DNA of 64,000 nt from Paludibacter sp. GTDB lineage: Bacteria > Bacteroidota > Bacteroidia > Bacteroidales > Paludibacteraceae. The position numbers were made by a program, and so were the translations under genes. This document shows, one piece after another, positions 1 through 64,000 of this stretch. The first letter of the stretch is position 1. Every line of letters begins with the position of its first letter. The DNA is taken from positions 1 to 64,000 of the forward strand of contig JAQTTH010000001.1 in assembly GCA_028710895.1 (NCBI GenBank). The letters run 5' to 3'. Below the pieces are notes generated by a model. It had not been told where the DNA came from and ran no database searches. It saw nothing but the letters and a program-made list of their open reading frames with translations.

Positions 1-10
1 GGTCGCTTTC

Positions 11-128
11 TCCATAACTACTTTGTCTTCTCAACGATCGTTGAATCAAGCTCCTGCAACCGGGAATACGGTTCAACCGACGCTTCCTTGCTGGGTCTTT
101 CAGACCGCAGGAAGCATAAGTATTAGCA
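11..128 (-). repeat. attC-like imperfect inverted repeat (short variant)
   Basis: The element ends 8 bp beyond the stop codon of the first gene. Read in gene direction (minus) its outer ends pair as CTAATACTT with AAGTAGTTA. The interior holds stem pairs GCTTCCT/AGGAAGC and GGTCT/AGACC and the palindrome CAACGATCGTTG at 32-43. Its body differs from the three longer repeats nearby, but its place (directly 3' of a gene) and its fold-back form are the same. The left edge is uncertain because the window starts here. Confidence 0.45.
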
Positions 129-136
129 GTAGATTT

Positions 137-691
137 TTATTTCTTTCGTATTTTTTCGTATTCGGTTTTTAGTTCTTGATAGTTGTCGTCAAATCTAGTT
201 CTCAATCTGTAAGGTTTTCGATAATTTATACTGTTGAAGTAAATTCGATTGTCAGGAAAGAAAACCAATGTGACTGCTTGATTTTCTGCTACGAAATTTA
301 ATTGAGTCTTGAAGATTATATAATCGTCAGTAATTTTATATGATTCCCAATTTAAATTTTTTCCAGCTTCTAACAACTTTTCTTTCGCTATAACTTTTCT
401 TGTGTTTATGTCAATATCAAATTCTTTTAATCTATAAAGGTTTAGAGTTGCTTTACAAATAAATCCAACCGAAGTCATTATTAAAATTGAAAAGAAAATA
501 GCCACAAAATAATCAAGTCTAGTCGGATTATCTTTAAGCTGTTCTGTAATGAGAGAATAGCATACACCTAAACTCAAAGGAATCAAAGTCAAGATTATAA
601 AGTAGTCAAATATCTTCCAAAAAGTCTGTCCAACGAAAACTATCATATTCGTTTCAACTGTTTTGTCGTAATTTAATCCTTCATCTATCAT
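137..691 (-). CDS. Hypothetical membrane protein of a cassette-like array
   Basis: The protein has 184 residues and I do not recognise its family. Two hydrophobic segments, at about residues 24-48 and 59-84, are followed by a polar C-terminal domain of about 95 residues rich in Tyr, Asn and basic residues, ending in IRKK. This looks like a small inner-membrane protein with a soluble C-terminal part. The start ATG at 691 lies only 29 bp from the repeat at 721-870, which leaves no room for an ordinary promoter, so it is probably read from upstream genes. Its 3' end abuts another fold-back repeat at 11-128. One gene followed by one structured repeat is the layout of an integron gene cassette. 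The function is unknown. Confidence 0.7.
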   Translation of the reverse strand: MIDEGLNYDKTVETNMIVFVGQTFWKIFDYFIILTLIPLSLGVCYSLITEQLKDNPTRLDYFVAIFFSILIMTSVGFICKATLNLYRLKEFDIDINTRKVIAKEKLLEAGKNLNWESYKITDDYIIFKTQLNFVAENQAVTLVFFPDNRIYFNSINYRKPYRLRTRFDDNYQELKTEYEKIRKK

Positions 692-720
692 ATCTGTCTT
701 TTGTTTTTTTAAATTTACTG

Positions 721-870
721 CTAACGACCGAGGCTATTGGCATTGGCGGATTGCGGGAGCATTCGCTGTCATGGAACGACAAAGCTAATGCGGGAGCAAA
801 ACCTCCGGAATGCACAGCTTGTCCCGATCTATCGGGATCAGCCAGCCAATGGACATTGGCGTGTGTTAGC
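721..870 (-). repeat. attC-like repeat, copy 2 (150 bp)
   Basis: On the plus strand it starts CTAACGACCGAGGC and ends GTGTGTTAGC, so the termini are complementary (CTAAC/GTTAG). ATTGGCGG near the left and CCAGCCAAT near the right form a second pair. Inside are GCATTCGCT/AGCTAATGC, a CCCGAT/ATCGGG hairpin, and the 9-mer GCGGGAGCA twice, about 37 bp apart. It fills nearly the whole gap between two genes and lies 10 bp past the stop of the gene at 881-1603. Size, fold-back structure and position fit an integron attC site. The R-box trinucleotides (AAC/GTT) are present, but the flanking bases do not fully match the published consensus. Confidence 0.65.
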
Positions 871-880
871 TGCTGGTTTT

Positions 881-1603
881 TTAGTTGTATTCTTTCAAAG
901 GTTTGTAATTCTTGTAGCGAACGTAAACTCCCATATCGTCAGTTATTTTGTCTCGTTTTATATATTTTATCTCTCCTTTTTTGTCTATAACATAGACTAA
1001 TCTATAGTCGCTGTTGTCAACACCTGCAAATTCTATTAAACTATCACCCTTAAGTCTTGCAAATACGGTTGTTGTGCCACCAGTAACAAGGAAAGCATCA
1101 ATACAGTCTAATTCATCATTGTATTGCATATTTGGAAATTCTTCGGAATTGACTATCGAAATCAATTTTTTTTTCGCGTCGTCATAAATGAACAACCGTC
1201 TAACTTCATTTGAACCTCTAGCAGCTTCAGCCGAAATAAAAGTCAAATCATTAAACTTGTCATTGTTAAAGTCGCTTATGTTTGGTTCTAAACCCAGTAT
1301 TGCATCACATTCATACAAATATGTGTTTTTTATATACCAACAGTTTGGTCCTTTTGTGTAGAAATTTACAATGACATATGTGCCGTCGAATACTCTGTGT
1401 TTTATAATTTCAATCTTACTTTTCCCTTTTTCCCCAATCTTAGTGCTGTCTGTGAATGTCTCAATAATTTCTGTATCACGATTCTTGGAGTCATTATAGA
1501 CTTTAACTCGTTTTTCTTTTTGAGTCAGTTGAGTGTCTTTCTTGTCATGTCTAGTTGAACAAGACAGTAAAGTTATAAATATAAAAATTATGCATTTCTT
1601 CAT
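881..1603 (-). CDS. Hypothetical lipoprotein with XAC2610-like C-terminal part
   Basis: The protein has 240 residues. It opens with a short hydrophobic signal and a lipobox (LLSC, Cys near residue 15), so it should be a lipoprotein facing the periplasm or outer membrane. The segment D-F-N-N-D-K-F-N-D-L, then A-R-G-S-N and a Tyr/Leu-rich stretch, resembles the XAC2610/FG-GAP-like proteins with an Asp-Asn-Asp calcium-loop pattern; that is a resemblance by eye, not a confirmed family. It sits between two attC-like repeats, 10 bp from the one downstream and 23 bp from the one upstream. No promoter fits in either gap. Confidence 0.7.
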   Translation of the reverse strand: MKKCIIFIFITLLSCSTRHDKKDTQLTQKEKRVKVYNDSKNRDTEIIETFTDSTKIGEKGKSKIEIIKHRVFDGTYVIVNFYTKGPNCWYIKNTYLYECDAILGLEPNISDFNNDKFNDLTFISAEAARGSNEVRRLFIYDDAKKKLISIVNSEEFPNMQYNDELDCIDAFLVTGGTTTVFARLKGDSLIEFAGVDNSDYRLVYVIDKKGEIKYIKRDKITDDMGVYVRYKNYKPLKEYN

Positions 1604-1626
1604 TTTTTTCGTTTTTAAACTTGCCC

Positions 1627-1797
1627 CTAACGACCGAGGCTATGGGCATTGGCGGCACCGTTTCACGGTATGTCTCATTTGCTGGAGCATTAGCTGTCAT
1701 GGAACGACAAAGCTAATGCAGGAGCAAAACTGCCGGAATGCACAGCTTGTCCCGATCTATGGGGATCAGCCAGCCAATGAACGAGGCGTGTGTTAGC
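1627..1797 (-). repeat. attC-like repeat, copy 3 (171 bp)
   Basis: Same termini as the copy at 721-870 (CTAACGACCGAGGC ... GTGTGTTAGC). The inner pair GCATTAGCT/AGCTAATGC is a perfect 9-bp match here but has a mismatch in copy 2. It carries an extra mini-hairpin ACCG-TTTCA-CGGT that the other copies lack, which explains its greater length. It lies 72 bp past the stop of the gene at 1870-2385 and 23 bp before the start of the next gene. Confidence 0.65.
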
Positions 1798-1869
1798 AGC
1801 TGTAATTTTCTTGTTTGAAATTCATTTCGTTCAGATTATTTTTCAAAAGTCGCGTATTCATGAAATTAT

Positions 1870-2385
1870 TTAATTCGGTCGAAGTGGAGGCGGTGGTTTC
1901 AAATAATTAGTTGTCTTGAAATCAGCACATGTATCAATTCGATTTTCTAGATTTGGTTTCTTTCTTAGCAAATACTTTGCGAGTTTAGATAACTCGTTGT
2001 CAATATTATGTATTCCCGTAATCGTTGACTTCAGAATTGTGTCAGGATATTCAATTCTAAATATGTACATTCCGCAGTCGGCACAATTTTCATCATAAAC
2101 ACTGTCTATTTTTCCTTTCTTTAGTTTGGATAGAAATATATTAATGCTGTCAATTGTCTGACTATTCAATGTATCCTTATAATAGGTCGCTTTATTTGTT
2201 TCTCCATGTATTTCGTTTTGGTTATAATTCAAGATTCCGTCTCTAGTTATCATTAAAGACACTCCTCCAGACCAACCATTACTGTAGGTAAATTCTAAAG
2301 AATTTGCTATCAAATAATTGGGCTTTTCTGTCTGACATGACCAACAGAAAATAATGGTTGCAATAATGGTTGTTATTTTTTTCAT
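1870..2385 (-). CDS. Hypothetical small lipoprotein
   Basis: The protein has 171 residues and an N-terminal signal with a lipobox (CWSC, Cys near residue 17), so it is predicted to be a lipoprotein. The mature part has a C-A-D-C pair near residue 110, a further Cys near 152, and a Pro-rich tail (LKPPPPLRPN). I do not recognise the family. It is the third gene in the minus-strand array. Its start is 10 bp from the repeat at 2396-2516, so it cannot have its own standard promoter. Confidence 0.68.
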   Translation of the reverse strand: MKKITTIIATIIFCWSCQTEKPNYLIANSLEFTYSNGWSGGVSLMITRDGILNYNQNEIHGETNKATYYKDTLNSQTIDSINIFLSKLKKGKIDSVYDENCADCGMYIFRIEYPDTILKSTITGIHNIDNELSKLAKYLLRKKPNLENRIDTCADFKTTNYLKPPPPLRPN

Positions 2386-2395
2386 ATTATAGCTG

Positions 2396-2516
2396 CTAAC
2401 GACCTAGGCTATGGGCATTTGGCGGTTTGCGGGAGCAAAACGGCCGGAATGCACAGTTTGTCCCGATCTATCGGGATCAGCCAGCCAATGAACATAGGCC
2501 TGTGTTGGCGGTTAGT
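2396..2516 (-). repeat. attC-like repeat, copy 4 (short form, about 120 bp)
   Basis: It starts CTAACGACCTAGGC and ends CATAGGCCTGTGTTGGCGGTTAG on the plus strand. Compared with copy 2 it lacks exactly the module between the two GCGGGAGCA 9-mers and keeps one of them, as expected after recombination or slippage between those direct repeats. The CCCGAT/ATCGGG hairpin and the CCAGCCAAT arm are unchanged. It lies 17 bp past the stop of the gene at 2534-3463. Confidence 0.62.
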
Positions 2517-2533
2517 AGTTTTGTTTTTCGTTG

Positions 2534-3463
2534 TTAGTGCAAAGTCTCATAATGTAAATTATGAGTTACTCTAAGCTTGTTGTTTTCATCAAAACACTCC
2601 ATTTTAATTAGTTTGTTATTTTTGTCGTAAAGATTAATATACTTCCTCATTAAAATCTTTTTGTTGTCATATTTTTCAATCAATACTGTGTTACCATTTT
2701 TGTCAAGTTTTGAGATTTCCGAATAAAATGACAAAATCCAGTTATTGTCTTTGTCTATATTATGGTTTACATGATTCATGATAACTTCGTTATTCTTATA
2801 TTCAAATGTCTCGGTATAATAGAGTGTTGTGTCATTTAAAAATGAATTTTCCTCAATCAATTTGTTATTCTCATATTTATAGGTGTAACGGTTTTGAACA
2901 GAGTACGATTTGTTCTTAATTGGTTCGTAATGTTCTATAAGTTTATTCTTTTCATTATACGTGTTTGTCCACGATCTATTGTACAGCCATATTCGTTCCG
3001 TTGTTTTGTCGTCTTCAGTAATCAAATCTCCATGCGGCATGTTAGCTTTTAATCTTCTACGACAATCAAATACAGTTATATTGCAACTTTGGTTGTTGAG
3101 ATACCTATAGTTTTGTCTCACAGTGTCACCTGACGGTTGTTCGATAAAGTCTCTACGTATCAGCTTCTTGTTCTTGTTGTAATAATAGTAATAGTCTCCA
3201 TTTCCTGCTCCATCATACTCAGAAGTCATATAATTGCGGTAGGTTTCGCTGATAATTAAACTGTCATGGTAATATTCGATTTTTGTTACTTTCCTTTTAA
3301 GGCTATCTCCATTCAAAAACTGTTCTGTTTTCACCTCTCGATTTGGCTTGAAGTCAACGTATATAGTGTCAGACAAAAGAGTTTGTCTATTGTCTTTTTC
3401 TTTTGTAGCGCTACATGAAGTCGCAATTGATATTACCAATATAGTCAAGAGTAAATGTCTCAT
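2534..3463 (-). CDS. Hypothetical lipoprotein with YD-like Tyr/Asn repeats
   Basis: The protein has 309 residues from the ATG at 3463. This start is chosen because a signal peptide and lipobox (IATSC) follow at once; an upstream ATG at 3493 would add a Trp/Lys-rich stretch that spoils the signal. The mature part has repeated motifs such as Y-N-E-K-N-K-L-I-E and Y-E-N-N-K-L-I-E, similar to the YD/RHS-like strands of Bacteroidetes surface proteins. It is the most upstream gene of the minus-strand array. It alone has a long leader and a recognisable promoter (3676-3707), so it probably leads the transcript. Confidence 0.72.
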   Translation of the reverse strand: MRHLLLTILVISIATSCSATKEKDNRQTLLSDTIYVDFKPNREVKTEQFLNGDSLKRKVTKIEYYHDSLIISETYRNYMTSEYDGAGNGDYYYYYNKNKKLIRRDFIEQPSGDTVRQNYRYLNNQSCNITVFDCRRRLKANMPHGDLITEDDKTTERIWLYNRSWTNTYNEKNKLIEHYEPIKNKSYSVQNRYTYKYENNKLIEENSFLNDTTLYYTETFEYKNNEVIMNHVNHNIDKDNNWILSFYSEISKLDKNGNTVLIEKYDNKKILMRKYINLYDKNNKLIKMECFDENNKLRVTHNLHYETLH

Positions 3464-3496
3464 TTCTTTTTTTTTAATATGCCACCAACACATATA

Positions 3497-3628
3497 TATG
3501 CGAACTTAAAGTTGTGTATGCGAAATATAAATTCGCATATATCTACTATAGAAGCTAAACTTACACCAGCTATATAGTTGATATTCTACAATGTAGCTAA
3601 TGCATTTGTTTTTAACTCAGTTCGCATA
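3497..3628 (-). promoter_or_regulatory. Four TATGCGAA motifs in the array leader
   Basis: The octamer TATGCGAA occurs at 3497-3504 and 3517-3524 on the plus strand, and inverted (TTCGCATA) at 3532-3539 and 3621-3628. All four lie between the inferred transcription start near 3669 and the first gene start at 3463. In the transcript, two sense copies precede two antisense copies, so mutually exclusive hairpins are possible, for example 3517-3524 with 3532-3539. The role is unknown: an operator, a leader switch or a recombinase-binding array are all possible. A CGTTAG hexamer lies at 3638-3643 (minus), resembling the repeat termini. Confidence 0.4.
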
Positions 3629-3675
3629 TCCAACTTTCTAACGGGTTGATCGTTTCTTTCTTTTTATTTAAGTCC

Positions 3676-3707
3676 CAAAGATAAAAACAATATTTTACAT
3701 TAACAAC
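3676..3707 (-). promoter_or_regulatory. Bacteroidetes-type promoter reading into the cassette-like array
   Basis: On the minus strand, GTTG (3704-3707) is followed after 20 nt by TATCTTTG (3676-3683), an excellent fit to the Bacteroidetes -33/-7 pattern (TTG, N19-21, TAnnTTTG). Transcription would begin near 3669 and run left through all four array genes. I found no other such promoter between the array genes. Confidence 0.6.
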
Positions 3708-3792
3708 ATTTACTTAACTTATTTCCAATATTCTTTTTTATTTATTTTCGATTGTTTTAATTCGTGATGTATGCAGGCATTTCACATAAAAT

Positions 3793-3828
3793 AAAAACCG
3801 TCAGCACCCCTGGGTGTTGACGGTTTTT
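3793..3828. terminator. Strong bidirectional terminator
   Basis: AAAAACCGTCA at the left and TGACGGTTTTT at the right frame GCACCC-CT-GGGTGT, a stem of about 17 bp with one mismatch and with A and T tracts on both sides. It lies between the fibronectin-III gene (stop at 3907) and the array promoter, so it ends transcription of the former and insulates the latter. Confidence 0.85.
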
Positions 3829-3906
3829 GGGAGTAAGCGCCTATAGTACGAAAAGCTATATCCACTATCAGTTGGTTCGTTTTTTACGACTATAGACGTT
3901 CGACAC

Positions 3907-4533
3907 TTACAGTACAAAACTTGTTACTATTTCGCTCCATACGCGGGTAGGATAACTTCCTGCACCGGCCACACGGAATTCGTATTGCTTACCGCTTGTA
4001 AGTCCGTCAATCTGGAGTTTGCGTTTGGTGCTTGTTTTTTGTATCCATATAGCATTGCCCGCAGGTGATAGTTCGCGGTATTCAAATTCGTAGAAATTGG
4101 CATAATCCACCACATCGCAGGTGAGCATGATAGTACCTTTGTTGCTGCCGGGTTTGGCAGTCAGGTTTTCGGGTTTGTCGAGTTCGCCTACCGTACTTGG
4201 TTTTTTGTTTACATCAAAGCCAGTGCTTAGTATCAATGCTTCGTCGCCACCGCTTGTTGTTTGCACATAGTCGGCAAGTTCCTTCAACAACGCTACCAAT
4301 GCTGCCCGCAGGTTGTTTTTATTTACTGTGTCTTCTTTGGTGCCATACTCCACCTTGCCCAACGCCAGGTTGTAGAGCACAATGGCTGCCTTCAAATCGG
4401 CAATGGTAGGTTTTGGACTTGGAAACGCAGCATTGTCGGTCAGTTTGTCGGCAATGTAACTCGATTTGGTGCTTAAGCCCGAATCGGTAAACTTTGTAGA
4501 TGAAAAGTCTTTTGAAATTTTTGAATTTCCCAT
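3907..4533 (-). CDS. Fibronectin type III domain protein
   Basis: The protein has 208 residues with no signal peptide. The first 110 or so residues are helical and Ala/Leu-rich. From about residue 125 a fibronectin-III module follows: P-E-N-L-T-A-K-P-G, then Y-E-F-E-Y-R-E-L, then L-T-S-G-K-Q-Y-E-F-R-V-A-G, then W-S-E-I-V. Small FN3 proteins of this type are common hypotheticals in Bacteroidetes and have no established role. It is a monocistronic unit with a strong terminator after it. An 800-bp gene-free stretch with repeats lies upstream. Confidence 0.8.
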   Translation of the reverse strand: MGNSKISKDFSSTKFTDSGLSTKSSYIADKLTDNAAFPSPKPTIADLKAAIVLYNLALGKVEYGTKEDTVNKNNLRAALVALLKELADYVQTTSGGDEALILSTGFDVNKKPSTVGELDKPENLTAKPGSNKGTIMLTCDVVDYANFYEFEYRELSPAGNAIWIQKTSTKRKLQIDGLTSGKQYEFRVAGAGSYPTRVWSEIVTSFVL

Positions 4534-4638
4534 AATGTAATTGATTTTAAAATGTTTTTAAAAAAATATATTTAGTTCAGTTTATTTAAATTGAAGCGTT
4601 TAAATCTGTGCTTGAAATTAGTTTATACTATTTTAATC

Positions 4639-4737
4639 CGCCCCTAAATCCCCTAAAGGGGACTTTTTGCCGGGTAAAAAAGCTCATTTTTATACACATT
4701 CCGAATTTCGATAGCCCCCTTTAGGGGGTTGGGGGCA
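4639..4737. repeat. Inverted pair of a dispersed CCCCTAAA repeat
   Basis: CCGCCCCTAAATCCCCTAAAGGGG (about 4639-4662) and CCCCCTTTAGGGGGTTGGGGGC (4715-4736) are inverted relatives of each other about 50 bp apart. A third relative, CCTAAATCCCCTTAAGGGG, lies at 30874-30892. Short repeats of this kind are frequent between genes in Bacteroidetes. I see no coding potential. Confidence 0.6.
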
Positions 4738-4832
4738 GTTAAGAATGAGTCGTTTAATATAAACTAATTTATTGCACGTACGAATTTATTATTGATTATA
4801 TTATTCCGCTTACCTGCCCCAAAATTGCTATA

Positions 4833-4970
4833 TTCTTGTACAAGAATGCTCCATTCTTCATCCAAAATGACCTCATTCTTGTACAAGAATGAAGCATTAT
4901 TCCCCCGTTTTATCGTGAAACGGATGAGAGATGAAGCATTATTGTACCATAATAAACCGGATTTGTATCG
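4833..4970. repeat. Palindromic low-complexity tract with GTAC-centred units
   Basis: TTCTTGTACAAGAA (4833-4846) and CATTCTTGTACAAGAATG (4874-4891) are perfect palindromes, and ATTATTGTACCATAAT near 4939-4952 is a weaker one. ATGAAGCATTATT occurs at about 4889 and again at about 4931. Conceptual translation on the plus strand gives loosely 7-residue units (FLYKNEA, KRMRDEA, LLYHNKP). The tract lies within the 813-bp gene-free gap 4534-5346. Open frames across it exist on both strands but lack convincing starts, so I treat it as a degenerate minisatellite. Confidence 0.5.
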
Positions 4971-5346
4971 CCATGCTATCGCATTGCTGAAAGTGAACGA
5001 TACTTTCGGACAGATAGCACCAACATTGCCCATGAAGCTTGCATATTGGAGATAAAAAAAGAGCGCTTTGGATAACCCGATGCAAAAATTGCACTTTTTC
5101 ACAAGCCATTTTATCATCCCAAGGATGATTTTTAGGCCAAATGTTATAAAATTCATAAATAATTAGCTTAAATAAAAAAAATAATTCGTTTTTTTGTACT
5201 ACAATTTGTTCTGGAGAGCGTTTCGGGCCTGCTGCTGAATATGAAACCGATACGCCTACCTATCCTGCCTGTTTTAATAACTGACAGTATTGGTATTGTC
5301 CGACAATTTATGAGCTAAATTCAAAAAAACTTATACTGATTCGTCT

Positions 5347-6135
5347 ATGTTTACAAAACCTACACTCGCCTGTTTGCAAAACGAGCGTAACAACCTTTTT
5401 AATTCGCACACATTAGTAATTACCGCCGAAATGAAACCGCGAAAATCTTTTCATACCGAAAACATGAAACGCAATTCGAAATTCAGCAACCTGAGCTACA
5501 GTATGCTCGATTTGGATATCATTATGATTGATACTTTTTCGGCCTATACAAAACGATTGCACAAACCAGATACTAATAAAGCAAAACCCGAAAACTGGAA
5601 GTATACAAACCGATGGTGCCATCAGGATGATATATACTTCAATACCGATACGGATATTCTGTTTTATAATATTGTGATGAGTCTGGAAGTAAAACAACGC
5701 AAGCATATGCAGTTGCAATACACGCGCCGAATGAAAAACAAACACAATACCTACGATCTGTATATAATAAGGGTGCATGTGCTGGAATGCGACGAGCATG
5801 GCACACCGTGGTTGATATCTATCGAAACCGAATTGATGCCTGAGTTCAAAACAACTAATTTTCATCCCAACCGTCAGTTCGTTTTGTTCAACGAAGATGA
5901 TAACAGAATTGAAAAACGCTTTGTAACCGAAAGTACAAACGAACTGACACATCAGGAACTTGAGGTACTTACGCTTGCTTGCAGAGGATATAAAACGGAA
6001 GAAATGCTAAGCATGCTTTTTATCGAAAAGTGTACCCTCAAAACACATCGCTCCCGCATAATGGAAAAACTAAATGCACCTTCGATGGAACTTGCCTGCA
6101 TCATGGCCCGAAAATTAAGATTGATAGAATGCTGA
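5347..6135 (+). CDS. LuxR-family (GerE-type) response regulator-like protein
   Basis: The protein has 262 residues from the first ATG; starts at 5431 or 5464 are equally possible and would give 234 or 223 residues. The C-terminal 65 residues form a GerE helix-turn-helix: L-T-H-Q-E-L-E-V-L-T-L-A, then Y-K-T-E-E-M-L, then T-L-K-T-H-R-S-R-I-M-E-K-L. The N-terminal 190 residues show no receiver-domain Asp pattern and look like a PAS-like sensing fold, as in many Bacteroidetes regulators of this size. It stands alone, with no partner kinase beside it. The ligand and targets cannot be inferred. Confidence 0.8.
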   Translation: MFTKPTLACLQNERNNLFNSHTLVITAEMKPRKSFHTENMKRNSKFSNLSYSMLDLDIIMIDTFSAYTKRLHKPDTNKAKPENWKYTNRWCHQDDIYFNTDTDILFYNIVMSLEVKQRKHMQLQYTRRMKNKHNTYDLYIIRVHVLECDEHGTPWLISIETELMPEFKTTNFHPNRQFVLFNEDDNRIEKRFVTESTNELTHQELEVLTLACRGYKTEEMLSMLFIEKCTLKTHRSRIMEKLNAPSMELACIMARKLRLIEC

Positions 6136-6292
6136 GAGGATCAGGTGTTGCCTTGTTTTGGACTTTTATTAATTATAATTTTCAATTCATTGCAGCTATT
6201 GAGGGACGTAGTCCTGATGTCTTTGTAGCAAAAGATGTTTTTACGGATAATAAGCCGCATTAGCGGTGACATCTTATTATTCTGTTCAATCA

Positions 6293-6364
6293 AAGATATC
6301 AGAGCTACGCTCCTAAATTAACCCTATTGTTTTATTGTTACGAAGATATCAGAGCTACGCTCCT
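6293..6364. repeat. 22-bp direct repeat pair in a 606-bp gene-free gap
   Basis: AAGATATCAGAGCTACGCTC plus CT occurs at 6293-6314 and again, identical, at 6343-6364. The rest of the gap 6136-6741 holds a loose inverted repeat (ATGACTCCAAA near 6452, TTTGGGTCAT near 6495) and no gene that I can support. The end of the gap carries the nuo leader. Confidence 0.6.
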
Positions 6365-6696
6365 GCTTTCTTTATTCAACAAAACCGGCCAATATGCGGA
6401 TAATCCTATTTATATATGTAACATCTAACGGACCTGGCGCTTCCCAATTGAAATGACTCCAAATTTTGAAAAGACACACTCGAAAATTGCTCATTTTGGG
6501 TCATAATGTGAAGTTGAAAACATTAAATATAATTAAAATATGCATAATAATGTTACCTTCATGAACAATATTTCAAACTATCCTACTGATTTAGTAGCAT
6601 TTAATTCAATTGCAACCTCGGGATGACAAAATTGGGCTGAACAAATTGAAAACTGTTTTTTTGCGATAAATATTCGTACAATAAAAAAAAATGTCG

Positions 6697-6704
6697 TTCC
6701 TTTG
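6697..6704 (+). promoter_or_regulatory. Possible -7 element of the nuo operon
   Basis: TTCCTTTG lies 37 bp before nuoA and resembles the -7 box TAnnTTTG, but no TTG is found at the right -33 distance. This is the best candidate in the nuo leader, and weak. Confidence 0.3.
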
Positions 6705-6741
6705 CAACCGTTTTTCAAGCTAATTAAATTTATTCATTTAT

Positions 6742-7095
6742 ATGAGCAGTTTATCGCTTTTCCTTACCGTATTCCTTACAGGAATAATTTTAGTGGTTGC
6801 CGGTCTTGGCATAGCCATTCTCTTAGCACCTCAGTCATTTAATTTACAAAAAGGAGAACCTTACGAGTGTGGTATACCTACACATGGTACTTCGTGGATG
6901 CAGTTTAAAGCAGGTTATTATCTGTATGCTATTCTGTACCTTATGTTTGATGTGGAGGCTATCTTCCTGTTCCCATGGGCAACTATTGTTCGCAGCCTGG
7001 GTGTACAGGGATTGTACAGTATTATGTTTTTCATCGTCATTCTTGGTTTAGGCTTAGCTTATGCCTGGAAGAAAGGAGTTTTAAAATGGAGCTAA
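6742..7095 (+). CDS. nuoA: NADH-quinone oxidoreductase subunit A
   Basis: The protein has 117 residues, usual for the family, with three membrane helices. It carries the conserved Y-E-C-G-I-P segment, where the Cys lies in the loop near the quinone site, and the acidic [11 protein letters not shown] motif in the second helix. It belongs to the membrane arm of respiratory complex I. It is the first gene of the nuo operon and overlaps nuoB by 10 bp (ATGGAGCTAA), so the two are translationally coupled. Confidence 0.97.
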
Positions 7096-7649
7096 AAAAT
7101 GTCAATATAAAAGGAATTCCTACTGCGGAATTCAACGATAACGAGTACCTGGAGAATTACATCAAGGAACTCGAAGCAAATGGTGTAAACGTTGTGCTTA
7201 GCAAAATAGACGAACTTATTAACTGGGGACGTTCTAACTCTGTGTGGCCGTTGATTTATGCTACAAGCTGTTGTGGTATCGAGTTTATGGCTACGGCTGC
7301 TGCTCACCACGATATTGCCCGCTTTGGTATGGAGGTTACCCGTAACAGTCCACGTCAGGCCGACTTAATGATTGTAGCCGGAACTATGGTTCACAAAATG
7401 GCTCCACTTATTAAACGTGTGTACGACCAAATGGCCGAACCTAAATACGTTGTGGCTATGGGTGCCTGTGCTATCTCGGGTGGTCCGTTCATTAATTCGT
7501 ATCACGTGGTTCCGGGTGTCGATCAGATTATTCCTGTCGACGTTTATATTCCGGGTTGCCCTCCCCGCCCCGAGTCTTTGTTTTACGGTTTAATGCAATT
7601 GCAACGTAAAATCAAGGTAGAACAATTTTTGGGAAATAAACAACGATAA
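7086..7649 (+). CDS. nuoB: NADH-quinone oxidoreductase subunit B
   Basis: The protein has 187 residues from the ATG at 7086. This start is preferred because it overlaps the nuoA stop and begins the conserved region; a longer frame from 6975 lies inside nuoA. It carries the N2 iron-sulfur cluster ligands: the C-C pair in A-T-S-C-C-G-I-E-F, a Cys in M-G-A-C-A-I-S-G-G and a Cys in P-G-C-P-P-R-P. It forms the quinone-reducing junction with the NuoD part of the next gene. A spacer of 117 bp with a TTTACAATTT word repeat follows. Confidence 0.97.
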
Positions 7650-7766
7650 GTCCATTTACAATTTAATCATTTACTATTTACAATTTACGATTGTACTTGA
7701 TTAAATTGAATAAATCCCTTGCGGATTGACCAAAGAAATAAAAAGACATTCGACATTTATAATATA

Positions 7767-9398
7767 ATGGAAAATATAAAAAAGCTAATACTTAATACTG
7801 TACCAACGGCAGTTATTGAAGAAAAGCAAAAACTGACTGTAACAGTTACTTTCGACAAGTTGCATCTGTTGGCTAAAACGCTGAAAGAAAACGCAGCATT
7901 GCCTTTCGATTTTCTGGTGAAATTAATTGGTGTGGATCGTGGCGAAGAGTTGGGTGTAAACTACCTGCTTTGTTCTTCAACCGATCTTTCGAAAGAACTT
8001 GTGTTGAAAACAGGAACCACCGACCGCGAAAACCCGCTGTTGTATTCAATTACCGATTTGTTCGAAACAGCTCAATACAACGAACGTGAAGTATTCGCGC
8101 TGTTGGGTATTCGTTTTATCAACAATCCGGACATGCGTAAGTTTTTCCTGAATGCCGACTGGGTTGGTTATCCATTGCGTAAGGACTATGATGCAAATCC
8201 TGAACTGAATCCGCTTTCGTTGGAAAGTGTGGATATGATTGATATTGCTCCCCGCATAACCGAAAACGAAAAAGGCGAACTCGTTGAAGATACTGTAAAC
8301 ATTTTTGGTGAAGACGATTATATTATCAATATTGGCCCACAACACCCTTCTACCCACGGTGTAATGCATTTCCGCACAGCGTTGGATGGAGAAATTGTAA
8401 AGAAAATTGATGTTCACAGTGGATATATTCACCGTGGTATCGAAAAACTAAGCGAAAGCCTCACTTACCCTCAAATACTTCACTTCACCGATCGGTTGGA
8501 TTATCTTTCGGCTAACATCAACCGTCATGGTTTGTGTATGGCTGTGGAAAAAGCGGCCGAAATTGAAGTACCGGAACGCGCTCAATATATCCGTACCATC
8601 ATGGATGAGTTGAACCGTATCGATTCGCACTTATTGGCATGGGCTTGTCAGACCAACGACCTTGGTGCTACTACCGCCTTTATTTACGGTATGCGCGAAC
8701 GTGAGATTATTTTGGATATTTTTGAAAAGACCTGCGGTGGACGTTTGATCATCAACCAAAATGTGGTGGGTGGTGTGATGTTCGATATATATAACGAATT
8801 CCAGAAAGACGTAAAATCATTCATTATCTATATGCGTGATAAGCTGAAGGAATACGACCGTTTCTTCTCACACAACGTTATCGCGTTGGGACGTATGGTT
8901 ACTATCGGTGTGTTGTCGAAAGAAGATGCTATCAACTATGCCGTTACAGGTCCTGCCGGACGTGGTTCGGGTTGGTCGTGCGATATTCGTAAACATATCC
9001 CGTATGCGCTTTACGATAAAGTAGATTTCAAAGAAATTATCCGTACCGAAGGTGACTCGTATGCCCGTTACCTGAACCGTTTGGACGAAATTGAAGAATC
9101 GCTTCATATCATCGAACAACTGATTGACAATGTTCCTGAAGGTGATATCTGTGCCAAAGTAAAACCAATTATCCGTCTTCCCGAAGGTGAATACTATTCA
9201 CGCGTTGAAGCTTGTCGTGGTGAGTTTGGCGTATTTATCGAAAGCCGTGGCGACAAATTCCCATACCGTTTGAAATTCCGTTCTCCATCTATGGCCCTTG
9301 TTTCGGCTATGCCACTTATTTGTCAGAACGAAAAAGTTTCCGACTTTATTGGTATTGGTGGTTCTATGGACTATGTAATTCCTGATATTGACCGTTGA
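7767..9398 (+). CDS. nuoCD: NADH-quinone oxidoreductase subunit C/D fusion
   Basis: The protein has 543 residues from the ATG at 7767; a frame from 7719 would add 16 poorly conserved residues encoded by the spacer. Residues 1-165 are NuoC-like (30-kDa subunit) with E-R-E-V-F-A-L-L-G-I and L-R-K-D-Y. From about 185 NuoD begins with G-P-Q-H-P-S-T-H-G-V, and it retains R-G-I-E-K-L, the D-R-L-D-Y segment and the C-terminal R-S-P-S stretch. The fused form is normal in Bacteroidetes. Together with NuoB it forms the quinone-binding cavity. Confidence 0.96.
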   Translation: MENIKKLILNTVPTAVIEEKQKLTVTVTFDKLHLLAKTLKENAALPFDFLVKLIGVDRGEELGVNYLLCSSTDLSKELVLKTGTTDRENPLLYSITDLFETAQYNEREVFALLGIRFINNPDMRKFFLNADWVGYPLRKDYDANPELNPLSLESVDMIDIAPRITENEKGELVEDTVNIFGEDDYIINIGPQHPSTHGVMHFRTALDGEIVKKIDVHSGYIHRGIEKLSESLTYPQILHFTDRLDYLSANINRHGLCMAVEKAAEIEVPERAQYIRTIMDELNRIDSHLLAWACQTNDLGATTAFIYGMREREIILDIFEKTCGGRLIINQNVVGGVMFDIYNEFQKDVKSFIIYMRDKLKEYDRFFSHNVIALGRMVTIGVLSKEDAINYAVTGPAGRGSGWSCDIRKHIPYALYDKVDFKEIIRTEGDSYARYLNRLDEIEESLHIIEQLIDNVPEGDICAKVKPIIRLPEGEYYSRVEACRGEFGVFIESRGDKFPYRLKFRSPSMALVSAMPLICQNEKVSDFIGIGGSMDYVIPDIDR

Positions 9399-9505
9399 TT
9401 TCATTGATATTAGCCTGAGGCGATAGTTACTCACTTCGTTCGTGATATTTGCCCGGCGTTATTAAAATTCGTGTAATTCGTTTTAATTAGAGAAATTCGA
9501 AAATT

Positions 9506-10627
9506 ATGATATTAAATTATTCACAACCCTTAGAAGTTACAAACCTGACAAGTTGGCTCGACTCTACCCTGAGAGGTAGTCTGTCGGAATTTTGGGTTTT
9601 ACTTATTGAATTTGTAATAGTAGGTGCATTATTATTAGCTGCTTATGCAGTAATAGCATTGATTCTTATTTATGCAGAGCGTAAAATCACAGCATTCTTC
9701 CAGGCTCGTTTCGGTCCAAACCGTGTAGGTAAATGGGGTCTGTTGCAGTCGGTAGCCGATATGATTAAGATTCTGTTGAAAGAAATCGTAAAAATCAATC
9801 GCTCGGATCGCTTCCTGTTTTTTGCAGCACCTTTCTTTATGATTGTGGCTTCTATGCTTACCTTCGGAGCTATTCCTTTCGGTAAAGCGTTGCACGCTAT
9901 CGACTTCAATATCGGTGTGTTGTATGTAACTGCTGTATCTTCGCTTGGTATTATCGGTGTGTTATTGGCCGGATGGTCGAGTAACAACAAATACTCCATG
10001 ATTGGTGCTATGCGAAGCGGTGCTCAGTTTGTAAGTTACGAACTTTCAGCCGGTTTTGCTTTGATGACAATCGTAGTATTGGCAGGTACCATGCAATTCT
10101 CCACCATGATTGAAGGACAACGCTACTGCTGGAACATTTTCAACGGACATATCTCGTCGATGATTGCTTTTGTGATCTATCTGATATCCGGTCACGCCGA
10201 AACAAACCGTGGACCTTTCGACTTACCGGAAGCTGAATCGGAATTAACTGCGGGTTACCATACTGAATACTCAGGTCTTCAATTCGGTTTCTATTACTTA
10301 GCCGAGTACCTGAACATGTTTATCATTGCTTCAATTGCTACAACCGTGTTCTTAGGTGGGTATTTGCCTATCCAGGTAAAAGGTTGGGTTGATTTCAACG
10401 GTATCATGGATTATATTCCTTCTTACGTATGGTTCTTCGGAAAAACAGCTGTATTGATTTTCCTTAGCTTATGGGTTCGTTGGTCATTCCCACGTTTGCG
10501 TATCGACCAGTTATTAAACCTGGAATGGAAATACCTGTTACCTATCAACCTGGTAAACATTGTACTGATGGTTATCTTAGTACTTACAGGATTGACACTG
10601 ACAGACCTTTTACCCGGAATATTCTAA
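9506..10627 (+). CDS. nuoH: NADH-quinone oxidoreductase subunit H
   Basis: The protein has 373 residues and about eight membrane helices. It shows the family signatures [19 protein letters not shown] and [16 protein letters not shown], which lines the quinone tunnel, and then the G-Y-H-T-E-Y-S-G segment. It follows nuoCD directly: nuoE, nuoF and nuoG, which occupy this place in enterobacteria, are absent. The 107-bp spacer before it holds an ATATTAGCC word repeat and no gene. Confidence 0.97.
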
Positions 10628-10699
10628 TTCAGAAGTAAAGAGGTAAGAAATAAGAATCTAAGGACAATTATGAATTGTGAATTATAAATTATTAATTAG

Positions 10700-11272
10700 A
10701 TGAGATCAATAGCAAAATATTTTTCAGGCTTATTTATCGGTATAAGCTCCTTACTTAAAGGCATGTCGGTAACCTGGAGAGAGTTGTGGACAAAAAAAGT
10801 AACACAACAATATCCCGAAAACAGAGACACATTGGTTATTTCGGATCGTTTCCGTTGCGAACTGGTAATGCCTCACGACGAAAACAATGAGCACGCTTGT
10901 ACGGCTTGTGGTATTTGCCAAATGAACTGCCCGAACGGAACTATCGTTGTGACTTCGCAAATGATTGAAACCGAAGATGGTAAAAAGAAGAAAATTCTTG
11001 ATACGCACCAATGGGATTTGGGAATGTGTACTTTCTGTAACCTGTGTGTGATTACATGTCCTTCGGATGCTATCAAATTTGAAAACACCTACGAAAACGC
11101 TGTATTTACCCGTAGCAAACTGGTTCAGAAAATCAATCACGAAGGTTCAAAACTTCGCGAAAAGAAAAAAGAAGTAAAACCGGTAGAAGCTAAGCCAGTT
11201 GTTGAGGCAAAACCTGTAGTTGAAAAGAAAGCGGTTGAAGAAGTAAAACCCGAAGAGCCAAAAGCTGAATAA
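10700..11272 (+). CDS. nuoI: NADH-quinone oxidoreductase subunit I (2x[4Fe-4S])
   Basis: The protein has 190 residues. Two ferredoxin motifs, C-T-A-C-G-I-C-Q-M-N-C-P at about residues 71-82 and C-T-F-C-N-L-C-V-I-T-C-P at about 113-124, bind clusters N6a and N6b, which pass electrons to NuoB. The C-terminal 35 residues are a low-complexity tail of Lys, Pro, Val, Glu and Ala in repeating K-P-V-V-E-A units. Short NuoI proteins end soon after the second motif, so the tail is an addition. With NuoG missing, NuoI is the outermost iron-sulfur subunit encoded here. Confidence 0.96.
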   Translation: MRSIAKYFSGLFIGISSLLKGMSVTWRELWTKKVTQQYPENRDTLVISDRFRCELVMPHDENNEHACTACGICQMNCPNGTIVVTSQMIETEDGKKKKILDTHQWDLGMCTFCNLCVITCPSDAIKFENTYENAVFTRSKLVQKINHEGSKLREKKKEVKPVEAKPVVEAKPVVEKKAVEEVKPEEPKAE

Positions 11273-11341
11273 GAATAAGAAATTTATATATAAATGCTAA
11301 GTCTGACTATCAACTGTCGACTATCAACTATTAACTAATTT

Positions 11342-11845
11342 ATGGCACATCAAATTATATTTTTCGTATTAGCACTCATAATAGCTACATTTTCAATTCT
11401 GGCGGTAACCTCTAAACGAATTATCCGCTCGGCTACTTATTTACTATTTGTGTTATTGGCCACTGCCGGTTTATACCTGCTGTTGGGTTACAACTACTTA
11501 TTTGCTGTTCAGATTGCTGTTTATGCAGGTGGTGTAATGGTATTATTTATCTTTGCTATCCTTCTTACCAACAAACCGGGCGAAAACCTGAAAACAGAAT
11601 TACCTGTTCGTCGGGTGGTTGCCGGTGCAACAGCCGTAGCCGGTCTTGCATTCTGTGCTCACCTTATTTACTGGAATATCAAAAAAGTAACTGTATTGGT
11701 TGAGCAAGCCGATATTACTCCACAACAACTAGGTCATTCCCTGATGGGAACCGACAAATATCAGTATCTGTTGCCTTTCGAAACAATCAGTATTCTATTA
11801 CTGGCTTGTATTGTGGGTGCTATTATGATTGCGAGAAGACGATAA
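11342..11845 (+). CDS. nuoJ: NADH-quinone oxidoreductase subunit J
   Basis: The protein has 167 residues and five membrane helices. It shows the conserved Y-A-G-G-V-M-V-L-F-I-F segment of the third helix, which forms a pi-bulge in complex I structures. It lies in the membrane arm. The 69-bp spacer before it and the 96-bp spacer after it are made of TATCAACTA-type words. Confidence 0.95.
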   Translation: MAHQIIFFVLALIIATFSILAVTSKRIIRSATYLLFVLLATAGLYLLLGYNYLFAVQIAVYAGGVMVLFIFAILLTNKPGENLKTELPVRRVVAGATAVAGLAFCAHLIYWNIKKVTVLVEQADITPQQLGHSLMGTDKYQYLLPFETISILLLACIVGAIMIARRR

Positions 11846-11941
11846 ACAAGTTTACAGTTATGAGTTGATAGTTGACAGTTTAATGCAACACCTCAACAAC
11901 ATAACTATCAACTATCAACTAATAATTATCAACTAGAATAT

Positions 11942-12280
11942 ATGGATATTTTAAATAACATTTTAGCAGGGCAAGTGCCAATGGAACTTTACTTAGGTGT
12001 AAGTTTGATTATGTTCTTTGCCGGTGTGTATGGCTTTTTGTCGCGCAGAAGCATGCTGATGATTTTGATTTCGATTGAACTTATGCTCAATGCAGCCGAT
12101 TTGAACTTTGTAACGTTCAACCGTTATTTGTTTCCCGGACAATTGGAAGGATTTTACTTTGCACTATTCACTATAGCTATTGCAGCTTGTGAAACGGCTG
12201 TTGCTATCGCGATTATTATCAATATCTATCGCAACCTGAGCAGTGTAGAAGTAGGTAACTTAGACCAAATGAAAGAATAG
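11942..12280 (+). CDS. nuoK: NADH-quinone oxidoreductase subunit K
   Basis: The protein has 112 residues and three helices. Helix 2 contains the conserved I-E-L-M-L-N-A and helix 3 the A-A-C-E-T-A-V-A-I-A-I segment; the two Glu residues belong to the proton path. The last dozen residues are polar. Length and spacing are normal for the family. Its stop is followed by a 46-bp spacer of AATTCATAATT words. Confidence 0.96.
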   Translation: MDILNNILAGQVPMELYLGVSLIMFFAGVYGFLSRRSMLMILISIELMLNAADLNFVTFNRYLFPGQLEGFYFALFTIAIAACETAVAIAIIINIYRNLSSVEVGNLDQMKE

Positions 12281-12326
12281 TCTTATTAATTCATAATTAA
12301 TAATTCATAATTTATAATTATAGCAT

Positions 12327-14264
12327 ATGCAATATACATTATTGATTTTAGTACTTCCATTACTTAGTTTCATTGTATTGGGACTTGTGGATTCAAAGTG
12401 GAAACCCAAAGTAGCCGGAACAATCGGAACGGTTGTTTTAGGTATTATCACAGCATTGTCTTATCTCACAGCGTGGGAATATTTCACTACAGCCAAAATA
12501 AACGGAGTGTATGAAAAAATTATTCCAATGCACATGGAATGGATTCGTTTTACCGAATTCCTTCATATTGATTTAGGTATTTTACTGGATCCAATCTCGG
12601 TAATGATGCTTGTTGTAATCACAACTGTGTCGTTCATGGTAAATATCTACAGTTTAAGCTATATGCACGGTGAAAAAGGATTTCAGCGTTACTATGCATT
12701 CCTTTCGCTGTTTACGTTCTCCATGTTGGGACTGGTAGTGGCTACCAATATCTTCCAAATGTATATTTTCTGGGAATTAGTGGGTGTTTCGTCATTCCTG
12801 TTGATTGGTTTTTACTACACAAAACCTTCGGCAGTGGCTGCAGCTAAAAAAGCATTTATCGTTACCCGCTTTGCCGACTTATTCTTCTTGCTTGGTATTC
12901 TTGTACTTTCGTTCTATACGAAAACATTCGACTTCGGTATATTAACTGCTGAGCACACAACTGTATTTGCAGGAAGTGCCGGTGCAACCTTCTTAGGGTT
13001 CGGAGTTATCAGCTGGGCTATGGCCGGTATCTTTATCGGTGGTGCAGGTAAATCGGCTATGTTCCCATTGCAAATATGGTTACCGGATGCAATGGAAGGT
13101 CCAACTCCTGTTTCGGCATTGATTCATGCTGCTACCATGGTTGTTGCCGGTGTATTCCTTGTTGCCCGTTTCTTCCCTGTATATTATTTCCAAACACCGG
13201 AAGTACTTCACGGAGTTGCGTACATAGGTGCTTTCACAGCCTTGTTTGCTGCTGTTATTGCCTGCGTTCAAACCGATATTAAACGTGTATTGGCGTTCTC
13301 TACTATTTCTCAGATTGCTTTCATGATGGTGGCTTTAGGGGTTTCGGGTTACGAAGGACATGAAGGAACAGGTTTCATGGCTTCTATGTTCCACTTGTTC
13401 ACACACGCTATGTTCAAAGCCTTATTGTTCCTTGGAGCAGGTTCGGTTATTCACGCCGTTCACAGCAACGAGATAAAAGACATGGGCGGCCTTCGCAAAT
13501 ATATGCCTATTACTAACTGGACATTCCTTATCGCTTGTTTGGCTATTGCTGGTATTCCTCCTTTCTCGGGCTTCTTCAGTAAAGACGAAATTCTTTCGGC
13601 AAGTTATGAGTTCAGTCCATACATTGGTGGTATTATGACTTTCGTTGCTGCGCTGACCGCTTTCTATATGTTCCGTTTATACTACAGTATTTTCTGGGGT
13701 AAAGATTATACGGTAAAAGCTGCTGCTCATGGTCACGACGACCACGGACATGGCCATACACCACACGAATCTCCGTTTGCAATGGCTTTCCCATTGGTAT
13801 TCCTTGCAACGGTAACTTGTTTTGCCGGATTCATTCCATTTGGAAAACTTGTAAGTAGTACAGGAGCAGATTACATTATTCATATTGATTCTACCGTGGC
13901 TATTATGAGTGTTGTGATTGCAAGTATCTCCATTTTGGTTGCCACATTGATGTATCGCAAACCAAGTGCAACTCCTGATAAACTGGAAAAAACATTCAAA
14001 GGTCTGCATACTGCAGCAAGTCGTCGTTTCTACATCGACGAAGTGTACCTGTTCATTACAAAGAAAATTATTTTCAATAGCGTATCACGTCCATTGGCCT
14101 GGTTCGACCGCCATATAATTGATGCAACAATGGATGGCTTTGCCAACACAACCCAATGGGTTTCTGTTCGTATTAAAGGTGTTCAGTCTGGTCAGGTACA
14201 ACAGTATGCGTATGTATTCCTGTTGGGAACCTTATTAATTGCAGCCTTAGTTTTCTTTATTTGA
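12327..14264 (+). CDS. nuoL: NADH-quinone oxidoreductase subunit L (antiporter-like)
   Basis: The protein has 645 residues and is the distal antiporter-like subunit of the proton-pumping arm. Visible signatures are W-E-L-V-G-V-S-S-F-L-L-I-G near residue 150, the L-P-D-A-M-E-G-P-T-P-V-S-A-L-I-H-A-A-T-M loop near 255, and a long amphipathic C-terminal section ending in one membrane helix. An unusual His-rich loop (A-H-G-H-D-D-H-G-H-G-H-T-P-H) lies near residues 470-485, between helices; it could bind metal or may simply be a flexible loop. It lies 40 bp before nuoM. Confidence 0.97.
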   Translation: MQYTLLILVLPLLSFIVLGLVDSKWKPKVAGTIGTVVLGIITALSYLTAWEYFTTAKINGVYEKIIPMHMEWIRFTEFLHIDLGILLDPISVMMLVVITTVSFMVNIYSLSYMHGEKGFQRYYAFLSLFTFSMLGLVVATNIFQMYIFWELVGVSSFLLIGFYYTKPSAVAAAKKAFIVTRFADLFFLLGILVLSFYTKTFDFGILTAEHTTVFAGSAGATFLGFGVISWAMAGIFIGGAGKSAMFPLQIWLPDAMEGPTPVSALIHAATMVVAGVFLVARFFPVYYFQTPEVLHGVAYIGAFTALFAAVIACVQTDIKRVLAFSTISQIAFMMVALGVSGYEGHEGTGFMASMFHLFTHAMFKALLFLGAGSVIHAVHSNEIKDMGGLRKYMPITNWTFLIACLAIAGIPPFSGFFSKDEILSASYEFSPYIGGIMTFVAALTAFYMFRLYYSIFWGKDYTVKAAAHGHDDHGHGHTPHESPFAMAFPLVFLATVTCFAGFIPFGKLVSSTGADYIIHIDSTVAIMSVVIASISILVATLMYRKPSATPDKLEKTFKGLHTAASRRFYIDEVYLFITKKIIFNSVSRPLAWFDRHIIDATMDGFANTTQWVSVRIKGVQSGQVQQYAYVFLLGTLLIAALVFFI

Positions 14265-14303
14265 TTTTAAATATTCAGTTCAACGTTTTATAAACATTCA
14301 GAT

Positions 14304-15788
14304 ATGAACTTTTTATCCTTATTCGTTCTCATACCGGTATTAATGATGATGGGTCTGTTCGTTTCGTGCAGCCGCAAACAATTGCAAATTGTCATGACAA
14401 TCGGAGCATCATTGCTGATGATTTTATCGGGCATACTAACATACATGTACCTTACCGACCGTGCAGCCGGTAATTTGGCAACTATGCTTTACACTGCCGA
14501 TACTGTTTGGTATGCACCGTTCAATATACACTATTCAGTGGGTGTTGATGGTATTTCGGTAGCCATGTTGATTCTATCGTCAATCATTGTATTTACTGGA
14601 GTTTTCGCTTCGTGGAAAATAGATCCGCTTCCAAAAGAGTTCTTCTTGTGGTTCAGTTTGCTTTCTATCGGAGTATACGGATTCTTTATTTCTACCGACC
14701 TGTTCACGATGTTCATGTACTACGAAATCGCCTTGATTCCTATGTATTTATTGATTGGAGTTTGGGGAAGTGGTAACAAAGAATATGCAGCCATGAAGTT
14801 GACATTGATGTTGATGGGTGGTTCTGCACTTTTATTAGTTGGTATTTTGGGAATTTACTACGCTTCGGGCGCAACCACCATGAACCTGTTGGAAATTGCC
14901 AAATTGCACAACATTCCGGTGGCTATGCAATACTACTTCTTCCCGCTTACATTTATGGGATTTGGTGTGTTAGGTGCAATGTTTCCTTTCCATACATGGT
15001 CTCCTGACGGTCACGCCTCCGCTCCTACTGCCGTTTCGATGTTACACGCAGGTGTATTGATGAAACTGGGAGGTTACGGTTGTTTCCGTGTTGCCATGTA
15101 TCTAATGCCTGAAGCAGCTCACGAAATGGCCTGGATTTTCTTACTATTGACAGGTATCTCGGTTGTTTATGGCGCTTTCGGTGCTATTCACCAAACCGAC
15201 TTGAAATATATCAACGCCTATTCTTCTGTTAGTCACTGTGGATTGGTATTGTTTGCCATTCTGATGATGAACGAGACTGCTGCAACAGGTGCCATCATGC
15301 AAATGCTTTCTCACGGTTTAATGACAGCCCTTTTCTTTGCACTGATTGGTATGATTTACGGACGAACACATACACGTGATATTCGTTTGATGGGTGGTTT
15401 AATGAAAGTAATGCCATTCCTGGGTGTAAGTTATGTAATTGCCGGTATGGCTTCATTGGGTTTACCAAGTTTAAGCGGTTTCGTTGCCGAAATGACAATC
15501 TTCGTTGGTTCATTCCAACACACTGATACTTTCCACCGCGTATTGACAATTGGTGCCGTATCTTCAATTGTAATTACAGCTGTTTATATCTTACGCGTTG
15601 TAGGTAAAATCATTCTTGGCCCTATGCAGGACAAACACCATGAAGAGTTGACTGATGCAGTTTGGTACGAAAGACTTTCTGTTGGAGTTCTCATTGCAGC
15701 TATTTTTGCTATGGGTTCTGCGCCTTTCTGGATTTCAAGCATGCTTCATGAAAGTGTTATCCCGGTAGTAAGCCAATTGATTAAATAA
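14304..15788 (+). CDS. nuoM: NADH-quinone oxidoreductase subunit M (antiporter-like)
   Basis: The protein has 494 residues, typical of the family, with about 14 helices. The conserved Y-Y-E-I-A-L-I-P-M-Y-L-L-I-G segment holds the essential Glu, and P-F-H-T-W-S-P-D-G-H-A-S-A-P-T-A-V-S the conserved loop. It is the middle antiporter-like module of complex I. A 108-bp spacer without a gene separates it from nuoN; part of it is a GACTATAGTC word. Confidence 0.97.
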   Translation: MNFLSLFVLIPVLMMMGLFVSCSRKQLQIVMTIGASLLMILSGILTYMYLTDRAAGNLATMLYTADTVWYAPFNIHYSVGVDGISVAMLILSSIIVFTGVFASWKIDPLPKEFFLWFSLLSIGVYGFFISTDLFTMFMYYEIALIPMYLLIGVWGSGNKEYAAMKLTLMLMGGSALLLVGILGIYYASGATTMNLLEIAKLHNIPVAMQYYFFPLTFMGFGVLGAMFPFHTWSPDGHASAPTAVSMLHAGVLMKLGGYGCFRVAMYLMPEAAHEMAWIFLLLTGISVVYGAFGAIHQTDLKYINAYSSVSHCGLVLFAILMMNETAATGAIMQMLSHGLMTALFFALIGMIYGRTHTRDIRLMGGLMKVMPFLGVSYVIAGMASLGLPSLSGFVAEMTIFVGSFQHTDTFHRVLTIGAVSSIVITAVYILRVVGKIILGPMQDKHHEELTDAVWYERLSVGVLIAAIFAMGSAPFWISSMLHESVIPVVSQLIK

Positions 15789-15896
15789 GACAGAAAGTCT
15801 ATAGACTATAGTCAATAGATATTAAATACATAGGATTTAAAATTTAATGAAGACTGGTAGCCAGAATTTGGTGACCGTAGACAAAAAATAAAGAAC

Positions 15897-17318
15897 ATGG
15901 ATTACAGTAGTTTTTTACAAATGCGCGAAGAGTTTTCACTGATAGCAGTGTTGGTTTTCCTTTTGATTTACGATATATTTGCCGGCGAAAAGGCGTTGAA
16001 GTATTTTCAACCGGTAGCATTGGTGCTTTTTGCAGCACACACAGTGCTCAATTGCTTTCCCCGCGAAGCTTTTGAAGTAGCTGGTGGTATGTTCCAATAT
16101 GTACCTATGCAAACTTACGTAAAAAGTATTCTGAATGTAGGAACATTGGTAGTACTGTTGCAGGCACATAAATTCCTGAACGAAGATGCAAACCGCGTAA
16201 AACGAGGTGAGTTCTACTTCCTGACTCTTTCTACCTTGTTGGGAATGTATTTCATGATATCGTCAGGAAACTTCCTGATGTTCTTCATCGGACTCGAAAC
16301 TGCTTCTATTCCAATGGCTACGCTTGTTGCTTTCGATAAATACAGTCGCAAATCGGCCGAAGCCGGTGCAAAATACATTCTTTCTGCTGTATTCGCTTCA
16401 AGTATCTCTGTTTTTGGTATCTCATTAATCTATGGTTCTACCGGAACACTTTATTTCAACGATCTTGCTACATTGATTACAGGAACACCTCTTCAGATAA
16501 TGGCATTTGTATTCTTTGCTGTTGGTTTGTTCTTCAAAATATCATTGGTTCCTTTCCACTTGTGGACTCCCGACGTATATGAAGGTGCTCAGACAAATAT
16601 CACGTCTTACCTTTCAGTTATTTCTAAAGGATCGGCAGTATTTGTATTGTTCACATTGCTTATCAAAGTTTTTGGTAACCTTGTAGCTCAATGGCAACCC
16701 ATACTCTACGGCCTTGCTGTAATCAGTATTACACTTGCTAACGTGTTTGCTATTCGTCAACAAAATTTGAAACGCTTCCTGGCGTTCTCGTCAATCTCGC
16801 AAGCGGGTTACATTTTATTGGCAATTATCAGCGGTAGTTCAATGGGAATGGCTTCATTGGTTTACTATGTATTAGTATATATGTTCTCTAACCTGGCAGC
16901 ATTTGGTGTTCTTTCAGTAATTGAAGAGCGTACAGGCAAAGTAAAATTGGACGAATACAACGGATTGTACCAAACTAATCCACGATTGAGCTTTGTGATG
17001 ATGTTGGCGTTGTTCTCGTTGGCAGGTATTCCTCCATTTGCGGGATTCTTCAGTAAATTCTTCGTATTCTCGGCAGCAGCTGCTCAGGGGTATTATGTAT
17101 TGGTATTTATCGCCTTATTAAACACAATCATTTCATTGTATTATTACCTGTTGGTAATCAAAGCCATGTTCCTGAATAAGAGCGAAAATCCTATTGAAAC
17201 CGTGAAGAGTGACATACCTGTAAAAATCAGTTTGGTGATTTGTACACTCGGTATTTTACTTGTTGGCTTGTTCAGTACCATTTACACTCAGATTGCAGCT
17301 ATAAGCTTCGGAATGTAA
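15897..17318 (+). CDS. nuoN: NADH-quinone oxidoreductase subunit N (antiporter-like)
   Basis: The protein has 473 residues and about 14 helices. It shows [10 protein letters not shown] near residue 130, [14 protein letters not shown] near 220 and [15 protein letters not shown] near 380. It is the last subunit of the operon, ending 20 bp before a strong terminator. All ten genes run in one direction without an internal promoter that I can identify. Confidence 0.97.
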
Positions 17319-17338
17319 TAAATCACATATACAAAATG

Positions 17339-17377
17339 AAAGACCGCACAAGAAAAATCTTGATGCGGTCTTTTTTT
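17339..17377 (+). terminator. Terminator of the nuo operon
   Basis: AAAGACCGCA and TGCGGTCTTT pair across the loop CAAG-AAAAAT-CTTG, which itself folds, and a run of seven T residues follows. This ends the nuo transcript. Confidence 0.9.
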
Positions 17378-17402
17378 ATACACACAAGTGCAACTAAAAA
17401 AC

Positions 17403-17437
17403 AAACCCGATATAAGACTAAACTTACATCGGGTTTT
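17403..17437. terminator. Second terminator-like hairpin after nuoN
   Basis: AAACCCGATATAAG pairs imperfectly with ACTTACATCGGGTTT. The stem is GC-moderate, with a short T run, directly behind the main nuo terminator. The remaining 17438-17801 is AT-rich and holds nothing that I can assign, apart from a lone -7-like CAAAAGTA at 17620-17627. Confidence 0.6.
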
Positions 17438-17801
17438 CATAGTTAGGTAAACAGACGGTATATATTTTCAATAGAGTTCAAATAGCCACTACCACTATAC
17501 TAGAAATGAAAATACGAAAATCTCATTTATAAACTGACTTCATCTATTTTGATTAATCCCAATTTAATGGAATATCTAAAATGAATTAGTCATTAGAAAG
17601 CTCCTTGAAAAACATGATGCAAAAGTAGAACATTGAAATCAAAAAAGTGTGTACTATTATAATATTGCACACATTTTCTGCCACATTTAAGAACGCATAA
17701 ATTATTGGTTTGTAGCAATTTATACAAAACTAACATTATATTAAACATTTTTTGAGAAATATTCAATATAATATGAGGCAAAATTATTGTTAAGTGGAGT
17801 T

Positions 17802-18926
17802 TTATTCAACTTTTAATCCCTGTCGGAATTCAGTGGGTGTGAGGTTGGTATATTTCTTAAATGTTTTATTAAAACTGCTTTTTGAACCGAACCCACATTC
17901 GGAACCAATTGCTTCCATTGTAACTTTTCCTAAATTATTGGAACTAAGAATTCGCTTGGCTTCATTAATTCGTTGTTCATTTATAAATTCCGGAAAGCTC
18001 TTTTCAAATCGTTGGTTCAAAATATTTGATAAATGGTGAACAGAAATTCCTATTCTTTCAGAAACGGCTTGTATATTGCAGTCTTCTTTAAGATGGGGCT
18101 TAAATTCTTCCATATAATGTAACAAGGTTTTCAAATAATCTTCTGCTAATTGCTCATCTATTATGAGATTTGGATCTTTGTTTGTCGACAATACAACTTC
18201 TTCATCCGAAATGAAAATCTCGGTTTGCCACACAGATTTAAAGAATATATACAAAAACTGAATGTCCATTCCCAGTTGACCGATTATAATATTGGCCCTT
18301 TCATTTGCCAGGTAAAAACACAAGGGAGCAGAAAAAAGAATAAAACCAATATTCATCAAGACAAACAATCTCAACCAGGAGATATCTATCAGGATATTAT
18401 TAGTCAACACCTTTGTTGAAACTTTTAATTGTTTGTTGATAAGAGAGAAACTAAGAAGCAGGTAAACAATCATCTGTGTATATAGCGCCACGTTCAACAG
18501 ATTGTTTTCAAGCGTTCCATCCCTGAAGTCAACAATCAACCAGTTTAAGCGTTCCTGATAACTGAGTGTAACAAAGTACGCATTGAAGATGATATAGGGA
18601 ACAAACGGAATTAAATGGCTTAATATCTTCCATTCGAGAAAAATGATTGGTTTATTTAATACCGAAAGCACATAAAAATAAATGCAGGGCCCCATCATTA
18701 ACAGGAAAATCCCATCTATAGGAGAATAATACCGTAATAATGAATAGTGTTTATCAATAAGCGAAGTATAATGAAATGATACTAAGATGCAGTAGATAAA
18801 CAGTGTAAAAAAGAAAATACCAAGAATGTTGTTTGATTTCTTATTTGGCGTTTTTTTCAGGAACGTAACAATAGCCAATAGCAAGAAATTAAATCCGGAA
18901 GCAAGTGTTATATATTTTAGAAACAT
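17802..18926 (-). CDS. Membrane-anchored AraC-family transcription regulator
   Basis: The protein has 374 residues. The N-terminal 230 or so form about seven hydrophobic helices. The C-terminal 110 residues are an AraC-type double helix-turn-helix with I-G-I-S-V-H-H-L-S-N-I-L-N-Q, then I-N-E-A-K-R-I-L, then I-G-S-E-C-G-F-G-S-K-S-S-F-N-K-T-F-K-K-Y-T-N-L-T-P-T-E-F-R. This seven-helix plus AraC arrangement is common in Bacteroidetes and suggests a sensor in the inner membrane acting on DNA directly. It is monocistronic. Its signal and targets are unknown, and it shares no clear context with nuo or lipA. Confidence 0.9.
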   Translation of the reverse strand: MFLKYITLASGFNFLLLAIVTFLKKTPNKKSNNILGIFFFTLFIYCILVSFHYTSLIDKHYSLLRYYSPIDGIFLLMMGPCIYFYVLSVLNKPIIFLEWKILSHLIPFVPYIIFNAYFVTLSYQERLNWLIVDFRDGTLENNLLNVALYTQMIVYLLLSFSLINKQLKVSTKVLTNNILIDISWLRLFVLMNIGFILFSAPLCFYLANERANIIIGQLGMDIQFLYIFFKSVWQTEIFISDEEVVLSTNKDPNLIIDEQLAEDYLKTLLHYMEEFKPHLKEDCNIQAVSERIGISVHHLSNILNQRFEKSFPEFINEQRINEAKRILSSNNLGKVTMEAIGSECGFGSKSSFNKTFKKYTNLTPTEFRQGLKVE

Positions 18927-19089
18927 AAAGTAGTGCTAGCTGAATGATTTATGCAAAGAAAGTAAAAAATTTTAATAATAACGAATGAAACCCTTATTTA
19001 TTCAGGGATTTCACGATTTTTTTTCAAATAGATAATGCTAATTAATCAGCTTAAAATAAAACCCGATTACCCAAATCAATTGGTTTTTG

Positions 19090-19097
19090 TATCTTTG
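19090..19097 (+). promoter_or_regulatory. -7 box upstream of lipA
   Basis: TATCTTTG matches TAnnTTTG exactly and lies 26 bp before the lipA start, giving a very short leader. No TTG lies at the expected -33 distance, so the upstream half is weak. Confidence 0.5.
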
Positions 19098-19123
19098 CGC
19101 GACAAAATTTTAAAATTATTATC

Positions 19124-19969
19124 ATGACATATCTCAAAAAACCAGACTGGTTAAAAATAAGACTTCATAGTGAACAAGAGTTTGCAAATGTAAATCAAGT
19201 CATCAAACAACACGGACTTCATACAATTTGTACAAGCGGTCGTTGTCCAAATCTCAGCGAATGTTGGAGCAGGGGAACAGCAACGCTAATGATATTGGGA
19301 GAAGTATGCACACGTTCATGCAAATTCTGCAATACACTTACCGGGCGTCCTCTCCCACTCGATCCGACAGAGCCAAAGAAAGTTGCAGAGTCAATCCGCT
19401 TGATGAAATTACAACATGCAGTTATTACGTCTGTCGATCGTGACGATTTGAGCGATGGTGGAGCCGCTGCTTGGGCCGAAACCATTCGTGAGGTCAAAAT
19501 ATTGAATCCTCAGACAACCCTGGAAGTATTGATTCCAGACTTTGATGGAAAAACAGAATTGATTGATTTGATTATAAACGAAAAACCAAACATAATTTCG
19601 CACAACCTGGAAACTGTTCGCAGCCTAACACCCCAAATACGAACAAAAGCAAGATACGATACCAGTTTAAAAGTATTAGAACACATTGCATCAAGAGGTA
19701 TAGAAGCAAAAACAGGAATTATGCTTGGACTTGGAGAAACAGAAGAAGAAGTGTTGACATTAATGGGCGATGCACTTGCTCACGGATGCACAATTCTTAC
19801 AATTGGTCAGTACATGCAACCATCAAGAAAAAATGTTGCAGTAAGTGCCTATATTACTCCCGAAAAATTTGATGAATATAAACAAATAGCCCTGAATAAA
19901 GGATTCAGACAAGTTGAAAGCGGACCTCTTGTTCGTTCATCATATCACGCCGAAAAACATATCCAATAA
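19124..19969 (+). CDS. lipA: Lipoyl synthase
   Basis: The protein has 281 residues and is a radical-SAM enzyme that inserts two sulfur atoms into protein-bound octanoyl groups to make lipoate, the cofactor of 2-oxoacid dehydrogenases and the glycine cleavage system. The auxiliary-cluster cysteines C36, C41 and C47 (C-T-S-G-R-C-P-N-L-S-E-C) and the SAM-cluster cysteines C62, C66 and C69 (C-T-R-S-C-K-F-C) are all present. So is the C-terminal R-S-S-Y-H-A-E motif, whose Ser binds the auxiliary cluster. No lipB lies beside it. It is a single-gene unit with its own promoter. Confidence 0.97.
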   Translation: MTYLKKPDWLKIRLHSEQEFANVNQVIKQHGLHTICTSGRCPNLSECWSRGTATLMILGEVCTRSCKFCNTLTGRPLPLDPTEPKKVAESIRLMKLQHAVITSVDRDDLSDGGAAAWAETIREVKILNPQTTLEVLIPDFDGKTELIDLIINEKPNIISHNLETVRSLTPQIRTKARYDTSLKVLEHIASRGIEAKTGIMLGLGETEEEVLTLMGDALAHGCTILTIGQYMQPSRKNVAVSAYITPEKFDEYKQIALNKGFRQVESGPLVRSSYHAEKHIQ

Positions 19970-20117
19970 TTTTAACAAATGAATTACTAGCAGCAATTCA
20001 TTCTATTATTTTGCGACATTTTTTGTATTAAGATTCAATAAATATAAATTGTAATTAGTACAAATATTAAATAATTCTAATTATTGCAATTTACTTAATA
20101 ATATTCCATTAAAGATG

Positions 20118-20147
20118 GTTGTAATTAAAAAATAACCTATATATTTG
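20118..20147 (+). promoter_or_regulatory. Promoter of the ECF sigma gene with a long leader
   Basis: GTTG (20118-20121) and TATATTTG (20140-20147) are 18 nt apart and match the Bacteroidetes promoter pattern. Transcription would start near 20154, leaving a leader of about 190 nt before the ATG at 20344. The leader contains two fold-back elements: CGAAAAT/ATTTTCG at about 20151-20176 and TAGTGC/GCACTA near 20290-20309. Confidence 0.5.
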
Positions 20148-20343
20148 TATCGAAAATCTAGAACAAATATTTTCGAAGGAGATCTTTATTTACTATTCTT
20201 CAGTATAGACAACTGACAATCATTTACTTATTTCTATTTCAGAAATTATTTTTCAAAAAACGATTCGTTTTAGATGAACTATTAATGACTAGTGCTTTAC
20301 GTGCACTAACTTACATTTTATTCACACATAAAACTATTTCAGT

Positions 20344-20850
20344 ATGAAAAACATTCAATTTGAAAACGAATTAGTAGCGCTCCAAAGTAACATGCGTAAC
20401 TTTGCTTTCTCACTAACATTAAACCGTGACGATGCAGAAGACTTGTTGCAAGACACTACTCTTAAGGTATTGGATAATCAGGAAAAATTCACTGACAATG
20501 TCAATTTCAAAGGCTGGGTTCTAACAATTATGAAGAATATCTTCATAAACAACTACCGTAAGATTGTACGCAACCAAACAGTTGTTGACAAAACTGAAGA
20601 TTTACATCATTTAAATTTGCCTCAAAACTCGGGTTTTGATAGTCCGGAAGGTTCATATGCTATTGGTGAAATTACAAATAGTATTGCAGCATTCGCCGAT
20701 GAATACCGCGTTCCTTTCTCTATGCACATTCAGGGATTTAAATACGAAGAAATTGCTCAAACAATGAATCTTCCAATAGGAACTGTAAAAAGCCGTATTT
20801 TCCTTGCTCGCAAACGCCTTCAGGAACAATTAAAAGATTACCGTTACTAA
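20344..20850 (+). CDS. ECF-type RNA polymerase sigma factor
   Basis: The protein has 168 residues. Region 2 is at about residues 10-75 (R-D-D-A-E-D-L-L-Q-D-T-T-L-K-V-L, then G-W-V-L-T-I-M-K-N-I-F-I-N). Region 4 is at about 115-165 (Y-E-E-I-A-Q-T-M-N-L-P-I-G-T-V-K-S-R-I-F-L-A-R-K-R-L). No anti-sigma gene follows: a terminator comes 20 bp after the stop and the next gene is on the other strand. A stand-alone ECF sigma with a long leader suggests control of its own synthesis rather than by an adjacent membrane anti-sigma. The regulon is not visible here. Confidence 0.93.
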   Translation: MKNIQFENELVALQSNMRNFAFSLTLNRDDAEDLLQDTTLKVLDNQEKFTDNVNFKGWVLTIMKNIFINNYRKIVRNQTVVDKTEDLHHLNLPQNSGFDSPEGSYAIGEITNSIAAFADEYRVPFSMHIQGFKYEEIAQTMNLPIGTVKSRIFLARKRLQEQLKDYRY

Positions 20851-20868
20851 ACAAAATATACTTTAAAT

Positions 20869-20903
20869 AAAAAATCCTCAACCTATCAGTTGAGGATTTT
20901 TTA
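20869..20903. terminator. Terminator between the sigma gene and the usp-like gene
   Basis: AAAAATCCTCAAC and GTTGAGGATTTTTT frame the loop CTATCA. A and T tracts on both sides let it serve the plus-strand sigma gene and the convergent minus-strand gene. Confidence 0.9.
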
Positions 20904-20922
20904 TTTTTACAAATTCAGTTGA

Positions 20923-21678
20923 TTAATCACACAGCGCATATAAATCTCCGCGTGGATTAACCAACAAAACAGGAGTATCCGATTTCTTTATTACGTGATA
21001 TTCTTTGGGCCCAAAAAGAATATCATCAAGGCCATAATCCCGCGAAGCAGAAACAATAATTAATCCTGCCTGATAATTCTCAGCGACCTGAATTGACTCA
21101 ATTTCTACTTTAAAGCTATCTTTAGTTGCTTTATCCAAACTGTATTTAAAATCAAACTTATCAAACAAGTCTTTCATTTTCTGAGCATTAGTAGCAGCTT
21201 TTGAGCCATAATCGTTTGCCAGGAGCATTTTGATTTCAGATCCACAAAAACGTCCGAATGCTGCTGCAAACTGTGCTTTCTCCAATTCTTCTTCCAGGAA
21301 GCCAATTGGAAGAATTACTCTCGATAAATCCAAGGCTTTAAATGAATCTTTGTAGAACAGATAAGGAATTCGCAACTCACGACAATCACTCAGCACAGCA
21401 CGAATCGTCTTCGTTTTTTCTACCATCAATTGAATAAACAAAAACGACACTTCAAGCTCTTCACAAATTAATGACAGAATACCCGATTTAGAATCGCGAA
21501 ATATAATCGGTGCACCAGGCAACAAATCATTCAGTATTTCTCTCTGTTTGGCAATAAGAGTATCAGAATCAGCAAAACTCAACACCGAAAATGTCTTTCC
21601 AAGTTGAGTTGCCAACTTAGAAGCACTTTGAAGTAATACTTTTGCTGTATCGATTTGCTGAATCTGAACTAAAATCAT
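20923..21678 (-). CDS. Universal stress protein-like protein
   Basis: The protein has 251 residues and resembles two tandem Usp-like alpha/beta halves, at about residues 1-115 and 120-240. The second half has I-K-M-L-L-A-N-D-Y-G and the typical closing pattern L-I-I-V-S-A-S-R-D-Y-G ... P-V-L-L-V-N-P-R-G-D-L. A clear G-x2-G-x9-G ATP loop is not visible, so nucleotide binding is doubtful. It starts 21 bp after the murF-alr stop and is probably the last gene of that transcript. Confidence 0.75.
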   Translation of the reverse strand: MILVQIQQIDTAKVLLQSASKLATQLGKTFSVLSFADSDTLIAKQREILNDLLPGAPIIFRDSKSGILSLICEELEVSFLFIQLMVEKTKTIRAVLSDCRELRIPYLFYKDSFKALDLSRVILPIGFLEEELEKAQFAAAFGRFCGSEIKMLLANDYGSKAATNAQKMKDLFDKFDFKYSLDKATKDSFKVEIESIQVAENYQAGLIIVSASRDYGLDDILFGPKEYHVIKKSDTPVLLVNPRGDLYALCD

Positions 21679-21699
21679 TATTTTGTAATTATCAAATAG

Positions 21700-24159
21700 T
21701 TATTCCTGAAAATAAACTCTTTTCACTCTTCTTGAAACACTTGTAAGTACTTCATACGGAATAGTCTTCAACCAACCTGCAACTTCAGAAATAGTCAAAT
21801 GATCGCCAAATATTTCAACCTGATCACCTTCGTTTGCTTCTACTCCAGTAACATCAATCATTATCAGATCCATACACACATTACCAATTACTTTTGCACG
21901 TTGCCCGTTGATAAGAACCTCACCCACTCCATTGCCCAATTTACGGTCAAAACCATCTGCATAACCAATCGGAATAATAGCGATACGTTTATCAGTTGCA
22001 ACTATACCTTTTCGGCTATAACCAACCGTTTCACCGGCTTTTACATTTTTTATCTGCAAAATAACGGTTTTCAGTGCACAAACCTGTTTCAGGTTGGCTT
22101 CGGGCAAAGAACTGATACCATAATGACCAATTCCGAGACGAACCATATCAAACTGATATTCGGGGAAACGCTCTATACCTGCCGAGTTGAGGATATGACG
22201 CATAATGTAGTGAGAAAATGTAGCTGAAAACTGATCGGCACAAGCAGTAAATATGCTCATTTGCTGACGTGTAAATGCATCAAATTTTGCATCATCAGAA
22301 CCTGATAAGTGTGAGAATACAGATCGTACTTTTACCTGATTCTGCCCTTTCAATTTTGTAAGAAGTGACTCCATATCGTGCGGTTCAAAACCAAGACGGT
22401 GCATACCGCTATCTATCTTTACATGAATTGGATAATCTGTAATTCCGAGTTTTTCGGCTGCAGATATAAACGCCTCGAGCAAACGGAAACTATAAATCTC
22501 CGGTTCCAGCTTATTATCGAAAATCATTCCGAAGCTACCCTTCTCGGGATTCATAACTACAATCGGAATTCGAATACCTTCGCAACGTAATTCGGCACCC
22601 TCATCAGCAACCGCAACAGCCAGATAATCGCAACGATGATGTTGCAACGTGCGTGCAACCTCCACCGATCCACTTCCATATGCAAAAGCTTTCACCATAC
22701 ACATCATCTTAGTTTTTGGTCGAAGTTTTGAGCGGAAATAATTCAGATTATCTACCAATGCATTCAGGTTTACTTCCAGAATAGTTTCGTGCGTTATCAA
22801 TTCCAGCTTTTCAGAAATATCTTCAAAATGAAAAGTGCGGGAGCCTTTCAGCAGGATTATTTCATTCTGAAACTCACGAATAAGTGTAGATTTCAGAAAA
22901 TCTTCAGTGTCTTTAAAAAATACTTCTTCAGCCAGTTTGAATTTCCCTGCATGATTTGAGATTTCAGGACCGATACCAATTATGCGCTTCACACTCTTGT
23001 TGGCGACTAAATCAGCAACAATTTTATACAATTCGTCCGACGATAAACCGGTTTGTAAGATATCTGACAGGATAAGGGTTTTTGATAAGTTTTTGGCTGT
23101 TGCCTGTTGATTCAGAAAATCAAGTGCAATGCTCAACGAATTCAAATCGGAATTATAGCTATCGTTGATAATCAGACAGTCACGAACACCTTCTTTCACT
23201 TCCAAGCGCATAGCAACAGCTTCAAGAAGTAATATGCGTTTGCTTATTTCATCTGTTCCTATTCCTAAATGAAGCATTACAGCCACACACTGCAATGAAT
23301 TCTCAATGGAAGCATCGTCGGTAAATGGTATAACTATGGTTGATTCGGTCCCACTAAATCTGAAAGTCACTGTTGTGTTAGAAACAGTTTTTTCTACTTT
23401 CAGTATTTGAACAGTTGCTTTATCGCTTTTGCCCCATGAAAAGAATCTACCTTTAAAACCCGATTGAGCAATTGAAATTTCAACCAATTTATTGTCAGAG
23501 CAATAAACCAGTGTTTGAGCATTTATAAACAACTTCAGTTTTTCCTCACATTTCTGTTTCAGACCATTGAAATTTTCCTGATGTGCCTCTCCCAAATTGG
23601 TAAAAATACCTATAGTCGGTTGAATGATTGGTTGAAGGTGTTCCATTTCATGCATTTGGGAAATACCCGCTTCGAAAATGCCTAATTGCGTATTTTCACT
23701 CATGGCCCAAACCGAAAGTGGTACGCCTATTTGAGAGTTATAACTACGCGGAGAACGGGTAATGTTGTAATCAACATGTAAAAGCTGGTATAGCCACTCT
23801 TTAACCACTGTTTTTCCATTGCTACCCGTTATCCCAATTACCGGAATATTGAATTCGGAACGATGAGCCGCAGCAAGAATTTGTAAAGCAACAAGCGTAT
23901 CATTTACCTGAAGAAATACTGCTTCGGTCAATTTATCAAATTCCGGAAGTATTTCGCTGACAACGAAATAGCGCAGGTTTTGCTGATAAAGTTCTTCAAC
24001 ATATTTATGACCGTTGTTACGGGTTGTATGTATCGCAAAAAACAAACTCTCAGCCGGAAACGACAACGAGCGGCTATCGGTCAATAACCAATTTATATCT
24101 ACATCAGGAAGATTTAATTCCTTCACTCCTATCAGTTTTGCAATCTTATTTAGTTTCAT
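21700..24159 (-). CDS. murF-alr: Bifunctional MurF ligase / alanine racemase
   Basis: The protein has 819 residues. Residues 1-450 are MurF (UDP-MurNAc-tripeptide:D-Ala-D-Ala ligase), with the ATP loop G-I-T-G-S-N-G-K-T near residue 110 and N-D-S-Y-N-S-D near 315. Residues 455-819 are a PLP-dependent alanine racemase, with the cofactor Lys in M-V-K-A-F-A-Y-G-S-G and the C-terminal G-Y-A-D-G-F and M-D-L-I-M-I-D-V-T segments. Making D-Ala and using D-Ala-D-Ala in one chain is a known Bacteroidetes fusion. The usual V-K-A-N-A-Y-G reads V-K-A-F-A-Y-G here. Confidence 0.96.
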   Translation of the reverse strand: MKLNKIAKLIGVKELNLPDVDINWLLTDSRSLSFPAESLFFAIHTTRNNGHKYVEELYQQNLRYFVVSEILPEFDKLTEAVFLQVNDTLVALQILAAAHRSEFNIPVIGITGSNGKTVVKEWLYQLLHVDYNITRSPRSYNSQIGVPLSVWAMSENTQLGIFEAGISQMHEMEHLQPIIQPTIGIFTNLGEAHQENFNGLKQKCEEKLKLFINAQTLVYCSDNKLVEISIAQSGFKGRFFSWGKSDKATVQILKVEKTVSNTTVTFRFSGTESTIVIPFTDDASIENSLQCVAVMLHLGIGTDEISKRILLLEAVAMRLEVKEGVRDCLIINDSYNSDLNSLSIALDFLNQQATAKNLSKTLILSDILQTGLSSDELYKIVADLVANKSVKRIIGIGPEISNHAGKFKLAEEVFFKDTEDFLKSTLIREFQNEIILLKGSRTFHFEDISEKLELITHETILEVNLNALVDNLNYFRSKLRPKTKMMCMVKAFAYGSGSVEVARTLQHHRCDYLAVAVADEGAELRCEGIRIPIVVMNPEKGSFGMIFDNKLEPEIYSFRLLEAFISAAEKLGITDYPIHVKIDSGMHRLGFEPHDMESLLTKLKGQNQVKVRSVFSHLSGSDDAKFDAFTRQQMSIFTACADQFSATFSHYIMRHILNSAGIERFPEYQFDMVRLGIGHYGISSLPEANLKQVCALKTVILQIKNVKAGETVGYSRKGIVATDKRIAIIPIGYADGFDRKLGNGVGEVLINGQRAKVIGNVCMDLIMIDVTGVEANEGDQVEIFGDHLTISEVAGWLKTIPYEVLTSVSRRVKRVYFQE

Positions 24160-24210
24160 CGTTTTAGTTTCAAATTACCCCTACAATTAGAATCAAAAAA
24201 GCGATATACA

Positions 24211-24909
24211 TTATCTTCTTTTTCCGAAAATTCTCAACAAATACAAAAACAGATTAATGAAATCAAGATATAAAGTCAAAGCCCCGATAATTGCTTCTTT
24301 CTTATCTTCGTCAGTACCCTCATTACCTATCACATTGAGTTTTTTCAATTTCTGAGTATCGTAAGCTATAAGACCTACAAAAATCAACACGCCAGCGTAA
24401 GAGCTTATCCAGTATAGCATTTCGCTGTTTAAAAAGATATTCACCACCGATGCTATAATCAACCCCATTAATGCCATAATCAATATACTACCCAATTTAG
24501 TAAGATCTTTCTTCGTAAAATAACCATAGGCACTCATTGCAGCAAAAGTTCCTGCAGTAATGAAGAACACATTGGAAATAGAATCAGCAGTAAAAACAAA
24601 AAAGATGGCTGAAAGAGTCACTCCATTCAGAATGGAATATAAAACAAAAACAATTGTAGCGGTCATCGCCGACATTTTCTGAATAGCTCCAACCAATACG
24701 CCAACCAACACTAATTCAAGAATAAGCAGTCCGTAAAATACAAATCGTTCACCAAAAATAAAGTTGATTATTTCGGGAGATGTTGCTGTTCTATAAGCTA
24801 CTAATCCGGTAATTATTAATGCCATTGACATCCAACCATAAACTCTGACAAAGAATCGCTTCGTTTCAGCAATTTCTTGTTCCTTTGAAATTTCTAAAAA
24901 ATCATTCAT
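24211..24909 (-). CDS. Bax inhibitor-1 / YccA family membrane protein
   Basis: The protein has 232 residues and seven membrane helices, the normal size. Family signs are F-F-V-R-V-Y-G-W-M-S-M-A-L at the start, A-Y-G-Y-F-T-K-K-D-L-T-K-L-G in the middle, and near the C-terminus G-L-I-A-Y-D-T-Q-K-L-K-K and A-L-T-L-Y-L-D-F-I-N-L-F-L-Y-L-L-R. The two Asp residues in those last motifs form the di-aspartyl pH sensor of bacterial BI-1 calcium-leak proteins. It lies 36 bp after the phosphoesterase gene and 51 bp before murF-alr, so co-transcription is likely. Confidence 0.93.
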   Translation of the reverse strand: MNDFLEISKEQEIAETKRFFVRVYGWMSMALIITGLVAYRTATSPEIINFIFGERFVFYGLLILELVLVGVLVGAIQKMSAMTATIVFVLYSILNGVTLSAIFFVFTADSISNVFFITAGTFAAMSAYGYFTKKDLTKLGSILIMALMGLIIASVVNIFLNSEMLYWISSYAGVLIFVGLIAYDTQKLKKLNVIGNEGTDEDKKEAIIGALTLYLDFINLFLYLLRIFGKRR

Positions 24910-24945
24910 ATTACTTTATGCTTAATATATTATATAAAATTGTTA

Positions 24946-25731
24946 TTACTTTAATTCCAATGGCAATTCCACCCAAACTTGTTCAGGCTCTCCAATTTTC
25001 TTCTCGCTAACTTTCAACGTGTCAGAAACTGTAAATATTGAATAACCTCCAACGGGATTCTTTCCACGCAACGTAGAACGGTTGATAATTCCGGGAATTC
25101 CATCGTAATTAAATACTACGTTTCGATGGTAATGACCACCCAGAACAGCTTTTACAGTATATTTATGAAACAAGTCGGTCAAATCCATCCAGTTATCAAC
25201 ATCGCCGCCCTGTAATGGATAATGGGTGATTATGAATACAGGAATATTTCCACTATTTTTATTTAACTCTGCACTAAGCCATGAAAACGACTGGTTATCA
25301 ACATGTCCTACAGCTCCTTTCGTTGCAGGTCCGGTATGAAAACCAAGGAACAGAAAGTCATTGTATTTAAAAGAGAATTTTTCGCTACCAAAAACCCGAT
25401 TAAAATAAGCCAAACCACCCTTTTCGAAATTTAAATCATGATTGCCCGTGGTAATATGATATGGAACTTTTAGTTTATCAAGCAGGCTTTTCGCAATTAC
25501 AAATGATACACTATCAGCTGATTGCGTAATATCGCCCGAAACGACTACAAAGTCAATTCCTTTTTGTGCATTAACCTCATTAACTGCATTTTGAAGATCT
25601 TGGGAAGGCAACGGATTTGAAGCTGATATATGAAGGTCGGTAAAAAAAGCAAAACTAAACGGCTTTGTTGCAGAAACAGGAAGCTGAATCTGAAAAAGCA
25701 ACAGGATAAAAAATAGATAGATTTTTCTCAT
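24946..25731 (-). CDS. Secreted calcineurin-like metallophosphoesterase
   Basis: The protein has 261 residues from the ATG at 25731, where a signal peptide starts (hydrophobic run ending V-S-A). An ATG at 25845 would add 38 residues, but it lies upstream of the -7 box at 25790-25797 and inside a terminator stem. The metal ligands are seen in order: F-F-T-D-L-H, V-V-S-G-D-I-T, T-G-N-H-D, T-H-Y-P-L and G-G-H-Y-H. It should be a periplasmic or surface phosphoesterase with a two-metal centre. Its substrate is unknown. Confidence 0.9.
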   Translation of the reverse strand: MRKIYLFFILLLFQIQLPVSATKPFSFAFFTDLHISASNPLPSQDLQNAVNEVNAQKGIDFVVVSGDITQSADSVSFVIAKSLLDKLKVPYHITTGNHDLNFEKGGLAYFNRVFGSEKFSFKYNDFLFLGFHTGPATKGAVGHVDNQSFSWLSAELNKNSGNIPVFIITHYPLQGGDVDNWMDLTDLFHKYTVKAVLGGHYHRNVVFNYDGIPGIINRSTLRGKNPVGGYSIFTVSDTLKVSEKKIGEPEQVWVELPLELK

Positions 25732-25789
25732 GCGAAAGCCTAAATACAAGTCATTATGTATCTCAATTGTCAATTTGAAATTTCGACCA

Positions 25790-25797
25790 CAAAGATA
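25790..25797 (-). promoter_or_regulatory. -7 box for the phosphoesterase/BI-1/murF-alr transcript
   Basis: TATCTTTG on the minus strand matches the -7 consensus exactly and lies 58 bp before the chosen start. The -33 half is not clear. Confidence 0.5.
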
Positions 25798-25844
25798 CAA
25801 CAGCCTACACAAAATTATTCTGTAGAAAGCTAAAAGTTTTTTCA

Positions 25845-25879
25845 AAAAAAGAGCAAATCAGTAAATGATTTGCTCTTTC
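25845..25879 (-). terminator. Terminator of the acyl-CoA carboxylase operon
   Basis: AAGAGCAAATCA pairs with TGATTTGCTCTT over the loop GTAAA. On the minus strand the stem is followed by seven T residues. It stands just past the stop of the biotin carrier gene. Confidence 0.88.
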
Positions 25880-25901
25880 TATTCTTAGTATTTATAAGAA
25901 A

Positions 25902-26450
25902 TTATACGTCAATGGATTGAATCTCAACCAACAACTCGTCCTTCATAACCGATTGGCCTTGCTGAACACGAATTTTGCGTATCACACCATTACAACTAGC
26001 CGAGATTTCATTTTGCATTTTCATTGCTTCCAGACTTAAAATTGGTTCACCTTCGTTCACCAAATCACCTTCCGAAAGGAAGATATCCACAATTTTACCC
26101 GGCATTGGTGAAACGATATTGTTTTCGTCAATCTGTTTGCCATCTTTATCAATCATTCCATGACGAATGTAAGAGAACAACGACTCCAGACTGAACTTAT
26201 ATTCTACACCATTTACCTTTACAACAGCTTTGTTTTGATCACGGGATACTAATTCGCAGTGAAAACGTTTACCATTCCAGTCGAATGTGTAATGAAAGTC
26301 TTCTTGCTCTACAAAGTCAATATCCTTTTCTTCGCCATCGATAACCGGTTGCGACTCTTTCGGAATATAAATTTTATAGCGTTTGCCATTCTCACGTAAA
26401 GCAATAAACAATCGTGAAGCGTCTCTTTTATATATATATGAAGTTCCCAT
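25902..26450 (-). CDS. Biotin carboxyl carrier protein of acyl-CoA carboxylase
   Basis: The protein has 182 residues. The C-terminal 75 residues form a biotinyl domain with the attachment site E-A-M-K-M (Lys about residue 144), preceded by P-M-P-G-K-I-V. The N-terminal 105 residues are a beta-rich extension that probably docks on the partner subunits. It starts 3 bp after the biotin carboxylase stop, so the two are translationally coupled. Confidence 0.93.
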   Translation of the reverse strand: MGTSYIYKRDASRLFIALRENGKRYKIYIPKESQPVIDGEEKDIDFVEQEDFHYTFDWNGKRFHCELVSRDQNKAVVKVNGVEYKFSLESLFSYIRHGMIDKDGKQIDENNIVSPMPGKIVDIFLSEGDLVNEGEPILSLEAMKMQNEISASCNGVIRKIRVQQGQSVMKDELLVEIQSIDV

Positions 26451-26453
26451 TTT

Positions 26454-27950
26454 TTAATAAGTAAGTCGTTTATTCAATATCCAAACATTCAGATTATCTT
26501 GTTTATATGCCGGCAAATCGGACGAAAGTTGCAAATATTCAGAAGCATACATGATAGTTGCAGCCAAAGCTCCAATCATTTCATCTTCTTCGTTTTCAAG
26601 CATTTCAGGTGTGAAAACCGAATCAACCCAGCGGGTTGTATACGATGCATCAACAAAATCGGGGTGTTGAAGCACAGTACGACAGAAAGGTACAGTAGTT
26701 TTTAAACCCACCAGACTGAATTCGTACAATGCAGCCAGTGTTTTGGTAATTACATCGGCACGGTCTTTCCCATGAACAATGATTTTTGAAATCATGGAAT
26801 CGAAATACGGAGTTACAACCGAACCGCTTTGTACACCGGTTTCGATGCGAATATAGTCTTTCTTAGGGAAATGAATCTTATCAATAAATCCGGTTTGAGG
26901 AGCAAAACGGTTTTGAGGATCTTCCGTATTTACACGACATTCAATTGCCCAACCATTGATTTTGATATCTTCCTGTTTGATAGTCAATTCTTCGCCAAGA
27001 GCCACACGAATTTGCCAGTCAACAAGGTCAACTCCGGTTATCATTTCGGTAACAGGGTGTTCAACCTGAATACGGGTATTCATTTCCATAAAGAAATACG
27101 AACCGTCTTCGTCCATAATGAACTCAATGGTTCCTGCAGAGTAGTAACCGATTGCTTTTGCAAACCGAACAGCCATATCGCCCATTTCTTTACGCATTTC
27201 GGGCGTTACACTTGCCGAAGGCGCTTCTTCAAGTATCTTTTGGTGTTTGCGTTGCAACGAACATTCGCGCTCGCCTAAGTGAACAACATTTCCGTGTTTG
27301 TCTCCCATAATCTGAAACTCAAGGTGTTTCGGATTTTGGAGGTATTTTTCTATAAACATATCCCCGTTACCAAAGGCAGCCAATGCTTCATCCGAAGCCG
27401 ATTTGAAATTACGTTCAATTGTTTCGGCCTTTTCCACAATACGCATACCACGTCCACCACCACCGGCAGAAGCTTTCAGAATAACTGGATAACCAATTTT
27501 ATCGGCATAGGCTTTAGCAGCATCGGCATCTTTGATAGCGCCATCGCTACCGGGTACTAATGGCAAACCGGCCTGAATGGCCATGCTCTTTGCAACAGTT
27601 TTCAGTCCCATATCGCGGATTAATTCAGGCGAAGGACCAATAAAATTGATGCCATTGTCAACACAAAGTTGTGCAAAATCAGGATTTTCGGACAAGAAAC
27701 CATATCCGGGATGAATCAAATCCACATTATGTTCCAATGCCAGGTTGACAATACGTTCCGGATCGAGGAAAATATTTTTCTCGTTTCCACCATCACGTGC
27801 CGGAATAATTTCATCGGCATATTTCAGATACAAGGCATCCGGCTCTTTGTCGCTTTGAAAAACTACAGCCAACATTCCCAGCTTGTGTGCCGAACGAATA
27901 ATCCGAATGGCTATTTCGCTACGGTTGGCAATTAAAAGTCTTTTCTTCAT
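26454..27950 (-). CDS. Biotin carboxylase subunit of acyl-CoA carboxylase
   Basis: The protein has 498 residues and matches AccC/PccA-type biotin carboxylases: K-K-R-L-L-I-A-N-R-S-E-I-A at the start, the Gly-rich loop G-G-G-G-R-G-M-R of the ATP-grasp fold near residue 165, E-R-E-C-S-L-Q-R-K-H-Q-K near 228, and the catalytic M-N-T-R-I-Q-V-E-H near 290. It carboxylates biotin with bicarbonate and ATP. It ends about 50 residues after the core, so the biotin domain is on the separate downstream protein. A 78-bp spacer of word repeats separates it from the carboxyltransferase gene. Confidence 0.95.
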   Translation of the reverse strand: MKKRLLIANRSEIAIRIIRSAHKLGMLAVVFQSDKEPDALYLKYADEIIPARDGGNEKNIFLDPERIVNLALEHNVDLIHPGYGFLSENPDFAQLCVDNGINFIGPSPELIRDMGLKTVAKSMAIQAGLPLVPGSDGAIKDADAAKAYADKIGYPVILKASAGGGGRGMRIVEKAETIERNFKSASDEALAAFGNGDMFIEKYLQNPKHLEFQIMGDKHGNVVHLGERECSLQRKHQKILEEAPSASVTPEMRKEMGDMAVRFAKAIGYYSAGTIEFIMDEDGSYFFMEMNTRIQVEHPVTEMITGVDLVDWQIRVALGEELTIKQEDIKINGWAIECRVNTEDPQNRFAPQTGFIDKIHFPKKDYIRIETGVQSGSVVTPYFDSMISKIIVHGKDRADVITKTLAALYEFSLVGLKTTVPFCRTVLQHPDFVDASYTTRWVDSVFTPEMLENEEDEMIGALAATIMYASEYLQLSSDLPAYKQDNLNVWILNKRLTY

Positions 27951-28028
27951 ATATTTTGGATATTAGCCTTCGGCAATATTAGCCTCCGGCGATATTTAAT
28001 CGTAAATCGTAAATGAATAAATTGTAAA

Positions 28029-29564
28029 TTAAAGAGGTATACTTCCGTGTTTTCTGGCCGGTTTTGTATATTGTTTGTTCGACAAAATATCAAAAGCAGT
28101 TATCAATATATTACGGGTATCCGATGGCGTAATAACTTCATCAATTAATCCCAATTCTTCGGCTTTATACGGATTAGCAACCTCATTTTTATATTTTTCA
28201 GTCAATTGCTTTTCCAACTCAGCTTTGTTTTCGGCTTTTGCCAATTCGTGTTTGTTTACAATTTTAATGGCTCCTGCAGGTCCCATAACTGCAATTTCGG
28301 CAGTTGGCCAAGCGAAATTGAAATCACCACCAGTATTTTTACTACTCATTACAATGTATGCTCCACCATAAGCTTTACGGGTAATGATTGTAATTTTAGG
28401 CACCGAAGCTTCGCAGAATGCATACAGAAGTTTTGCTCCGTTACGGATAATACCATTGTGTTCCTGCTCAATACCGGGTAAAAATCCGGGTACATCTTCC
28501 AAAATCAACAACGGAATATTAAATGCATCACAAAAACGCACAAAACGTGAGCCTTTTACACTCGCATTGATATCCAGCGTACCGGCCATTACTTTAGGCT
28601 GATTGGCAACAATACCAATTGATTTACCATTCAAACGGGCAAAGCCAACCAGAATATTCTGAGCAAATTTCTCATGAACTTCAAAGAAAGAATCTTTATC
28701 AACAAGGATGTTGATAATCTCCTTCATATCGTAAGGACGGTTTGGATCGTCCGGTATAATCTTATCAAGGAATTCCTGACGCGATTGATATGAGCTCACC
28801 AGGTTCGAAAGCGGTAGTGGTTCAAAATTATTAGAAGGGATATACGACAATAACTTACGGATAAGCATAATTGTATGCTCCTCATCGTCCGATACAAAAT
28901 GTGCCACCCCACTTTTTGAGGCATGTACATTTCCGCCACCAAGACCTTCCATGTCTATGTCTTCGTTCAAAACCTCTTTCACCACATCGGGGCCGGTTAC
29001 GAACATATACGAAGTTTGATTGGTCATGAAAATAAAATCGGTGAGTGCAGGAGAATAAACAGCTCCACCGGCAGCCGGTCCGAGAATAGCTGATATCTGC
29101 GGAATGATGCCCGACGATTTCACATTGTTTTTAAAGATAGTAGCATAAGCCGATAAGCTTTTTACACCTTCCTGAATACGGGCACCACCCGAATCCATCA
29201 ACCCTACAATAGGAGCACCCTGTTTCAAAGCCATTTCCTGCACTTTGGCAATTTTCATACCGTGTGCATAACCCAACGAACCACCTAATACGGTGAAATC
29301 CTGTGCGTAGGCAAAAACACTTCGTCCCTGTACCAAACCACGTCCTACAACAACACCATCACCAAAATTGGATTGTTTGCTGCTCATAGGAGTTTGCGAA
29401 GGTGAAACAAAAGCGTCAAATTCAAAAAAAGTTCCTTCATCAAAAAGAACATTAATACGTTCACGTGCAGTCAGTTTCCCTTTCAGGTGTTGTCGTTGTG
29501 CTGCATTGTCCTCCATTTCTTGCAACGCTTTTAATCGCTGCTCAAATACTTCGTTTTTGTTCAT
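28029..29564 (-). CDS. pccB: Acyl-CoA (probably propionyl-CoA) carboxylase, carboxyltransferase subunit
   Basis: The protein has 511 residues from the ATG at 29564; a frame from 29624 adds 20 unconserved residues. The N-terminal half has L-T-A-R-E-R-I-N-V-L-F-D-E-G-T-F-F-E and the oxyanion region G-G-A-R-I-Q-E-G-V. The C-terminal half has E-D-V-P-G-F-L-P-G and R-K-A-Y-G-G-A-Y-I-V-M. The length and M-G-P-A-G-A-I near the end fit propionyl-CoA carboxylase or methylmalonyl-CoA decarboxylase alpha chains, and sequence alone does not settle which. With the next two genes it makes a complete three-subunit carboxylase. No mutase, epimerase or sodium-pump subunits are beside it. Confidence 0.92.
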   Translation of the reverse strand: MNKNEVFEQRLKALQEMEDNAAQRQHLKGKLTARERINVLFDEGTFFEFDAFVSPSQTPMSSKQSNFGDGVVVGRGLVQGRSVFAYAQDFTVLGGSLGYAHGMKIAKVQEMALKQGAPIVGLMDSGGARIQEGVKSLSAYATIFKNNVKSSGIIPQISAILGPAAGGAVYSPALTDFIFMTNQTSYMFVTGPDVVKEVLNEDIDMEGLGGGNVHASKSGVAHFVSDDEEHTIMLIRKLLSYIPSNNFEPLPLSNLVSSYQSRQEFLDKIIPDDPNRPYDMKEIINILVDKDSFFEVHEKFAQNILVGFARLNGKSIGIVANQPKVMAGTLDINASVKGSRFVRFCDAFNIPLLILEDVPGFLPGIEQEHNGIIRNGAKLLYAFCEASVPKITIITRKAYGGAYIVMSSKNTGGDFNFAWPTAEIAVMGPAGAIKIVNKHELAKAENKAELEKQLTEKYKNEVANPYKAEELGLIDEVITPSDTRNILITAFDILSNKQYTKPARKHGSIPL

Positions 29565-29667
29565 TATTTTATTCCGAATTGTTTCTAATTGTTTGATTTT
29601 TTGCTTACTGCAAAACTCTAACAATTTAATTTAAATTTCGTTCAAATTTATACTAAATACAATAAAA

Positions 29668-29698
29668 TTTTGCACAAAAGTAATAAATTTGTGCAAAA
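29668..29698 (-). promoter_or_regulatory. Carboxylase promoter overlapped by a perfect palindrome
   Basis: TTTTGCACAAA (29668-29678) and TTTGTGCAAAA (29688-29698) are a perfect 11-bp inverted repeat with a 9-bp centre. The minus-strand -7 box TACTTTTG (29675-29682) lies across the left arm and the spacer. A TTTG about 18 nt upstream, near 29701-29704, may be the -33 element. A dimeric regulator bound here would cover the core promoter. Confidence 0.6.
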
Positions 29699-29780
29699 CT
29701 CAAAAAGATTAGCCAAAAATAAATGAAAATGTCTTTGATGTAAAGAGTCTCATTTTATTGAATACAGCTTAATTGATTGT

Positions 29781-30797
29781 TTATTTACGGTCGCCACCCT
29801 GACGTTCAATCATCCAGCCCGGATATTCGGGAGTCAATTTACTTGCTTCGTGCAACACAGCCAGTTCTTCAGCTGTCAGGGTCACTTCGGTAGCTTTTAT
29901 ATTGTCAAGCAATTGTTCTTCGCGTTTGGCTCCTACAATAATACTTGTCACAACCGGTTGGTGCAACAGCCATGCTAATGCAATTTGAGCTACAGTAACT
30001 CCTTTTCGTTCAGCAATAACCTGCATGGCATCAATAATATCGTAAACTTTGTCTTTATTTACGGGGGGGAAATCGAAATTCACACGGCGACCACCTTCTT
30101 CGGCAACACCGCTTCGGGTATATTTACCGCTGAGGAAACCACCTGCCAACGGACTCCATACCATCAATCCCATTTTCTGATCGAGCAACAGGGGAACCAA
30201 TTCACGCTCCAAATCTCGTCCGGCAATAGTATAATAGGCCTGCAACGAAACAAACTTAGCCAAATGCTGCTGTGCCGAAATGCCCAATGCTTTCATAATG
30301 TGCCAGGCAGCCAGATTACTGCAACCAATATAGCGTACTTTTCCGCTTTTCACAAGACTATCGAGGGCTTCAAGAGTTTCTTCGATGGGTGTTAGCGGGT
30401 CGAAACCATGAATCTGATACAAATCGATATAATCCATGTTGAGGCGCGAAAGACTTTCGTCGGCCTGCTGTAAAATGTGCTTGCGGCTAAGACCCGAACT
30501 GTTTGGACCGGTACCCATTACACCACGTACTTTGGTAGCAACAACCAAATCGTCGCGTTTCAACCCCAGGTCGCGGATAGCCTGCCCTGTCATTTTTTCG
30601 CTCAACCCTTCGCTATACACGTTGGCCGTATCAATAAAATTGATTCCGGCATCAATGGATGTTTTCACGAGTTTATTCACCTCATCCTGCGGAAGAGCAC
30701 CAATGTTTGTCCACATTCCACGACCACCAAAGGTCATGGTACCCAGACAAAGTTCCGAAACTTTTAGTCCGGTATTTCCTAATAAATTATACTTCAT
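29781..30797 (-). CDS. Aldo/keto reductase
   Basis: The protein has 338 residues. It shows the family order L-G-T-M-T-F-G-G near residue 19, F-I-D-T-A-N-V-Y-S-E-G near 54 (Asp and Tyr catalytic), Q-I-H-G-F-D near 127 (active-site His), and I-V-G-A-K-R-E-E near 290 for NADP binding. It probably reduces aldehydes or ketones in the cytoplasm, of unknown substrate. It stands alone on the minus strand, between the carboxylase promoter and a dispersed repeat. Confidence 0.92.
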   Translation of the reverse strand: MKYNLLGNTGLKVSELCLGTMTFGGRGMWTNIGALPQDEVNKLVKTSIDAGINFIDTANVYSEGLSEKMTGQAIRDLGLKRDDLVVATKVRGVMGTGPNSSGLSRKHILQQADESLSRLNMDYIDLYQIHGFDPLTPIEETLEALDSLVKSGKVRYIGCSNLAAWHIMKALGISAQQHLAKFVSLQAYYTIAGRDLERELVPLLLDQKMGLMVWSPLAGGFLSGKYTRSGVAEEGGRRVNFDFPPVNKDKVYDIIDAMQVIAERKGVTVAQIALAWLLHQPVVTSIIVGAKREEQLLDNIKATEVTLTAEELAVLHEASKLTPEYPGWMIERQGGDRK

Positions 30798-30873
30798 TGT
30801 TTGTGTGTTGATTTACGACAAGTAATGATATAACGCTTTTGCAGGAATGATGTTCACAGAAAAAATCATGACT

Positions 30874-30900
30874 CCTAAATCCCCTTAAGGGGACTTTGGC
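30874..30900. repeat. Dispersed CCTAAATCCCC repeat
   Basis: CCTAAATCCCCTTAAGGGG followed by ACTTTGGC; the core CCCCTTAAGGGG (30881-30892) is a perfect palindrome. It is related to the pair at 4639-4737. Confidence 0.55.
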
Positions 30901-30964
30901 TTTATAGAATGTTTTTGCTTCTATGTGTACAGGTACTTTCTTCCCTTAAAGAATTTGTGTCATT

Positions 30965-31645
30965 CTACTTTACAAATATCCAAAGCAATAATACAACTAC
31001 CAACAGGGCTGGTAACATATTCATTATTCGCAGTTTTTTTATCTCGAGGATATTGATTCCCAGGCCAATTAGCAGAATGCCACCTACGCTTGTAAGACCC
31101 AGTACAATGGTTGGGGTGAAAAAAGAACTGGCGTACATGGCCAACAATGTGAGTGCGCCCTGAAAGAGCAGTAATGGAATAGCCGATACAATAACGCCTG
31201 CCCCGAATGCAGAAGCAAGCAGTAAGCCCGAGAAAAAATCCATCAGTGATTTGGTGAAAAGCAAATCAGACGAACCGCCCGTACCTTCCTGTATGGTGCC
31301 AATGATAGTCATTGAGCCAATGCAGAACAAGAGAAAAGCCGTGATAAGACCTTCGGAGAACTTATCGCTACCAATGCGGAATTTCCGCTTCAGGTATTCG
31401 CTCATGCGCTCCGCTCCTGCCTCAATGTTCAACCATTCGCCCAACAGCGAACCGATAGCCAGACTACTTACAACAATAAGGATATGCTCCATTTTCACCA
31501 CCATGGAGATACCAATGGCCAGGGTAAACAAGCCTACCGCCTGAAAATAAATGATAGTTACACGCACAGGCATGCTTTTCTTTAGCAGCAAACCAATTGT
31601 TCCGCCCACGATAACGGCAGCAGTATTGACTAATGTTCCAACCAT
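30965..31645 (-). CDS. DUF554 family membrane protein
   Basis: The protein has 226 residues from the ATG at 31645, where the family begins (M-V-G-T-L-V-N-T-A-A-V-I-V-G-G-T-I-G). About seven hydrophobic helices follow, with the characteristic G-S-L-L-G-E-W-L-N-I-E and F-C-I-G-S-M-T-I-I-G-T-I-Q-E-G motifs. The reading frame runs on upstream to 32020 through the minisatellite, which would add 13 heptads and a linker to the N-terminus. I think that extension is not translated, because the family start is intact. The function is unknown, with some similarity to transporter folds. Confidence 0.88.
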   Translation of the reverse strand: MVGTLVNTAAVIVGGTIGLLLKKSMPVRVTIIYFQAVGLFTLAIGISMVVKMEHILIVVSSLAIGSLLGEWLNIEAGAERMSEYLKRKFRIGSDKFSEGLITAFLLFCIGSMTIIGTIQEGTGGSSDLLFTKSLMDFFSGLLLASAFGAGVIVSAIPLLLFQGALTLLAMYASSFFTPTIVLGLTSVGGILLIGLGINILEIKKLRIMNMLPALLVVVLLLWIFVK

Positions 31646-31747
31646 AGTTCTATTTAAGAAGTTTATATATTTGGAGTAAGTGAATTGCAAAAATAAGAAT
31701 TTTAATTTAGTCAGAGGTAGTAAAACAGTTAATAAGATAAACCCTGT

Positions 31748-32041
31748 TTCCAATAAAAAGTGAGCCATTTCCAACAAAAAGTAAGCTACTTCCATAAAGA
31801 AGTAAGTCACTTCCATAAAGAAATAAGCTATTTCCAACAAGAAGTAAGTTACTTCCATAAAGAAGTAAACCATTTCCAACAGAAAGTATGTTACTTCCAT
31901 AAAGAAGTAAGCTATTTCCAACAAGAAGTAAGTCACTTCCATAAAGAAATAAGCTATTTCCAACAAGAAGTAAGTCATTTCCAACAGAAAGTAAGTTACT
32001 TCTATAAAGAAGTAAGCCATTTCCTTATGGAAGTAAGCTAT
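31748..32041. repeat. 21-bp minisatellite, 14 tandem units
   Basis: Fourteen consecutive 21-bp units of the type TTCC-A-T/AC-AAAGAAGTAAG-N-N-A-C/T run without a break from 31748 to 32041. Variation is concentrated at the same unit positions. Frames stay open in both directions. The plus strand reads heptads like V-S-Y-F-H-K-E with Val/Ile at a and Phe at d, an ideal coiled-coil pattern. The minus strand reads very hydrophobic heptads like V-T-Y-F-L-L-E. The plus frame has only a GTG start directly after an in-frame stop. Confidence 0.85.
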
Positions 32042-32242
32042 TTCTCGGGTCTATTCAGGGTCTATTCAATAAACTGTGTCAGAAAATAATTCGACAATAG
32101 CGCATTACTGGTCTACAATGGAATCAGCGTTTACGCATAGTTTTAACCCCGTTTACTCCAACCTTACACTGGTTCAATTCCAGCGAATATTTCGCTTACA
32201 ATAAGAAGTTTTAAACTTGTTTAAAAATAATCACTAAAATAT

Positions 32243-32273
32243 ATTGTCATAATAATTAAGTTATTTATCTTTG
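32243..32273 (+). promoter_or_regulatory. Bacteroidetes-type promoter for the accessory region
   Basis: ATTG (32243-32246) is separated by 19 nt from TATCTTTG (32266-32273), a near-perfect match to the -33/-7 pattern. Transcription would run right into the hypothetical genes from 32455. It lies in the 413-bp gene-free gap 32042-32454. Confidence 0.6.
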
Positions 32274-32454
32274 GGGAACGAAAAAGAATTTTCACGACAG
32301 ATATCCAGGTTATTGTGAGTAAAGGGAAACTTGGAAGGAGAATACAGAGTGAATATATGTGAACTACTACTTCGTATATCCATTTTCAAGTTCGTATATA
32401 CGATTGTCAGCCAACAATAATGAAAGACAAAAAGAAGACATTAAAAACCTTGAA

Positions 32455-33054
32455 ATGAGTAAAGAAAAAAATAGTGATTTCTACGAAACACATATAAAGG
32501 GACAGGTTTACAAGAATGTATTAAGTAAGCGAGATTTATGGGAGGAACTTGCAAAAATTTATAAGGGATCATTTAAAGCCTTGACAACTGTAAGTGGAGA
32601 TACTGCGACTCTAACACTAGAGATTCAATATAAGAACCATACAGTTATCTTTAAAGAAACAGATACTATGCCTTTGAAGGTCGAAGTTTACTTCAATCTG
32701 ACAATGGAATATGAATTCAATATTTATTTGAAGGACTGGACTGATAAAATTTCATCTTTCTTCGGTACAAAATTTACGAAGATAGGCTATATCGAGTTTG
32801 ATGTGAAATACGGTATTCAGTCGAGAAAATCCGAATTAGTTATTGAGTTACTAACTGACAACTTTATTCGAGAAAACATATTACGTAATGACTTATATTC
32901 ATTGATTTTAAATTACGACACCAAGAATAAAGCACATAAACTTTTGACAGTTAAGGACAGAAACACAAAAGACCTTAAAGTCATGACAGAGTTGGTCGAC
33001 TTAGAGTTTCATATTATTGACAGTTTTATGCAACAAGGACTAATTCAAAACTGA
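32455..33054 (+). CDS. Hypothetical soluble protein
   Basis: The protein has 199 residues from the ATG at 32455; an upstream ATG at 32359 would add 32 residues without family support. There is no signal peptide or membrane segment, unlike its neighbours. It is rich in Lys, Glu, Phe and Tyr with alternating polar and hydrophobic strands; I do not recognise it. A fold-back repeat of the cassette type begins about 16 bp past its stop. The sequence before it, CTTCGTATATCCATT, partly matches that repeat, so this gene may also have been inserted as a cassette. Confidence 0.65.
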   Translation: MSKEKNSDFYETHIKGQVYKNVLSKRDLWEELAKIYKGSFKALTTVSGDTATLTLEIQYKNHTVIFKETDTMPLKVEVYFNLTMEYEFNIYLKDWTDKISSFFGTKFTKIGYIEFDVKYGIQSRKSELVIELLTDNFIRENILRNDLYSLILNYDTKNKAHKLLTVKDRNTKDLKVMTELVDLEFHIIDSFMQQGLIQN

Positions 33055-33069
33055 AAGATGATTACTGAG

Positions 33070-33125
33070 CCATAACACAAGCCTCGTATATCCATTGGCT
33101 GACGGACAAATGCCCATAAACTTAA
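33070..33125 (+). repeat. attC-like repeat, short plus-oriented copy
   Basis: In gene direction it reads CCATAACACAAGCCTCG, then TATCCATTGGCTGACGG, then AAATGCCCATAAACTTAATC. The parts match the ends of the array repeats at 721-2516 (CTAACACACGCC, CCATTGGCTGG, AATGCCCATAGCC), but the central 80 bp or so is missing. It sits about 16 bp past the stop of 32455-33054. Confidence 0.45.
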
Positions 33126-33159
33126 TCATGATGGTCAATAGTAGAAAAAGAAACGCATT

Positions 33160-34065
33160 ATGACACTTTGTAGAAAATATATAATATCGATTTTTGCATT
33201 CTGTTTTCTGAATGCAATGAACATCACGCATACATACGCCCAGGCCTATGATTCCTTTTTCAAAGAGGTAGAGAAGTACAGACGCTCAATAAAGTTTGAC
33301 AATAATTTCAATGATATTGAAACTTCGACATTTGATATAAAAAAATATCTAAGCATTTACGACAACATCCATATTCAGAAAGGTTATTCATTGGATTACA
33401 TCTATTATAATGAATCAAACGGTAGACCATACATTTATGCTAAAATCGACTCCTTTGAACTTGAAAAGTATATCAGAACAGAATCATTTAAAATCATAAG
33501 TGTTGACACTATTTACAAAACAGAAATAAAGCTTGTGTATAAAAGCGATGGGAAATTTCAACAAGTTTATGAAAAATCCAAAGACTTTGAGATTCGTTTT
33601 GATCCTACGTCATTTGACGAGGCTTATCATCATAAATTATATAAATTCCTTACAGACTCCACTAATAGAGGATACAAGCATTTAGTTCCGAATGACAATG
33701 AATTGGGTTATTTCCAGTATTTGTATTTTAAAGAATATGGTGAACAGTTTTGCGGAAAATGGCACCAACCGAACGCAAAAGATTTAATTTACGACAAAAA
33801 GGAAATACCTAAACTGATTAGCTCGTATCTCACAGAGCTGTATTCCTTCAATAAGCGGGAACTGAAGAAATTAAAACAACTAAATGATATTGACCCAAAA
33901 CCTAAAATAATAATGACTGAGAGTTTTTGTGAAATCACACTTTTCGAAGAGGAGTCTTCTGGTATTTTTAGACGGACTTATAAGATTGCCAGAACTTATC
34001 CCTACAAGATTGAAACGGAAAATGTAACGCGAATGGTGGCGATTTGTCCAAACTTTATTTACTAA
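33160..34065 (+). CDS. Hypothetical exported protein
   Basis: The protein has 301 residues. A signal peptide (residues 1 to about 27, ending T-Y-A-Q-A) precedes a Tyr/Lys/Asp-rich mature protein with no recognisable domain. It is bounded on both sides by attC-like repeats (33070-33125 and 34097-34175), like the genes of the array at the start of the window. The plus-strand repeat lies 31 bp past its stop. Periplasmic location is predicted. The function is unknown. Confidence 0.65.
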   Translation: MTLCRKYIISIFAFCFLNAMNITHTYAQAYDSFFKEVEKYRRSIKFDNNFNDIETSTFDIKKYLSIYDNIHIQKGYSLDYIYYNESNGRPYIYAKIDSFELEKYIRTESFKIISVDTIYKTEIKLVYKSDGKFQQVYEKSKDFEIRFDPTSFDEAYHHKLYKFLTDSTNRGYKHLVPNDNELGYFQYLYFKEYGEQFCGKWHQPNAKDLIYDKKEIPKLISSYLTELYSFNKRELKKLKQLNDIDPKPKIIMTESFCEITLFEEESSGIFRRTYKIARTYPYKIETENVTRMVAICPNFIY

Positions 34066-34096
34066 AAATCAAAATAATAAAAGAAGCGCCGAACCA

Positions 34097-34175
34097 CTAA
34101 CACGCACATGGTCCATTGGCTGGTTGATCGAGAGTGTTATCGGGACAGAGAATGCATTCCGTCAGCGTTGCTCGT
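34097..34175 (+). repeat. attC-like repeat, plus-oriented, truncated
   Basis: CTAACACGCACATGG, then TCCATTGGCTGGTTGATC, then TTATCGGGACAGAG, then AATGCATTCCG and TTGCTC match, in order, the gene-direction left half of the array repeats (CTAACACACGCC, CCATTGGCTGGCTGATC, ATCGGGACAAGC, TGCATTCCG, TTTGCTCC). The right half with the second GTTAG end is not present. Confidence 0.55.
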
Positions 34176-34257
34176 GAATCTATTTAACTTACAGATACAC
34201 TTGCTTAAATCGTTAGAAATAATAAAAAATAAAGAACTCATAATTTGAAGTGAAAAT

Positions 34258-34854
34258 ATGAAAATGAAAAAAATTCTAATTACAACTATTCTTATCCTTT
34301 GTTTTTTCCAGGCAAACTCACAAAACCTGACACATGATGATTTTGTAAGTCTTATACCAGCATTGAAACAAGAAAACTGGAAATCAGTATTTAAAGAATC
34401 AACAAAGCTTTTAAAGGAAAATGAACATGACACAACCGAGTATCATGCTATTATTCTCTATATAAATATTTTTTCAGCAGCAGGTATGGTTTCAGAAGGA
34501 CAAATGTCATACGCTGAACTGGAAAAGAATATAATGAAATTTGAAGGACAGAAAGTAATTTTGCCGGCGCATCCGGTAACAACAAGAGATGGTGCTTTAG
34601 GTCAGATAAAGTTTGAAGTTAATGACTCAACAAATAAAGCTTTTATTTCAGCCACAAATGCGAAAGGATTTAATATCCTGTGCTTTGAAAATATTTCATT
34701 TAAAGACAAAATTAATCTAAGCGATTTTCCTCAAAAATCATTAGTACGGTGTGGTGGAACGCTTGAGAAAATTGAAACTAATCCGAATAAATCAAAGATA
34801 TGGATTTTGAGACTTAGAATTAAAGATGCATTTGCAAGAAGAGCAGATAGATAA
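34258..34854 (+). CDS. Hypothetical exported protein, OB-like region
   Basis: The protein has 198 residues. A signal peptide at residues 1-22 ends Q-A-N-S-Q. The first half of the mature protein is helical (I-P-A-L-K-Q-E-N-W, then T-K-L-L-K-E-N-E). The second half looks beta-rich (F-E-G-Q-K-V-I-L-P-A-H, then F-I-S-A-T-N-A-K-G-F), somewhat like an OB-type barrel. That is a weak impression, and no family is recognised. An attC-like repeat precedes it. Confidence 0.62.
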   Translation: MKMKKILITTILILCFFQANSQNLTHDDFVSLIPALKQENWKSVFKESTKLLKENEHDTTEYHAIILYINIFSAAGMVSEGQMSYAELEKNIMKFEGQKVILPAHPVTTRDGALGQIKFEVNDSTNKAFISATNAKGFNILCFENISFKDKINLSDFPQKSLVRCGGTLEKIETNPNKSKIWILRLRIKDAFARRADR

Positions 34855-34944
34855 CCATTTATTATTTAAACAACTTACTAACCATTGCTCCCACTTGATT
34901 GTATAGCTCAATTAAAAAAACTAACACAAAAGACTATCTACGAA

Positions 34945-35499
34945 ATGAAAATCAGAATTCTAACCACAATGTTGCTCCTATCATCTATTTCAATGTATTC
35001 TCAAAAACAGCAGTTTGTAAGTGTAAATCTAAGCGGAATGTTGGCTACTTACTCAAGCTTCCGACCCGGATATGGTATAGCCTATGAGGAAAAACTTTCG
35101 AAACATCATGGCTACGAATTCGGACTTAATTATCGGAGTAAAACTTACACATCAATTATTACAATTAACAACAACATGTATCTTACTGATGGCATTGAAA
35201 GCTATTTAAATCTCCCGGTTTCTTATAAATTCTATTCGGATATTGTGAATCTTAGTACAGGTATCAGTTTCGACTGTTTTGTGGGAGGTAAATATCTGAC
35301 AACAGTTCCTACTATAACATTGGGAACCTTTGACATTTCACCAAAATTATATGTTGGCTGGAATTTTAAAATTGGCAAAGAAATCAGTCTTGCCGAGAAA
35401 CTTATTTTAGAACCAGAACTGCAGTATAACCCTGTTTTTAATTACGGTTATTCATTTTATGGTGCCACACTTAAGCTGAAATACAAATTCTCTAAATAA
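34945..35499 (+). CDS. Outer-membrane beta-barrel protein
   Basis: The protein has 184 residues from the ATG at 34945, which begins a clear signal peptide (M-K-I-R-I-L-T-T-M-L-L-L-S-S). A frame from 34885 adds 20 residues before it and is rejected. The mature part alternates aromatic and polar residues in about eight strands and ends in a strand closing with L-K-Y-K-F-S-K, as in small OmpW/OprF-like barrels. It lies 19 bp before a second barrel gene, probably in one transcript. Confidence 0.75.
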   Translation: MKIRILTTMLLLSSISMYSQKQQFVSVNLSGMLATYSSFRPGYGIAYEEKLSKHHGYEFGLNYRSKTYTSIITINNNMYLTDGIESYLNLPVSYKFYSDIVNLSTGISFDCFVGGKYLTTVPTITLGTFDISPKLYVGWNFKIGKEISLAEKLILEPELQYNPVFNYGYSFYGATLKLKYKFSK

Positions 35500-35518
35500 A
35501 AATCACAACTGTTCTGGT

Positions 35519-36262
35519 ATGAAAAAACTATTATTTTCGTTCATATTGCTTGTCATAATTCAGCATGCAACATTTGCTCAGTATGAATATGGTACCTACT
35601 ATATCGATGCTAATGTAAATTTAGATTTATTGAATGATAAAATTAATAATACAACTGCAACTTCATATAGAAATAATCACATAAAAGTTACTCCGGAAAT
35701 TGGTTACTTTATAAAAAATAATATAGCGATAGGCATTGGTTTTACTTATAATAACACTCTCGTATCAACAATCAATTCTCCATTCACGTCATTTCTGAAT
35801 GGTGACTTAGCGTATAAACTAATCCCTGTTACTACAACCGAATTGAATGAGATAGCACCTGTCTTTTTTATAAAATATTTTTATCAGCCAACAAATAAAT
35901 TGAGTTTATCATTAAAAGCCAGTTATTCTAAAGGTTGGGGAAGATACAATTTGATTCAAAAATACATCAAAGAACCTCAAGACCAGGAAACAATATTCAA
36001 ATCAGTAGAAGATAAAATTGATTCAAAATATATCTATATTACTCCTGAACTACAGTATTTGATAACTTCAAAACTGGGATTACAAATAAATTTCAATGGG
36101 TTTGGTTATACATCAACAACGGATTACGACAATGTATTTAATCTCAACGGTTTAAACCCAAACTATAGCACAAGCACTATTACAAAGTACGGGCACGAAT
36201 CCACAAGCTTAAATATAAAACCTGCTGCATGGAGTTTTGGAATATTCTTTTTATTGAATTAA
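35519..36262 (+). CDS. Outer-membrane beta-barrel protein
   Basis: The protein has 247 residues. A signal peptide at residues 1-20 ends F-A-Q. The body is a series of beta strands (I-G-Y-F-I-K-N-N-I-A-I-G-I-G-F-T-Y-N-N, then L-S-L-S-L-K-A-S-Y-S-K-G-W-G) and it closes with W-S-F-G-I-F-F-L-L-N. This fits the small Bacteroidetes outer-membrane barrel proteins. It is tightly spaced after the preceding barrel gene. The ligand is unknown. Confidence 0.78.
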   Translation: MKKLLFSFILLVIIQHATFAQYEYGTYYIDANVNLDLLNDKINNTTATSYRNNHIKVTPEIGYFIKNNIAIGIGFTYNNTLVSTINSPFTSFLNGDLAYKLIPVTTTELNEIAPVFFIKYFYQPTNKLSLSLKASYSKGWGRYNLIQKYIKEPQDQETIFKSVEDKIDSKYIYITPELQYLITSKLGLQINFNGFGYTSTTDYDNVFNLNGLNPNYSTSTITKYGHESTSLNIKPAAWSFGIFFLLN

Positions 36263-36301
36263 TACAGAAAACAACTCCTTGCACTATAAATACATTTAGG
36301 T

Positions 36302-37273
36302 ATGTTCAAATCCATTCTACAAAACAAGTTCTTACTCACCCTGCTGTTGGTTTGTTTTCTCACGCAACTGCATGCACAAAAATCACAGAAGTTCTACGAC
36401 TACAGAATGCAGGAGTGCGACCGACAGTCGGCCCGGTTTCTGAGTATTGTTGCCAAAGTCGATTCGGTATATTGCAAAAAGATCTATTATGTGAGAGAGC
36501 GTAAACTGCAAATGCTGGGCTACTTTAAAGACTCATTGCTTCAGATAAAAAACGGAAAGTTTCATTATTATCATTCCAATGGGTTTCCTGCAACATTTGG
36601 CAGGTATGTAAATGGAAAAAGAGAAGGGCTGTGGTATGCTTACCACGACAACAGAGTTATGAGTGATTCCATTGTCTACAAGAACGACGAGCAAACAGGA
36701 ATCAGTTTATCGTGGTATCCCAATGGTCAGTTAAGCGATTCGGTTTATACGAATGAAGATGGTAGTGGAACTTGCATTTCGTGGTTTGATAATGGAACAC
36801 TTTCGTCGAAAGGACAATACTCGAAAGGACATAAGCAACATGGTTTATGGAAATACTATCACCGGAATGGCAAAATAAGCGCTGAAGAAACTTTTTTTGA
36901 ATCGTACCTCACCGACAAGAAGTATTATGACGAAAACGGAGTACAGCTTGCCGAAGGTGTCAATAATGATAGAGTTGCTACCTTTCCGAGTGGCGATAAG
37001 GGATGGCATAAATACATCGACAATCATATCTTTTTTCCACCTGATTACAGAATTATAAATGGTGATGCCGCAACTATTGTCGTAAGTTTTACTGTAAACG
37101 AGCAGGGAATAGTGGAAAATGTATATGCAAGTACAGGTTTTGACAAGAACTTTGATGATATAGCCATTGATGCAATAAAAAAATCGCCCCGTTGGCTCCC
37201 GGCAATAGAACACAACCGAAGGGTAAAGTTCAAATCAACAGTGACAGTGAGTTTTCATCAGATAGAATGGTAA
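36302..37273 (+). CDS. MORN-repeat protein with TonB C-terminal domain
   Basis: The protein has 323 residues with a signal peptide ending L-H-A-Q. Residues 80-200 hold repeats of the type Y-H-S-N-G-F-P-A-T-F-G-R-Y-V-N-G-K-R-E-G-L-W-Y, a MORN-like pattern frequent in Bacteroidetes. Residues 225-323 form a TonB C-terminal domain (V-S-F-T-V-N-E-Q-G-I-V-E-N-V-Y-A, then A-I-K-K-S-P-R-W-L-P-A). It has no N-terminal membrane anchor of the energising TonB type, so it probably acts in the periplasm rather than driving receptors. Confidence 0.82.
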   Translation: MFKSILQNKFLLTLLLVCFLTQLHAQKSQKFYDYRMQECDRQSARFLSIVAKVDSVYCKKIYYVRERKLQMLGYFKDSLLQIKNGKFHYYHSNGFPATFGRYVNGKREGLWYAYHDNRVMSDSIVYKNDEQTGISLSWYPNGQLSDSVYTNEDGSGTCISWFDNGTLSSKGQYSKGHKQHGLWKYYHRNGKISAEETFFESYLTDKKYYDENGVQLAEGVNNDRVATFPSGDKGWHKYIDNHIFFPPDYRIINGDAATIVVSFTVNEQGIVENVYASTGFDKNFDDIAIDAIKKSPRWLPAIEHNRRVKFKSTVTVSFHQIEW

Positions 37274-37357
37274 AAAACTTGTCAGAATCAGGATTCTTGG
37301 CAAGCCAGGCGGCAAAGCCGAGCGTACAGAATTATTGAATTTACAGAATAAAAGAAT

Positions 37358-37750
37358 ATGATTTCGAAGCAATTAATGAAGATTCTTATTTTATGTTTCT
37401 GGGTTAACATTGTGTTTTTCCCTTCATTTTTTACTTATTCTATCATTTCATTTGTGATAATGGGTAATGGAATAACAATGGAGTCAAATCCTATCATTGC
37501 AGGAATTACGCTGTTATTTGATCTTCCATTTTTGTTCCTGTCTATTTATACGGTTTACTTTTTTTACAAATATGACAGGTATAGTAAATCGGGAATTTAT
37601 CTATTGCTTTTCAATTTCATCTATGTACATATTTATTTTTATAGAGTCATTTGGAAAAGGAAAAGAAAATTAGCGAATACTTTTAAACACGAAGCAGTGC
37701 TTGGAAATAAAATATTTATAGAGACCGAAGATTTTGAAAATTACAACTAA
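37358..37750 (+). CDS. Hypothetical membrane protein
   Basis: The protein has 130 residues and three hydrophobic helices, at about residues 8-35, 46-68 and 77-95, followed by a basic stretch (W-K-R-K-R-K) and an acidic tail. I do not recognise the family. An internal Met at residue 7 (37376) is an equally possible start. It precedes the lipoprotein gene by 10 bp. Confidence 0.6.
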   Translation: MISKQLMKILILCFWVNIVFFPSFFTYSIISFVIMGNGITMESNPIIAGITLLFDLPFLFLSIYTVYFFYKYDRYSKSGIYLLLFNFIYVHIYFYRVIWKRKRKLANTFKHEAVLGNKIFIETEDFENYN

Positions 37751-37760
37751 AACAATAGAT

Positions 37761-38393
37761 ATGAGAGCAACCCATTTAAAAAGAACAAATTTAATTCTAT
37801 TAATCATTGTCGGTTTAATGCTGACCGGATGTGCAATGAGCTATCAACCAATCAATGCACCCAAATTAAAATATAATGTTACCGACAATCAAAATGGTAT
37901 TGAACTTTCGTATAAGTACGATGTGCTGCAACTGAAAGGCAATAAGAAATATGCAAAAAGTGAAGACAGAATCGGTGTAAAATTAGTTGCAGTAAAAATT
38001 GTGAACAACACAGATACTACAATAAACCTGGGAACAAACACAATGATATATGCTGGTAATAAACCAATTGATATATTGACACCATATATATTTCAAAACA
38101 GCATAAAACAAAAAAGTATGGCCTATTTACCTTATGCTTTATTTACGTTTCTAAGGTTTAACATATATAGTGATTCATATTATTCTCAATCAATTCCTGT
38201 TGGGTATGTCCTGGGCCCGTTATTGACATTCGGGAATATTATTGTTGCAAGTAATGCAAACAAAAACTTACTGAAAGAATTGATGGAGTACGATCTTCGA
38301 AATAAAGATATACGGAAAGGCGAAACAGTTTATGGGCTAATCGGTATTGACCAGGGTGAATTTATGCCTCTTACGATCAGGAAAATAAAATAA
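37761..38393 (+). CDS. Hypothetical lipoprotein
   Basis: The protein has 210 residues from the ATG at 37761, which gives a proper lipoprotein signal (L-I-I-V-G-L-M-L-T-G-C, Cys near residue 24). The ATG at 37734 overlaps the previous gene and is less likely. The mature part carries conserved-looking strands (G-V-K-L-V-A-V-K-I-V-N-N-T-D-T-T-I-N-L-G) of an immunoglobulin-like fold, then a hydrophobic stretch near 150-165. The family is not recognised. Confidence 0.7.
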   Translation: MRATHLKRTNLILLIIVGLMLTGCAMSYQPINAPKLKYNVTDNQNGIELSYKYDVLQLKGNKKYAKSEDRIGVKLVAVKIVNNTDTTINLGTNTMIYAGNKPIDILTPYIFQNSIKQKSMAYLPYALFTFLRFNIYSDSYYSQSIPVGYVLGPLLTFGNIIVASNANKNLLKELMEYDLRNKDIRKGETVYGLIGIDQGEFMPLTIRKIK

Positions 38394-38458
38394 TAATGAT
38401 TTTCATTTATAATTTCAGATAACTCACACACTTATTACATAATCACAACTTACAAATC

Positions 38459-40369
38459 ATGAAAACAGTCAAATTAAGCCTCCTGATTATTTTTTCAGTA
38501 TTCTGTACTCAACTGTGGGCGCAAGCAACAGCCAGAGATCGTCAAAAAGAAGAAAAGATTGAGAAACAACTCGAAGCCATTGATCCTTTGGTGGTTGAAA
38601 CTTTCAAAAAAGGTACTATAGCCATGGATGAACAAAAGAATGAACTAGCCGACAGTCTTTATTCTATTGTTTATGCCAAAGCCCCTACCTTCGATCCGGT
38701 TATCCGACGATTAGGTACTATCAAATATAATTTGGGATATGTAAACGATGGATTTCTTTACTGTAAAAAAGCGGTTGAAATCAACCGTTCGGCATACAAT
38801 CTGCTATCATTGGCCTATTTATATCTAAATAAAAACGATTCCTCTAATTTAGACAAAGCCTATAGTTTACTAATAGAAGCTCAAAGATTGCCCAATGGCG
38901 ATGATATTGATGTATTACTTTATTTGATACAAATATCGCTTCAGAGAAACGATGTATATCAATTAAAAGCTGAAATAGCATCATTGAAAGCAAAGTACCC
39001 CGATCATATGCTGACACATTATTATTTAGCTGTTTTGGCAGCCAATGACAGCGAATGGAGAACTGCTAAAAAAGAGATATTACTTGCCAAACAAAAGGGC
39101 CTTCCACAAGATGCCGTTGATGAGTTTTTAAATTCGGGTGTGAACACTGAAATCAACAAGCAAAATGCTGTTATTTATTTCGGCATAGTTGTTGGCATCT
39201 GGATTTTAGGTCTTTTGTTCCTCTTTTTAATAGGAAAATTATTCTCAAATATGACTTTAAACGCCATTGAAAACGACAAACTGGAAACAAGTTCGGCAAA
39301 ACCGGGAGGCTGGATGCGAACCGGATATAAAGCATTGATTAATGCCGGAGGGTTTTATTATTATATTTCATTGCCGATTGTACTTGTATTGGTTATTGCT
39401 CTTACCATTGGAATAATCTATCTCTTTATAATGGTCGGTACAATTCCGATTAAGCTAACATTTATTTTAGTCATAGGTGCCGGTGTCACTATTTTCAGCA
39501 TGATTCGTTCACTGCTTGTAAAAGTTGACTATACAGATCCGGGCCGCGAACTTACAAAAGAAGAAGCTCCCGGATTATATAAACTGACAGAAGAAGTAGC
39601 ACAACTCATGGGAACCCGCTCGATAGATGAAATACGAATCACCCCTCTGAATGATTTGGCTGTTTATGAGAAAGGTACATGGCGGGATAAAATGAATGAT
39701 AAAGGAAAGCGTATTCTTATTCTTGGCACCTCAGTATTAAATGATTTCAAAAAAGGAGACTTTAAAGCAGTACTTGCTCACGAATATGGTCATTTCACCC
39801 ATCGCGATACAGCTGGTGGTGAAGTAGCATTGAGAGTTCAGAATGATATGACGAAGTATTTTATTGCTTTACACAATGCCGGACAAAATACAATCTGGAA
39901 TATTGCTTTTCATTTTCTGAGATTGTATAATTTCATTTTCCGACGAATAAGTCATGGAGCAACCCGCTTGCAGGAAGTTCTTGCCGACAGGGTAGCAGCC
40001 GAAACTTTTGGCTCTGTATCTTTTGAAAACGGTTTGACGCATGTCATTAAACGACAAATAGAATTCAGCAAATATGCAAATGATGAAATTAAAGAAGCAG
40101 TTGAATTAAAACGACCTATCAATAATCTTTACGAGCTTACCGGCGATCAGGAAACAACGATAGAAGAAGAACTAAAGAAATCGCTAAATACAAAAACAAC
40201 GGAAGATGACACACATCCCAGCCCTACAGATAGGTTTAAATACATAGCAGGAATTAAAGCAACCTATATTTCGGAAGATAATTCGCTTGTAAAAGATTTG
40301 TTTGTAAACTGGACCGCCCTGACTGAAGAAATGACTAAAAACATAGAAGCTAAGGTCGACAGATACTAA
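38459..40369 (+). CDS. TPR-containing M48 family metalloprotease
   Basis: The protein has 636 residues. A signal peptide precedes a helical TPR-like region (residues 30-230), then three membrane helices (about 240-262, 300-322 and 328-350), then an M48 peptidase domain. The zinc motif H-E-Y-G-H lies at about residues 441-445 and the third ligand in E-V-L-A-D-R-V near 505. This layout recalls HtpX/Ste24-type membrane proteases with an added periplasmic or lumenal TPR module. Its substrates are unknown. It is followed 44 bp later by a TlpA-like gene. Confidence 0.88.
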   Translation: MKTVKLSLLIIFSVFCTQLWAQATARDRQKEEKIEKQLEAIDPLVVETFKKGTIAMDEQKNELADSLYSIVYAKAPTFDPVIRRLGTIKYNLGYVNDGFLYCKKAVEINRSAYNLLSLAYLYLNKNDSSNLDKAYSLLIEAQRLPNGDDIDVLLYLIQISLQRNDVYQLKAEIASLKAKYPDHMLTHYYLAVLAANDSEWRTAKKEILLAKQKGLPQDAVDEFLNSGVNTEINKQNAVIYFGIVVGIWILGLLFLFLIGKLFSNMTLNAIENDKLETSSAKPGGWMRTGYKALINAGGFYYYISLPIVLVLVIALTIGIIYLFIMVGTIPIKLTFILVIGAGVTIFSMIRSLLVKVDYTDPGRELTKEEAPGLYKLTEEVAQLMGTRSIDEIRITPLNDLAVYEKGTWRDKMNDKGKRILILGTSVLNDFKKGDFKAVLAHEYGHFTHRDTAGGEVALRVQNDMTKYFIALHNAGQNTIWNIAFHFLRLYNFIFRRISHGATRLQEVLADRVAAETFGSVSFENGLTHVIKRQIEFSKYANDEIKEAVELKRPINNLYELTGDQETTIEEELKKSLNTKTTEDDTHPSPTDRFKYIAGIKATYISEDNSLVKDLFVNWTALTEEMTKNIEAKVDRY

Positions 40370-40413
40370 TATGCTGTTTAATTTATTATCAGAGATATAA
40401 AAAAACTATAGAT

Positions 40414-40971
40414 ATGAAAACAACTTATTTAAAAAGAACAACTTACCTGATTACTATAACTTTACTTTTCATAGTAGGTAATATAAAAGCTCAGGTTGTA
40501 GAGCAAAATGCAAGAGAAACTGCTGCTACACTTGTTCACGAAGGCGATAAAGCTCCCGATTTTACAGTAAAAATGTTGGATGGTCGAAAAATTAAACTGT
40601 CCGACCTGCATGGTAAAGTAGTTTTACTAAACTTTTGGGCAACCTGGTGCGGGCCCTGCATGATGGAATTTAAAGAAATACCTGAACAAATCATTAAACG
40701 CTTCGAAGGAAAAGATTTTGTACTGTTAGCTATCTCCCGGGAGGAAGCCCGCGAAGTTGTTGCCGGTAAAATGGCTGTTTTAAAAACAAAGGGAATTGAT
40801 TTTCCGGTAGGTCTGGATCCTGACAGAGCAATTTACAGCCAGTATGCCAAAGAATTTATTCCTCGCAACTTTGTTATTGACCGCAACGGCAACGTAATCT
40901 ATACAAGCGTAGGTTACGAAGAAAATGCTATGAAGATTTTAGTTGGGAAAATTGAAGAATTGTTGAGGTAG
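40414..40971 (+). CDS. TlpA/ResA-like thiol-disulfide protein
   Basis: The protein has 185 residues. A signal peptide at residues 1-27 ends I-K-A-Q. The AhpC-TSA/Redoxin fold follows: G-D-K-A-P-D-F-T-V, then V-V-L-L-N-F-W-A-T-W-C-G-P-C with the active Cys pair, then the cis-Pro region F-I-P-R-N-F-V-I-D-R-N-G. It should reduce or exchange disulfides in the periplasm. It may serve the Cys-bearing exported proteins nearby, but that is inference. Confidence 0.9.
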   Translation: MKTTYLKRTTYLITITLLFIVGNIKAQVVEQNARETAATLVHEGDKAPDFTVKMLDGRKIKLSDLHGKVVLLNFWATWCGPCMMEFKEIPEQIIKRFEGKDFVLLAISREEAREVVAGKMAVLKTKGIDFPVGLDPDRAIYSQYAKEFIPRNFVIDRNGNVIYTSVGYEENAMKILVGKIEELLR

Positions 40972-41024
40972 TTGGATTTGTAATTATCTTTACCGAATTG
41001 AATAAAATTCATTAATATAAAAAT

Positions 41025-41222
41025 TTGAATATGAAGAATAACGAACCAATGGGCTATTGGATTGCGATAGGCTGTGGTGTTGGTACTGCCATAGGAGTTG
41101 CAACTCACAATATAGCTGTCGGAGTTGCAGTTGGCGCTGGCTTTGGTGTTGCCATGGGTGCCTCCAGATCGAAAAAGAAAAAAGTGGATTCTGATAATAA
41201 TGATGAACAGAAAAAAGATTAA
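41025..41222 (+). CDS. Small glycine-zipper protein
   Basis: The protein has 65 residues (or 63 from the ATG at 41031). One hydrophobic Gly/Ala/Val segment, G-V-G-T-A-I-G-V-A-T then A-V-G-V-A-V-G-A-G-F-G-V-A-M-G, has Gly at four-residue spacing as in glycine-zipper membrane peptides. A highly basic then acidic tail follows (R-S-K-K-K-K-V-D-S-D). No homologue is named with confidence. It lies 53 bp after the TlpA-like gene. Confidence 0.65.
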   Translation: MNMKNNEPMGYWIAIGCGVGTAIGVATHNIAVGVAVGAGFGVAMGASRSKKKKVDSDNNDEQKKD

Positions 41223-41291
41223 TACATAATCCGATATTTAAAAAACAAAAAATAGACATATCGATTGAACTTTCAGTTGCTTTATTCATTA

Positions 41292-41299
41292 TACCTTTG
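41292..41299 (+). promoter_or_regulatory. -7 box for the Cys-protein / TonB receptor unit
   Basis: TACCTTTG matches TAnnTTTG and lies 17 bp before the ATG at 41317. TTG elements nearby (41265 and 41277) are at spacings of 24 and 12 nt, so the -33 half is weak. Confidence 0.4.
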
Positions 41300-41316
41300 T
41301 CAAAAGATTTCAATAA

Positions 41317-41658
41317 ATGAATAAAACAGTAACACATACTCATTCGTCCCGATTTGCATTGCTTCTACTAGCGGTGTTTATGAGTTCGTTACTGAGTAAA
41401 CCTGTTCATAATTTACTGTCAAGACATACTATATCTGAAGGGATTATTACCATTCCCGGTGAATACGATGTTACAACCGACCATTATAAAGGCTGTCCGA
41501 TTTGCGATTTTGAATTCTGTACATTCATTCCGCAAGAACAGATAAATATACCACAAACTGCTGAGATTTTCTATAAAGTACAATCATCAAAAGCTATTGA
41601 TGCTCCTGTATATCAGTCGGTACGTCTTTTCTCATTAAGGGCACCTCCTACCCTATAA
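41317..41658 (+). CDS. Small exported Cys-rich protein (DUF2946-like context)
   Basis: The protein has 113 residues. A hydrophobic N-terminal segment (F-A-L-L-L-L-A-V-F-M-S-S-L-L) is preceded by a His/Ser-rich start. The middle has a C-P-I-C-D-F-E-F-C motif (C-x2-C-x4-C) that could bind a metal or haem-like ligand. In other bacteria, small proteins of similar shape sit beside metal-linked TonB receptors, as this one does: a receptor gene starts 134 bp downstream. The assignment to a metal role is inference. Confidence 0.65.
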   Translation: MNKTVTHTHSSRFALLLLAVFMSSLLSKPVHNLLSRHTISEGIITIPGEYDVTTDHYKGCPICDFEFCTFIPQEQINIPQTAEIFYKVQSSKAIDAPVYQSVRLFSLRAPPTL

Positions 41659-41792
41659 ATTATTCTCACCTACTTTTCTTATTTTTCTAACAAAGTCATC
41701 GGGCACGAAGCTGTTTTGATGGTTTGGTTCTGTTTTACATTACCATAAACTTATGTAAGGATAACTTGTATTTCACATCACAATTAAATTCA

Positions 41793-44228
41793 ATGAAAAA
41801 ACTATATATCATACTGTTTGCTCTTTTGGCAAGCATAAATACCCGGGCAGATAATGCTAGTAGTTCGCATACGGCCCTGAAAGGTAAAATTACCGACCAA
41901 AAAGGTGAATCAGTGATAGGTGCCACCATTTATCTTCCGGAAATGAAAACAGGAGCTGTTACAGATCAGGATGGAAACTATACACTTGACAATCTTCCAA
42001 GCCGAACCCTCTTGATTCAGGTAAATGCTATGGGCTTTAAAATGATTGCTGAAAATGTCGATTTGAGAAACATTGTAAAAAAAGATTTTGTATTGACAGA
42101 ATCGGTGGTAGAGGTGAATGAAGTGGTTGTTACCGGGCAATCGGGTGCTACGCAAATGGTCAAAATGCCTACACCCATGAGTATTGTTACTCAAAAAGAA
42201 CTTCAACAGCAAACTTCTACAAACATAATTGATGCCATTGCCTCACAGCCTGGTATTTCGCAAATAACAACTGGTAGTGGTATTTCAAAACCTGTTATTC
42301 GTGGATTAGGTTATAACCGGGTAGTTGTTGTCAATGATGGTGTGCGTCAGGAAGGACAACAATGGGGCGATGAACATGGGATTGAAATAGATGAAAATGA
42401 AGTAAACCGGGTGGAAATCCTTAAAGGTCCTGCCAGTTTGATGTATGGTTCGGATGCCATGGCCGGTGTTATCAGTTTCTTCTCTGCTCCTATTCTGTCA
42501 CAAGGCAACATGCAACTGAATGCCTTGGCAAATTATCAAACAAACAATGGGTTAATGGCCTATTCATTCAATTTTGCGGGACATAAAAAAGCTTTTGTCT
42601 GGGATTTCCGATACAGCAATAAACAAGCACACGCCTATCAAAACAAATACGATGGTTATGTGTATAATTCCGGATTTAGTGAACATGCTGCATCCGGATT
42701 AGTAGGCATCAGCGATTGGTGGGGATATTCTCACCTTACGTTAAGTACCTATCAACTTACTCCCGGCATTGTGGAAGGTAATCGGGATAGTGCTACCGGG
42801 CAATTTATCAAACCCATTGCTCTGGCTGATGGAACTGAAGGTGAAGGCATAGCTTCAAATGCTGATTTCCTTTCGTATAACCATCTGATGCCCTATCAGC
42901 AGGTTCAGCATTATAAAGCAGTTTGGAATAATAATTTTCTGATTGGCGACGGAAGTCTGAAAGCAACTATCGGTTATCAACAAAACCGCAGACAAGAATT
43001 TGCAAATATACTCACACCCGATAATTATGGATTGTATTTTCAATTACACACTGTGAATTATGATATACATTATTTGTTGCCCGAAAAGAATGGATATGAA
43101 TTCTCGGTTAGTGTAAACGGAATGTATCAAAATTCAATGAATAAAGGGAGTGAATATCTCGTTCCCGAATACCGGCTTTTTGATGCAGGAGGATTTCTGA
43201 TTGGAAAGAAATCGTTCGGAAAGCTGAATGTGAGTGGTGGATTACGTTACGATACACGTTCGCAAACAGGAGATGCATTGTACCTGAATAGTAATGGTGA
43301 GAAAACCACAGCAGCTGAGCCAACTGCAAATCAACGTTTCAATGGATTCAGGAATAACTACAAAGGCTTTAGCGGAAGTCTTGGTGCTACTTACGAACTG
43401 AGTGAAAACTGGAACACAAAACTGAATGTATCCCGTGGATTTCGTGCTCCTAACATTAGCGAACTAAGTTCCAATGGAGTTCACGAAGGTACCATTCGCT
43501 ACGAAATAGGAAATCCAGGTTTAAAACCGGAAACAAGTCTGCAACTTGATTATGAATTAGGATATAATACCGAACATGTGAGTGCTAAACTGAATCTCTT
43601 TGTCAACGATATCAACAATTATATTTTTTCGCGCAAACTGAGCAGTAAACTTAAAGGTGATTCGATTGCCGAGAATGTTCCTGCTTATAAATTTAGTTCG
43701 GGGAATGCGCAGATAGCCGGTGGTGAGTTTTACATCGATATTCATCCGCATCCGTTGGATTGGTTGCATTTCGAAAACAGCTTCTCGTATGTGCATTCTC
43801 AATTAAAAAATCAGTCTGACTCAACGAAGTATCTTCCCTTCACTCCTGCTGCCAAATGGAAATCGGATATCCGGGTGAATATAGACAAGGCCTCTAAAAA
43901 TCTGAAAAACTGCTTTCTGTCATTCGGACTGGAACATTACTTTAAGCAAGACGAGATTTACTCGGCCTACAATACCGAAACAATGACTCCGGCATATAGC
44001 CTGCTCAATGCAAATATTGGCAGCGACATTGTATTGAATAAAAAAACAATATGCTCGCTCTATATCAGCGGAACTAATCTGGCCGACATTGCTTATCAAA
44101 GCCATCTCAGCAGGTTGAAATATGCAGCCACAAACAATGTCACAGGGCGCACAGGAGTTTACAATATGGGACGCAATATCAGTATTAAACTCATTGTTCC
44201 GGTGAATTTAAGTAAGAGGAATAATTAA
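41793..44228 (+). CDS. TonB-dependent outer-membrane receptor
   Basis: The protein has 811 residues from the ATG at 41793, where a signal peptide starts. A carboxypeptidase-D-like beta sandwich (L-K-G-K-I-T-D-Q-K-G-E-S-V-I-G-A-T-I-Y-L-P) covers about residues 30-110. The plug follows (V-N-E-V-V-V-T-G-Q-S-G, then P-V-I-R-G-L-G-Y-N-R-V-V-V-V-N-D-G-V-R, then G-P-A-S-L-M-Y-G-S-D-A-M-A-G-V-I), then the 22-strand barrel. No SusD-like gene follows, so a siderophore, metal or vitamin ligand is more likely than a glycan. The Cys-rich neighbour favours a metal. Confidence 0.93.
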   Translation: MKKLYIILFALLASINTRADNASSSHTALKGKITDQKGESVIGATIYLPEMKTGAVTDQDGNYTLDNLPSRTLLIQVNAMGFKMIAENVDLRNIVKKDFVLTESVVEVNEVVVTGQSGATQMVKMPTPMSIVTQKELQQQTSTNIIDAIASQPGISQITTGSGISKPVIRGLGYNRVVVVNDGVRQEGQQWGDEHGIEIDENEVNRVEILKGPASLMYGSDAMAGVISFFSAPILSQGNMQLNALANYQTNNGLMAYSFNFAGHKKAFVWDFRYSNKQAHAYQNKYDGYVYNSGFSEHAASGLVGISDWWGYSHLTLSTYQLTPGIVEGNRDSATGQFIKPIALADGTEGEGIASNADFLSYNHLMPYQQVQHYKAVWNNNFLIGDGSLKATIGYQQNRRQEFANILTPDNYGLYFQLHTVNYDIHYLLPEKNGYEFSVSVNGMYQNSMNKGSEYLVPEYRLFDAGGFLIGKKSFGKLNVSGGLRYDTRSQTGDALYLNSNGEKTTAAEPTANQRFNGFRNNYKGFSGSLGATYELSENWNTKLNVSRGFRAPNISELSSNGVHEGTIRYEIGNPGLKPETSLQLDYELGYNTEHVSAKLNLFVNDINNYIFSRKLSSKLKGDSIAENVPAYKFSSGNAQIAGGEFYIDIHPHPLDWLHFENSFSYVHSQLKNQSDSTKYLPFTPAAKWKSDIRVNIDKASKNLKNCFLSFGLEHYFKQDEIYSAYNTETMTPAYSLLNANIGSDIVLNKKTICSLYISGTNLADIAYQSHLSRLKYAATNNVTGRTGVYNMGRNISIKLIVPVNLSKRNN

Positions 44229-44229
44229 A

Positions 44230-44420
44230 TGTCATATTTTTCAATCACATAGTTGTATTTAGTTACAGAGTAACACAGAGTATCTTTCGTTGAAAACATA
44301 GTACATGTAGTTGTATTAAATATGCTATGTGATACTATGTCAGCTTGATTTTTTATTCTTCTATGTGACACTATGTCGCTATGAATTCTATGTGGTTGAT
44401 TTTTCTTTATGAAATAAGAC
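44230..44420. repeat. CTATGT short-word repeat tract
   Basis: The words CTATGTGATACTATGTC, CTATGTGACACTATGTCG and CTATGTGGTT recur within about 100 bp, with related CACATAG and ACATAG words on the other strand. This occupies most of the 385-bp gene-free gap 44229-44613. The same words recur at 62330-62465. I see no gene here. Confidence 0.6.
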
Positions 44421-44613
44421 ATTATATCTTTTTTACTACTTAGTTGAGGAAAGCAACCTGTAAAATTTAGATGATATGCCACAATTCGCGATTTGGTGAT
44501 TTGAATTAAAATGTCGAAATTTGTTTTTATATTGAATTTGTAAGACTGCTAAAAACAGCTATCAGTTTACGCATTTTCAAATTGTACAGCTTATATAAAA
44601 ACAATTATTTTGA

Positions 44614-45654
44614 ATGAAAAAAAATGTTTTGTTTATCTCTCTTTGCTTCATTATCTCGGTTGTAAATGCACGAAATATAACCTTCAGGGTAATGCAATTC
44701 AACATCTGGATGGAAGGAACAGAAGTTCCTGTCGGATTTGAGGCTATTGTCGATCAGGTGATTCAAAGTAATGCAGACATTGTTACTTTTAATGAAGTAC
44801 GAAATATCAATCACATCCATTTCAACGACCGGATAGTAAAAGCATTAAAAGAAAAAGGCAAAACCTATTATTCCTTTTACAGCGACGATTCGGGCATCAT
44901 AAGTAAATATCCCATTCTCAGTCATGCATCTGTTTATCCCGAAAATTCAGATACAGGATCAATCTACAAAGCCGTTATAGCCGTTGGCAATGCTAAAATT
45001 AGCGTTTATTCCTCCCACTTGGATTATCTGCATTATGCCTGTTACCTGCCTCGGGGATACGATGGTACTACCTGGAAAAAGATGGATAAACCGGTTACGA
45101 ATGCAGACAGCATTTTAAAAAACAACCTGGGTTCCAACCGGGTGGCACAAATAAAAGCTGTTATAACCGATGCCGAAAAGGAATTCAACAAAGGATACAG
45201 CGTCATTATTGGGGGTGATTTCAATGAACCTTCGCATTTGGATTGGACGAATGCAACCAAAAATCGTTATGATCACAACGGTGCGGTTGTTCAATGGCCG
45301 GTCTCCGGTTTATTGAAGAAATCGGGTTACATTGATGCTTACCGCCAATTATTCCCCAATGCCCTAACTCATCCCGGATTTACGTATCCGGCTGACAATA
45401 AAGATGCAGATATCAAAAAACTCACCTGGGCACCCGATGCTGATGAACGGGAAAGAATTGACTTCATATATTATAAACCTGCCAATAAACTTACTTTAAA
45501 GAATGTAATGATAGTTGGACCGAGAGGCTGTATTGTAAAAAGCAAACGCGAAGAAGAAAAAACACAGGACCGCATTGTTGTGCCCATAGGAGTCTGGCCA
45601 ACAGATCATAAAGCAATACTGGCAACATTTGAAATAATCACAGAGAAAAAATAG
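44614..45654 (+). CDS. Endonuclease/exonuclease/phosphatase family hydrolase
   Basis: The protein has 346 residues with a signal peptide of about 20 residues. The family order is visible: F-N-I-W, N-E-V-R, Y-S-S-H-L-D, G-G-D-F-N-E-P-S, and W-P-T-D-H-K-A-I near the end, giving the metal and catalytic residues. Exported members act on phosphodiesters or on phosphorylated sugars and lipids rather than on DNA. It is the first gene of a probable operon with the GH3 and GH15-like genes (36 bp and 25 bp gaps). Confidence 0.88.
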   Translation: MKKNVLFISLCFIISVVNARNITFRVMQFNIWMEGTEVPVGFEAIVDQVIQSNADIVTFNEVRNINHIHFNDRIVKALKEKGKTYYSFYSDDSGIISKYPILSHASVYPENSDTGSIYKAVIAVGNAKISVYSSHLDYLHYACYLPRGYDGTTWKKMDKPVTNADSILKNNLGSNRVAQIKAVITDAEKEFNKGYSVIIGGDFNEPSHLDWTNATKNRYDHNGAVVQWPVSGLLKKSGYIDAYRQLFPNALTHPGFTYPADNKDADIKKLTWAPDADERERIDFIYYKPANKLTLKNVMIVGPRGCIVKSKREEEKTQDRIVVPIGVWPTDHKAILATFEIITEKK

Positions 45655-45690
45655 GTATATTTAATACCAAAACAACAAACTATCAGGTAA

Positions 45691-47933
45691 ATGAGAAAAA
45701 TAACTTTAAACATATTATTAATCATTATCTTAAATACAATTTCAGTTCAAATTACTACATCGCAGAATAAAACGATCAATCAAAAGGTTGATTCTGTGCT
45801 AAGTTTAATGACATTGGACGAAAAGATCGGACAACTTAACCAATACAACGACGATTGGTCGGCAACCGGACCTGTAACACTTGATAAGGATAAGCGTGGA
45901 CAGATGCTACGTGGACAAGTAGGTTCTCTGCTTAATTGTATGGGAACAGCACGTACCCGAAGCTGGCAAAATATTGCCATGCAATCGCGGTTGAAAATTC
46001 CGCTGCTTTTCGGACAGGATGTTATTCATGGTTATAAAACCACCTTCCCCATTCCACTGGCTGAGTCCTGCAGTTGGGATTTGGAAGCTATTGAACTTTC
46101 GGCACGCATTGCGGCTACCGAAGCAAGTGCCAGCGGAATTCACTGGACATTTGCTCCCATGGTGGATATTTGCCGCGATCCACGTTGGGGAAGAGTAATG
46201 GAAGGTGCCGGCGAAGATACCTATCTGGGCTCGAAAATAGCTTATGCTCGTGTAAAAGGATTTCAGGGTGATAAACCGGGAGAACTAAATTCAGTCATGG
46301 CTTGTGCCAAACATTTTGCGGCTTATGGTGCTGCTGTTGGCGGTCGCGATTACAATTCTGTTGATATGAGCGACCGACAACTTTGGGAAACGTATCTTCC
46401 GCCTTTTAAAGCCACGGTAGATGCGCATATTGCCACATTTATGACTTCGTTCAACGACATAACGGAGTACCATCTACTGCCAATAAGTACCTGCTGACAG
46501 ATATTTTGAAAAACAAATGGGGATTCGATGGATTTGTTGTGAGCGATTGGGGAGCAGTTGGCGAAATGATTAAGCATGGCAATGTAAAAAATGAATACGA
46601 AGCTGCAAAAGCTGCAATCACTGCTGGCTGCGATATAGATATGGAAAGCCGCAACTACAAAAATAACCTGGCACAACTGGTCAAAGACAATAAAGTTTCG
46701 ATCGCACTTGTTGACGATGCCGTAAGAAGAGTTTTACGCAAAAAATTCGAATTGGGATTATTTGCCGATCCTTTTCGGTTTTGCAATGATAGCAGAGAAC
46801 TAAAAGAATTGAATAATCCAAATCATCCCATTGCAGCACGAAATATAGCCCGGGAAAGTATTGTGTTATTGAAAAATGAGCATCAACTGCTGCCTTTATC
46901 AAAAAATACTAAAACCATTGCGTTTATTGGTCCGTTGGTAAAAGCTGTCATGCAAAACAAAGGTTTTTGGGATGTGGAAATGCCGGTTAAAGATTCAAGC
47001 TATATTGTATCGCAATGGGAAGGACTCAAAAACAAGGTTGGTAACAAAACCAAACTTTTATATGCCAAAGGTTGCGACATTGAAGGAAACAACCGGGATG
47101 GGTTTGCCGAAGCTGTAAATGTCGCCAAACAAGCTGACGTTGTCATTCTCAGCATTGGCGAACGACGCGATTTATCCGGCGAAGCTAAAAGCCGCAGCAA
47201 TATAATCATTCCGGGAGTTCAGGAAGAATTATTGAAAGCTCTCCTTGCTACTGGCAAACCCGTTGTAGTGCTTATAAATGCCGGTCGACCATTGGTATTC
47301 AATTTCACGGCCGACAATGCTCCGGCAATTCTGTATACCTGGTGGTTGGGAAGTGAAGCCGGTAATGCCATAGCCGATGTGCTCTTTGGTGATTATAATC
47401 CTTCAGCCAAACTCACCATGACTTTTCCGTTGAGTGTTGGGCAGATACCAATTTACTACAATCATTTTAATACAGGTCGTCCTGCCGAAAACGACAGCGA
47501 TCGCTATTACCGTAGTGCTTATCTGGATTTATCCATTTATCCACGCTACGAATTTGGGTATGGACTAAGCTATACAACATTTCAATATAGCAATATGCAA
47601 TTAAATAAAAAGAAAATAAACGCTCAAGACCAGCTCGAAGCTTCGGTAACCATAACAAATACCGGAAAATACGATGGAGAAGAAATTGTACAACTTTACC
47701 TCCACGATTTGGTGAGTTCCATTGTTAGACCCGTCATGGAACTGAAAGACTTCCGCAAGATAAAACTCAAAGCCGGCGAATCAAAAACAATCACGTTCGC
47801 GATTGATAAAGAAAAACTCTCGTTCTACAACCAACAGTTGCAATGGGTGGCAGAACCGGGCGAGTTTGAATTGATGATTGGTGCTTCCTCACGGGATATA
47901 CGGTTGAAAGATCGGTTTGAACTGGTTGAATAA
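45691..47933 (+). pseudogene. GH3 family beta-glucosidase, interrupted by a frameshift
   Basis: Two abutting frames, 45691-46497 and 46506-47933, together make a complete periplasmic GH3 enzyme of about 747 residues with a signal peptide. The first ends ...F-N-D-I then T-E-Y-H; the second resumes at L-L-T-D-I-L-K-N-K-W-G. Adding one A to the ATAACGG at 46459-46465 (giving ATAAACGG) restores F-N-D-I-N-G-V-P-S-T-A, the expected family sequence. The nucleophile Asp lies in V-V-S-D-W-G-A-V in the second frame; the C-terminal half includes the (alpha/beta)6 and fibronectin-III-like domains. It is either a recent pseudogene, a slippage-dependent gene or a sequencing error in an A run. Confidence 0.9.
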
Positions 47934-47958
47934 CAGGTTTTAAAATAAAATAGTAACC

Positions 47959-49869
47959 ATGAGAATTAAAATTATATTTGTTGCCGTTCTTACTATTGTT
48001 AGTTTGTCGTTATCGCTAGGGCAAACAACATCTCCATTAGAACAATCATATTTTAAACTAACAACTTCCAACGGGTTGATTGTGGCAGCTTACAACGCCA
48101 AAGAAAACAGAATTGACGATGTTTACCCACATATTTTTGCCAATTATGATTCGGCCAGGTATGTCCATCCTTTTGTTGGTAATATCGTTTTAAATACTCC
48201 TGAGCACCCGACATCTACACACTATTTGAAGAATACGCATGTAATTACTGCAAAGTACAACGATTTTACTGTCAACTATTTTTCGTCATTCACTCTCAGC
48301 GATAAGATATTCTATATTGTAATTCGTGGTAAAAAAGATAAAATTGAGAATCTGACTTTTACTGCCGAAACAGGCGAAGGAAAAGCTGTCAGCGGCATGA
48401 CTTTACTGGAAAATCACCTGCAGGATTTGCCTATTCATATAAAAGGAAACGCACTTACCGGAAGTATTTTGCGAAAATATGACAAAAAAATCTACGAAAA
48501 ATACGTTCTGTATTCCTTTACGGATGCTTTACATACCGATGCTTCTATTGTAACCAAAGCCATTGCCAGAATATCTAAAACAAGAAAATCGTTGTTGGAC
48601 GATGAAGTAAGCTTTATGCAACATACTTTTTCACGCTGTACTATTCCAACCAATTTATCTGTCAAAGAACGAAATGTGGTAGAACAATCTATCAGCATTT
48701 TAAAAATGTCGCAGGTGCCCGATAATGAAATCTTTCCACACTCACACGGACAAATAATGGCATCGCTCCGCCCCGGCCTTTGGCACATTGCCTGGGTACG
48801 CGATGGAAGTTACGCTATACAAGCCATGACAAAACTCGGTATGTACACCGAAGCCAGAAAAGGACTTGAATTTATGCTGCAAGCTCCTTCGGGCCATTTA
48901 AAGCATTATGTTTATAAAGATGGGAAAGACTACGGTCCGGGAGTTGATTATCAGGTGTCGCTCACACGATATTTTGGGAATGGAGAGGAAGAATGTGATT
49001 CCAACGACTCTGGACCCAACATTGAATATGATAATTTCGGATTGTTCCTGTGCGCTTTTACCGATTACGTGAATTGCAGCAAGGACAGTGCTTTCTACAA
49101 AAAATGGAATCCGATAATGTGCACAAAAGTGGCCGATGCCACCATCCATTGCATTGACACCGATTCATTGATAAAGGCTGACTCGGGTCCGTGGGAGCAC
49201 CATCTTCAAATGCCAAAGCAATATACATTTACTTCGGGCGTATGTGCCAGAGGATTGCAGCAATTTGCATCGTTGCAGCAGCAGTACCATCTGCCTTATG
49301 AAAAATACAAAACTGCAGCCGAGACTCTAAAACAAGGTATTTTGAAACACATGCTTTGCGAAAACAACTATATAAAAGGGAATGTGAATGACCAACAAAA
49401 AACCGACCCTGAATATTACGATTCAGGTGTTTATGAAATTTTTGCCAATGGGCTAATGACCGATAAACAATTGTTTTTGTCGCACATGGCCGAATGCGAT
49501 AAGGTATTACGAATTAAAGGAAACAGACCGGGCTATATCCGGCTCAATACAGCCGATCCATACGAAAATCAGGAATGGGCATTTATTAATCTTCGTATTG
49601 CCCGTGCGTGGCTTTTATTTGATGAAAAGAAGGAGACTGCAAAACTGCTTAATTACGTTACAGAACAGGCTGCAGTGAATAATAACACTGTTTCGGAAAT
49701 GTACAGCAACAAACTTCAAATGGATAAGGTTACTGACAACTATAAACAGAATAATTTCTGGTGTAACTGCATCCGGGATAAAGACAATCAATATATTGGC
49801 ACAATACCCATGGTTGGCTACGGCTCAGCAACTTATATACTCACACTATTTGCATTTTATACCAACTAA
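47959..49869 (+). CDS. Glycoside hydrolase, GH15-like (glucoamylase type)
   Basis: The protein has 636 residues with a signal peptide (ends L-S-L-G-Q-T). Residues 30-230 form a beta-sandwich domain; the rest is an alpha/alpha-barrel. Signatures are W-V-R-D-G-S-Y-A near residue 280, a D-S-G-P-W-E-H-H segment near 410 that may hold the general acid Glu, E-W-A-F-I-N-L near 535, and G-T-I-P-M-V-G-Y-G-S-A near the end. These fit the GH15 fold, removing glucose from alpha-glucan ends. It follows the GH3 gene by 25 bp, so the operon probably handles exported oligoglucosides. Confidence 0.78.
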   Translation: MRIKIIFVAVLTIVSLSLSLGQTTSPLEQSYFKLTTSNGLIVAAYNAKENRIDDVYPHIFANYDSARYVHPFVGNIVLNTPEHPTSTHYLKNTHVITAKYNDFTVNYFSSFTLSDKIFYIVIRGKKDKIENLTFTAETGEGKAVSGMTLLENHLQDLPIHIKGNALTGSILRKYDKKIYEKYVLYSFTDALHTDASIVTKAIARISKTRKSLLDDEVSFMQHTFSRCTIPTNLSVKERNVVEQSISILKMSQVPDNEIFPHSHGQIMASLRPGLWHIAWVRDGSYAIQAMTKLGMYTEARKGLEFMLQAPSGHLKHYVYKDGKDYGPGVDYQVSLTRYFGNGEEECDSNDSGPNIEYDNFGLFLCAFTDYVNCSKDSAFYKKWNPIMCTKVADATIHCIDTDSLIKADSGPWEHHLQMPKQYTFTSGVCARGLQQFASLQQQYHLPYEKYKTAAETLKQGILKHMLCENNYIKGNVNDQQKTDPEYYDSGVYEIFANGLMTDKQLFLSHMAECDKVLRIKGNRPGYIRLNTADPYENQEWAFINLRIARAWLLFDEKKETAKLLNYVTEQAAVNNNTVSEMYSNKLQMDKVTDNYKQNNFWCNCIRDKDNQYIGTIPMVGYGSATYILTLFAFYTN

Positions 49870-49891
49870 TTCAAAAACAACCACTTAATTC

Positions 49892-51286
49892 TCAATAGAT
49901 ATTCCGTTTACTACGCTCTCCATCAAGTGTTAGCTTCAAATTGCGGTGCGAAAGTTTGAAACCCTTCAGGTTAATCGTTATTTGTTGTTCGAACTTGGCA
50001 GGAACGTCAAAGTACGAGCGATTATCTTCCACAACAACATTCTGAATATCCGAAAGACTTAATCCGGCTTCTTCCACCAGAAAGTCAGCCATGCTATTTT
50101 TGGTAAAACCCTGACCAAAGCCCATATTCATATACAGGGTGATTGGTTTAGCCACTTTTGGTTCGGGAAGCAGCTTCACTCCTATTTCGGCAAACTGAAT
50201 ATTCAAATCCGATTCGATGGCTTTTAGTTCAGGTAAGTCTTCCGTTTTAATCAAACAAACCGAAATACCCGATTTCCCGGCACGGGCAGTACGTCCACTT
50301 CGGTGTGTATAGTATTCCGCTTTTTCGGGTAAATGGTAGTGAATAATATAATCCAGGTCTTTTACATCGATGCCACGGGCTGCAATATCGGTGGCTACCA
50401 ATAAATTAATCCGGTTCTTTTTGAATCCACGCATAACCTTATCGCGCATTTCCTGATTCAGGTTACCATGCAGCGCATCAGCTACTACTTCGAAACCAGC
50501 CAGTTGCTTTGCTAATCGTTTAGCAGCTGTTTTGGTACGGCAAAACATGATGCCGCGTTGATCTTTGCGTTCATGCAAATATGCTTTCAGGTAATCGAGC
50601 TTTTCGCCTTGTTTGTAAATTAAGTATTGATGTTCAATCTTCTGATTGACAAATTCTTCTGCATTAATGTGTATTTCTACAAAATCGGGGCGCAAATAAT
50701 CCTGTATAATTTGTTTTACATCGCCTGGCATTGTTGCCGTAAAAAGCATATTGGTAATTCCTTTTTTGCACGATCGAAGAATATTATCAATCTCCGATTT
50801 AAAGCCCATATTCATCATTTCGTCGGCTTCGTCCAAAACAAGATACTTTAGATCCTGTAGGTTCAACGCGTTTCTGTCCAGCAAATCGAGTAAACGCCCC
50901 GGAGTAGCAACAACCACATGGGTGGTACGCTTCAATCGTTGAATCTGATCGTCGATGGGTGCTCCACCGTAAACTGCTTCGGCAAATACACGGGGTAGAT
51001 GCTTCGAGAAAAGGAAAAATTCACGCGCCACCTGTTGTCCCAATTCACGCGTTGGAACTAATACCAAAGCCTGAATCTTAGGTAATTTATAATCAATGGT
51101 TTGAAGAATAGGCAGGCAAAAAGCAGCCGTTTTACCGGTTCCGGTTTGCGCTACAGCCACCAGATCGGTGTCGTGACTCAATATGTGCGGAATAGCTTGT
51201 AGTTGAATGTCAGTGGGTTCGGAAATATTGTTTTCTTGCAATGATTGAAGGATATTTTCATTCAACCCTAAGTCGTAGAAAGTCAT
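49892..51286 (-). CDS. DEAD-box RNA helicase with DbpA-like C-terminal domain
   Basis: The protein has 464 residues from the ATG at 51286. A frame from 51337 would start inside the promoter, so it is rejected. All helicase motifs are visible in order: A-Q-T-G-T-G-K-T, P-T-R-E-L-G, T-P-G-R-L-L-D, D-E-A-D, T-A-T, A-R-G-I-D and H-R-S-G-R-T-A-R-A-G. The last 80 residues resemble the DbpA RNA-binding module, suggesting a role in ribosome assembly. It is monocistronic on the minus strand. Confidence 0.95.
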   Translation of the reverse strand: MTFYDLGLNENILQSLQENNISEPTDIQLQAIPHILSHDTDLVAVAQTGTGKTAAFCLPILQTIDYKLPKIQALVLVPTRELGQQVAREFFLFSKHLPRVFAEAVYGGAPIDDQIQRLKRTTHVVVATPGRLLDLLDRNALNLQDLKYLVLDEADEMMNMGFKSEIDNILRSCKKGITNMLFTATMPGDVKQIIQDYLRPDFVEIHINAEEFVNQKIEHQYLIYKQGEKLDYLKAYLHERKDQRGIMFCRTKTAAKRLAKQLAGFEVVADALHGNLNQEMRDKVMRGFKKNRINLLVATDIAARGIDVKDLDYIIHYHLPEKAEYYTHRSGRTARAGKSGISVCLIKTEDLPELKAIESDLNIQFAEIGVKLLPEPKVAKPITLYMNMGFGQGFTKNSMADFLVEEAGLSLSDIQNVVVEDNRSYFDVPAKFEQQITINLKGFKLSHRNLKLTLDGERSKRNIY

Positions 51287-51334
51287 TATGGTGCAGGTTT
51301 TTAGTTTTAAGTTCCTCAGGGTGAGAAACGGCTG

Positions 51335-51342
51335 CAAAGGTA
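51335..51342 (-). promoter_or_regulatory. -7 box of the DEAD-box helicase gene
   Basis: TACCTTTG on the minus strand matches the -7 consensus. The transcription start would be near 51328, upstream of the ATG at 51286 and after the longer start at 51337. Confidence 0.45.
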
Positions 51343-51362
51343 GTTGTTTTTGAGGGATTAAA

Positions 51363-52142
51363 CTAATTCAGCAAATCAATCACAATATTCCCTACAAACA
51401 TTTTAGCCCGAATACGAACAATCGATTTTGACTTATTAGCTGCTAACCACACATCAACGGCATCCCGACCATCAAATACTTTGTTTTTGGGTACAATAGG
51501 TTTTACCTTGTAGCATAGCGTCTTACCTGTATCTGTTTTCAGATATTCCTGACCAACATAGATAACATTCACTTTATAGCCTTCGTCTTCGTAAAATCCA
51601 TTGATTGTAAACTGCTCGCCTTTTTTATATTTCGACAAATCGACCGAACGGAAAATCATAAAACCGGCAACAATATCGCGAACATGCTCGGGTGTATCGT
51701 ATACTTTTTTTAGTTTATATACTTTGGCCCGCTTGTCGTACACCTTTACTTCAGCCTTTTGGTTGATATGGTCAAATTGTACCTGTTCGTCCAGTTCATA
51801 TCCACCCTCCCGTATGCTTCTGTATGCTTTGTGTGTTGTAATTTCAGCAGTGTCGATATACGATACCCACTTGTCGCGCACGTAGAAAAGCTTAGCAAGC
51901 CCATTTGTTTGTCCGACGATATCGATTTTATAGCAAACAGTTGAACCGACTCTGTAAAGCGTTTTGTCGATTCTTGTGCTGGCACTTCCGATAGTCAGAA
52001 AACCACCCCAAACAGCTTTATAATTCAACGTTTCACCGGTTACAAAAGGTCTGTCGTCTAATTTTAATTGAGCTTGTGTAAGGCCAAAAACCGATAACAA
52101 CAGCACGAACGTCAACCAATAAAAACGCTTATAAATAATCAT
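51363..52142 (-). CDS. DUF3108 domain protein
   Basis: The protein has 259 residues. A signal peptide of about 24 residues ends L-T-Q-A-Q. The body matches the DUF3108 pattern: F-V-T-G-E-T-L-N-Y-K-A-V-W-G-G-F near the start, then Y-K-I-D-I-V-G-Q-T-N-G-L-A-K-L-F-Y-V-R-D, and the final V-D-V-W-L-A-A-N-K-S-K-S-I-V-R-I. It is a lipocalin-like periplasmic or outer-membrane-facing family of unknown function. It lies 38 bp after the cytochrome-b-like gene's stop. Confidence 0.9.
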   Translation of the reverse strand: MIIYKRFYWLTFVLLLSVFGLTQAQLKLDDRPFVTGETLNYKAVWGGFLTIGSASTRIDKTLYRVGSTVCYKIDIVGQTNGLAKLFYVRDKWVSYIDTAEITTHKAYRSIREGGYELDEQVQFDHINQKAEVKVYDKRAKVYKLKKVYDTPEHVRDIVAGFMIFRSVDLSKYKKGEQFTINGFYEDEGYKVNVIYVGQEYLKTDTGKTLCYKVKPIVPKNKVFDGRDAVDVWLAANKSKSIVRIRAKMFVGNIVIDLLN

Positions 52143-52180
52143 CTGCTGGGCAATAAATTAATTTTGTATTGCGGAGAAAT

Positions 52181-52609
52181 CTAAATCCAGATACTCCAGG
52201 GAATTCTTGAAAGAATCAGGATCAAAGATATAAAAAAGAATGTTATGATGGCCTTGTATTTAGCATTATCATCTGTAAGTTTTTTTGCTTTCGAATAGCC
52301 GACTGTTACCAAAACAAAGGCAATAATCATGATAAGTGGATGCTCCAATATATAAAGGCGTGATTGTGCATCTTTCATGGCTACTCCCGAAAAATTGCTA
52401 AGTCCCAACGGAGATAGAAAATACAGTATAAGACCAATCAACACCTGCGTATGAACCGAGACCATACCTACTAATGTAATTATTTTATTTACGTTGGTAA
52501 ACGGTTTTTTACCCAGCCAGCTTATCAGGTTGAAAATAATGGCAAATGAAAAAAGGGTTAATGTCATAAACCCTATGAATGAGTGAAGTTCTTTGATAGC
52601 AATATACAT
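52181..52609 (-). CDS. Small four-helix membrane protein, cytochrome b-like
   Basis: The protein has 142 residues and four membrane helices. His residues lie at helix ends (L-H-S-F-I-G-F-M, V-H-T-Q-V-L-I-G-L-I-L and L-E-H-P-L-I-M), which would allow haem ligation. Similar Bacteroidetes proteins are annotated as cytochrome b, but I cannot confirm haem binding from sequence alone. It sits before the DUF3108 gene and probably shares its transcript. Confidence 0.75.
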   Translation of the reverse strand: MYIAIKELHSFIGFMTLTLFSFAIIFNLISWLGKKPFTNVNKIITLVGMVSVHTQVLIGLILYFLSPLGLSNFSGVAMKDAQSRLYILEHPLIMIIAFVLVTVGYSKAKKLTDDNAKYKAIITFFFISLILILSRIPWSIWI

Positions 52610-52714
52610 AATGTTGAGGTTATAATCGGCTTATATGACCGAAGTGAATTGTTTATTTTTCACTAGAACGCTTAGCCGGGCTCAAAGTTTAGTCAATTAC
52701 TTAAGAACTGACTT

Positions 52715-54172
52715 TTACCACGGTATTTTATCAACTTCCTGCATATCTATTATTCCCTGCCGTCCCCAATAGCCGGATGGTCCTTCCATTCCATCCCTGC
52801 CATGTAAACCGTCCCTACCTCTGGGATTACCCTCTCCACCTTTGCCACCGTTTCCGCCGCGTGCACCCGAACCACCTCTGCCACCAACACCACCATGAAC
52901 CATACATTGTATCAGGTACAATTGATTTTTTACAGCCGGGGTATAAAACAAAAAGATATGTCCTCCATCAGCTCCATTTCCACCCATTCCGCCATATCCG
53001 CCATTACCTCCAAAACCGCCGCTACCACCTTGTTTTTGACGTTGTATAGCCCGCGTAACATATTCTCTATGCTCCCGCCCCGCAGTATCTTTTTTAACAA
53101 TCTCATCCTTGATATAATAAGTATAGAATTCACCGGTAAAACCGTTTCCACCATCGCCGCCCCAACCACCTGAACCGCCGTTACCACCATCACCACCATT
53201 GGCGTTTACAGTCAGATTGCCACCAGTTGGATTTATCAGAAAATGTTGTTGCTTATTAGCTGTTAAATCATCTACAAAAACCTTTATTAGATTCGTGTTT
53301 AATATCGAATCGAAATATAGATCGGCAAAAACATCAATGTCATGCCCATAATTTCCATCATATCCGTTTTTCCCATCCTCTCCATGCCGCCCATTTTCAC
53401 CTGTAAGCCCCGATGAACCATTAGAACCACTGAAACCACTCATTCCTGAATTACCATCCCCGTACAATAAATATTGGTCTTTATAATCCAATAAAATATC
53501 CATCGTAGTAAATACATCAGGATTTTTGAGTAGCCTAACCATAAATCCCGGATTGTGATCTGTATTGTCAAATATATTATTGCTTATAGTAAAAGCACCA
53601 TCGCGATACGTTCCACCTTTTACAAGCACTTCATAAGCTTTCATCGCTTTCTTTACATTGGATAAACTGCGGTACGATACCTCTTTATTGTTGTCATAGG
53701 TCACATCCATTCCAAAAAAAACTTTGGCTCCGGGTGATTTTTTGAAGGTAGTAATAGGGTAAATACTTATTTCTTTCTCATAATTCATCCATAAGGTATC
53801 ATAGAATATCTTACCGGGGTCATATTTGAGACTTATTTTAAATGGAATAAACAGAAGATTTTCGTCAACACCGGTTTTAGAGATACTAACTTTACCTGGA
53901 CTATAATTAGCATTGCCAGTCTCTACAATAAAATTACTCCACCGAAGCGTACCTTTCAAAAGACCCGAAGTTTTAAGTATCTTACCTTCATCGTTATAGG
54001 CAACGAATCCAATTTTATGCGAGCTTCCCGACAATAACAACAAGGTATCGTATTCTAATCCGATTTTTGTTGTGTTGTACCCTTTGAGTGTTCTTACTTT
54101 TGTGTCTACAGAACAGGAAAATAAAAGAGATACAAGCAAGATACTGCCTATTACAAATTTATGTTTATTCAT
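52715..54172 (-). CDS. Glycine-rich, collagen-like lipoprotein
   Basis: The protein has 485 residues with a lipoprotein signal (L-L-F-S-C). Residues 20-230 are an ordinary folded domain. Then Gly-rich blocks appear: G-M-S-G-F-S-G-S-N-G-S-S-G-L-T-G-E-N-G-R near 245, G-G-D-G-G-N-G-G-S-G-G-W-G-G-D-G-G-N near 335, and G-G-V-G-G-R-G-G-S-G-A-R-G-G-N-G-G-K-G-G-E-G near 430. Many positions follow a Gly-x-y or Gly-Gly-x rhythm as in collagen-like and PE_PGRS-like proteins. Such surface proteins are often involved in adhesion, but nothing here proves it. Confidence 0.85.
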   Translation of the reverse strand: MNKHKFVIGSILLVSLLFSCSVDTKVRTLKGYNTTKIGLEYDTLLLLSGSSHKIGFVAYNDEGKILKTSGLLKGTLRWSNFIVETGNANYSPGKVSISKTGVDENLLFIPFKISLKYDPGKIFYDTLWMNYEKEISIYPITTFKKSPGAKVFFGMDVTYDNNKEVSYRSLSNVKKAMKAYEVLVKGGTYRDGAFTISNNIFDNTDHNPGFMVRLLKNPDVFTTMDILLDYKDQYLLYGDGNSGMSGFSGSNGSSGLTGENGRHGEDGKNGYDGNYGHDIDVFADLYFDSILNTNLIKVFVDDLTANKQQHFLINPTGGNLTVNANGGDGGNGGSGGWGGDGGNGFTGEFYTYYIKDEIVKKDTAGREHREYVTRAIQRQKQGGSGGFGGNGGYGGMGGNGADGGHIFLFYTPAVKNQLYLIQCMVHGGVGGRGGSGARGGNGGKGGEGNPRGRDGLHGRDGMEGPSGYWGRQGIIDMQEVDKIPW

Positions 54173-54348
54173 ATTTAAGTTCTTTTAGTTATTTGTTTAC
54201 ATAAAATATGCCAGAATTAAATTTAATCGACGAAATTTAGTTTTACAAACTTACAAAATTTAATTAACTCATTCAAACATATTCGAATCATTTTTATTGA
54301 AACTTCTTTTGTTTGATTGCGAAAGCAACAATAATAATTGAAAAACAA

Positions 54349-54382
54349 AAAAAGCTCCTCGTTCAAACGAACGAAAAGCTTT
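54349..54382. terminator. Terminator-like hairpin (CTCGTTC type)
   Basis: AAAGCTCCTCGTTC and CGAACGAAAAGCTTT pair with an internal bulge, with A and T tracts at the sides. It resembles the terminators at 57758-57792 and 60806-60842. Confidence 0.6.
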
Positions 54383-54442
54383 CTAATAAATAATAAGTGA
54401 TAAATTTGTTATTGTGCATCAAAAAAAACAATAGATAAAAAA

Positions 54443-54470
54443 ACGGGTGTTACTGTTACGTAACACCCGT
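54443..54470 (-). terminator. Terminator of the 908-residue T9SS protein gene
   Basis: ACGGGTGTTAC and GTAACACCCGT form a perfect 11-bp stem around TGTTAC, with a T run following on the minus strand. It stands about 70 bp beyond the stop at 54540. Confidence 0.85.
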
Positions 54471-54539
54471 TAATCATTTGCAGTAGCCTTTTTGGTAGCT
54501 ACCCTATTGAGAACAGAAGAGTTCTACTTCTGCAATTTT

Positions 54540-57266
54540 TTATTTGTTCACTACTTTCATTACTTCTGAAGCAGATTTCACAACATAAATACCCTGAGGA
54601 AGTGACAGGCTCTTTGTGGACTGAACATTAAATTCAGCTACACGAACTCCGGCAACATCATAAACTACTACAAATGTAGGTTTACTTGCGTTGATTGTCA
54701 ACATACCTGCATTAGAAGTTACCTTTAGATTTCCAACTGCGGGAGCAACAAAAGTTCCGGTAGCAGGATTCGCAGGAGCAAAAGCACCGGTGTTGTTTAC
54801 AGCCACGTATTGAATTTCTACATCCGTGTCTTCCGTACCTTGCGATTTACCAAAGAACAGGTAAGAATCTCCGTTTGCCTGATAAGGAACATAAGTAGCT
54901 TCTTCATAAAGGGCAACATCATCCAAATAGAAGTTAAACCAGCCACCAAAAGTAGTGTACAAACGCAATGTGTGAGTTGCAGCTGTTGTGCTGAATGTAA
55001 CAACCTGACGGGTCCAGTTGATATTGCGTGTACTAAGCTCATCATTCCACAATTGTATATCACCATTGGCAACAATTAATCTTCCTCTATCAGGATAGTT
55101 TGCCGCTTTAACCCAGAATACGAAGGTATATGTTTTGTTTGGTTGAAGTTCCTTTTGGAAATTCAGGTTTATACGATAAGTACTTGGAAGTGAATCTTTA
55201 GTAATACCTTCAAATGTTTTAGCTCCGCCCTGGTCATCAAGGAATGAGAAACGCATACTTTTGGTACCACTGTGTGCAAATTGCAATCCGGTATCAGTAA
55301 GTTTTTGTTGGTTCTGAAGTTTTACGAAAGATCCCCATGTATCGTTCCATTTAACCGGGTAGTTAGCGTCAGCATTTGTATTTGTAGATGCCAAAGCCCA
55401 ATCGTATGCTGTTCCATCGTTGCTATGAGCGACATCTTCGAAATCACTATTTGCAATCAGGTTGGTTTTGCCGGCAGTGATGTCAGGATCGGTTGCTTCT
55501 GTTACTTCATATAATACTAAATCATCCAGGTAAAGGTTCCACCAGTTACCATGTGAAGCAGCATTTGTGTACAAGTGTAGGGTTGTATTGGCTGCATCAG
55601 CACCAGTTGTGAAAACCAAATCGCTGTTTGTCCAAACGTTGTTTTTAGCTCTCAGTTCATGACCCCAAATAGCAGTAGCGTCATCGCCTTCACCAATTTT
55701 CACTTTAAGCCAGCCTGCATCATCCCATTTTGGGCTTTTGTGCCAGAAGTTGAAACGATATTTTGTGTTTGTTTTCAGTTGTACCTTGAAATCAAAACTA
55801 TTGGCATTGTTGCCCAACGTAGAGAATCGAAGTGCAGAGGTTCCGCTGTGCGCCCATACTGTAGCACCACCGTCGCCGGTTGTAAGACCATCATTTGTTT
55901 GGTCATTACGTTGAATACGAACAAGACCATTCCATAATGGGTCCAATCGATTTGGATTGTTATCACTACCACTTGCAAGGTCACTAAGTGCCCAGGTAAC
56001 TGTACTATCTCTCAGACCATCCTTACTCTTTATGGTTACAGGATTACCGGCATTATCGATGTTCCAGTTTTCAAAATCACCATTTTTAATTAAGTTGGTA
56101 TAATTAGCAGGAAGAGGAAGCGCATTGGGAGTAAATACGGCAGGTGCAGTAGTAACTCCTACGGCTAATGTAGGTTGTTCGCGGAAAACAAAGTCATCGA
56201 AAGAGCTAATGGCAGTTGTTTTATTGCCGTCACGAATCCATGATGGAAATTCAAAACGTATAGATTTTACATCAGCCGGAGTTGTAATAGTTTGGTTATG
56301 TATTTGCCAAAAGTTGTCGTTAACACCGGTAAAAATTGCATTTGTACCACGTACATCGGTTCCACCCTGAGTTCCTACCTGAGTATTGTAGAAGGCACCC
56401 ATATCACGCCAAGCCCATGGCTCAATAGCCGAACGGCGACGGGTAATAGAAATATCGTATTTGGTATTCGGTTTTACGGCAATTTCGCGGGTTCTTGCTT
56501 TCTCTTGAGTTGCAGCATTATAATTAGTACCTGTATTTTCCGTTTTTCCATTGCTATTCATTATCAAACCATAGTTACCGGTTCTTTTATCGGTTGCTAC
56601 AGTTGATCTGTAAAGCAAGCCTTTGCTTAAGAAATCAGGAAAGGCTGAACCATCAGTTAGATTTGCGCCATCTTCAAAACCACCATTTACGATAATATTA
56701 TCGAAATAGAAAGCCGAAATTGGGAAAGTACCCATTAGTACCTTGTCGCGATAAACGGTTACTAATCCGCTTGGAGCTACCGCTAAACGGAAAGTGTGAA
56801 ATCCGGTAGAGTTGTCGATTGACGAGGCTACAGTGGTGGTTGCACCCAACGGATTAGTTTGGTTAGTCAGGTAAGAATTGTAAATACCGAAGCGGAAACC
56901 TTTTCCCTGATTATCATACCCTTGAAGATTAAATGCTCCGTTTTTAGCAGCATTATTCACTTTGGCTTTGATTTCGATTGTGTAACCGGTGCTTAGGTTC
57001 AAACCTAAACCTGTTTTGTACCATCCGAGTTTCGAATCTTTGTTGTTTGAATTAAGGGCTTTGAGCTTCAAAGCTCCTCCCAGAAGCTCTTGAGTAATGA
57101 CAGCTGCTGAGTCACTGATTGTTTTGTCTAATTTTAGCTCAGTCCACGAAGCTGCAGCGGGCAGCGCTGTCTTTGCATTGTAAATTGTGTCGAGCACTTG
57201 CGCATTTACAGTGAGCCCCGTAAGCAGGGAACACGCCAGAAAAAATGTAGTTCTTTTCATTTGCAA
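54540..57266 (-). CDS. T9SS-exported multi-module carbohydrate-binding protein
   Basis: The protein has 908 residues. A signal peptide of 22 residues is followed by a LamG-like jelly roll to about 180, then three CenC/CBM4_9-like modules opening with the pattern N-G-G/N-G-D/N-S-D F-E at about 194, 396 and 610. Each later module ends with L-Y-L-D-D-L-V-L-Y-E or F-Y-L-D-D-V-A-L-Y-E. The last 75 residues (N-L-K-V-T-S-N-A-G, then V-Y-D-V-A-G-V-R-V-A-E-F, then L-P-Q-G-I-Y-V-V-K) are a type A T9SS sorting domain. No catalytic domain is visible. It is a surface or secreted glycan-binding protein. Confidence 0.9.
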   Translation of the reverse strand: MQMKRTTFFLACSLLTGLTVNAQVLDTIYNAKTALPAAASWTELKLDKTISDSAAVITQELLGGALKLKALNSNNKDSKLGWYKTGLGLNLSTGYTIEIKAKVNNAAKNGAFNLQGYDNQGKGFRFGIYNSYLTNQTNPLGATTTVASSIDNSTGFHTFRLAVAPSGLVTVYRDKVLMGTFPISAFYFDNIIVNGGFEDGANLTDGSAFPDFLSKGLLYRSTVATDKRTGNYGLIMNSNGKTENTGTNYNAATQEKARTREIAVKPNTKYDISITRRRSAIEPWAWRDMGAFYNTQVGTQGGTDVRGTNAIFTGVNDNFWQIHNQTITTPADVKSIRFEFPSWIRDGNKTTAISSFDDFVFREQPTLAVGVTTAPAVFTPNALPLPANYTNLIKNGDFENWNIDNAGNPVTIKSKDGLRDSTVTWALSDLASGSDNNPNRLDPLWNGLVRIQRNDQTNDGLTTGDGGATVWAHSGTSALRFSTLGNNANSFDFKVQLKTNTKYRFNFWHKSPKWDDAGWLKVKIGEGDDATAIWGHELRAKNNVWTNSDLVFTTGADAANTTLHLYTNAASHGNWWNLYLDDLVLYEVTEATDPDITAGKTNLIANSDFEDVAHSNDGTAYDWALASTNTNADANYPVKWNDTWGSFVKLQNQQKLTDTGLQFAHSGTKSMRFSFLDDQGGAKTFEGITKDSLPSTYRINLNFQKELQPNKTYTFVFWVKAANYPDRGRLIVANGDIQLWNDELSTRNINWTRQVVTFSTTAATHTLRLYTTFGGWFNFYLDDVALYEEATYVPYQANGDSYLFFGKSQGTEDTDVEIQYVAVNNTGAFAPANPATGTFVAPAVGNLKVTSNAGMLTINASKPTFVVVYDVAGVRVAEFNVQSTKSLSLPQGIYVVKSASEVMKVVNK

Positions 57267-57757
57267 TTAAATTTAAAGTTGATAATATATTATTTGTAAA
57301 AACAATATGCAAATCAACTTAAAAAATGGAGAACCTTTGAGAACATTCTGACCAAAAACAAACAAATATTAGCCAAAAATACATTTACTCTAAAGCACAT
57401 ATACAACCAGAAACAACATTAAATACATATACAAGACTATTAATTAGTCATTTAATGTCAAACAAACGAGCATGAAGGCCCGTTAACCTTGAAATAATAA
57501 TAAACAACAAGTACAGAGGTGATTTTAATACACATTCAACTAAAATGAAAAAATAACCCCCTTGTGCGTGAAGTTCACATGAAACATCAGGCTTATTGTA
57601 ATAATAAACGTAGTTGACATCATCACCTGACTTTCTTTTGCAGCAGGCTTATCCTCAATCTCAGTTGTGACCTGAGAAAATCATAGCCTTAATAGAACCA
57701 AACAATTCACAACCACTCCAAACAAAACAGATTGGAATTTAGCCTTAGTCCTATTAC

Positions 57758-57792
57758 AAAAAGCCCCTCGTATAGGCATACGAGGGGCTTTA
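57758..57792. terminator. Terminator after the LamG protein gene
   Basis: AAAGCCCCTCGTAT and ATACGAGGGGCTTT form a perfect 14-bp stem with an AGGC loop. It lies in the 563-bp gap 57267-57829. The rest of that gap holds no gene; it is the leader of the 908-residue protein and AT-rich. Confidence 0.88.
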
Positions 57793-57829
57793 ATAGATTT
57801 ATATTATCTTCAAATAATAGAATCAGATT

Positions 57830-59497
57830 TTATTTGATAATTTTCGTATAAACAGTTTCCCCGCCAACGGCAAGACGCACCAGGTAGATGCCAGCTGGAT
57901 AATCGGCTTTAATAGTTTTTGTATTTAATCCTGCATTGCTCGTAAACATTTCGCTTGAAAGCAACGAACCCTGTACACTATAAATCTCAATTTTTGACGA
58001 AGCGGCATTAGCTGATTCAAATTGAGCAACAATCTGATTATTGCTTACATAAACATGGTGATTCATCTTCTTTGCCATATCTACAGCAGTTACTCCATCT
58101 GTAACTGGCTCTGGACCTAAGTTGAACAGATATTTTACATTATTAGCTGTAAGCGCTTTATTGTACATACTTATTTCATGAATCTGACCCTTCCAGGTTG
58201 GATCGTTCCATCCACCCTTACAGAAGTAGGCATAATTACTGCCCGGACCAGCTGGAAGAAAAACATTAGCAAGCGTATTAGCACCAATAGAAGTAGTACC
58301 CAGTAGATTACCATCAATATAAGCAGTTACAGAGGTTCCATCAATAACACAAACTGAATGATGCAGTCTGCCATCGGTAAACTTGGTTGTATTTATTCCT
58401 TGTTGACCATCCTCGCCATTTCCGGTTGCAATCATAAACCGACCACATTGAGCAGGATTACCATCGCGTGATGGAGTAAAGCCGGTGAAGTGGTTACCGT
58501 TGCCATCAGACTTTCCGAAATAATACAAGAAGTGATAACCGTTATTTCCTCCGGCCACAGGTGTAAACCATGATTCAACAGTAAGTTCAGTGTAAGTATT
58601 AACAGCCAAATCACTCGGTGTGAAATTCACGTAGCCACCTGTAGTTGTATTAAGAGCCTTATTTGCAATAGTAGCTCCATCGGTCAACGTTCCGTTAGCA
58701 GTACCTACTAAGTCATTCGCATTTTCATCAAAGGACCATTTATGTGTCAGGTTAGCCGTACCCGGATTGGTTGCCGGAACATCAATTTTATGGAGATTAT
58801 ATAAATACTTAACATTATCAGCTGTGAGTGCTTTGTTGTAAACACTTATTTCATTAATAGTACCTCTCCAGGTTGGATCGCCGCCCCAGCCACCTTTTGC
58901 AAAGTAAGCTATCGCGCTTCCGGCACCATTATTAATGTTAGCAAGAGAAGCACTACCAATAGATGTTGTGTTTACCAACACGCCATCCATATAATATGAA
59001 AGAGTTGTTGCATCAATAACGCAAACCAAATGGTGCAGTAAACCATCATCAAACTCAGCATTGTTAACACCCTGTTCGCCACTTCCTGTATCAATCATTG
59101 CTCTACTAACATTGTTTCCACGAGCAGGCGTAACACCTGTAAAGTGATTTCCATTACCATCAGAGTATCCAAAATAGTAAAGAAAATGATAGCTTGTATT
59201 CACACCTGCCGAAGGAGTGAACCATGCTTCAACGGTAAGCTCGGTATAAGACTTTACGTTCAGTGCAGTAGGATCAATACTCACATACCCACCGGCAGTA
59301 GTATTAAGAGCACCTCCAGAGACGGTTGCGCCATCCATCAAAGTTCCGTTAAGAGTTCCAACTCCATCATTAGCCGTTCCATCTTCGAATGTCCACTTGT
59401 GAGTCAGGTTGGCTGTTCCGGGATCAGTTTGAGCCATCGTTTGTACACTTATGCCCAACATCATTGAAAGGCATACAATCATGTAAGATTTTTTCAT
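57830..59497 (-). CDS. T9SS-exported protein with two LamG domains
   Basis: The protein has 555 residues. After a signal peptide (ends M-A-Q-T) two copies of a LamG/concanavalin-like domain follow, about residues 27-240 and 245-465. Each starts P-G-T-A-N-L-T-H-K-W and ends with Y-N-K-A-L-T-A-D/N-N-V-K-Y-L. The two share long identical blocks, so the duplication is recent. The last 80 residues (K-I-E-I-Y-S-V-Q-G-S-L-L, then A-G-I-Y-L-V-R-L) are a T9SS type A sorting domain. It is probably a surface glycan- or protein-binding protein. Confidence 0.9.
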   Translation of the reverse strand: MKKSYMIVCLSMMLGISVQTMAQTDPGTANLTHKWTFEDGTANDGVGTLNGTLMDGATVSGGALNTTAGGYVSIDPTALNVKSYTELTVEAWFTPSAGVNTSYHFLYYFGYSDGNGNHFTGVTPARGNNVSRAMIDTGSGEQGVNNAEFDDGLLHHLVCVIDATTLSYYMDGVLVNTTSIGSASLANINNGAGSAIAYFAKGGWGGDPTWRGTINEISVYNKALTADNVKYLYNLHKIDVPATNPGTANLTHKWSFDENANDLVGTANGTLTDGATIANKALNTTTGGYVNFTPSDLAVNTYTELTVESWFTPVAGGNNGYHFLYYFGKSDGNGNHFTGFTPSRDGNPAQCGRFMIATGNGEDGQQGINTTKFTDGRLHHSVCVIDGTSVTAYIDGNLLGTTSIGANTLANVFLPAGPGSNYAYFCKGGWNDPTWKGQIHEISMYNKALTANNVKYLFNLGPEPVTDGVTAVDMAKKMNHHVYVSNNQIVAQFESANAASSKIEIYSVQGSLLSSEMFTSNAGLNTKTIKADYPAGIYLVRLAVGGETVYTKIIK

Positions 59498-59586
59498 GTA
59501 ATTATAAATTAAATGGTGAATATTATATATCGATTAATAATAGATTCTGAATTTCAAAAAAACATTCTCCATTAAAATCGAAGTAA

Positions 59587-59594
59587 CAAAGGTA
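59587..59594 (-). promoter_or_regulatory. -7 box of the LamG protein gene
   Basis: TACCTTTG on the minus strand, 90 bp before the ATG at 59497. The -33 half is not evident. Confidence 0.4.
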
Positions 59595-59738
59595 GAATTT
59601 AGCTAAAGACATCTTAGACAGAAACTGACCGAAAAAGGAAAGAAATCGGTAAAATCAGAATTCTATAGTTAAACAAAACCTACTGAATACTTCTTTATCA
59701 CGATATTTTTTTTAGGTTTCAAATTTTGTAACGAAAAA

Positions 59739-59770
59739 TTGGGTTTATTTAAAATTCCTAATTAACTTTA
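59739..59770 (+). promoter_or_regulatory. Promoter of the HU-like / DUF4469 gene
   Basis: TTG (59739-59741), 21 nt, then TAACTTTA (59763-59770), close to the -33/-7 pattern. It lies 26 bp before the ATG at 59797. Confidence 0.45.
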
Positions 59771-59796
59771 CAGCATGAATCTCCAAACTAAATAGT

Positions 59797-60532
59797 ATGA
59801 TATCAATTCATCGCAAAATCAAAGCAGTACTTCAGCCCAATCGGCTAAAAAACAATGAAGGAAAGTTCAAAGCACAAACAATAGCCTATCAAACACTGGG
59901 AATTAAAGATGTTTGCCAGTCGCTTTGCAACAAACCGGGTACGGGAGCCAACCCGGATGCCATGGAATATCATGTAAGGCTATTTTTAGAAGAAATGAGC
60001 GAATTACTGGCCGACGGATATGCCATCAACACCGGCTATTTTGAGGCTGCAGCTTCCATCAGAGGTTCATTCAACTTCAAACACGATAAATTTGATACCG
60101 GACAGACACAATGTTAGCTATAAATTTTCTCAGGGAGCTGTTATGAGGAAAAAAGCCTCAACGACTGAAGCCGAAATAGTGTATGTGGCATCAAATAATT
60201 TCGGCATACAGCAGGTGGTCGACAACCATACAGGTTCCGAAAATAATTTACTCACACCTTCCAATGCACTGAAAATAAAGGGGATTAAAATAAAACTAGT
60301 CGGCACACATCCTGATGTAGGCGTCTATTTTATCAACGAAACTACCGGAGAACGTACCAAAGTACCTGCATACGACATTGTAACGAATCTGAACAGTCAG
60401 CTTATGGTTATAATCCCTGAGTTGCAGCCCGGCTGCTATCGTCTGGAGCACATTACACAGTATGCAGGCAGCGCCATTCTATTAGCCGAACCTCGAACAA
60501 GTACATTCGCTCCTACTTTACAGGTTGTATAA
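59797..60532 (+). pseudogene. HU-like DNA-binding / DUF4469 protein, frameshifted
   Basis: Two overlapping frames make one protein of about 244 residues. The first (59797-60117) is an HU-like half with L-L-A-D-G-Y-A-I-N-T-G-Y-F and ends F-D-T-G then Q-T-Q-C. The second frame continues R-H-N-V-S-Y-K-F-S-Q-G and holds a DUF4469-type Ig-like fold ending L-Q-P-G-C-Y-R-L-E-H. Dropping the C at about 60103 joins the halves as F-D-T-G-R-H-N-V, matching the family pattern F-D-x-x-R-H-x-V. Such proteins are frequent in Bacteroidetes and their role is unclear. The frame break is a recent mutation or a sequencing error. Confidence 0.82.
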
Positions 60533-60559
60533 CTCGTTGTCGACACTTTAATGAGCATA

Positions 60560-60628
60560 CATCAAAGTCATTGATAAGTGCTCAATAAACAGTTTGATAA
60601 GTACACATCAAAGTGACTAGATCGGTAA
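60560..60628. repeat. 23-bp degenerate tandem repeat
   Basis: Three units of about 23 bp run in tandem: they open CATCAAAGTCAT, CAATAAACAGTT and CATCAAAGTGAC, and the first two continue TTGATAAGT. It lies in the 329-bp gene-free gap 60533-60861, just after the frameshifted gene. The rest of the gap holds the terminator and no gene. Confidence 0.5.
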
Positions 60629-60805
60629 TGCTAGAGGGACAGCATAGCCAATGCTGAAGAGACGCATACGAGGGAAGTAGAATGCACAATTCCTGTTTAT
60701 TTCAAGGAACCGAAATGGGAATGCATTATTAAAGTAGGCTGTATTTCATTATCAGTCAATACAAAAGCAAAAGGCACTCAAGACAAAGATACAATTTCAT
60801 TTCGC

Positions 60806-60842
60806 AAAAAAGCCCCTCGTTCAATCGAACGAAGGGCTTTTT
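60806..60842. terminator. Terminator of gnd
   Basis: AAAAAGCCCCTCGTTC and GAACGAAGGGCTTTTT pair around the loop AATC, with A and T tracts on both sides. It serves the minus-strand gnd gene and probably the convergent HU-like gene. Confidence 0.9.
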
Positions 60843-60861
60843 CATGTTTATTTAGGGAATA

Positions 60862-62316
60862 TTAAACTACATAGGTTGTAGAAGCAGTATCACCACCACG
60901 ACCAGTCCAGTTAGTGTGGAAAAATTCGCCACGTGGTTTGTCAACACGTTCGTAAGTATGTGCCCCGAAGTAGTCACGTTGTGCCTGTAACAAGTTAGCA
61001 GGAAGACGTTCGCTGCGGAAACCGTCGAAGTAGCAAAGAGCCGAAGTCAATGCAGGTGCAGGAATACCGTTAGTAAGTGCAGCAGCACAAACACGACGCC
61101 ATCCGGCCTGAGCATTTTCAACGATTGTTTTGAAGTGTGGGTCTAATAACAAGTTTTCCAATCCGGGATTTACATCAAATGCTTTTTTGATATCTCCCAA
61201 GAACGTAGAACGGATAATACAACCACCACGCCACATCAAAGCTATACCACCCAAATTCAGGTTCCATTTGTATTCAGTTGCAGCTTCCATCATCAGGTTA
61301 TAACCTTGTGCATACGAAATAATTTTGGCTCCAAACAATGCGTCTTTCAAATCGTCAATCATTTGTTTTTTGTCGCCTGTGAAGTTTACAGCTGGTCCAG
61401 AGATCACTTTAGATGCTTTTACACGAATGTCTTTTTGAGCTGACAAACAACGTGCAAATACCGATTCGCCAATCAATGTCAATGGCACACCCAAATCCAA
61501 TGCTGAAACACCTGTCCATTTACCGGTACCTTTTTGTCCTGCTGTGTCGAGAATTTTTTCTACCAATGGAGAACCATCTTCGTCTTTCACGGCTAAAATA
61601 TCGCGTGTAATTTCAATCAGGTATGAATCCAAGTCACCTTTGTTCCATTCTTTGAATACTTCATGCATTTCGTCAGCGCTCAAGCCCAACAGCTCTTTCA
61701 TTACCTGATAAGCTTCGTTGATAATTTGCATATCACCATACTCAATACCGTTGTGAACCATTTTCACGAAGTGACCTGCGCCACCTTCGCCAACCCAGTC
61801 GCAACAAGGAACGCCACCTTCAACTTTTGCAGAAACAGCCTGGAAAATTTCTTTTACAGCAGGCCATGCAGCAGGAGAACCACCGGGCATCATAGATGGG
61901 CCTAGCAATGCACCTTCTTCGCCACCTGAAACACCTGTTCCAATAAACAAAAGTCCTTTACTTTCAACATATTTGGTACGACGAATCGTGTCAGGAAAGT
62001 GTGTGTTTCCACCATCGATAATGATATCACCGGCTTCCAAATGAGGAATCAGTTGCTCGATAAAATCATCAACAGCCTGACCAGCTTTTACCAACATCAT
62101 CACTTTACGTGGTTTCGCCAACGAATCGCACAATTCTTTGATAGAGTGCGCACCAATGAAGTTTTTACCGGCACCGCGTCCGGCAATAAATTTGTCAACT
62201 TTTTCAACCGAGCGATTGAAAACACCCACGGTAAAGCCTTTACTTTCCATGTTCAATACAAGGTTTTCGCCCATTACGGCCAACCCGATTAATCCAATGT
62301 CTGCTTTTTGTTTCAT
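60862..62316 (-). CDS. gnd: 6-phosphogluconate dehydrogenase, decarboxylating
   Basis: The protein has 484 residues from the ATG at 62316, the full usual size; a start at 62352 adds 12 unconserved residues. It oxidises 6-phosphogluconate to ribulose 5-phosphate and CO2 with NADP in the oxidative pentose phosphate pathway. Visible are the cofactor motif G-L-A-V-M-G-E-N-L near residue 12, G-G-N-T-H-F-P-D-T near 103, S-G-G-E-E-G-A-L-L-G-P-S-M-M-P-G-G near 130, K-M-V-H-N-G-I-E-Y with the catalytic Lys near 187, and K-G-T-G-K-W-T near 264. zwf is not in the window. Confidence 0.97.
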   Translation of the reverse strand: MKQKADIGLIGLAVMGENLVLNMESKGFTVGVFNRSVEKVDKFIAGRGAGKNFIGAHSIKELCDSLAKPRKVMMLVKAGQAVDDFIEQLIPHLEAGDIIIDGGNTHFPDTIRRTKYVESKGLLFIGTGVSGGEEGALLGPSMMPGGSPAAWPAVKEIFQAVSAKVEGGVPCCDWVGEGGAGHFVKMVHNGIEYGDMQIINEAYQVMKELLGLSADEMHEVFKEWNKGDLDSYLIEITRDILAVKDEDGSPLVEKILDTAGQKGTGKWTGVSALDLGVPLTLIGESVFARCLSAQKDIRVKASKVISGPAVNFTGDKKQMIDDLKDALFGAKIISYAQGYNLMMEAATEYKWNLNLGGIALMWRGGCIIRSTFLGDIKKAFDVNPGLENLLLDPHFKTIVENAQAGWRRVCAAALTNGIPAPALTSALCYFDGFRSERLPANLLQAQRDYFGAHTYERVDKPRGEFFHTNWTGRGGDTASTTYVV

Positions 62317-62324
62317 AATTCTTT

Positions 62325-62465
62325 TTTTGAACCACATAGGCACATAGAACACATTAGGTTCTGATATTTCTATGATTTCGTTTATTAATAATTTATTATT
62401 TTATCATTTTGAACCGCATAGTACACAAAAGTATTTTTCTATGATAACTATGTACCTATGTGGTT
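62325..62465. repeat. ACATAG word repeat between gnd and pdxB
   Basis: The tract starts AACCACATAGGCACATAGAAC and ends CTATGTACCTATGTGGTT, so the ends are inverted copies of each other, with ACCGCATAGTACAC in between. The words are the same as at 44230-44420. No gene is present in this 148-bp spacer. Confidence 0.6.
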
Positions 62466-63589
62466 TAAATTTTAAATTCTATTTGTTTTAATTTATCCAA
62501 TGTTTTTTCAGCAATATTTTTCACATTGATTGTAAATGCCGGAAATTCTCTACGAGTAGGATAATCGCCACGAAGTTGCTCAAAAAGAGCCACATTCGCT
62601 CTAAAATCACGATCGTCATTTCGAATATCATAGGTATGTAAAATTGCTTTCGACAAGATTTGCTGCTCAGTTAAGCCTGCTCCATCAATTCCAAAAACCG
62701 GATTCAAAGGTAGTTCAACGCCTGAAGGACTCCAATCGTTCAGTCCTAATCTGAAAAAATCACTTATTGCCTGCACACTCATTAGTGTACCTGTAGCTTT
62801 TCCATCTTTGGAGTAACCTGCAATATGCGGTGTCGCAATATCGGTCAGGGCTAAAAGTTCCAAATCAATATCCGGTTCGTTTTCCCAACAGTCACACACA
62901 AATCCTGAGAGTTGTCCGGATTTAAGTGCTGCCTTAACCGCATTGGTTTCAATCACTTCACCCCGACAGGAGTTAATCAGCACCGGTTTCTTTTTCAGAG
63001 CACTTAAGAACGACTTATTTCCTAAATGGAAAGTAGCATCTTCGCCCTTCATATTCAACGGAACATGCAGCGTAATGATATCTGCTTCTTCCATAACCTG
63101 CTGAATAGAAACAAATTGTCCGGAACCTTCGGCACGTTCACGGGGTGGGTCGTTTCGGAGCACTTTCATGCCGAAAATCTCACAAATGCGGGCTACCTTG
63201 CTACCTACATTGCCCACTCCCACTACAGCAATCGTTTTTTCGTTCAGATTCCAGTCGTTCTTTTCAGCCAATACTATAATGGTCGAAGCAATGTATTGCT
63301 CTACCGACTTGGAATTACAGCCCGGTGCGTTGGTCCATCGAATATCATTTGCTTCGCAATAATCAGTATCGATATGGTCGAAACCAATAGTTGCTGTGGC
63401 AATAAACTTCACCGAAGAACCGGCCAGCAATTTTTCATTGCAAATGGTACGTGTGCGGGTTACAATAGCGTCCGCATCTCTGGCTATTTCCGGAGTTGTT
63501 TTTGACCCGGGTAAGTAAACCACTTCAGCAACGCCTTCGAAAGCTCCGCGAATGTATGGAATTTTATCGTCAATAATTATCTTGATCAT
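62465..63589 (-). CDS. pdxB: Erythronate-4-phosphate dehydrogenase
   Basis: The protein has 374 residues and is an NAD-dependent D-2-hydroxyacid dehydrogenase of the pathway to pyridoxal 5'-phosphate. The Rossmann motif G-V-G-N-V-G-S-K-V near residue 125 is present, as are the substrate and catalytic segments S-C-R-G-E-V-I-E (Arg), N-E-P-D-I-D (Glu) and the T-P-H-I-A-G-Y-S-K-D-G-K (His) stretch. The C-terminal 85 residues are the PdxB dimerisation extension, which separates it from serA-type enzymes. It lies 42 bp after the partial four-helix gene and may share its transcript. Confidence 0.95.
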   Translation of the reverse strand: MIKIIIDDKIPYIRGAFEGVAEVVYLPGSKTTPEIARDADAIVTRTRTICNEKLLAGSSVKFIATATIGFDHIDTDYCEANDIRWTNAPGCNSKSVEQYIASTIIVLAEKNDWNLNEKTIAVVGVGNVGSKVARICEIFGMKVLRNDPPRERAEGSGQFVSIQQVMEEADIITLHVPLNMKGEDATFHLGNKSFLSALKKKPVLINSCRGEVIETNAVKAALKSGQLSGFVCDCWENEPDIDLELLALTDIATPHIAGYSKDGKATGTLMSVQAISDFFRLGLNDWSPSGVELPLNPVFGIDGAGLTEQQILSKAILHTYDIRNDDRDFRANVALFEQLRGDYPTRREFPAFTINVKNIAEKTLDKLKQIEFKI

Positions 63590-63631
63590 TTACTATTTTG
63601 TCATTTACCATTTACTATTTGTTAGCTCAAA

Positions 63632-64000
63632 TCATTTCTTTGATTCGGTTGAATTCAATTTCTTCTTCATTGTTGTTATTGAGCTTACAATAATTTTCAA
63701 TAATTCGTAATTTTCATTCATCAAATCTTTTAGTAAATCTTCTTTTACTAAGCCAGATTCAACTATCAATTCTAACCAATATAATGTTTCATCTAATTCT
63801 TCTTCAACCATTTTCAGTTTATTCAGGAAATCTTTATCAGATTTACCAAGACAAGCAGAACGATAATTTGCACCTGGAGAAGTCCCGGAACGGATAATCT
63901 GATTACCTAAAGTTTTGCCAGTAATATTATTAGGTAAATTCTCAGATAATTTGATAATTCTAAGAGCAAAAAATTTTAGTCTCTTTTTTAATTCATCTGT
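63632..64000 (-). CDS. Four-helix bundle protein (S23/IVP type), 5' end outside the window
   Basis: A reading frame enters from the right edge and ends at 63632, giving 123 residues without a start codon inside the window. The sequence has the family pattern R-L-K-F-F-A-L-R-I-I-K-L, then G-N-Q-I-I-R-S-G-T-S-P-G-A-N-Y-R-S-A, then F-L-N-K-L-K-M-V-E-E-E-L-D-E-T-L-Y-W-L-E-L. This is the four-helix bundle family first named from intervening sequences in 23S rRNA genes; free-standing copies are common in Bacteroidetes, with unknown function. The complete gene needs sequence beyond 64000. Confidence 0.85.
   Translation of the reverse strand, partial: TDELKKRLKFFALRIIKLSENLPNNITGKTLGNQIIRSGTSPGANYRSACLGKSDKDFLNKLKMVEEELDETLYWLELIVESGLVKEDLLKDLMNENYELLKIIVSSITTMKKKLNSTESKK

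Follow-up and report, generated by a model that had tools for sequence, protein, structure and literature searches.

Integrons are the textbook platform for gene capture, and the left end of the window analysed here (64,000 nucleotides from a Paludibacter sp., positions 1 to 64,000 of contig JAQTTH010000001.1) raises the question of whether four consecutive genes spaced by structured repeats form a comparable cassette array and, if so, which recombinase would serve it. An earlier note, made from the sequence alone, had read this region as an integron-like array without an integrase, led by a single promoter motif. That reading is supported with two amendments: the leftmost repeat, at 11–128, is not an attC site, and relatives carry a recombinase other than IntI beside their arrays.

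Layout of the array

All four predicted minus-strand genes are borne out. Read in their direction, the array would begin with a promoter and an attI-like leader, followed by four one-gene cassettes that would each end in an attC-like site, the fourth site being interrupted. Cassette 1 (2400–3488) carries the gene at 2534–3463, whose 309-residue, lipoprotein-like product matches no Pfam family above cut-off; cassette 2 (1631–2399) carries the gene at 1870–2385 (171 residues) and cassette 3 (725–1630) that at 881–1603 (240 residues), each of the three with its attC site. Cassette 4 (123–724) is truncated and holds the gene at 137–691 (184 residues, membrane protein-like) with only the left-end remnant of its site, TGCTAA. 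The proposed arrangement of one site per gene also holds, with 14, 28 and 76 nt between stop codon and site AAC, and the GTT of the window sites lies 15, 28 and 34 nt from the next start. Clustered attC-like sites, one per gene and in a single orientation, are seen both in the window and in arrays of relatives. No tRNA or tmRNA is found within the window, which has no Rfam match at the gathering threshold; positions 1–4000 have none at E ≤ 1.

The repeats as attC-like sites

Three of the four repeats described earlier are homologous, namely site 1 (2393–2510), site 2 (1624–1798) and site 3 (718–871), all on the minus strand; they are 68–93% identical to one copy in an ungapped 104-nt comparison. 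They score 129.2, 158.4 and 175.9 bits against R1, an attC model that was built here from 17 copies, these three included, and that is distinct from the published IntegronFinder attC model. A BLAST search with one copy gives 40 matches in this genome, the query itself included, and the repeats in the window are far beyond chance. With 20 candidates scored per genome, R1 matches occur in 43 of 48 same-genus genomes and in 50 of 149 relatives, and match counts within a genome are therefore at-least values. Judged by sequence, the three window repeats are one attC-like family.

Folding as single-stranded DNA, also proposed earlier, stands out for 721–870 (z = -3.36) and for 1627–1776, a shortened segment (z = -3.66), and is weaker for 2396–2516 (z = -1.79), where 10 of 200 shuffles folded equally well. 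The stem drawn on the alignment contains an unpaired base, as expected of such a site. The attC core-site consensus is RYYYAAC/GTTRRRY; among 101 sites, GTTR is present in 98, strict GTTRRRY in 18 and RYYYAAC in 19. The pattern GCTAAC N60–90 GTTAGC has no match anywhere in the window, whose sites show greater length and variability.

The remaining repeat, 11–128, does not align with the others (folding z = -1.63) and belongs to the end of a different, ~250-nt non-coding element, whose part in the window (1–122, minus strand) lies inside the fourth site and runs off the contig. The element is inserted after the TAA of that site, in its R'' box; base 1 of the contig is also base 1 of the window, so the rest of the fourth site falls outside this contig. 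An identical element end is found at three other contig ends, and complete copies of 251–273 nt are present at three loci (L090, L270 and L276). The element has no Rfam match at the window. An IS200/IS605-type transposase was considered as its source and rejected, as this genome contains no Y1_Tnp at E ≤ 0.001.

Cassette boundaries and strand bias

Boundaries were examined using 118 of 129 R1 matches, after removal of three on duplicate contigs (L143 twice, L144), one lone site (L212), three matches cut by contig ends and four weak ones (26.8–31.3 bits). AAC and GTT stand at the expected places in 101 of the 118, which gives 51 adjacent pairs, 200–1600 nt apart. The opening bases of a cassette are reverse-complementary to those that precede its own downstream site, over at least 5 nt in 38 of 51 cassettes, as against 1 of 51 for the site that the cassette start abuts; the observed mean of 5.08 nt compares with a permutation maximum of 2.53. 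The same comparison at eight of 11 loci from elsewhere in Bacteroidota, where the site sequences differ, used patterns written by hand from their printed repeats and gives an own-end match in 11 of 15 cassettes versus 0 of 15 for the abutting site; the repeats at L169, L209 and L217 lack the site plan, and these three loci were excluded for that reason. Cassette ends are thus self-complementary, and the boundary falls at G|TT. Complementarity extends to ~12 nt, with an A–C mismatch at position 8 in 13 of 17 end pairs that match over seven bases. Within the window, two of four cassettes have poor end complementarity, among them cassette 3 (prefix 2); cassette 2 has the own-end match AGCAGCTATAAT / AGCAGCTGTAAT, and cassette 4 has AGCAGTAAATTT / AGCAGTAGATTT, read by eye from the sequence.

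Sites rebuilt as they would exist in a circle are more stable than integrated sites in 46 of 51 cases, and the bottom strand folds better than the top in 50 of 51 rebuilt sites. Folding that favours the bottom strand is a feature of attC sites in excerpts from PMC8946536.

Gene order is not fixed among relatives, in agreement with the earlier expectation for a mobile array, and the neighbours of a cassette vary from genome to genome. In one relative (G005), a copy of cassette 2 with 86% identity lies between two site matches; homologues of the cassette 3 gene are found in two of the 47 other same-genus genomes (G012, 65%; G016, 55%), and of the cassette 1 gene in none of them.

A tyrosine recombinase beside related arrays

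Fifteen same-genus genomes contain all or part of a ~560-residue XerA-like tyrosine recombinase, referred to here as HARP-YR, a name taken from a Pfam hit below threshold in one protein out of three. Judged by sequence, its N-terminal extension of ~270 residues comprises three tandem repeats. The catalytic half scores 223–225 bits against NF040815 (cut-off 220), which NCBI titles 'tyrosine recombinase/integron integrase', and 213–218 bits against TIGR02249, below the cut-off of 265. Among solved structures, PDB 5hxy ranks first and IntI4 (2a3v) second. The first Arg motif and H-x-x-R are 92–96 residues apart in the 19 HARP-YR proteins that yielded both motifs, compared to 135 in 13 IntI and 98 in one Xer. 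HARP-YR is thus shorter by ~40 residues in the region of the IntI-specific domain, and the IntI-specific insertion, a mark of IntI-type integrases in PMC9668308 and PMC8138268, is absent. A tree of 89 of 95 rows (L175, L177, L180, L206, L100 and P0121 were dropped as truncated or doubtful) places HARP-YR apart from two Xer rows on long branches and the IntI rows in a separate clade; bootstrap support is not settled, and the IntI rows were all gathered in a single search and share at least 74% identity with one protein. HARP-YR is also found in cultured genera such as Arcicella, Solitalea, Belliella, Algoriphagus and Arundinibacter, with site-like repeats seen in Arcicella, Solitalea, Belliella and Arundinibacter. 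A search of the open PMC literature by title and start of abstract, subscription papers and preprints aside, returned no description of HARP-YR with Bacteroidota cassette arrays.

At 80 named HARP-YR loci, 14 of 14 R1 matches (8 strong, 6 of 22–24 bits) lie downstream on the recombinase's own strand, a region that makes up 12% of the searched strand-bases. R1 matches occur in each of the 15 same-genus genomes in which HARP-YR passes E < 1e-100, and in 28 of the 33 others; this co-occurrence is not significant (Fisher p = 0.17) and is therefore not used as proof of a HARP-YR role.

The leader provides a further link. In the window it spans 3487–3675 on the minus strand, with an attI-like point at the GTT of 3487–3489, and leaders of this type follow HARP-YR in relatives. 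The flank of the window GTT matches the first cassette end weakly (prefix 2, 4 of 8). For 10 of 11 other loci, the end of the first cassette points to a GTT insertion point matched over 6–7 nt, and in 7 of the 11, from several families, this point falls 123–449 nt after the HARP-YR stop. Three loci with both recombinase and R1 sites gave output in this analysis; L262 and L264 gave none. Several leader-headed arrays are scattered within one genome. The Bacteroidetes-type promoter motif noted earlier to the right of the array was found at 3676–3706 (minus strand; TTG...TAnnTTTG) as a Pc-like candidate. Near-identical motifs directly follow the recombinase stop in two of three relatives examined (G036 and G017), and none was found by pattern in the third (G032). 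The strict pattern occurs in one of six leaders of this genome and has no fixed place in 18 other loci.

Interpretation and alternative explanations

Very probably, positions 1–3706 are a CALIN-like satellite array that belongs to a Bacteroidota integron type apparently not described before, with HARP-YR as the most likely cognate recombinase. Cassettes would move as circles whose ends are joined at the G|TT point, the bottom strand of a site would fold into a hairpin, and a tyrosine recombinase would join the folded site to the leader or to another site. The cassette genes, presumably promoterless, would then be read from the leader promoter. In relatives, a leader and array of this kind directly follow HARP-YR, and that linkage makes the enzyme the candidate for this reaction. 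The gene is missing from this 41-contig assembly, and the array would therefore be served in trans or be a relic.

An ordinary integron relic, built by a canonical IntI that has since disappeared or works in trans from a different cell or element, with HARP-YR uninvolved, is quite improbable. The window sites do share the attC plan, public sequence data contain many IntI relatives, some of them under Bacteroidales names, and arrays lacking an IntI are frequent among bacteria and archaea according to PMC9668308. As the earlier note had supposed, no integrase is seen with the array: the best TIGR02249 score in this genome is 78.6 bits (cut-off 265), in an assembly of 41 contigs, many of which end in arrays, so that a piece may be missing. 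Among 149 relatives, only G096, of the same order, has an IntI above cut-off (367 bits), but sites occur in 50, and the array heads are occupied by HARP-YR rather than IntI.

It is likewise unlikely that HARP-YR is a mere neighbour, attracted by the leader or array or engaged in another task such as dimer resolution, while XerC/XerD or another recombinase moves the cassettes. Its recombinase half is XerA-like, this genome has both XerC and XerD, and at E < 1e-100 HARP-YR is absent from 28 of 43 site-bearing same-genus genomes, including single-contig G016. However, a predicted insertion point less than 450 nt from the HARP-YR stop in seven loci of several families, and the placement of every R1 match on the HARP-YR strand, argue against such a bystander. 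An immobile operon, its unrelated genes simply separated by structured REP-like repeats, would account for the single gene direction and common upstream promoter motif, but the two ends of a cassette correspond to one another and not to the adjacent site, and gene neighbours vary between genomes; this explanation is largely refuted and has hardly any probability left.

The arrays and the non-IntI recombinase beside them in relatives point to an overlooked gene-capture system in Bacteroidota. We lean towards a second kind of integron in this phylum, with an XerA-side integrase that lacks the IntI insertion, regarded as essential to recombination in integrons, three N-terminal repeats that may hold the folded single-stranded attC, and one recombinase serving many leader-headed satellite arrays in trans. 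Integrons are detected in Bacteroidota at varying prevalence (PMC9668308), and in a survey of complete genomes the Bacteroidetes yielded at first nothing but integrase-only elements, with a single complete integron added later, that of Salinibacter ruber (PMC9024848). Should HARP-YR prove to be an integrase, software that relies on the IntI domain would be missing a cassette system in cultured genera. The IntI-specific insertion would then not be the sole route to recombining folded single-stranded DNA, the origin of integrons would be open to comparison, and a large stock of so far unknown mobile genes would be exposed.

Comparison with known systems

Like IS1111-attC elements and group IIC-attC introns, the ~250-nt element sits at a fixed place in attC sites; it differs in lying in the R'' box and in that even its complete copies leave no room for a gene encoding a transposase or maturase. 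Like XerA, XerC and XerD, HARP-YR lacks the IntI insertion, and its catalytic half is nearest XerA; unlike them, it carries the ~270-residue N-terminal extension with three repeats and is linked to cassette arrays. It shares with canonical IntI (TIGR02249) the position of a tyrosine recombinase beside an attI-like site and cassettes, but falls below the model's cut-off and is ~40 residues shorter, and the IntI rows of the tree form a clade of their own.

As a whole, the system is most readily set beside sedentary chromosomal integrons and CALINs. Similar to these, it has a candidate promoter motif, a putative attI-like point, one-gene cassettes in a single direction, sites with YAAC...GTTR ends and a bottom-strand folding bias, near-alike sites within a genome, and arrays without an integrase. 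However, its complementary ends extend to ~12 nt with the A–C mismatch at position 8, strict GTTRRRY is limited to 18 of 101 sites, and several leader-headed arrays are scattered in one genome. In class 1 integrons the integrase gene is divergent from the cassettes, whereas the recombinase linked to these arrays is non-IntI and lies upstream on the cassettes' own strand.

Window array and attC-like sites

The window comprises bases 1–64000 of contig C14 of a 4.9 Mb genome in 41 contigs, so that the contig ends at its left edge. Four minus-strand cassette genes, numbered from the leader, occupy 2534–3463, 1870–2385, 881–1603 and 137–691; the first three each have a structured site 3' of the gene, and the fourth a site remnant. 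The earlier note had described four repeats of one kind. Three of these, the minus-strand attC-like sites at 718–871, 1624–1798 and 2393–2510, indeed form a single alignable family with one site per minus-strand gene, but the stretch at 11–128 does not align to them. A BLAST search with one site copy gives 40 matches in the same genome, including the query, and 20 candidate sites were taken from 17 fetched regions, 17 of the sites being used to build covariance model R1. Most extracted sites start with YAAC and end with GTTR; their arms are complementary (CTATG.TT.CATTGGC.T.GG and CC.GCCAATG.CC.CATAG), and the middle between the arms varies by whole modules. At E ≤ 0.001, R1 matches 50 of 149 relatives and 43 of 48 same-genus genomes, counting the window's own, with no match in the other five.

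If these are integron cassettes, crossover falls at G|TT and the bases after GTT belong to the next cassette, which predicts that post-GTT bases are the reverse complement of the pre-AAC bases at the same cassette's far end. Across 51 cassettes this own-end match has a mean prefix of 5.08 nt (≥5 nt in 38), against 1.39 nt for the abutting site as it stands (≥5 nt in one) and 1.53 nt for a reversed control (two of 51); 5000 permutations average 1.88 and never exceed 2.53. Among the 17 pairs whose match extends to seven bases, 13 have A against G at position 8, equivalent to an A-C mismatch once folded. Two of the four window cassettes, 2 and 4 (the latter read by eye), have a seven-base own-end match, and the match is poor, with a prefix of 2, both for cassette 3 and for cassette 1 when compared with the leader. 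Rebuilding the circular form stabilizes the bottom-strand fold in 46 of 51 cases, with one equal (means of -35.5 kcal/mol rebuilt, -30.1 as integrated and -30.3 with a random mate), and the bottom strand folds more stably than the top one in 50 of 51 rebuilt sites. The bottom strand is the one recombined by integrons (PMC8946536). From its sequence features, the window array is close to certain to be of the integron type.

Cassette turnover and an inserted element

Array order is not fixed, in keeping with the mobility implied by the earlier note: cassette 2 recurs without its window neighbors, and the genes of cassettes 1 and 3 are rare in the genus. Relative G005 holds a copy of cassette 2 that is 86% identical in nucleotides, begins 8 nt into the cassette and runs to about the R'' end; it lies between two R1 matches, one of them weak (35.8 bits). 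A search of G005 for homologues of the two window neighbors of cassette 2 found none. Among the 47 other same-genus genomes, the cassette 1 gene has no counterpart and the cassette 3 gene has homologues in two, G016 (55% identity), where it is flanked by two R1 matches, and G012 (65%), without an R1 match in the fetched stretch. No protein of the window array (0/4) reaches a Pfam cut-off, which 1 of 10 proteins in the C26 region (RDD) and 2 of 6 in other site-bearing regions (Nmad2; TonB_C with MORN_2) do.

The left end of the window (1–122) belongs to a non-coding inserted element of ~250 nt. For the 11–128 stretch, 125 nt recur unchanged where C13, C19 and C32 end, and at 82% identity in C28; the opposite end has five occurrences. 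Three copies have both ends: C28 (254 nt, in 11441–11700) and loci L270 (251 nt) and L276 (273 nt). A plausible left end is present at 17 loci (16 matches plus C28, chance matches excluded); TAA immediately precedes the element in 14 of them and in all four identical copies of the window's genome, which places the insertion within the left (R'') end of attC sites. The insertion place is fixed, after TAA in attC-like sites, and 19 of 48 same-genus genomes have matches to the element. At the end of C13 (L034 end) and the start of C20 (L041 start), another repeated sequence terminates within attC-like sites.

A tyrosine recombinase linked to the arrays

The integrase-less character proposed earlier holds for canonical IntI: in the 41-contig assembly the IntI model TIGR02249 yields only matches below cut-off, the best at 78.6 bits against 265. 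The same search turned up proteins of ~540–600 residues, here HARP-YR, whose C-terminal half is a tyrosine recombinase nearest XerA. Two of them score 223 and 225 bits with NF040815 (XerA; cut-off 220) and 213 and 218 bits with TIGR02249, below 265; the PDB ranking places 5hxy first and IntI4 (2a3v) second. The N-terminal half carries three repeats, at positions 36, 140 and 224, that share W-x6-W-x-[IVLM]-P, with W and P invariant in 21 aligned sequences. The name is provisional, since the Pfam HARP match is sub-threshold (15.5 bits against 25) and occurs in one of three proteins. Invariant R407, H496, R499, H522 and Y531 are presumably the catalytic residues. Among 8000 sequences scored in a protein search, at least 5186 are relatives at E ≤ 1e-20; the 120 matches listed share 53–85% identity.

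Two peptide patterns, run against 84,980 species genomes, picked out 102 relatives; 80 of these were retained. All 14 R1 matches in these loci, eight strong (70.8–140.9 bits) and six weak (22.2–24.4 bits), lie downstream of HARP-YR on its strand, a region that makes up 12% of the searched strand-bases; the chance under uniform placement is 2e-13 for the 14 matches and 8.5e-10 for their 10 loci. A repeated leader and array behind the gene would break contigs downstream, and contigs do end there within 2 kb in 50 of 80 loci, against 6 of 80 upstream. Other taxa have arrays built of different repeats on the same plan. In eight such loci every detected site is downstream of the recombinase. Own ends match in 11 of 15 cassettes and the abutting site in none of the 15; the mean prefix is 5.47, where permutations reach at most 3.47. 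In 10 of 11 loci, L196 being the exception, the first detected cassette points to a GTT insertion point matched over 6–7 nt, which lies 123–449 nt past the recombinase stop in seven loci and 1035–5080 nt past it in three. Linkage and site prediction together make HARP-YR likely to be the integrase of these arrays.

Leaders without a recombinase

The Bacteroidetes-type promoter reported at the right end of the array corresponds to the minus-strand motif TTGTTAATGTAAAATATTGTTTTTATCTTTG at 3676–3706. Like motifs lie near the recombinase stop in relatives G036 (TTGTTAATGCTAAAAATAGTGTTTATCTTTG) and G017 (TTGTTAATGTAAAATATAATATCTATCTTTG), separated from the end of the extracted leader by 268 and 266 nt, compared with 251 nt in the window; the pattern was not found in the G032 leader or in five other leaders of the window's genome. 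Its motif and its likeness to the leaders next to HARP-YR in relatives place the leader of the window in this integron type, here without a recombinase. Two inverted repeats (4642–4735 and 4821–4901) separate the array from the plus-strand genes. Leaders of attI-like form without an adjoining recombinase also occur on contigs C26 (L031:1770–1925 and 3690–3790), C13 (L089), C39 (L040) and C19 (L088), the last resembling the recombinase-adjoining leader of G032. They head or interrupt other arrays of the genome, and satellite arrays thus look common.

In the window's genome the recombinase profile A3 gives only Xer-level matches (best 8.6e-38). It matches 15 of 48 same-genus genomes at E < 1e-100, three with fragments only (G013, G034 and G040, the last with a stop). 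All 15 also have R1 matches, 28 genomes have R1 without the recombinase and five have neither (Fisher p = 0.17). Shorter fragments (1e-41 to 1e-60) in 5 of the 28 (G008, G021, G022, G025 and G043) make the absence partly an assembly matter. The single-contig genome G016 (L258, L259) has at least 19 R1 matches and only Xer-level A3 matches.

Comparison with known integrons

Downstream of a HARP-YR gene, Rfam models of group II introns (RF01999, RF00029) match at L169:14883–15003, 16643–16718 and 19851–19926, among repeats with a CATAAC-like start, an arrangement reminiscent of group IIC-attC introns. Among the 149 relatives TIGR02249 scores above cut-off in one, G096, a genome of the same order with a canonical IntI at L100:1459–2367 (367 bits); both recombinase types are therefore present in one order. 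As far as searches of the open-access literature show, an integron type with HARP-YR is undescribed. In a tree of 89 rows, with rough support and some long branches, IntI forms a single clade (100/100) with no HARP-YR inside it, and the stretch corresponding to the IntI-specific domain spans 92–96 residues in 19 HARP-YR proteins, whereas it spans 135 in 13 IntI.
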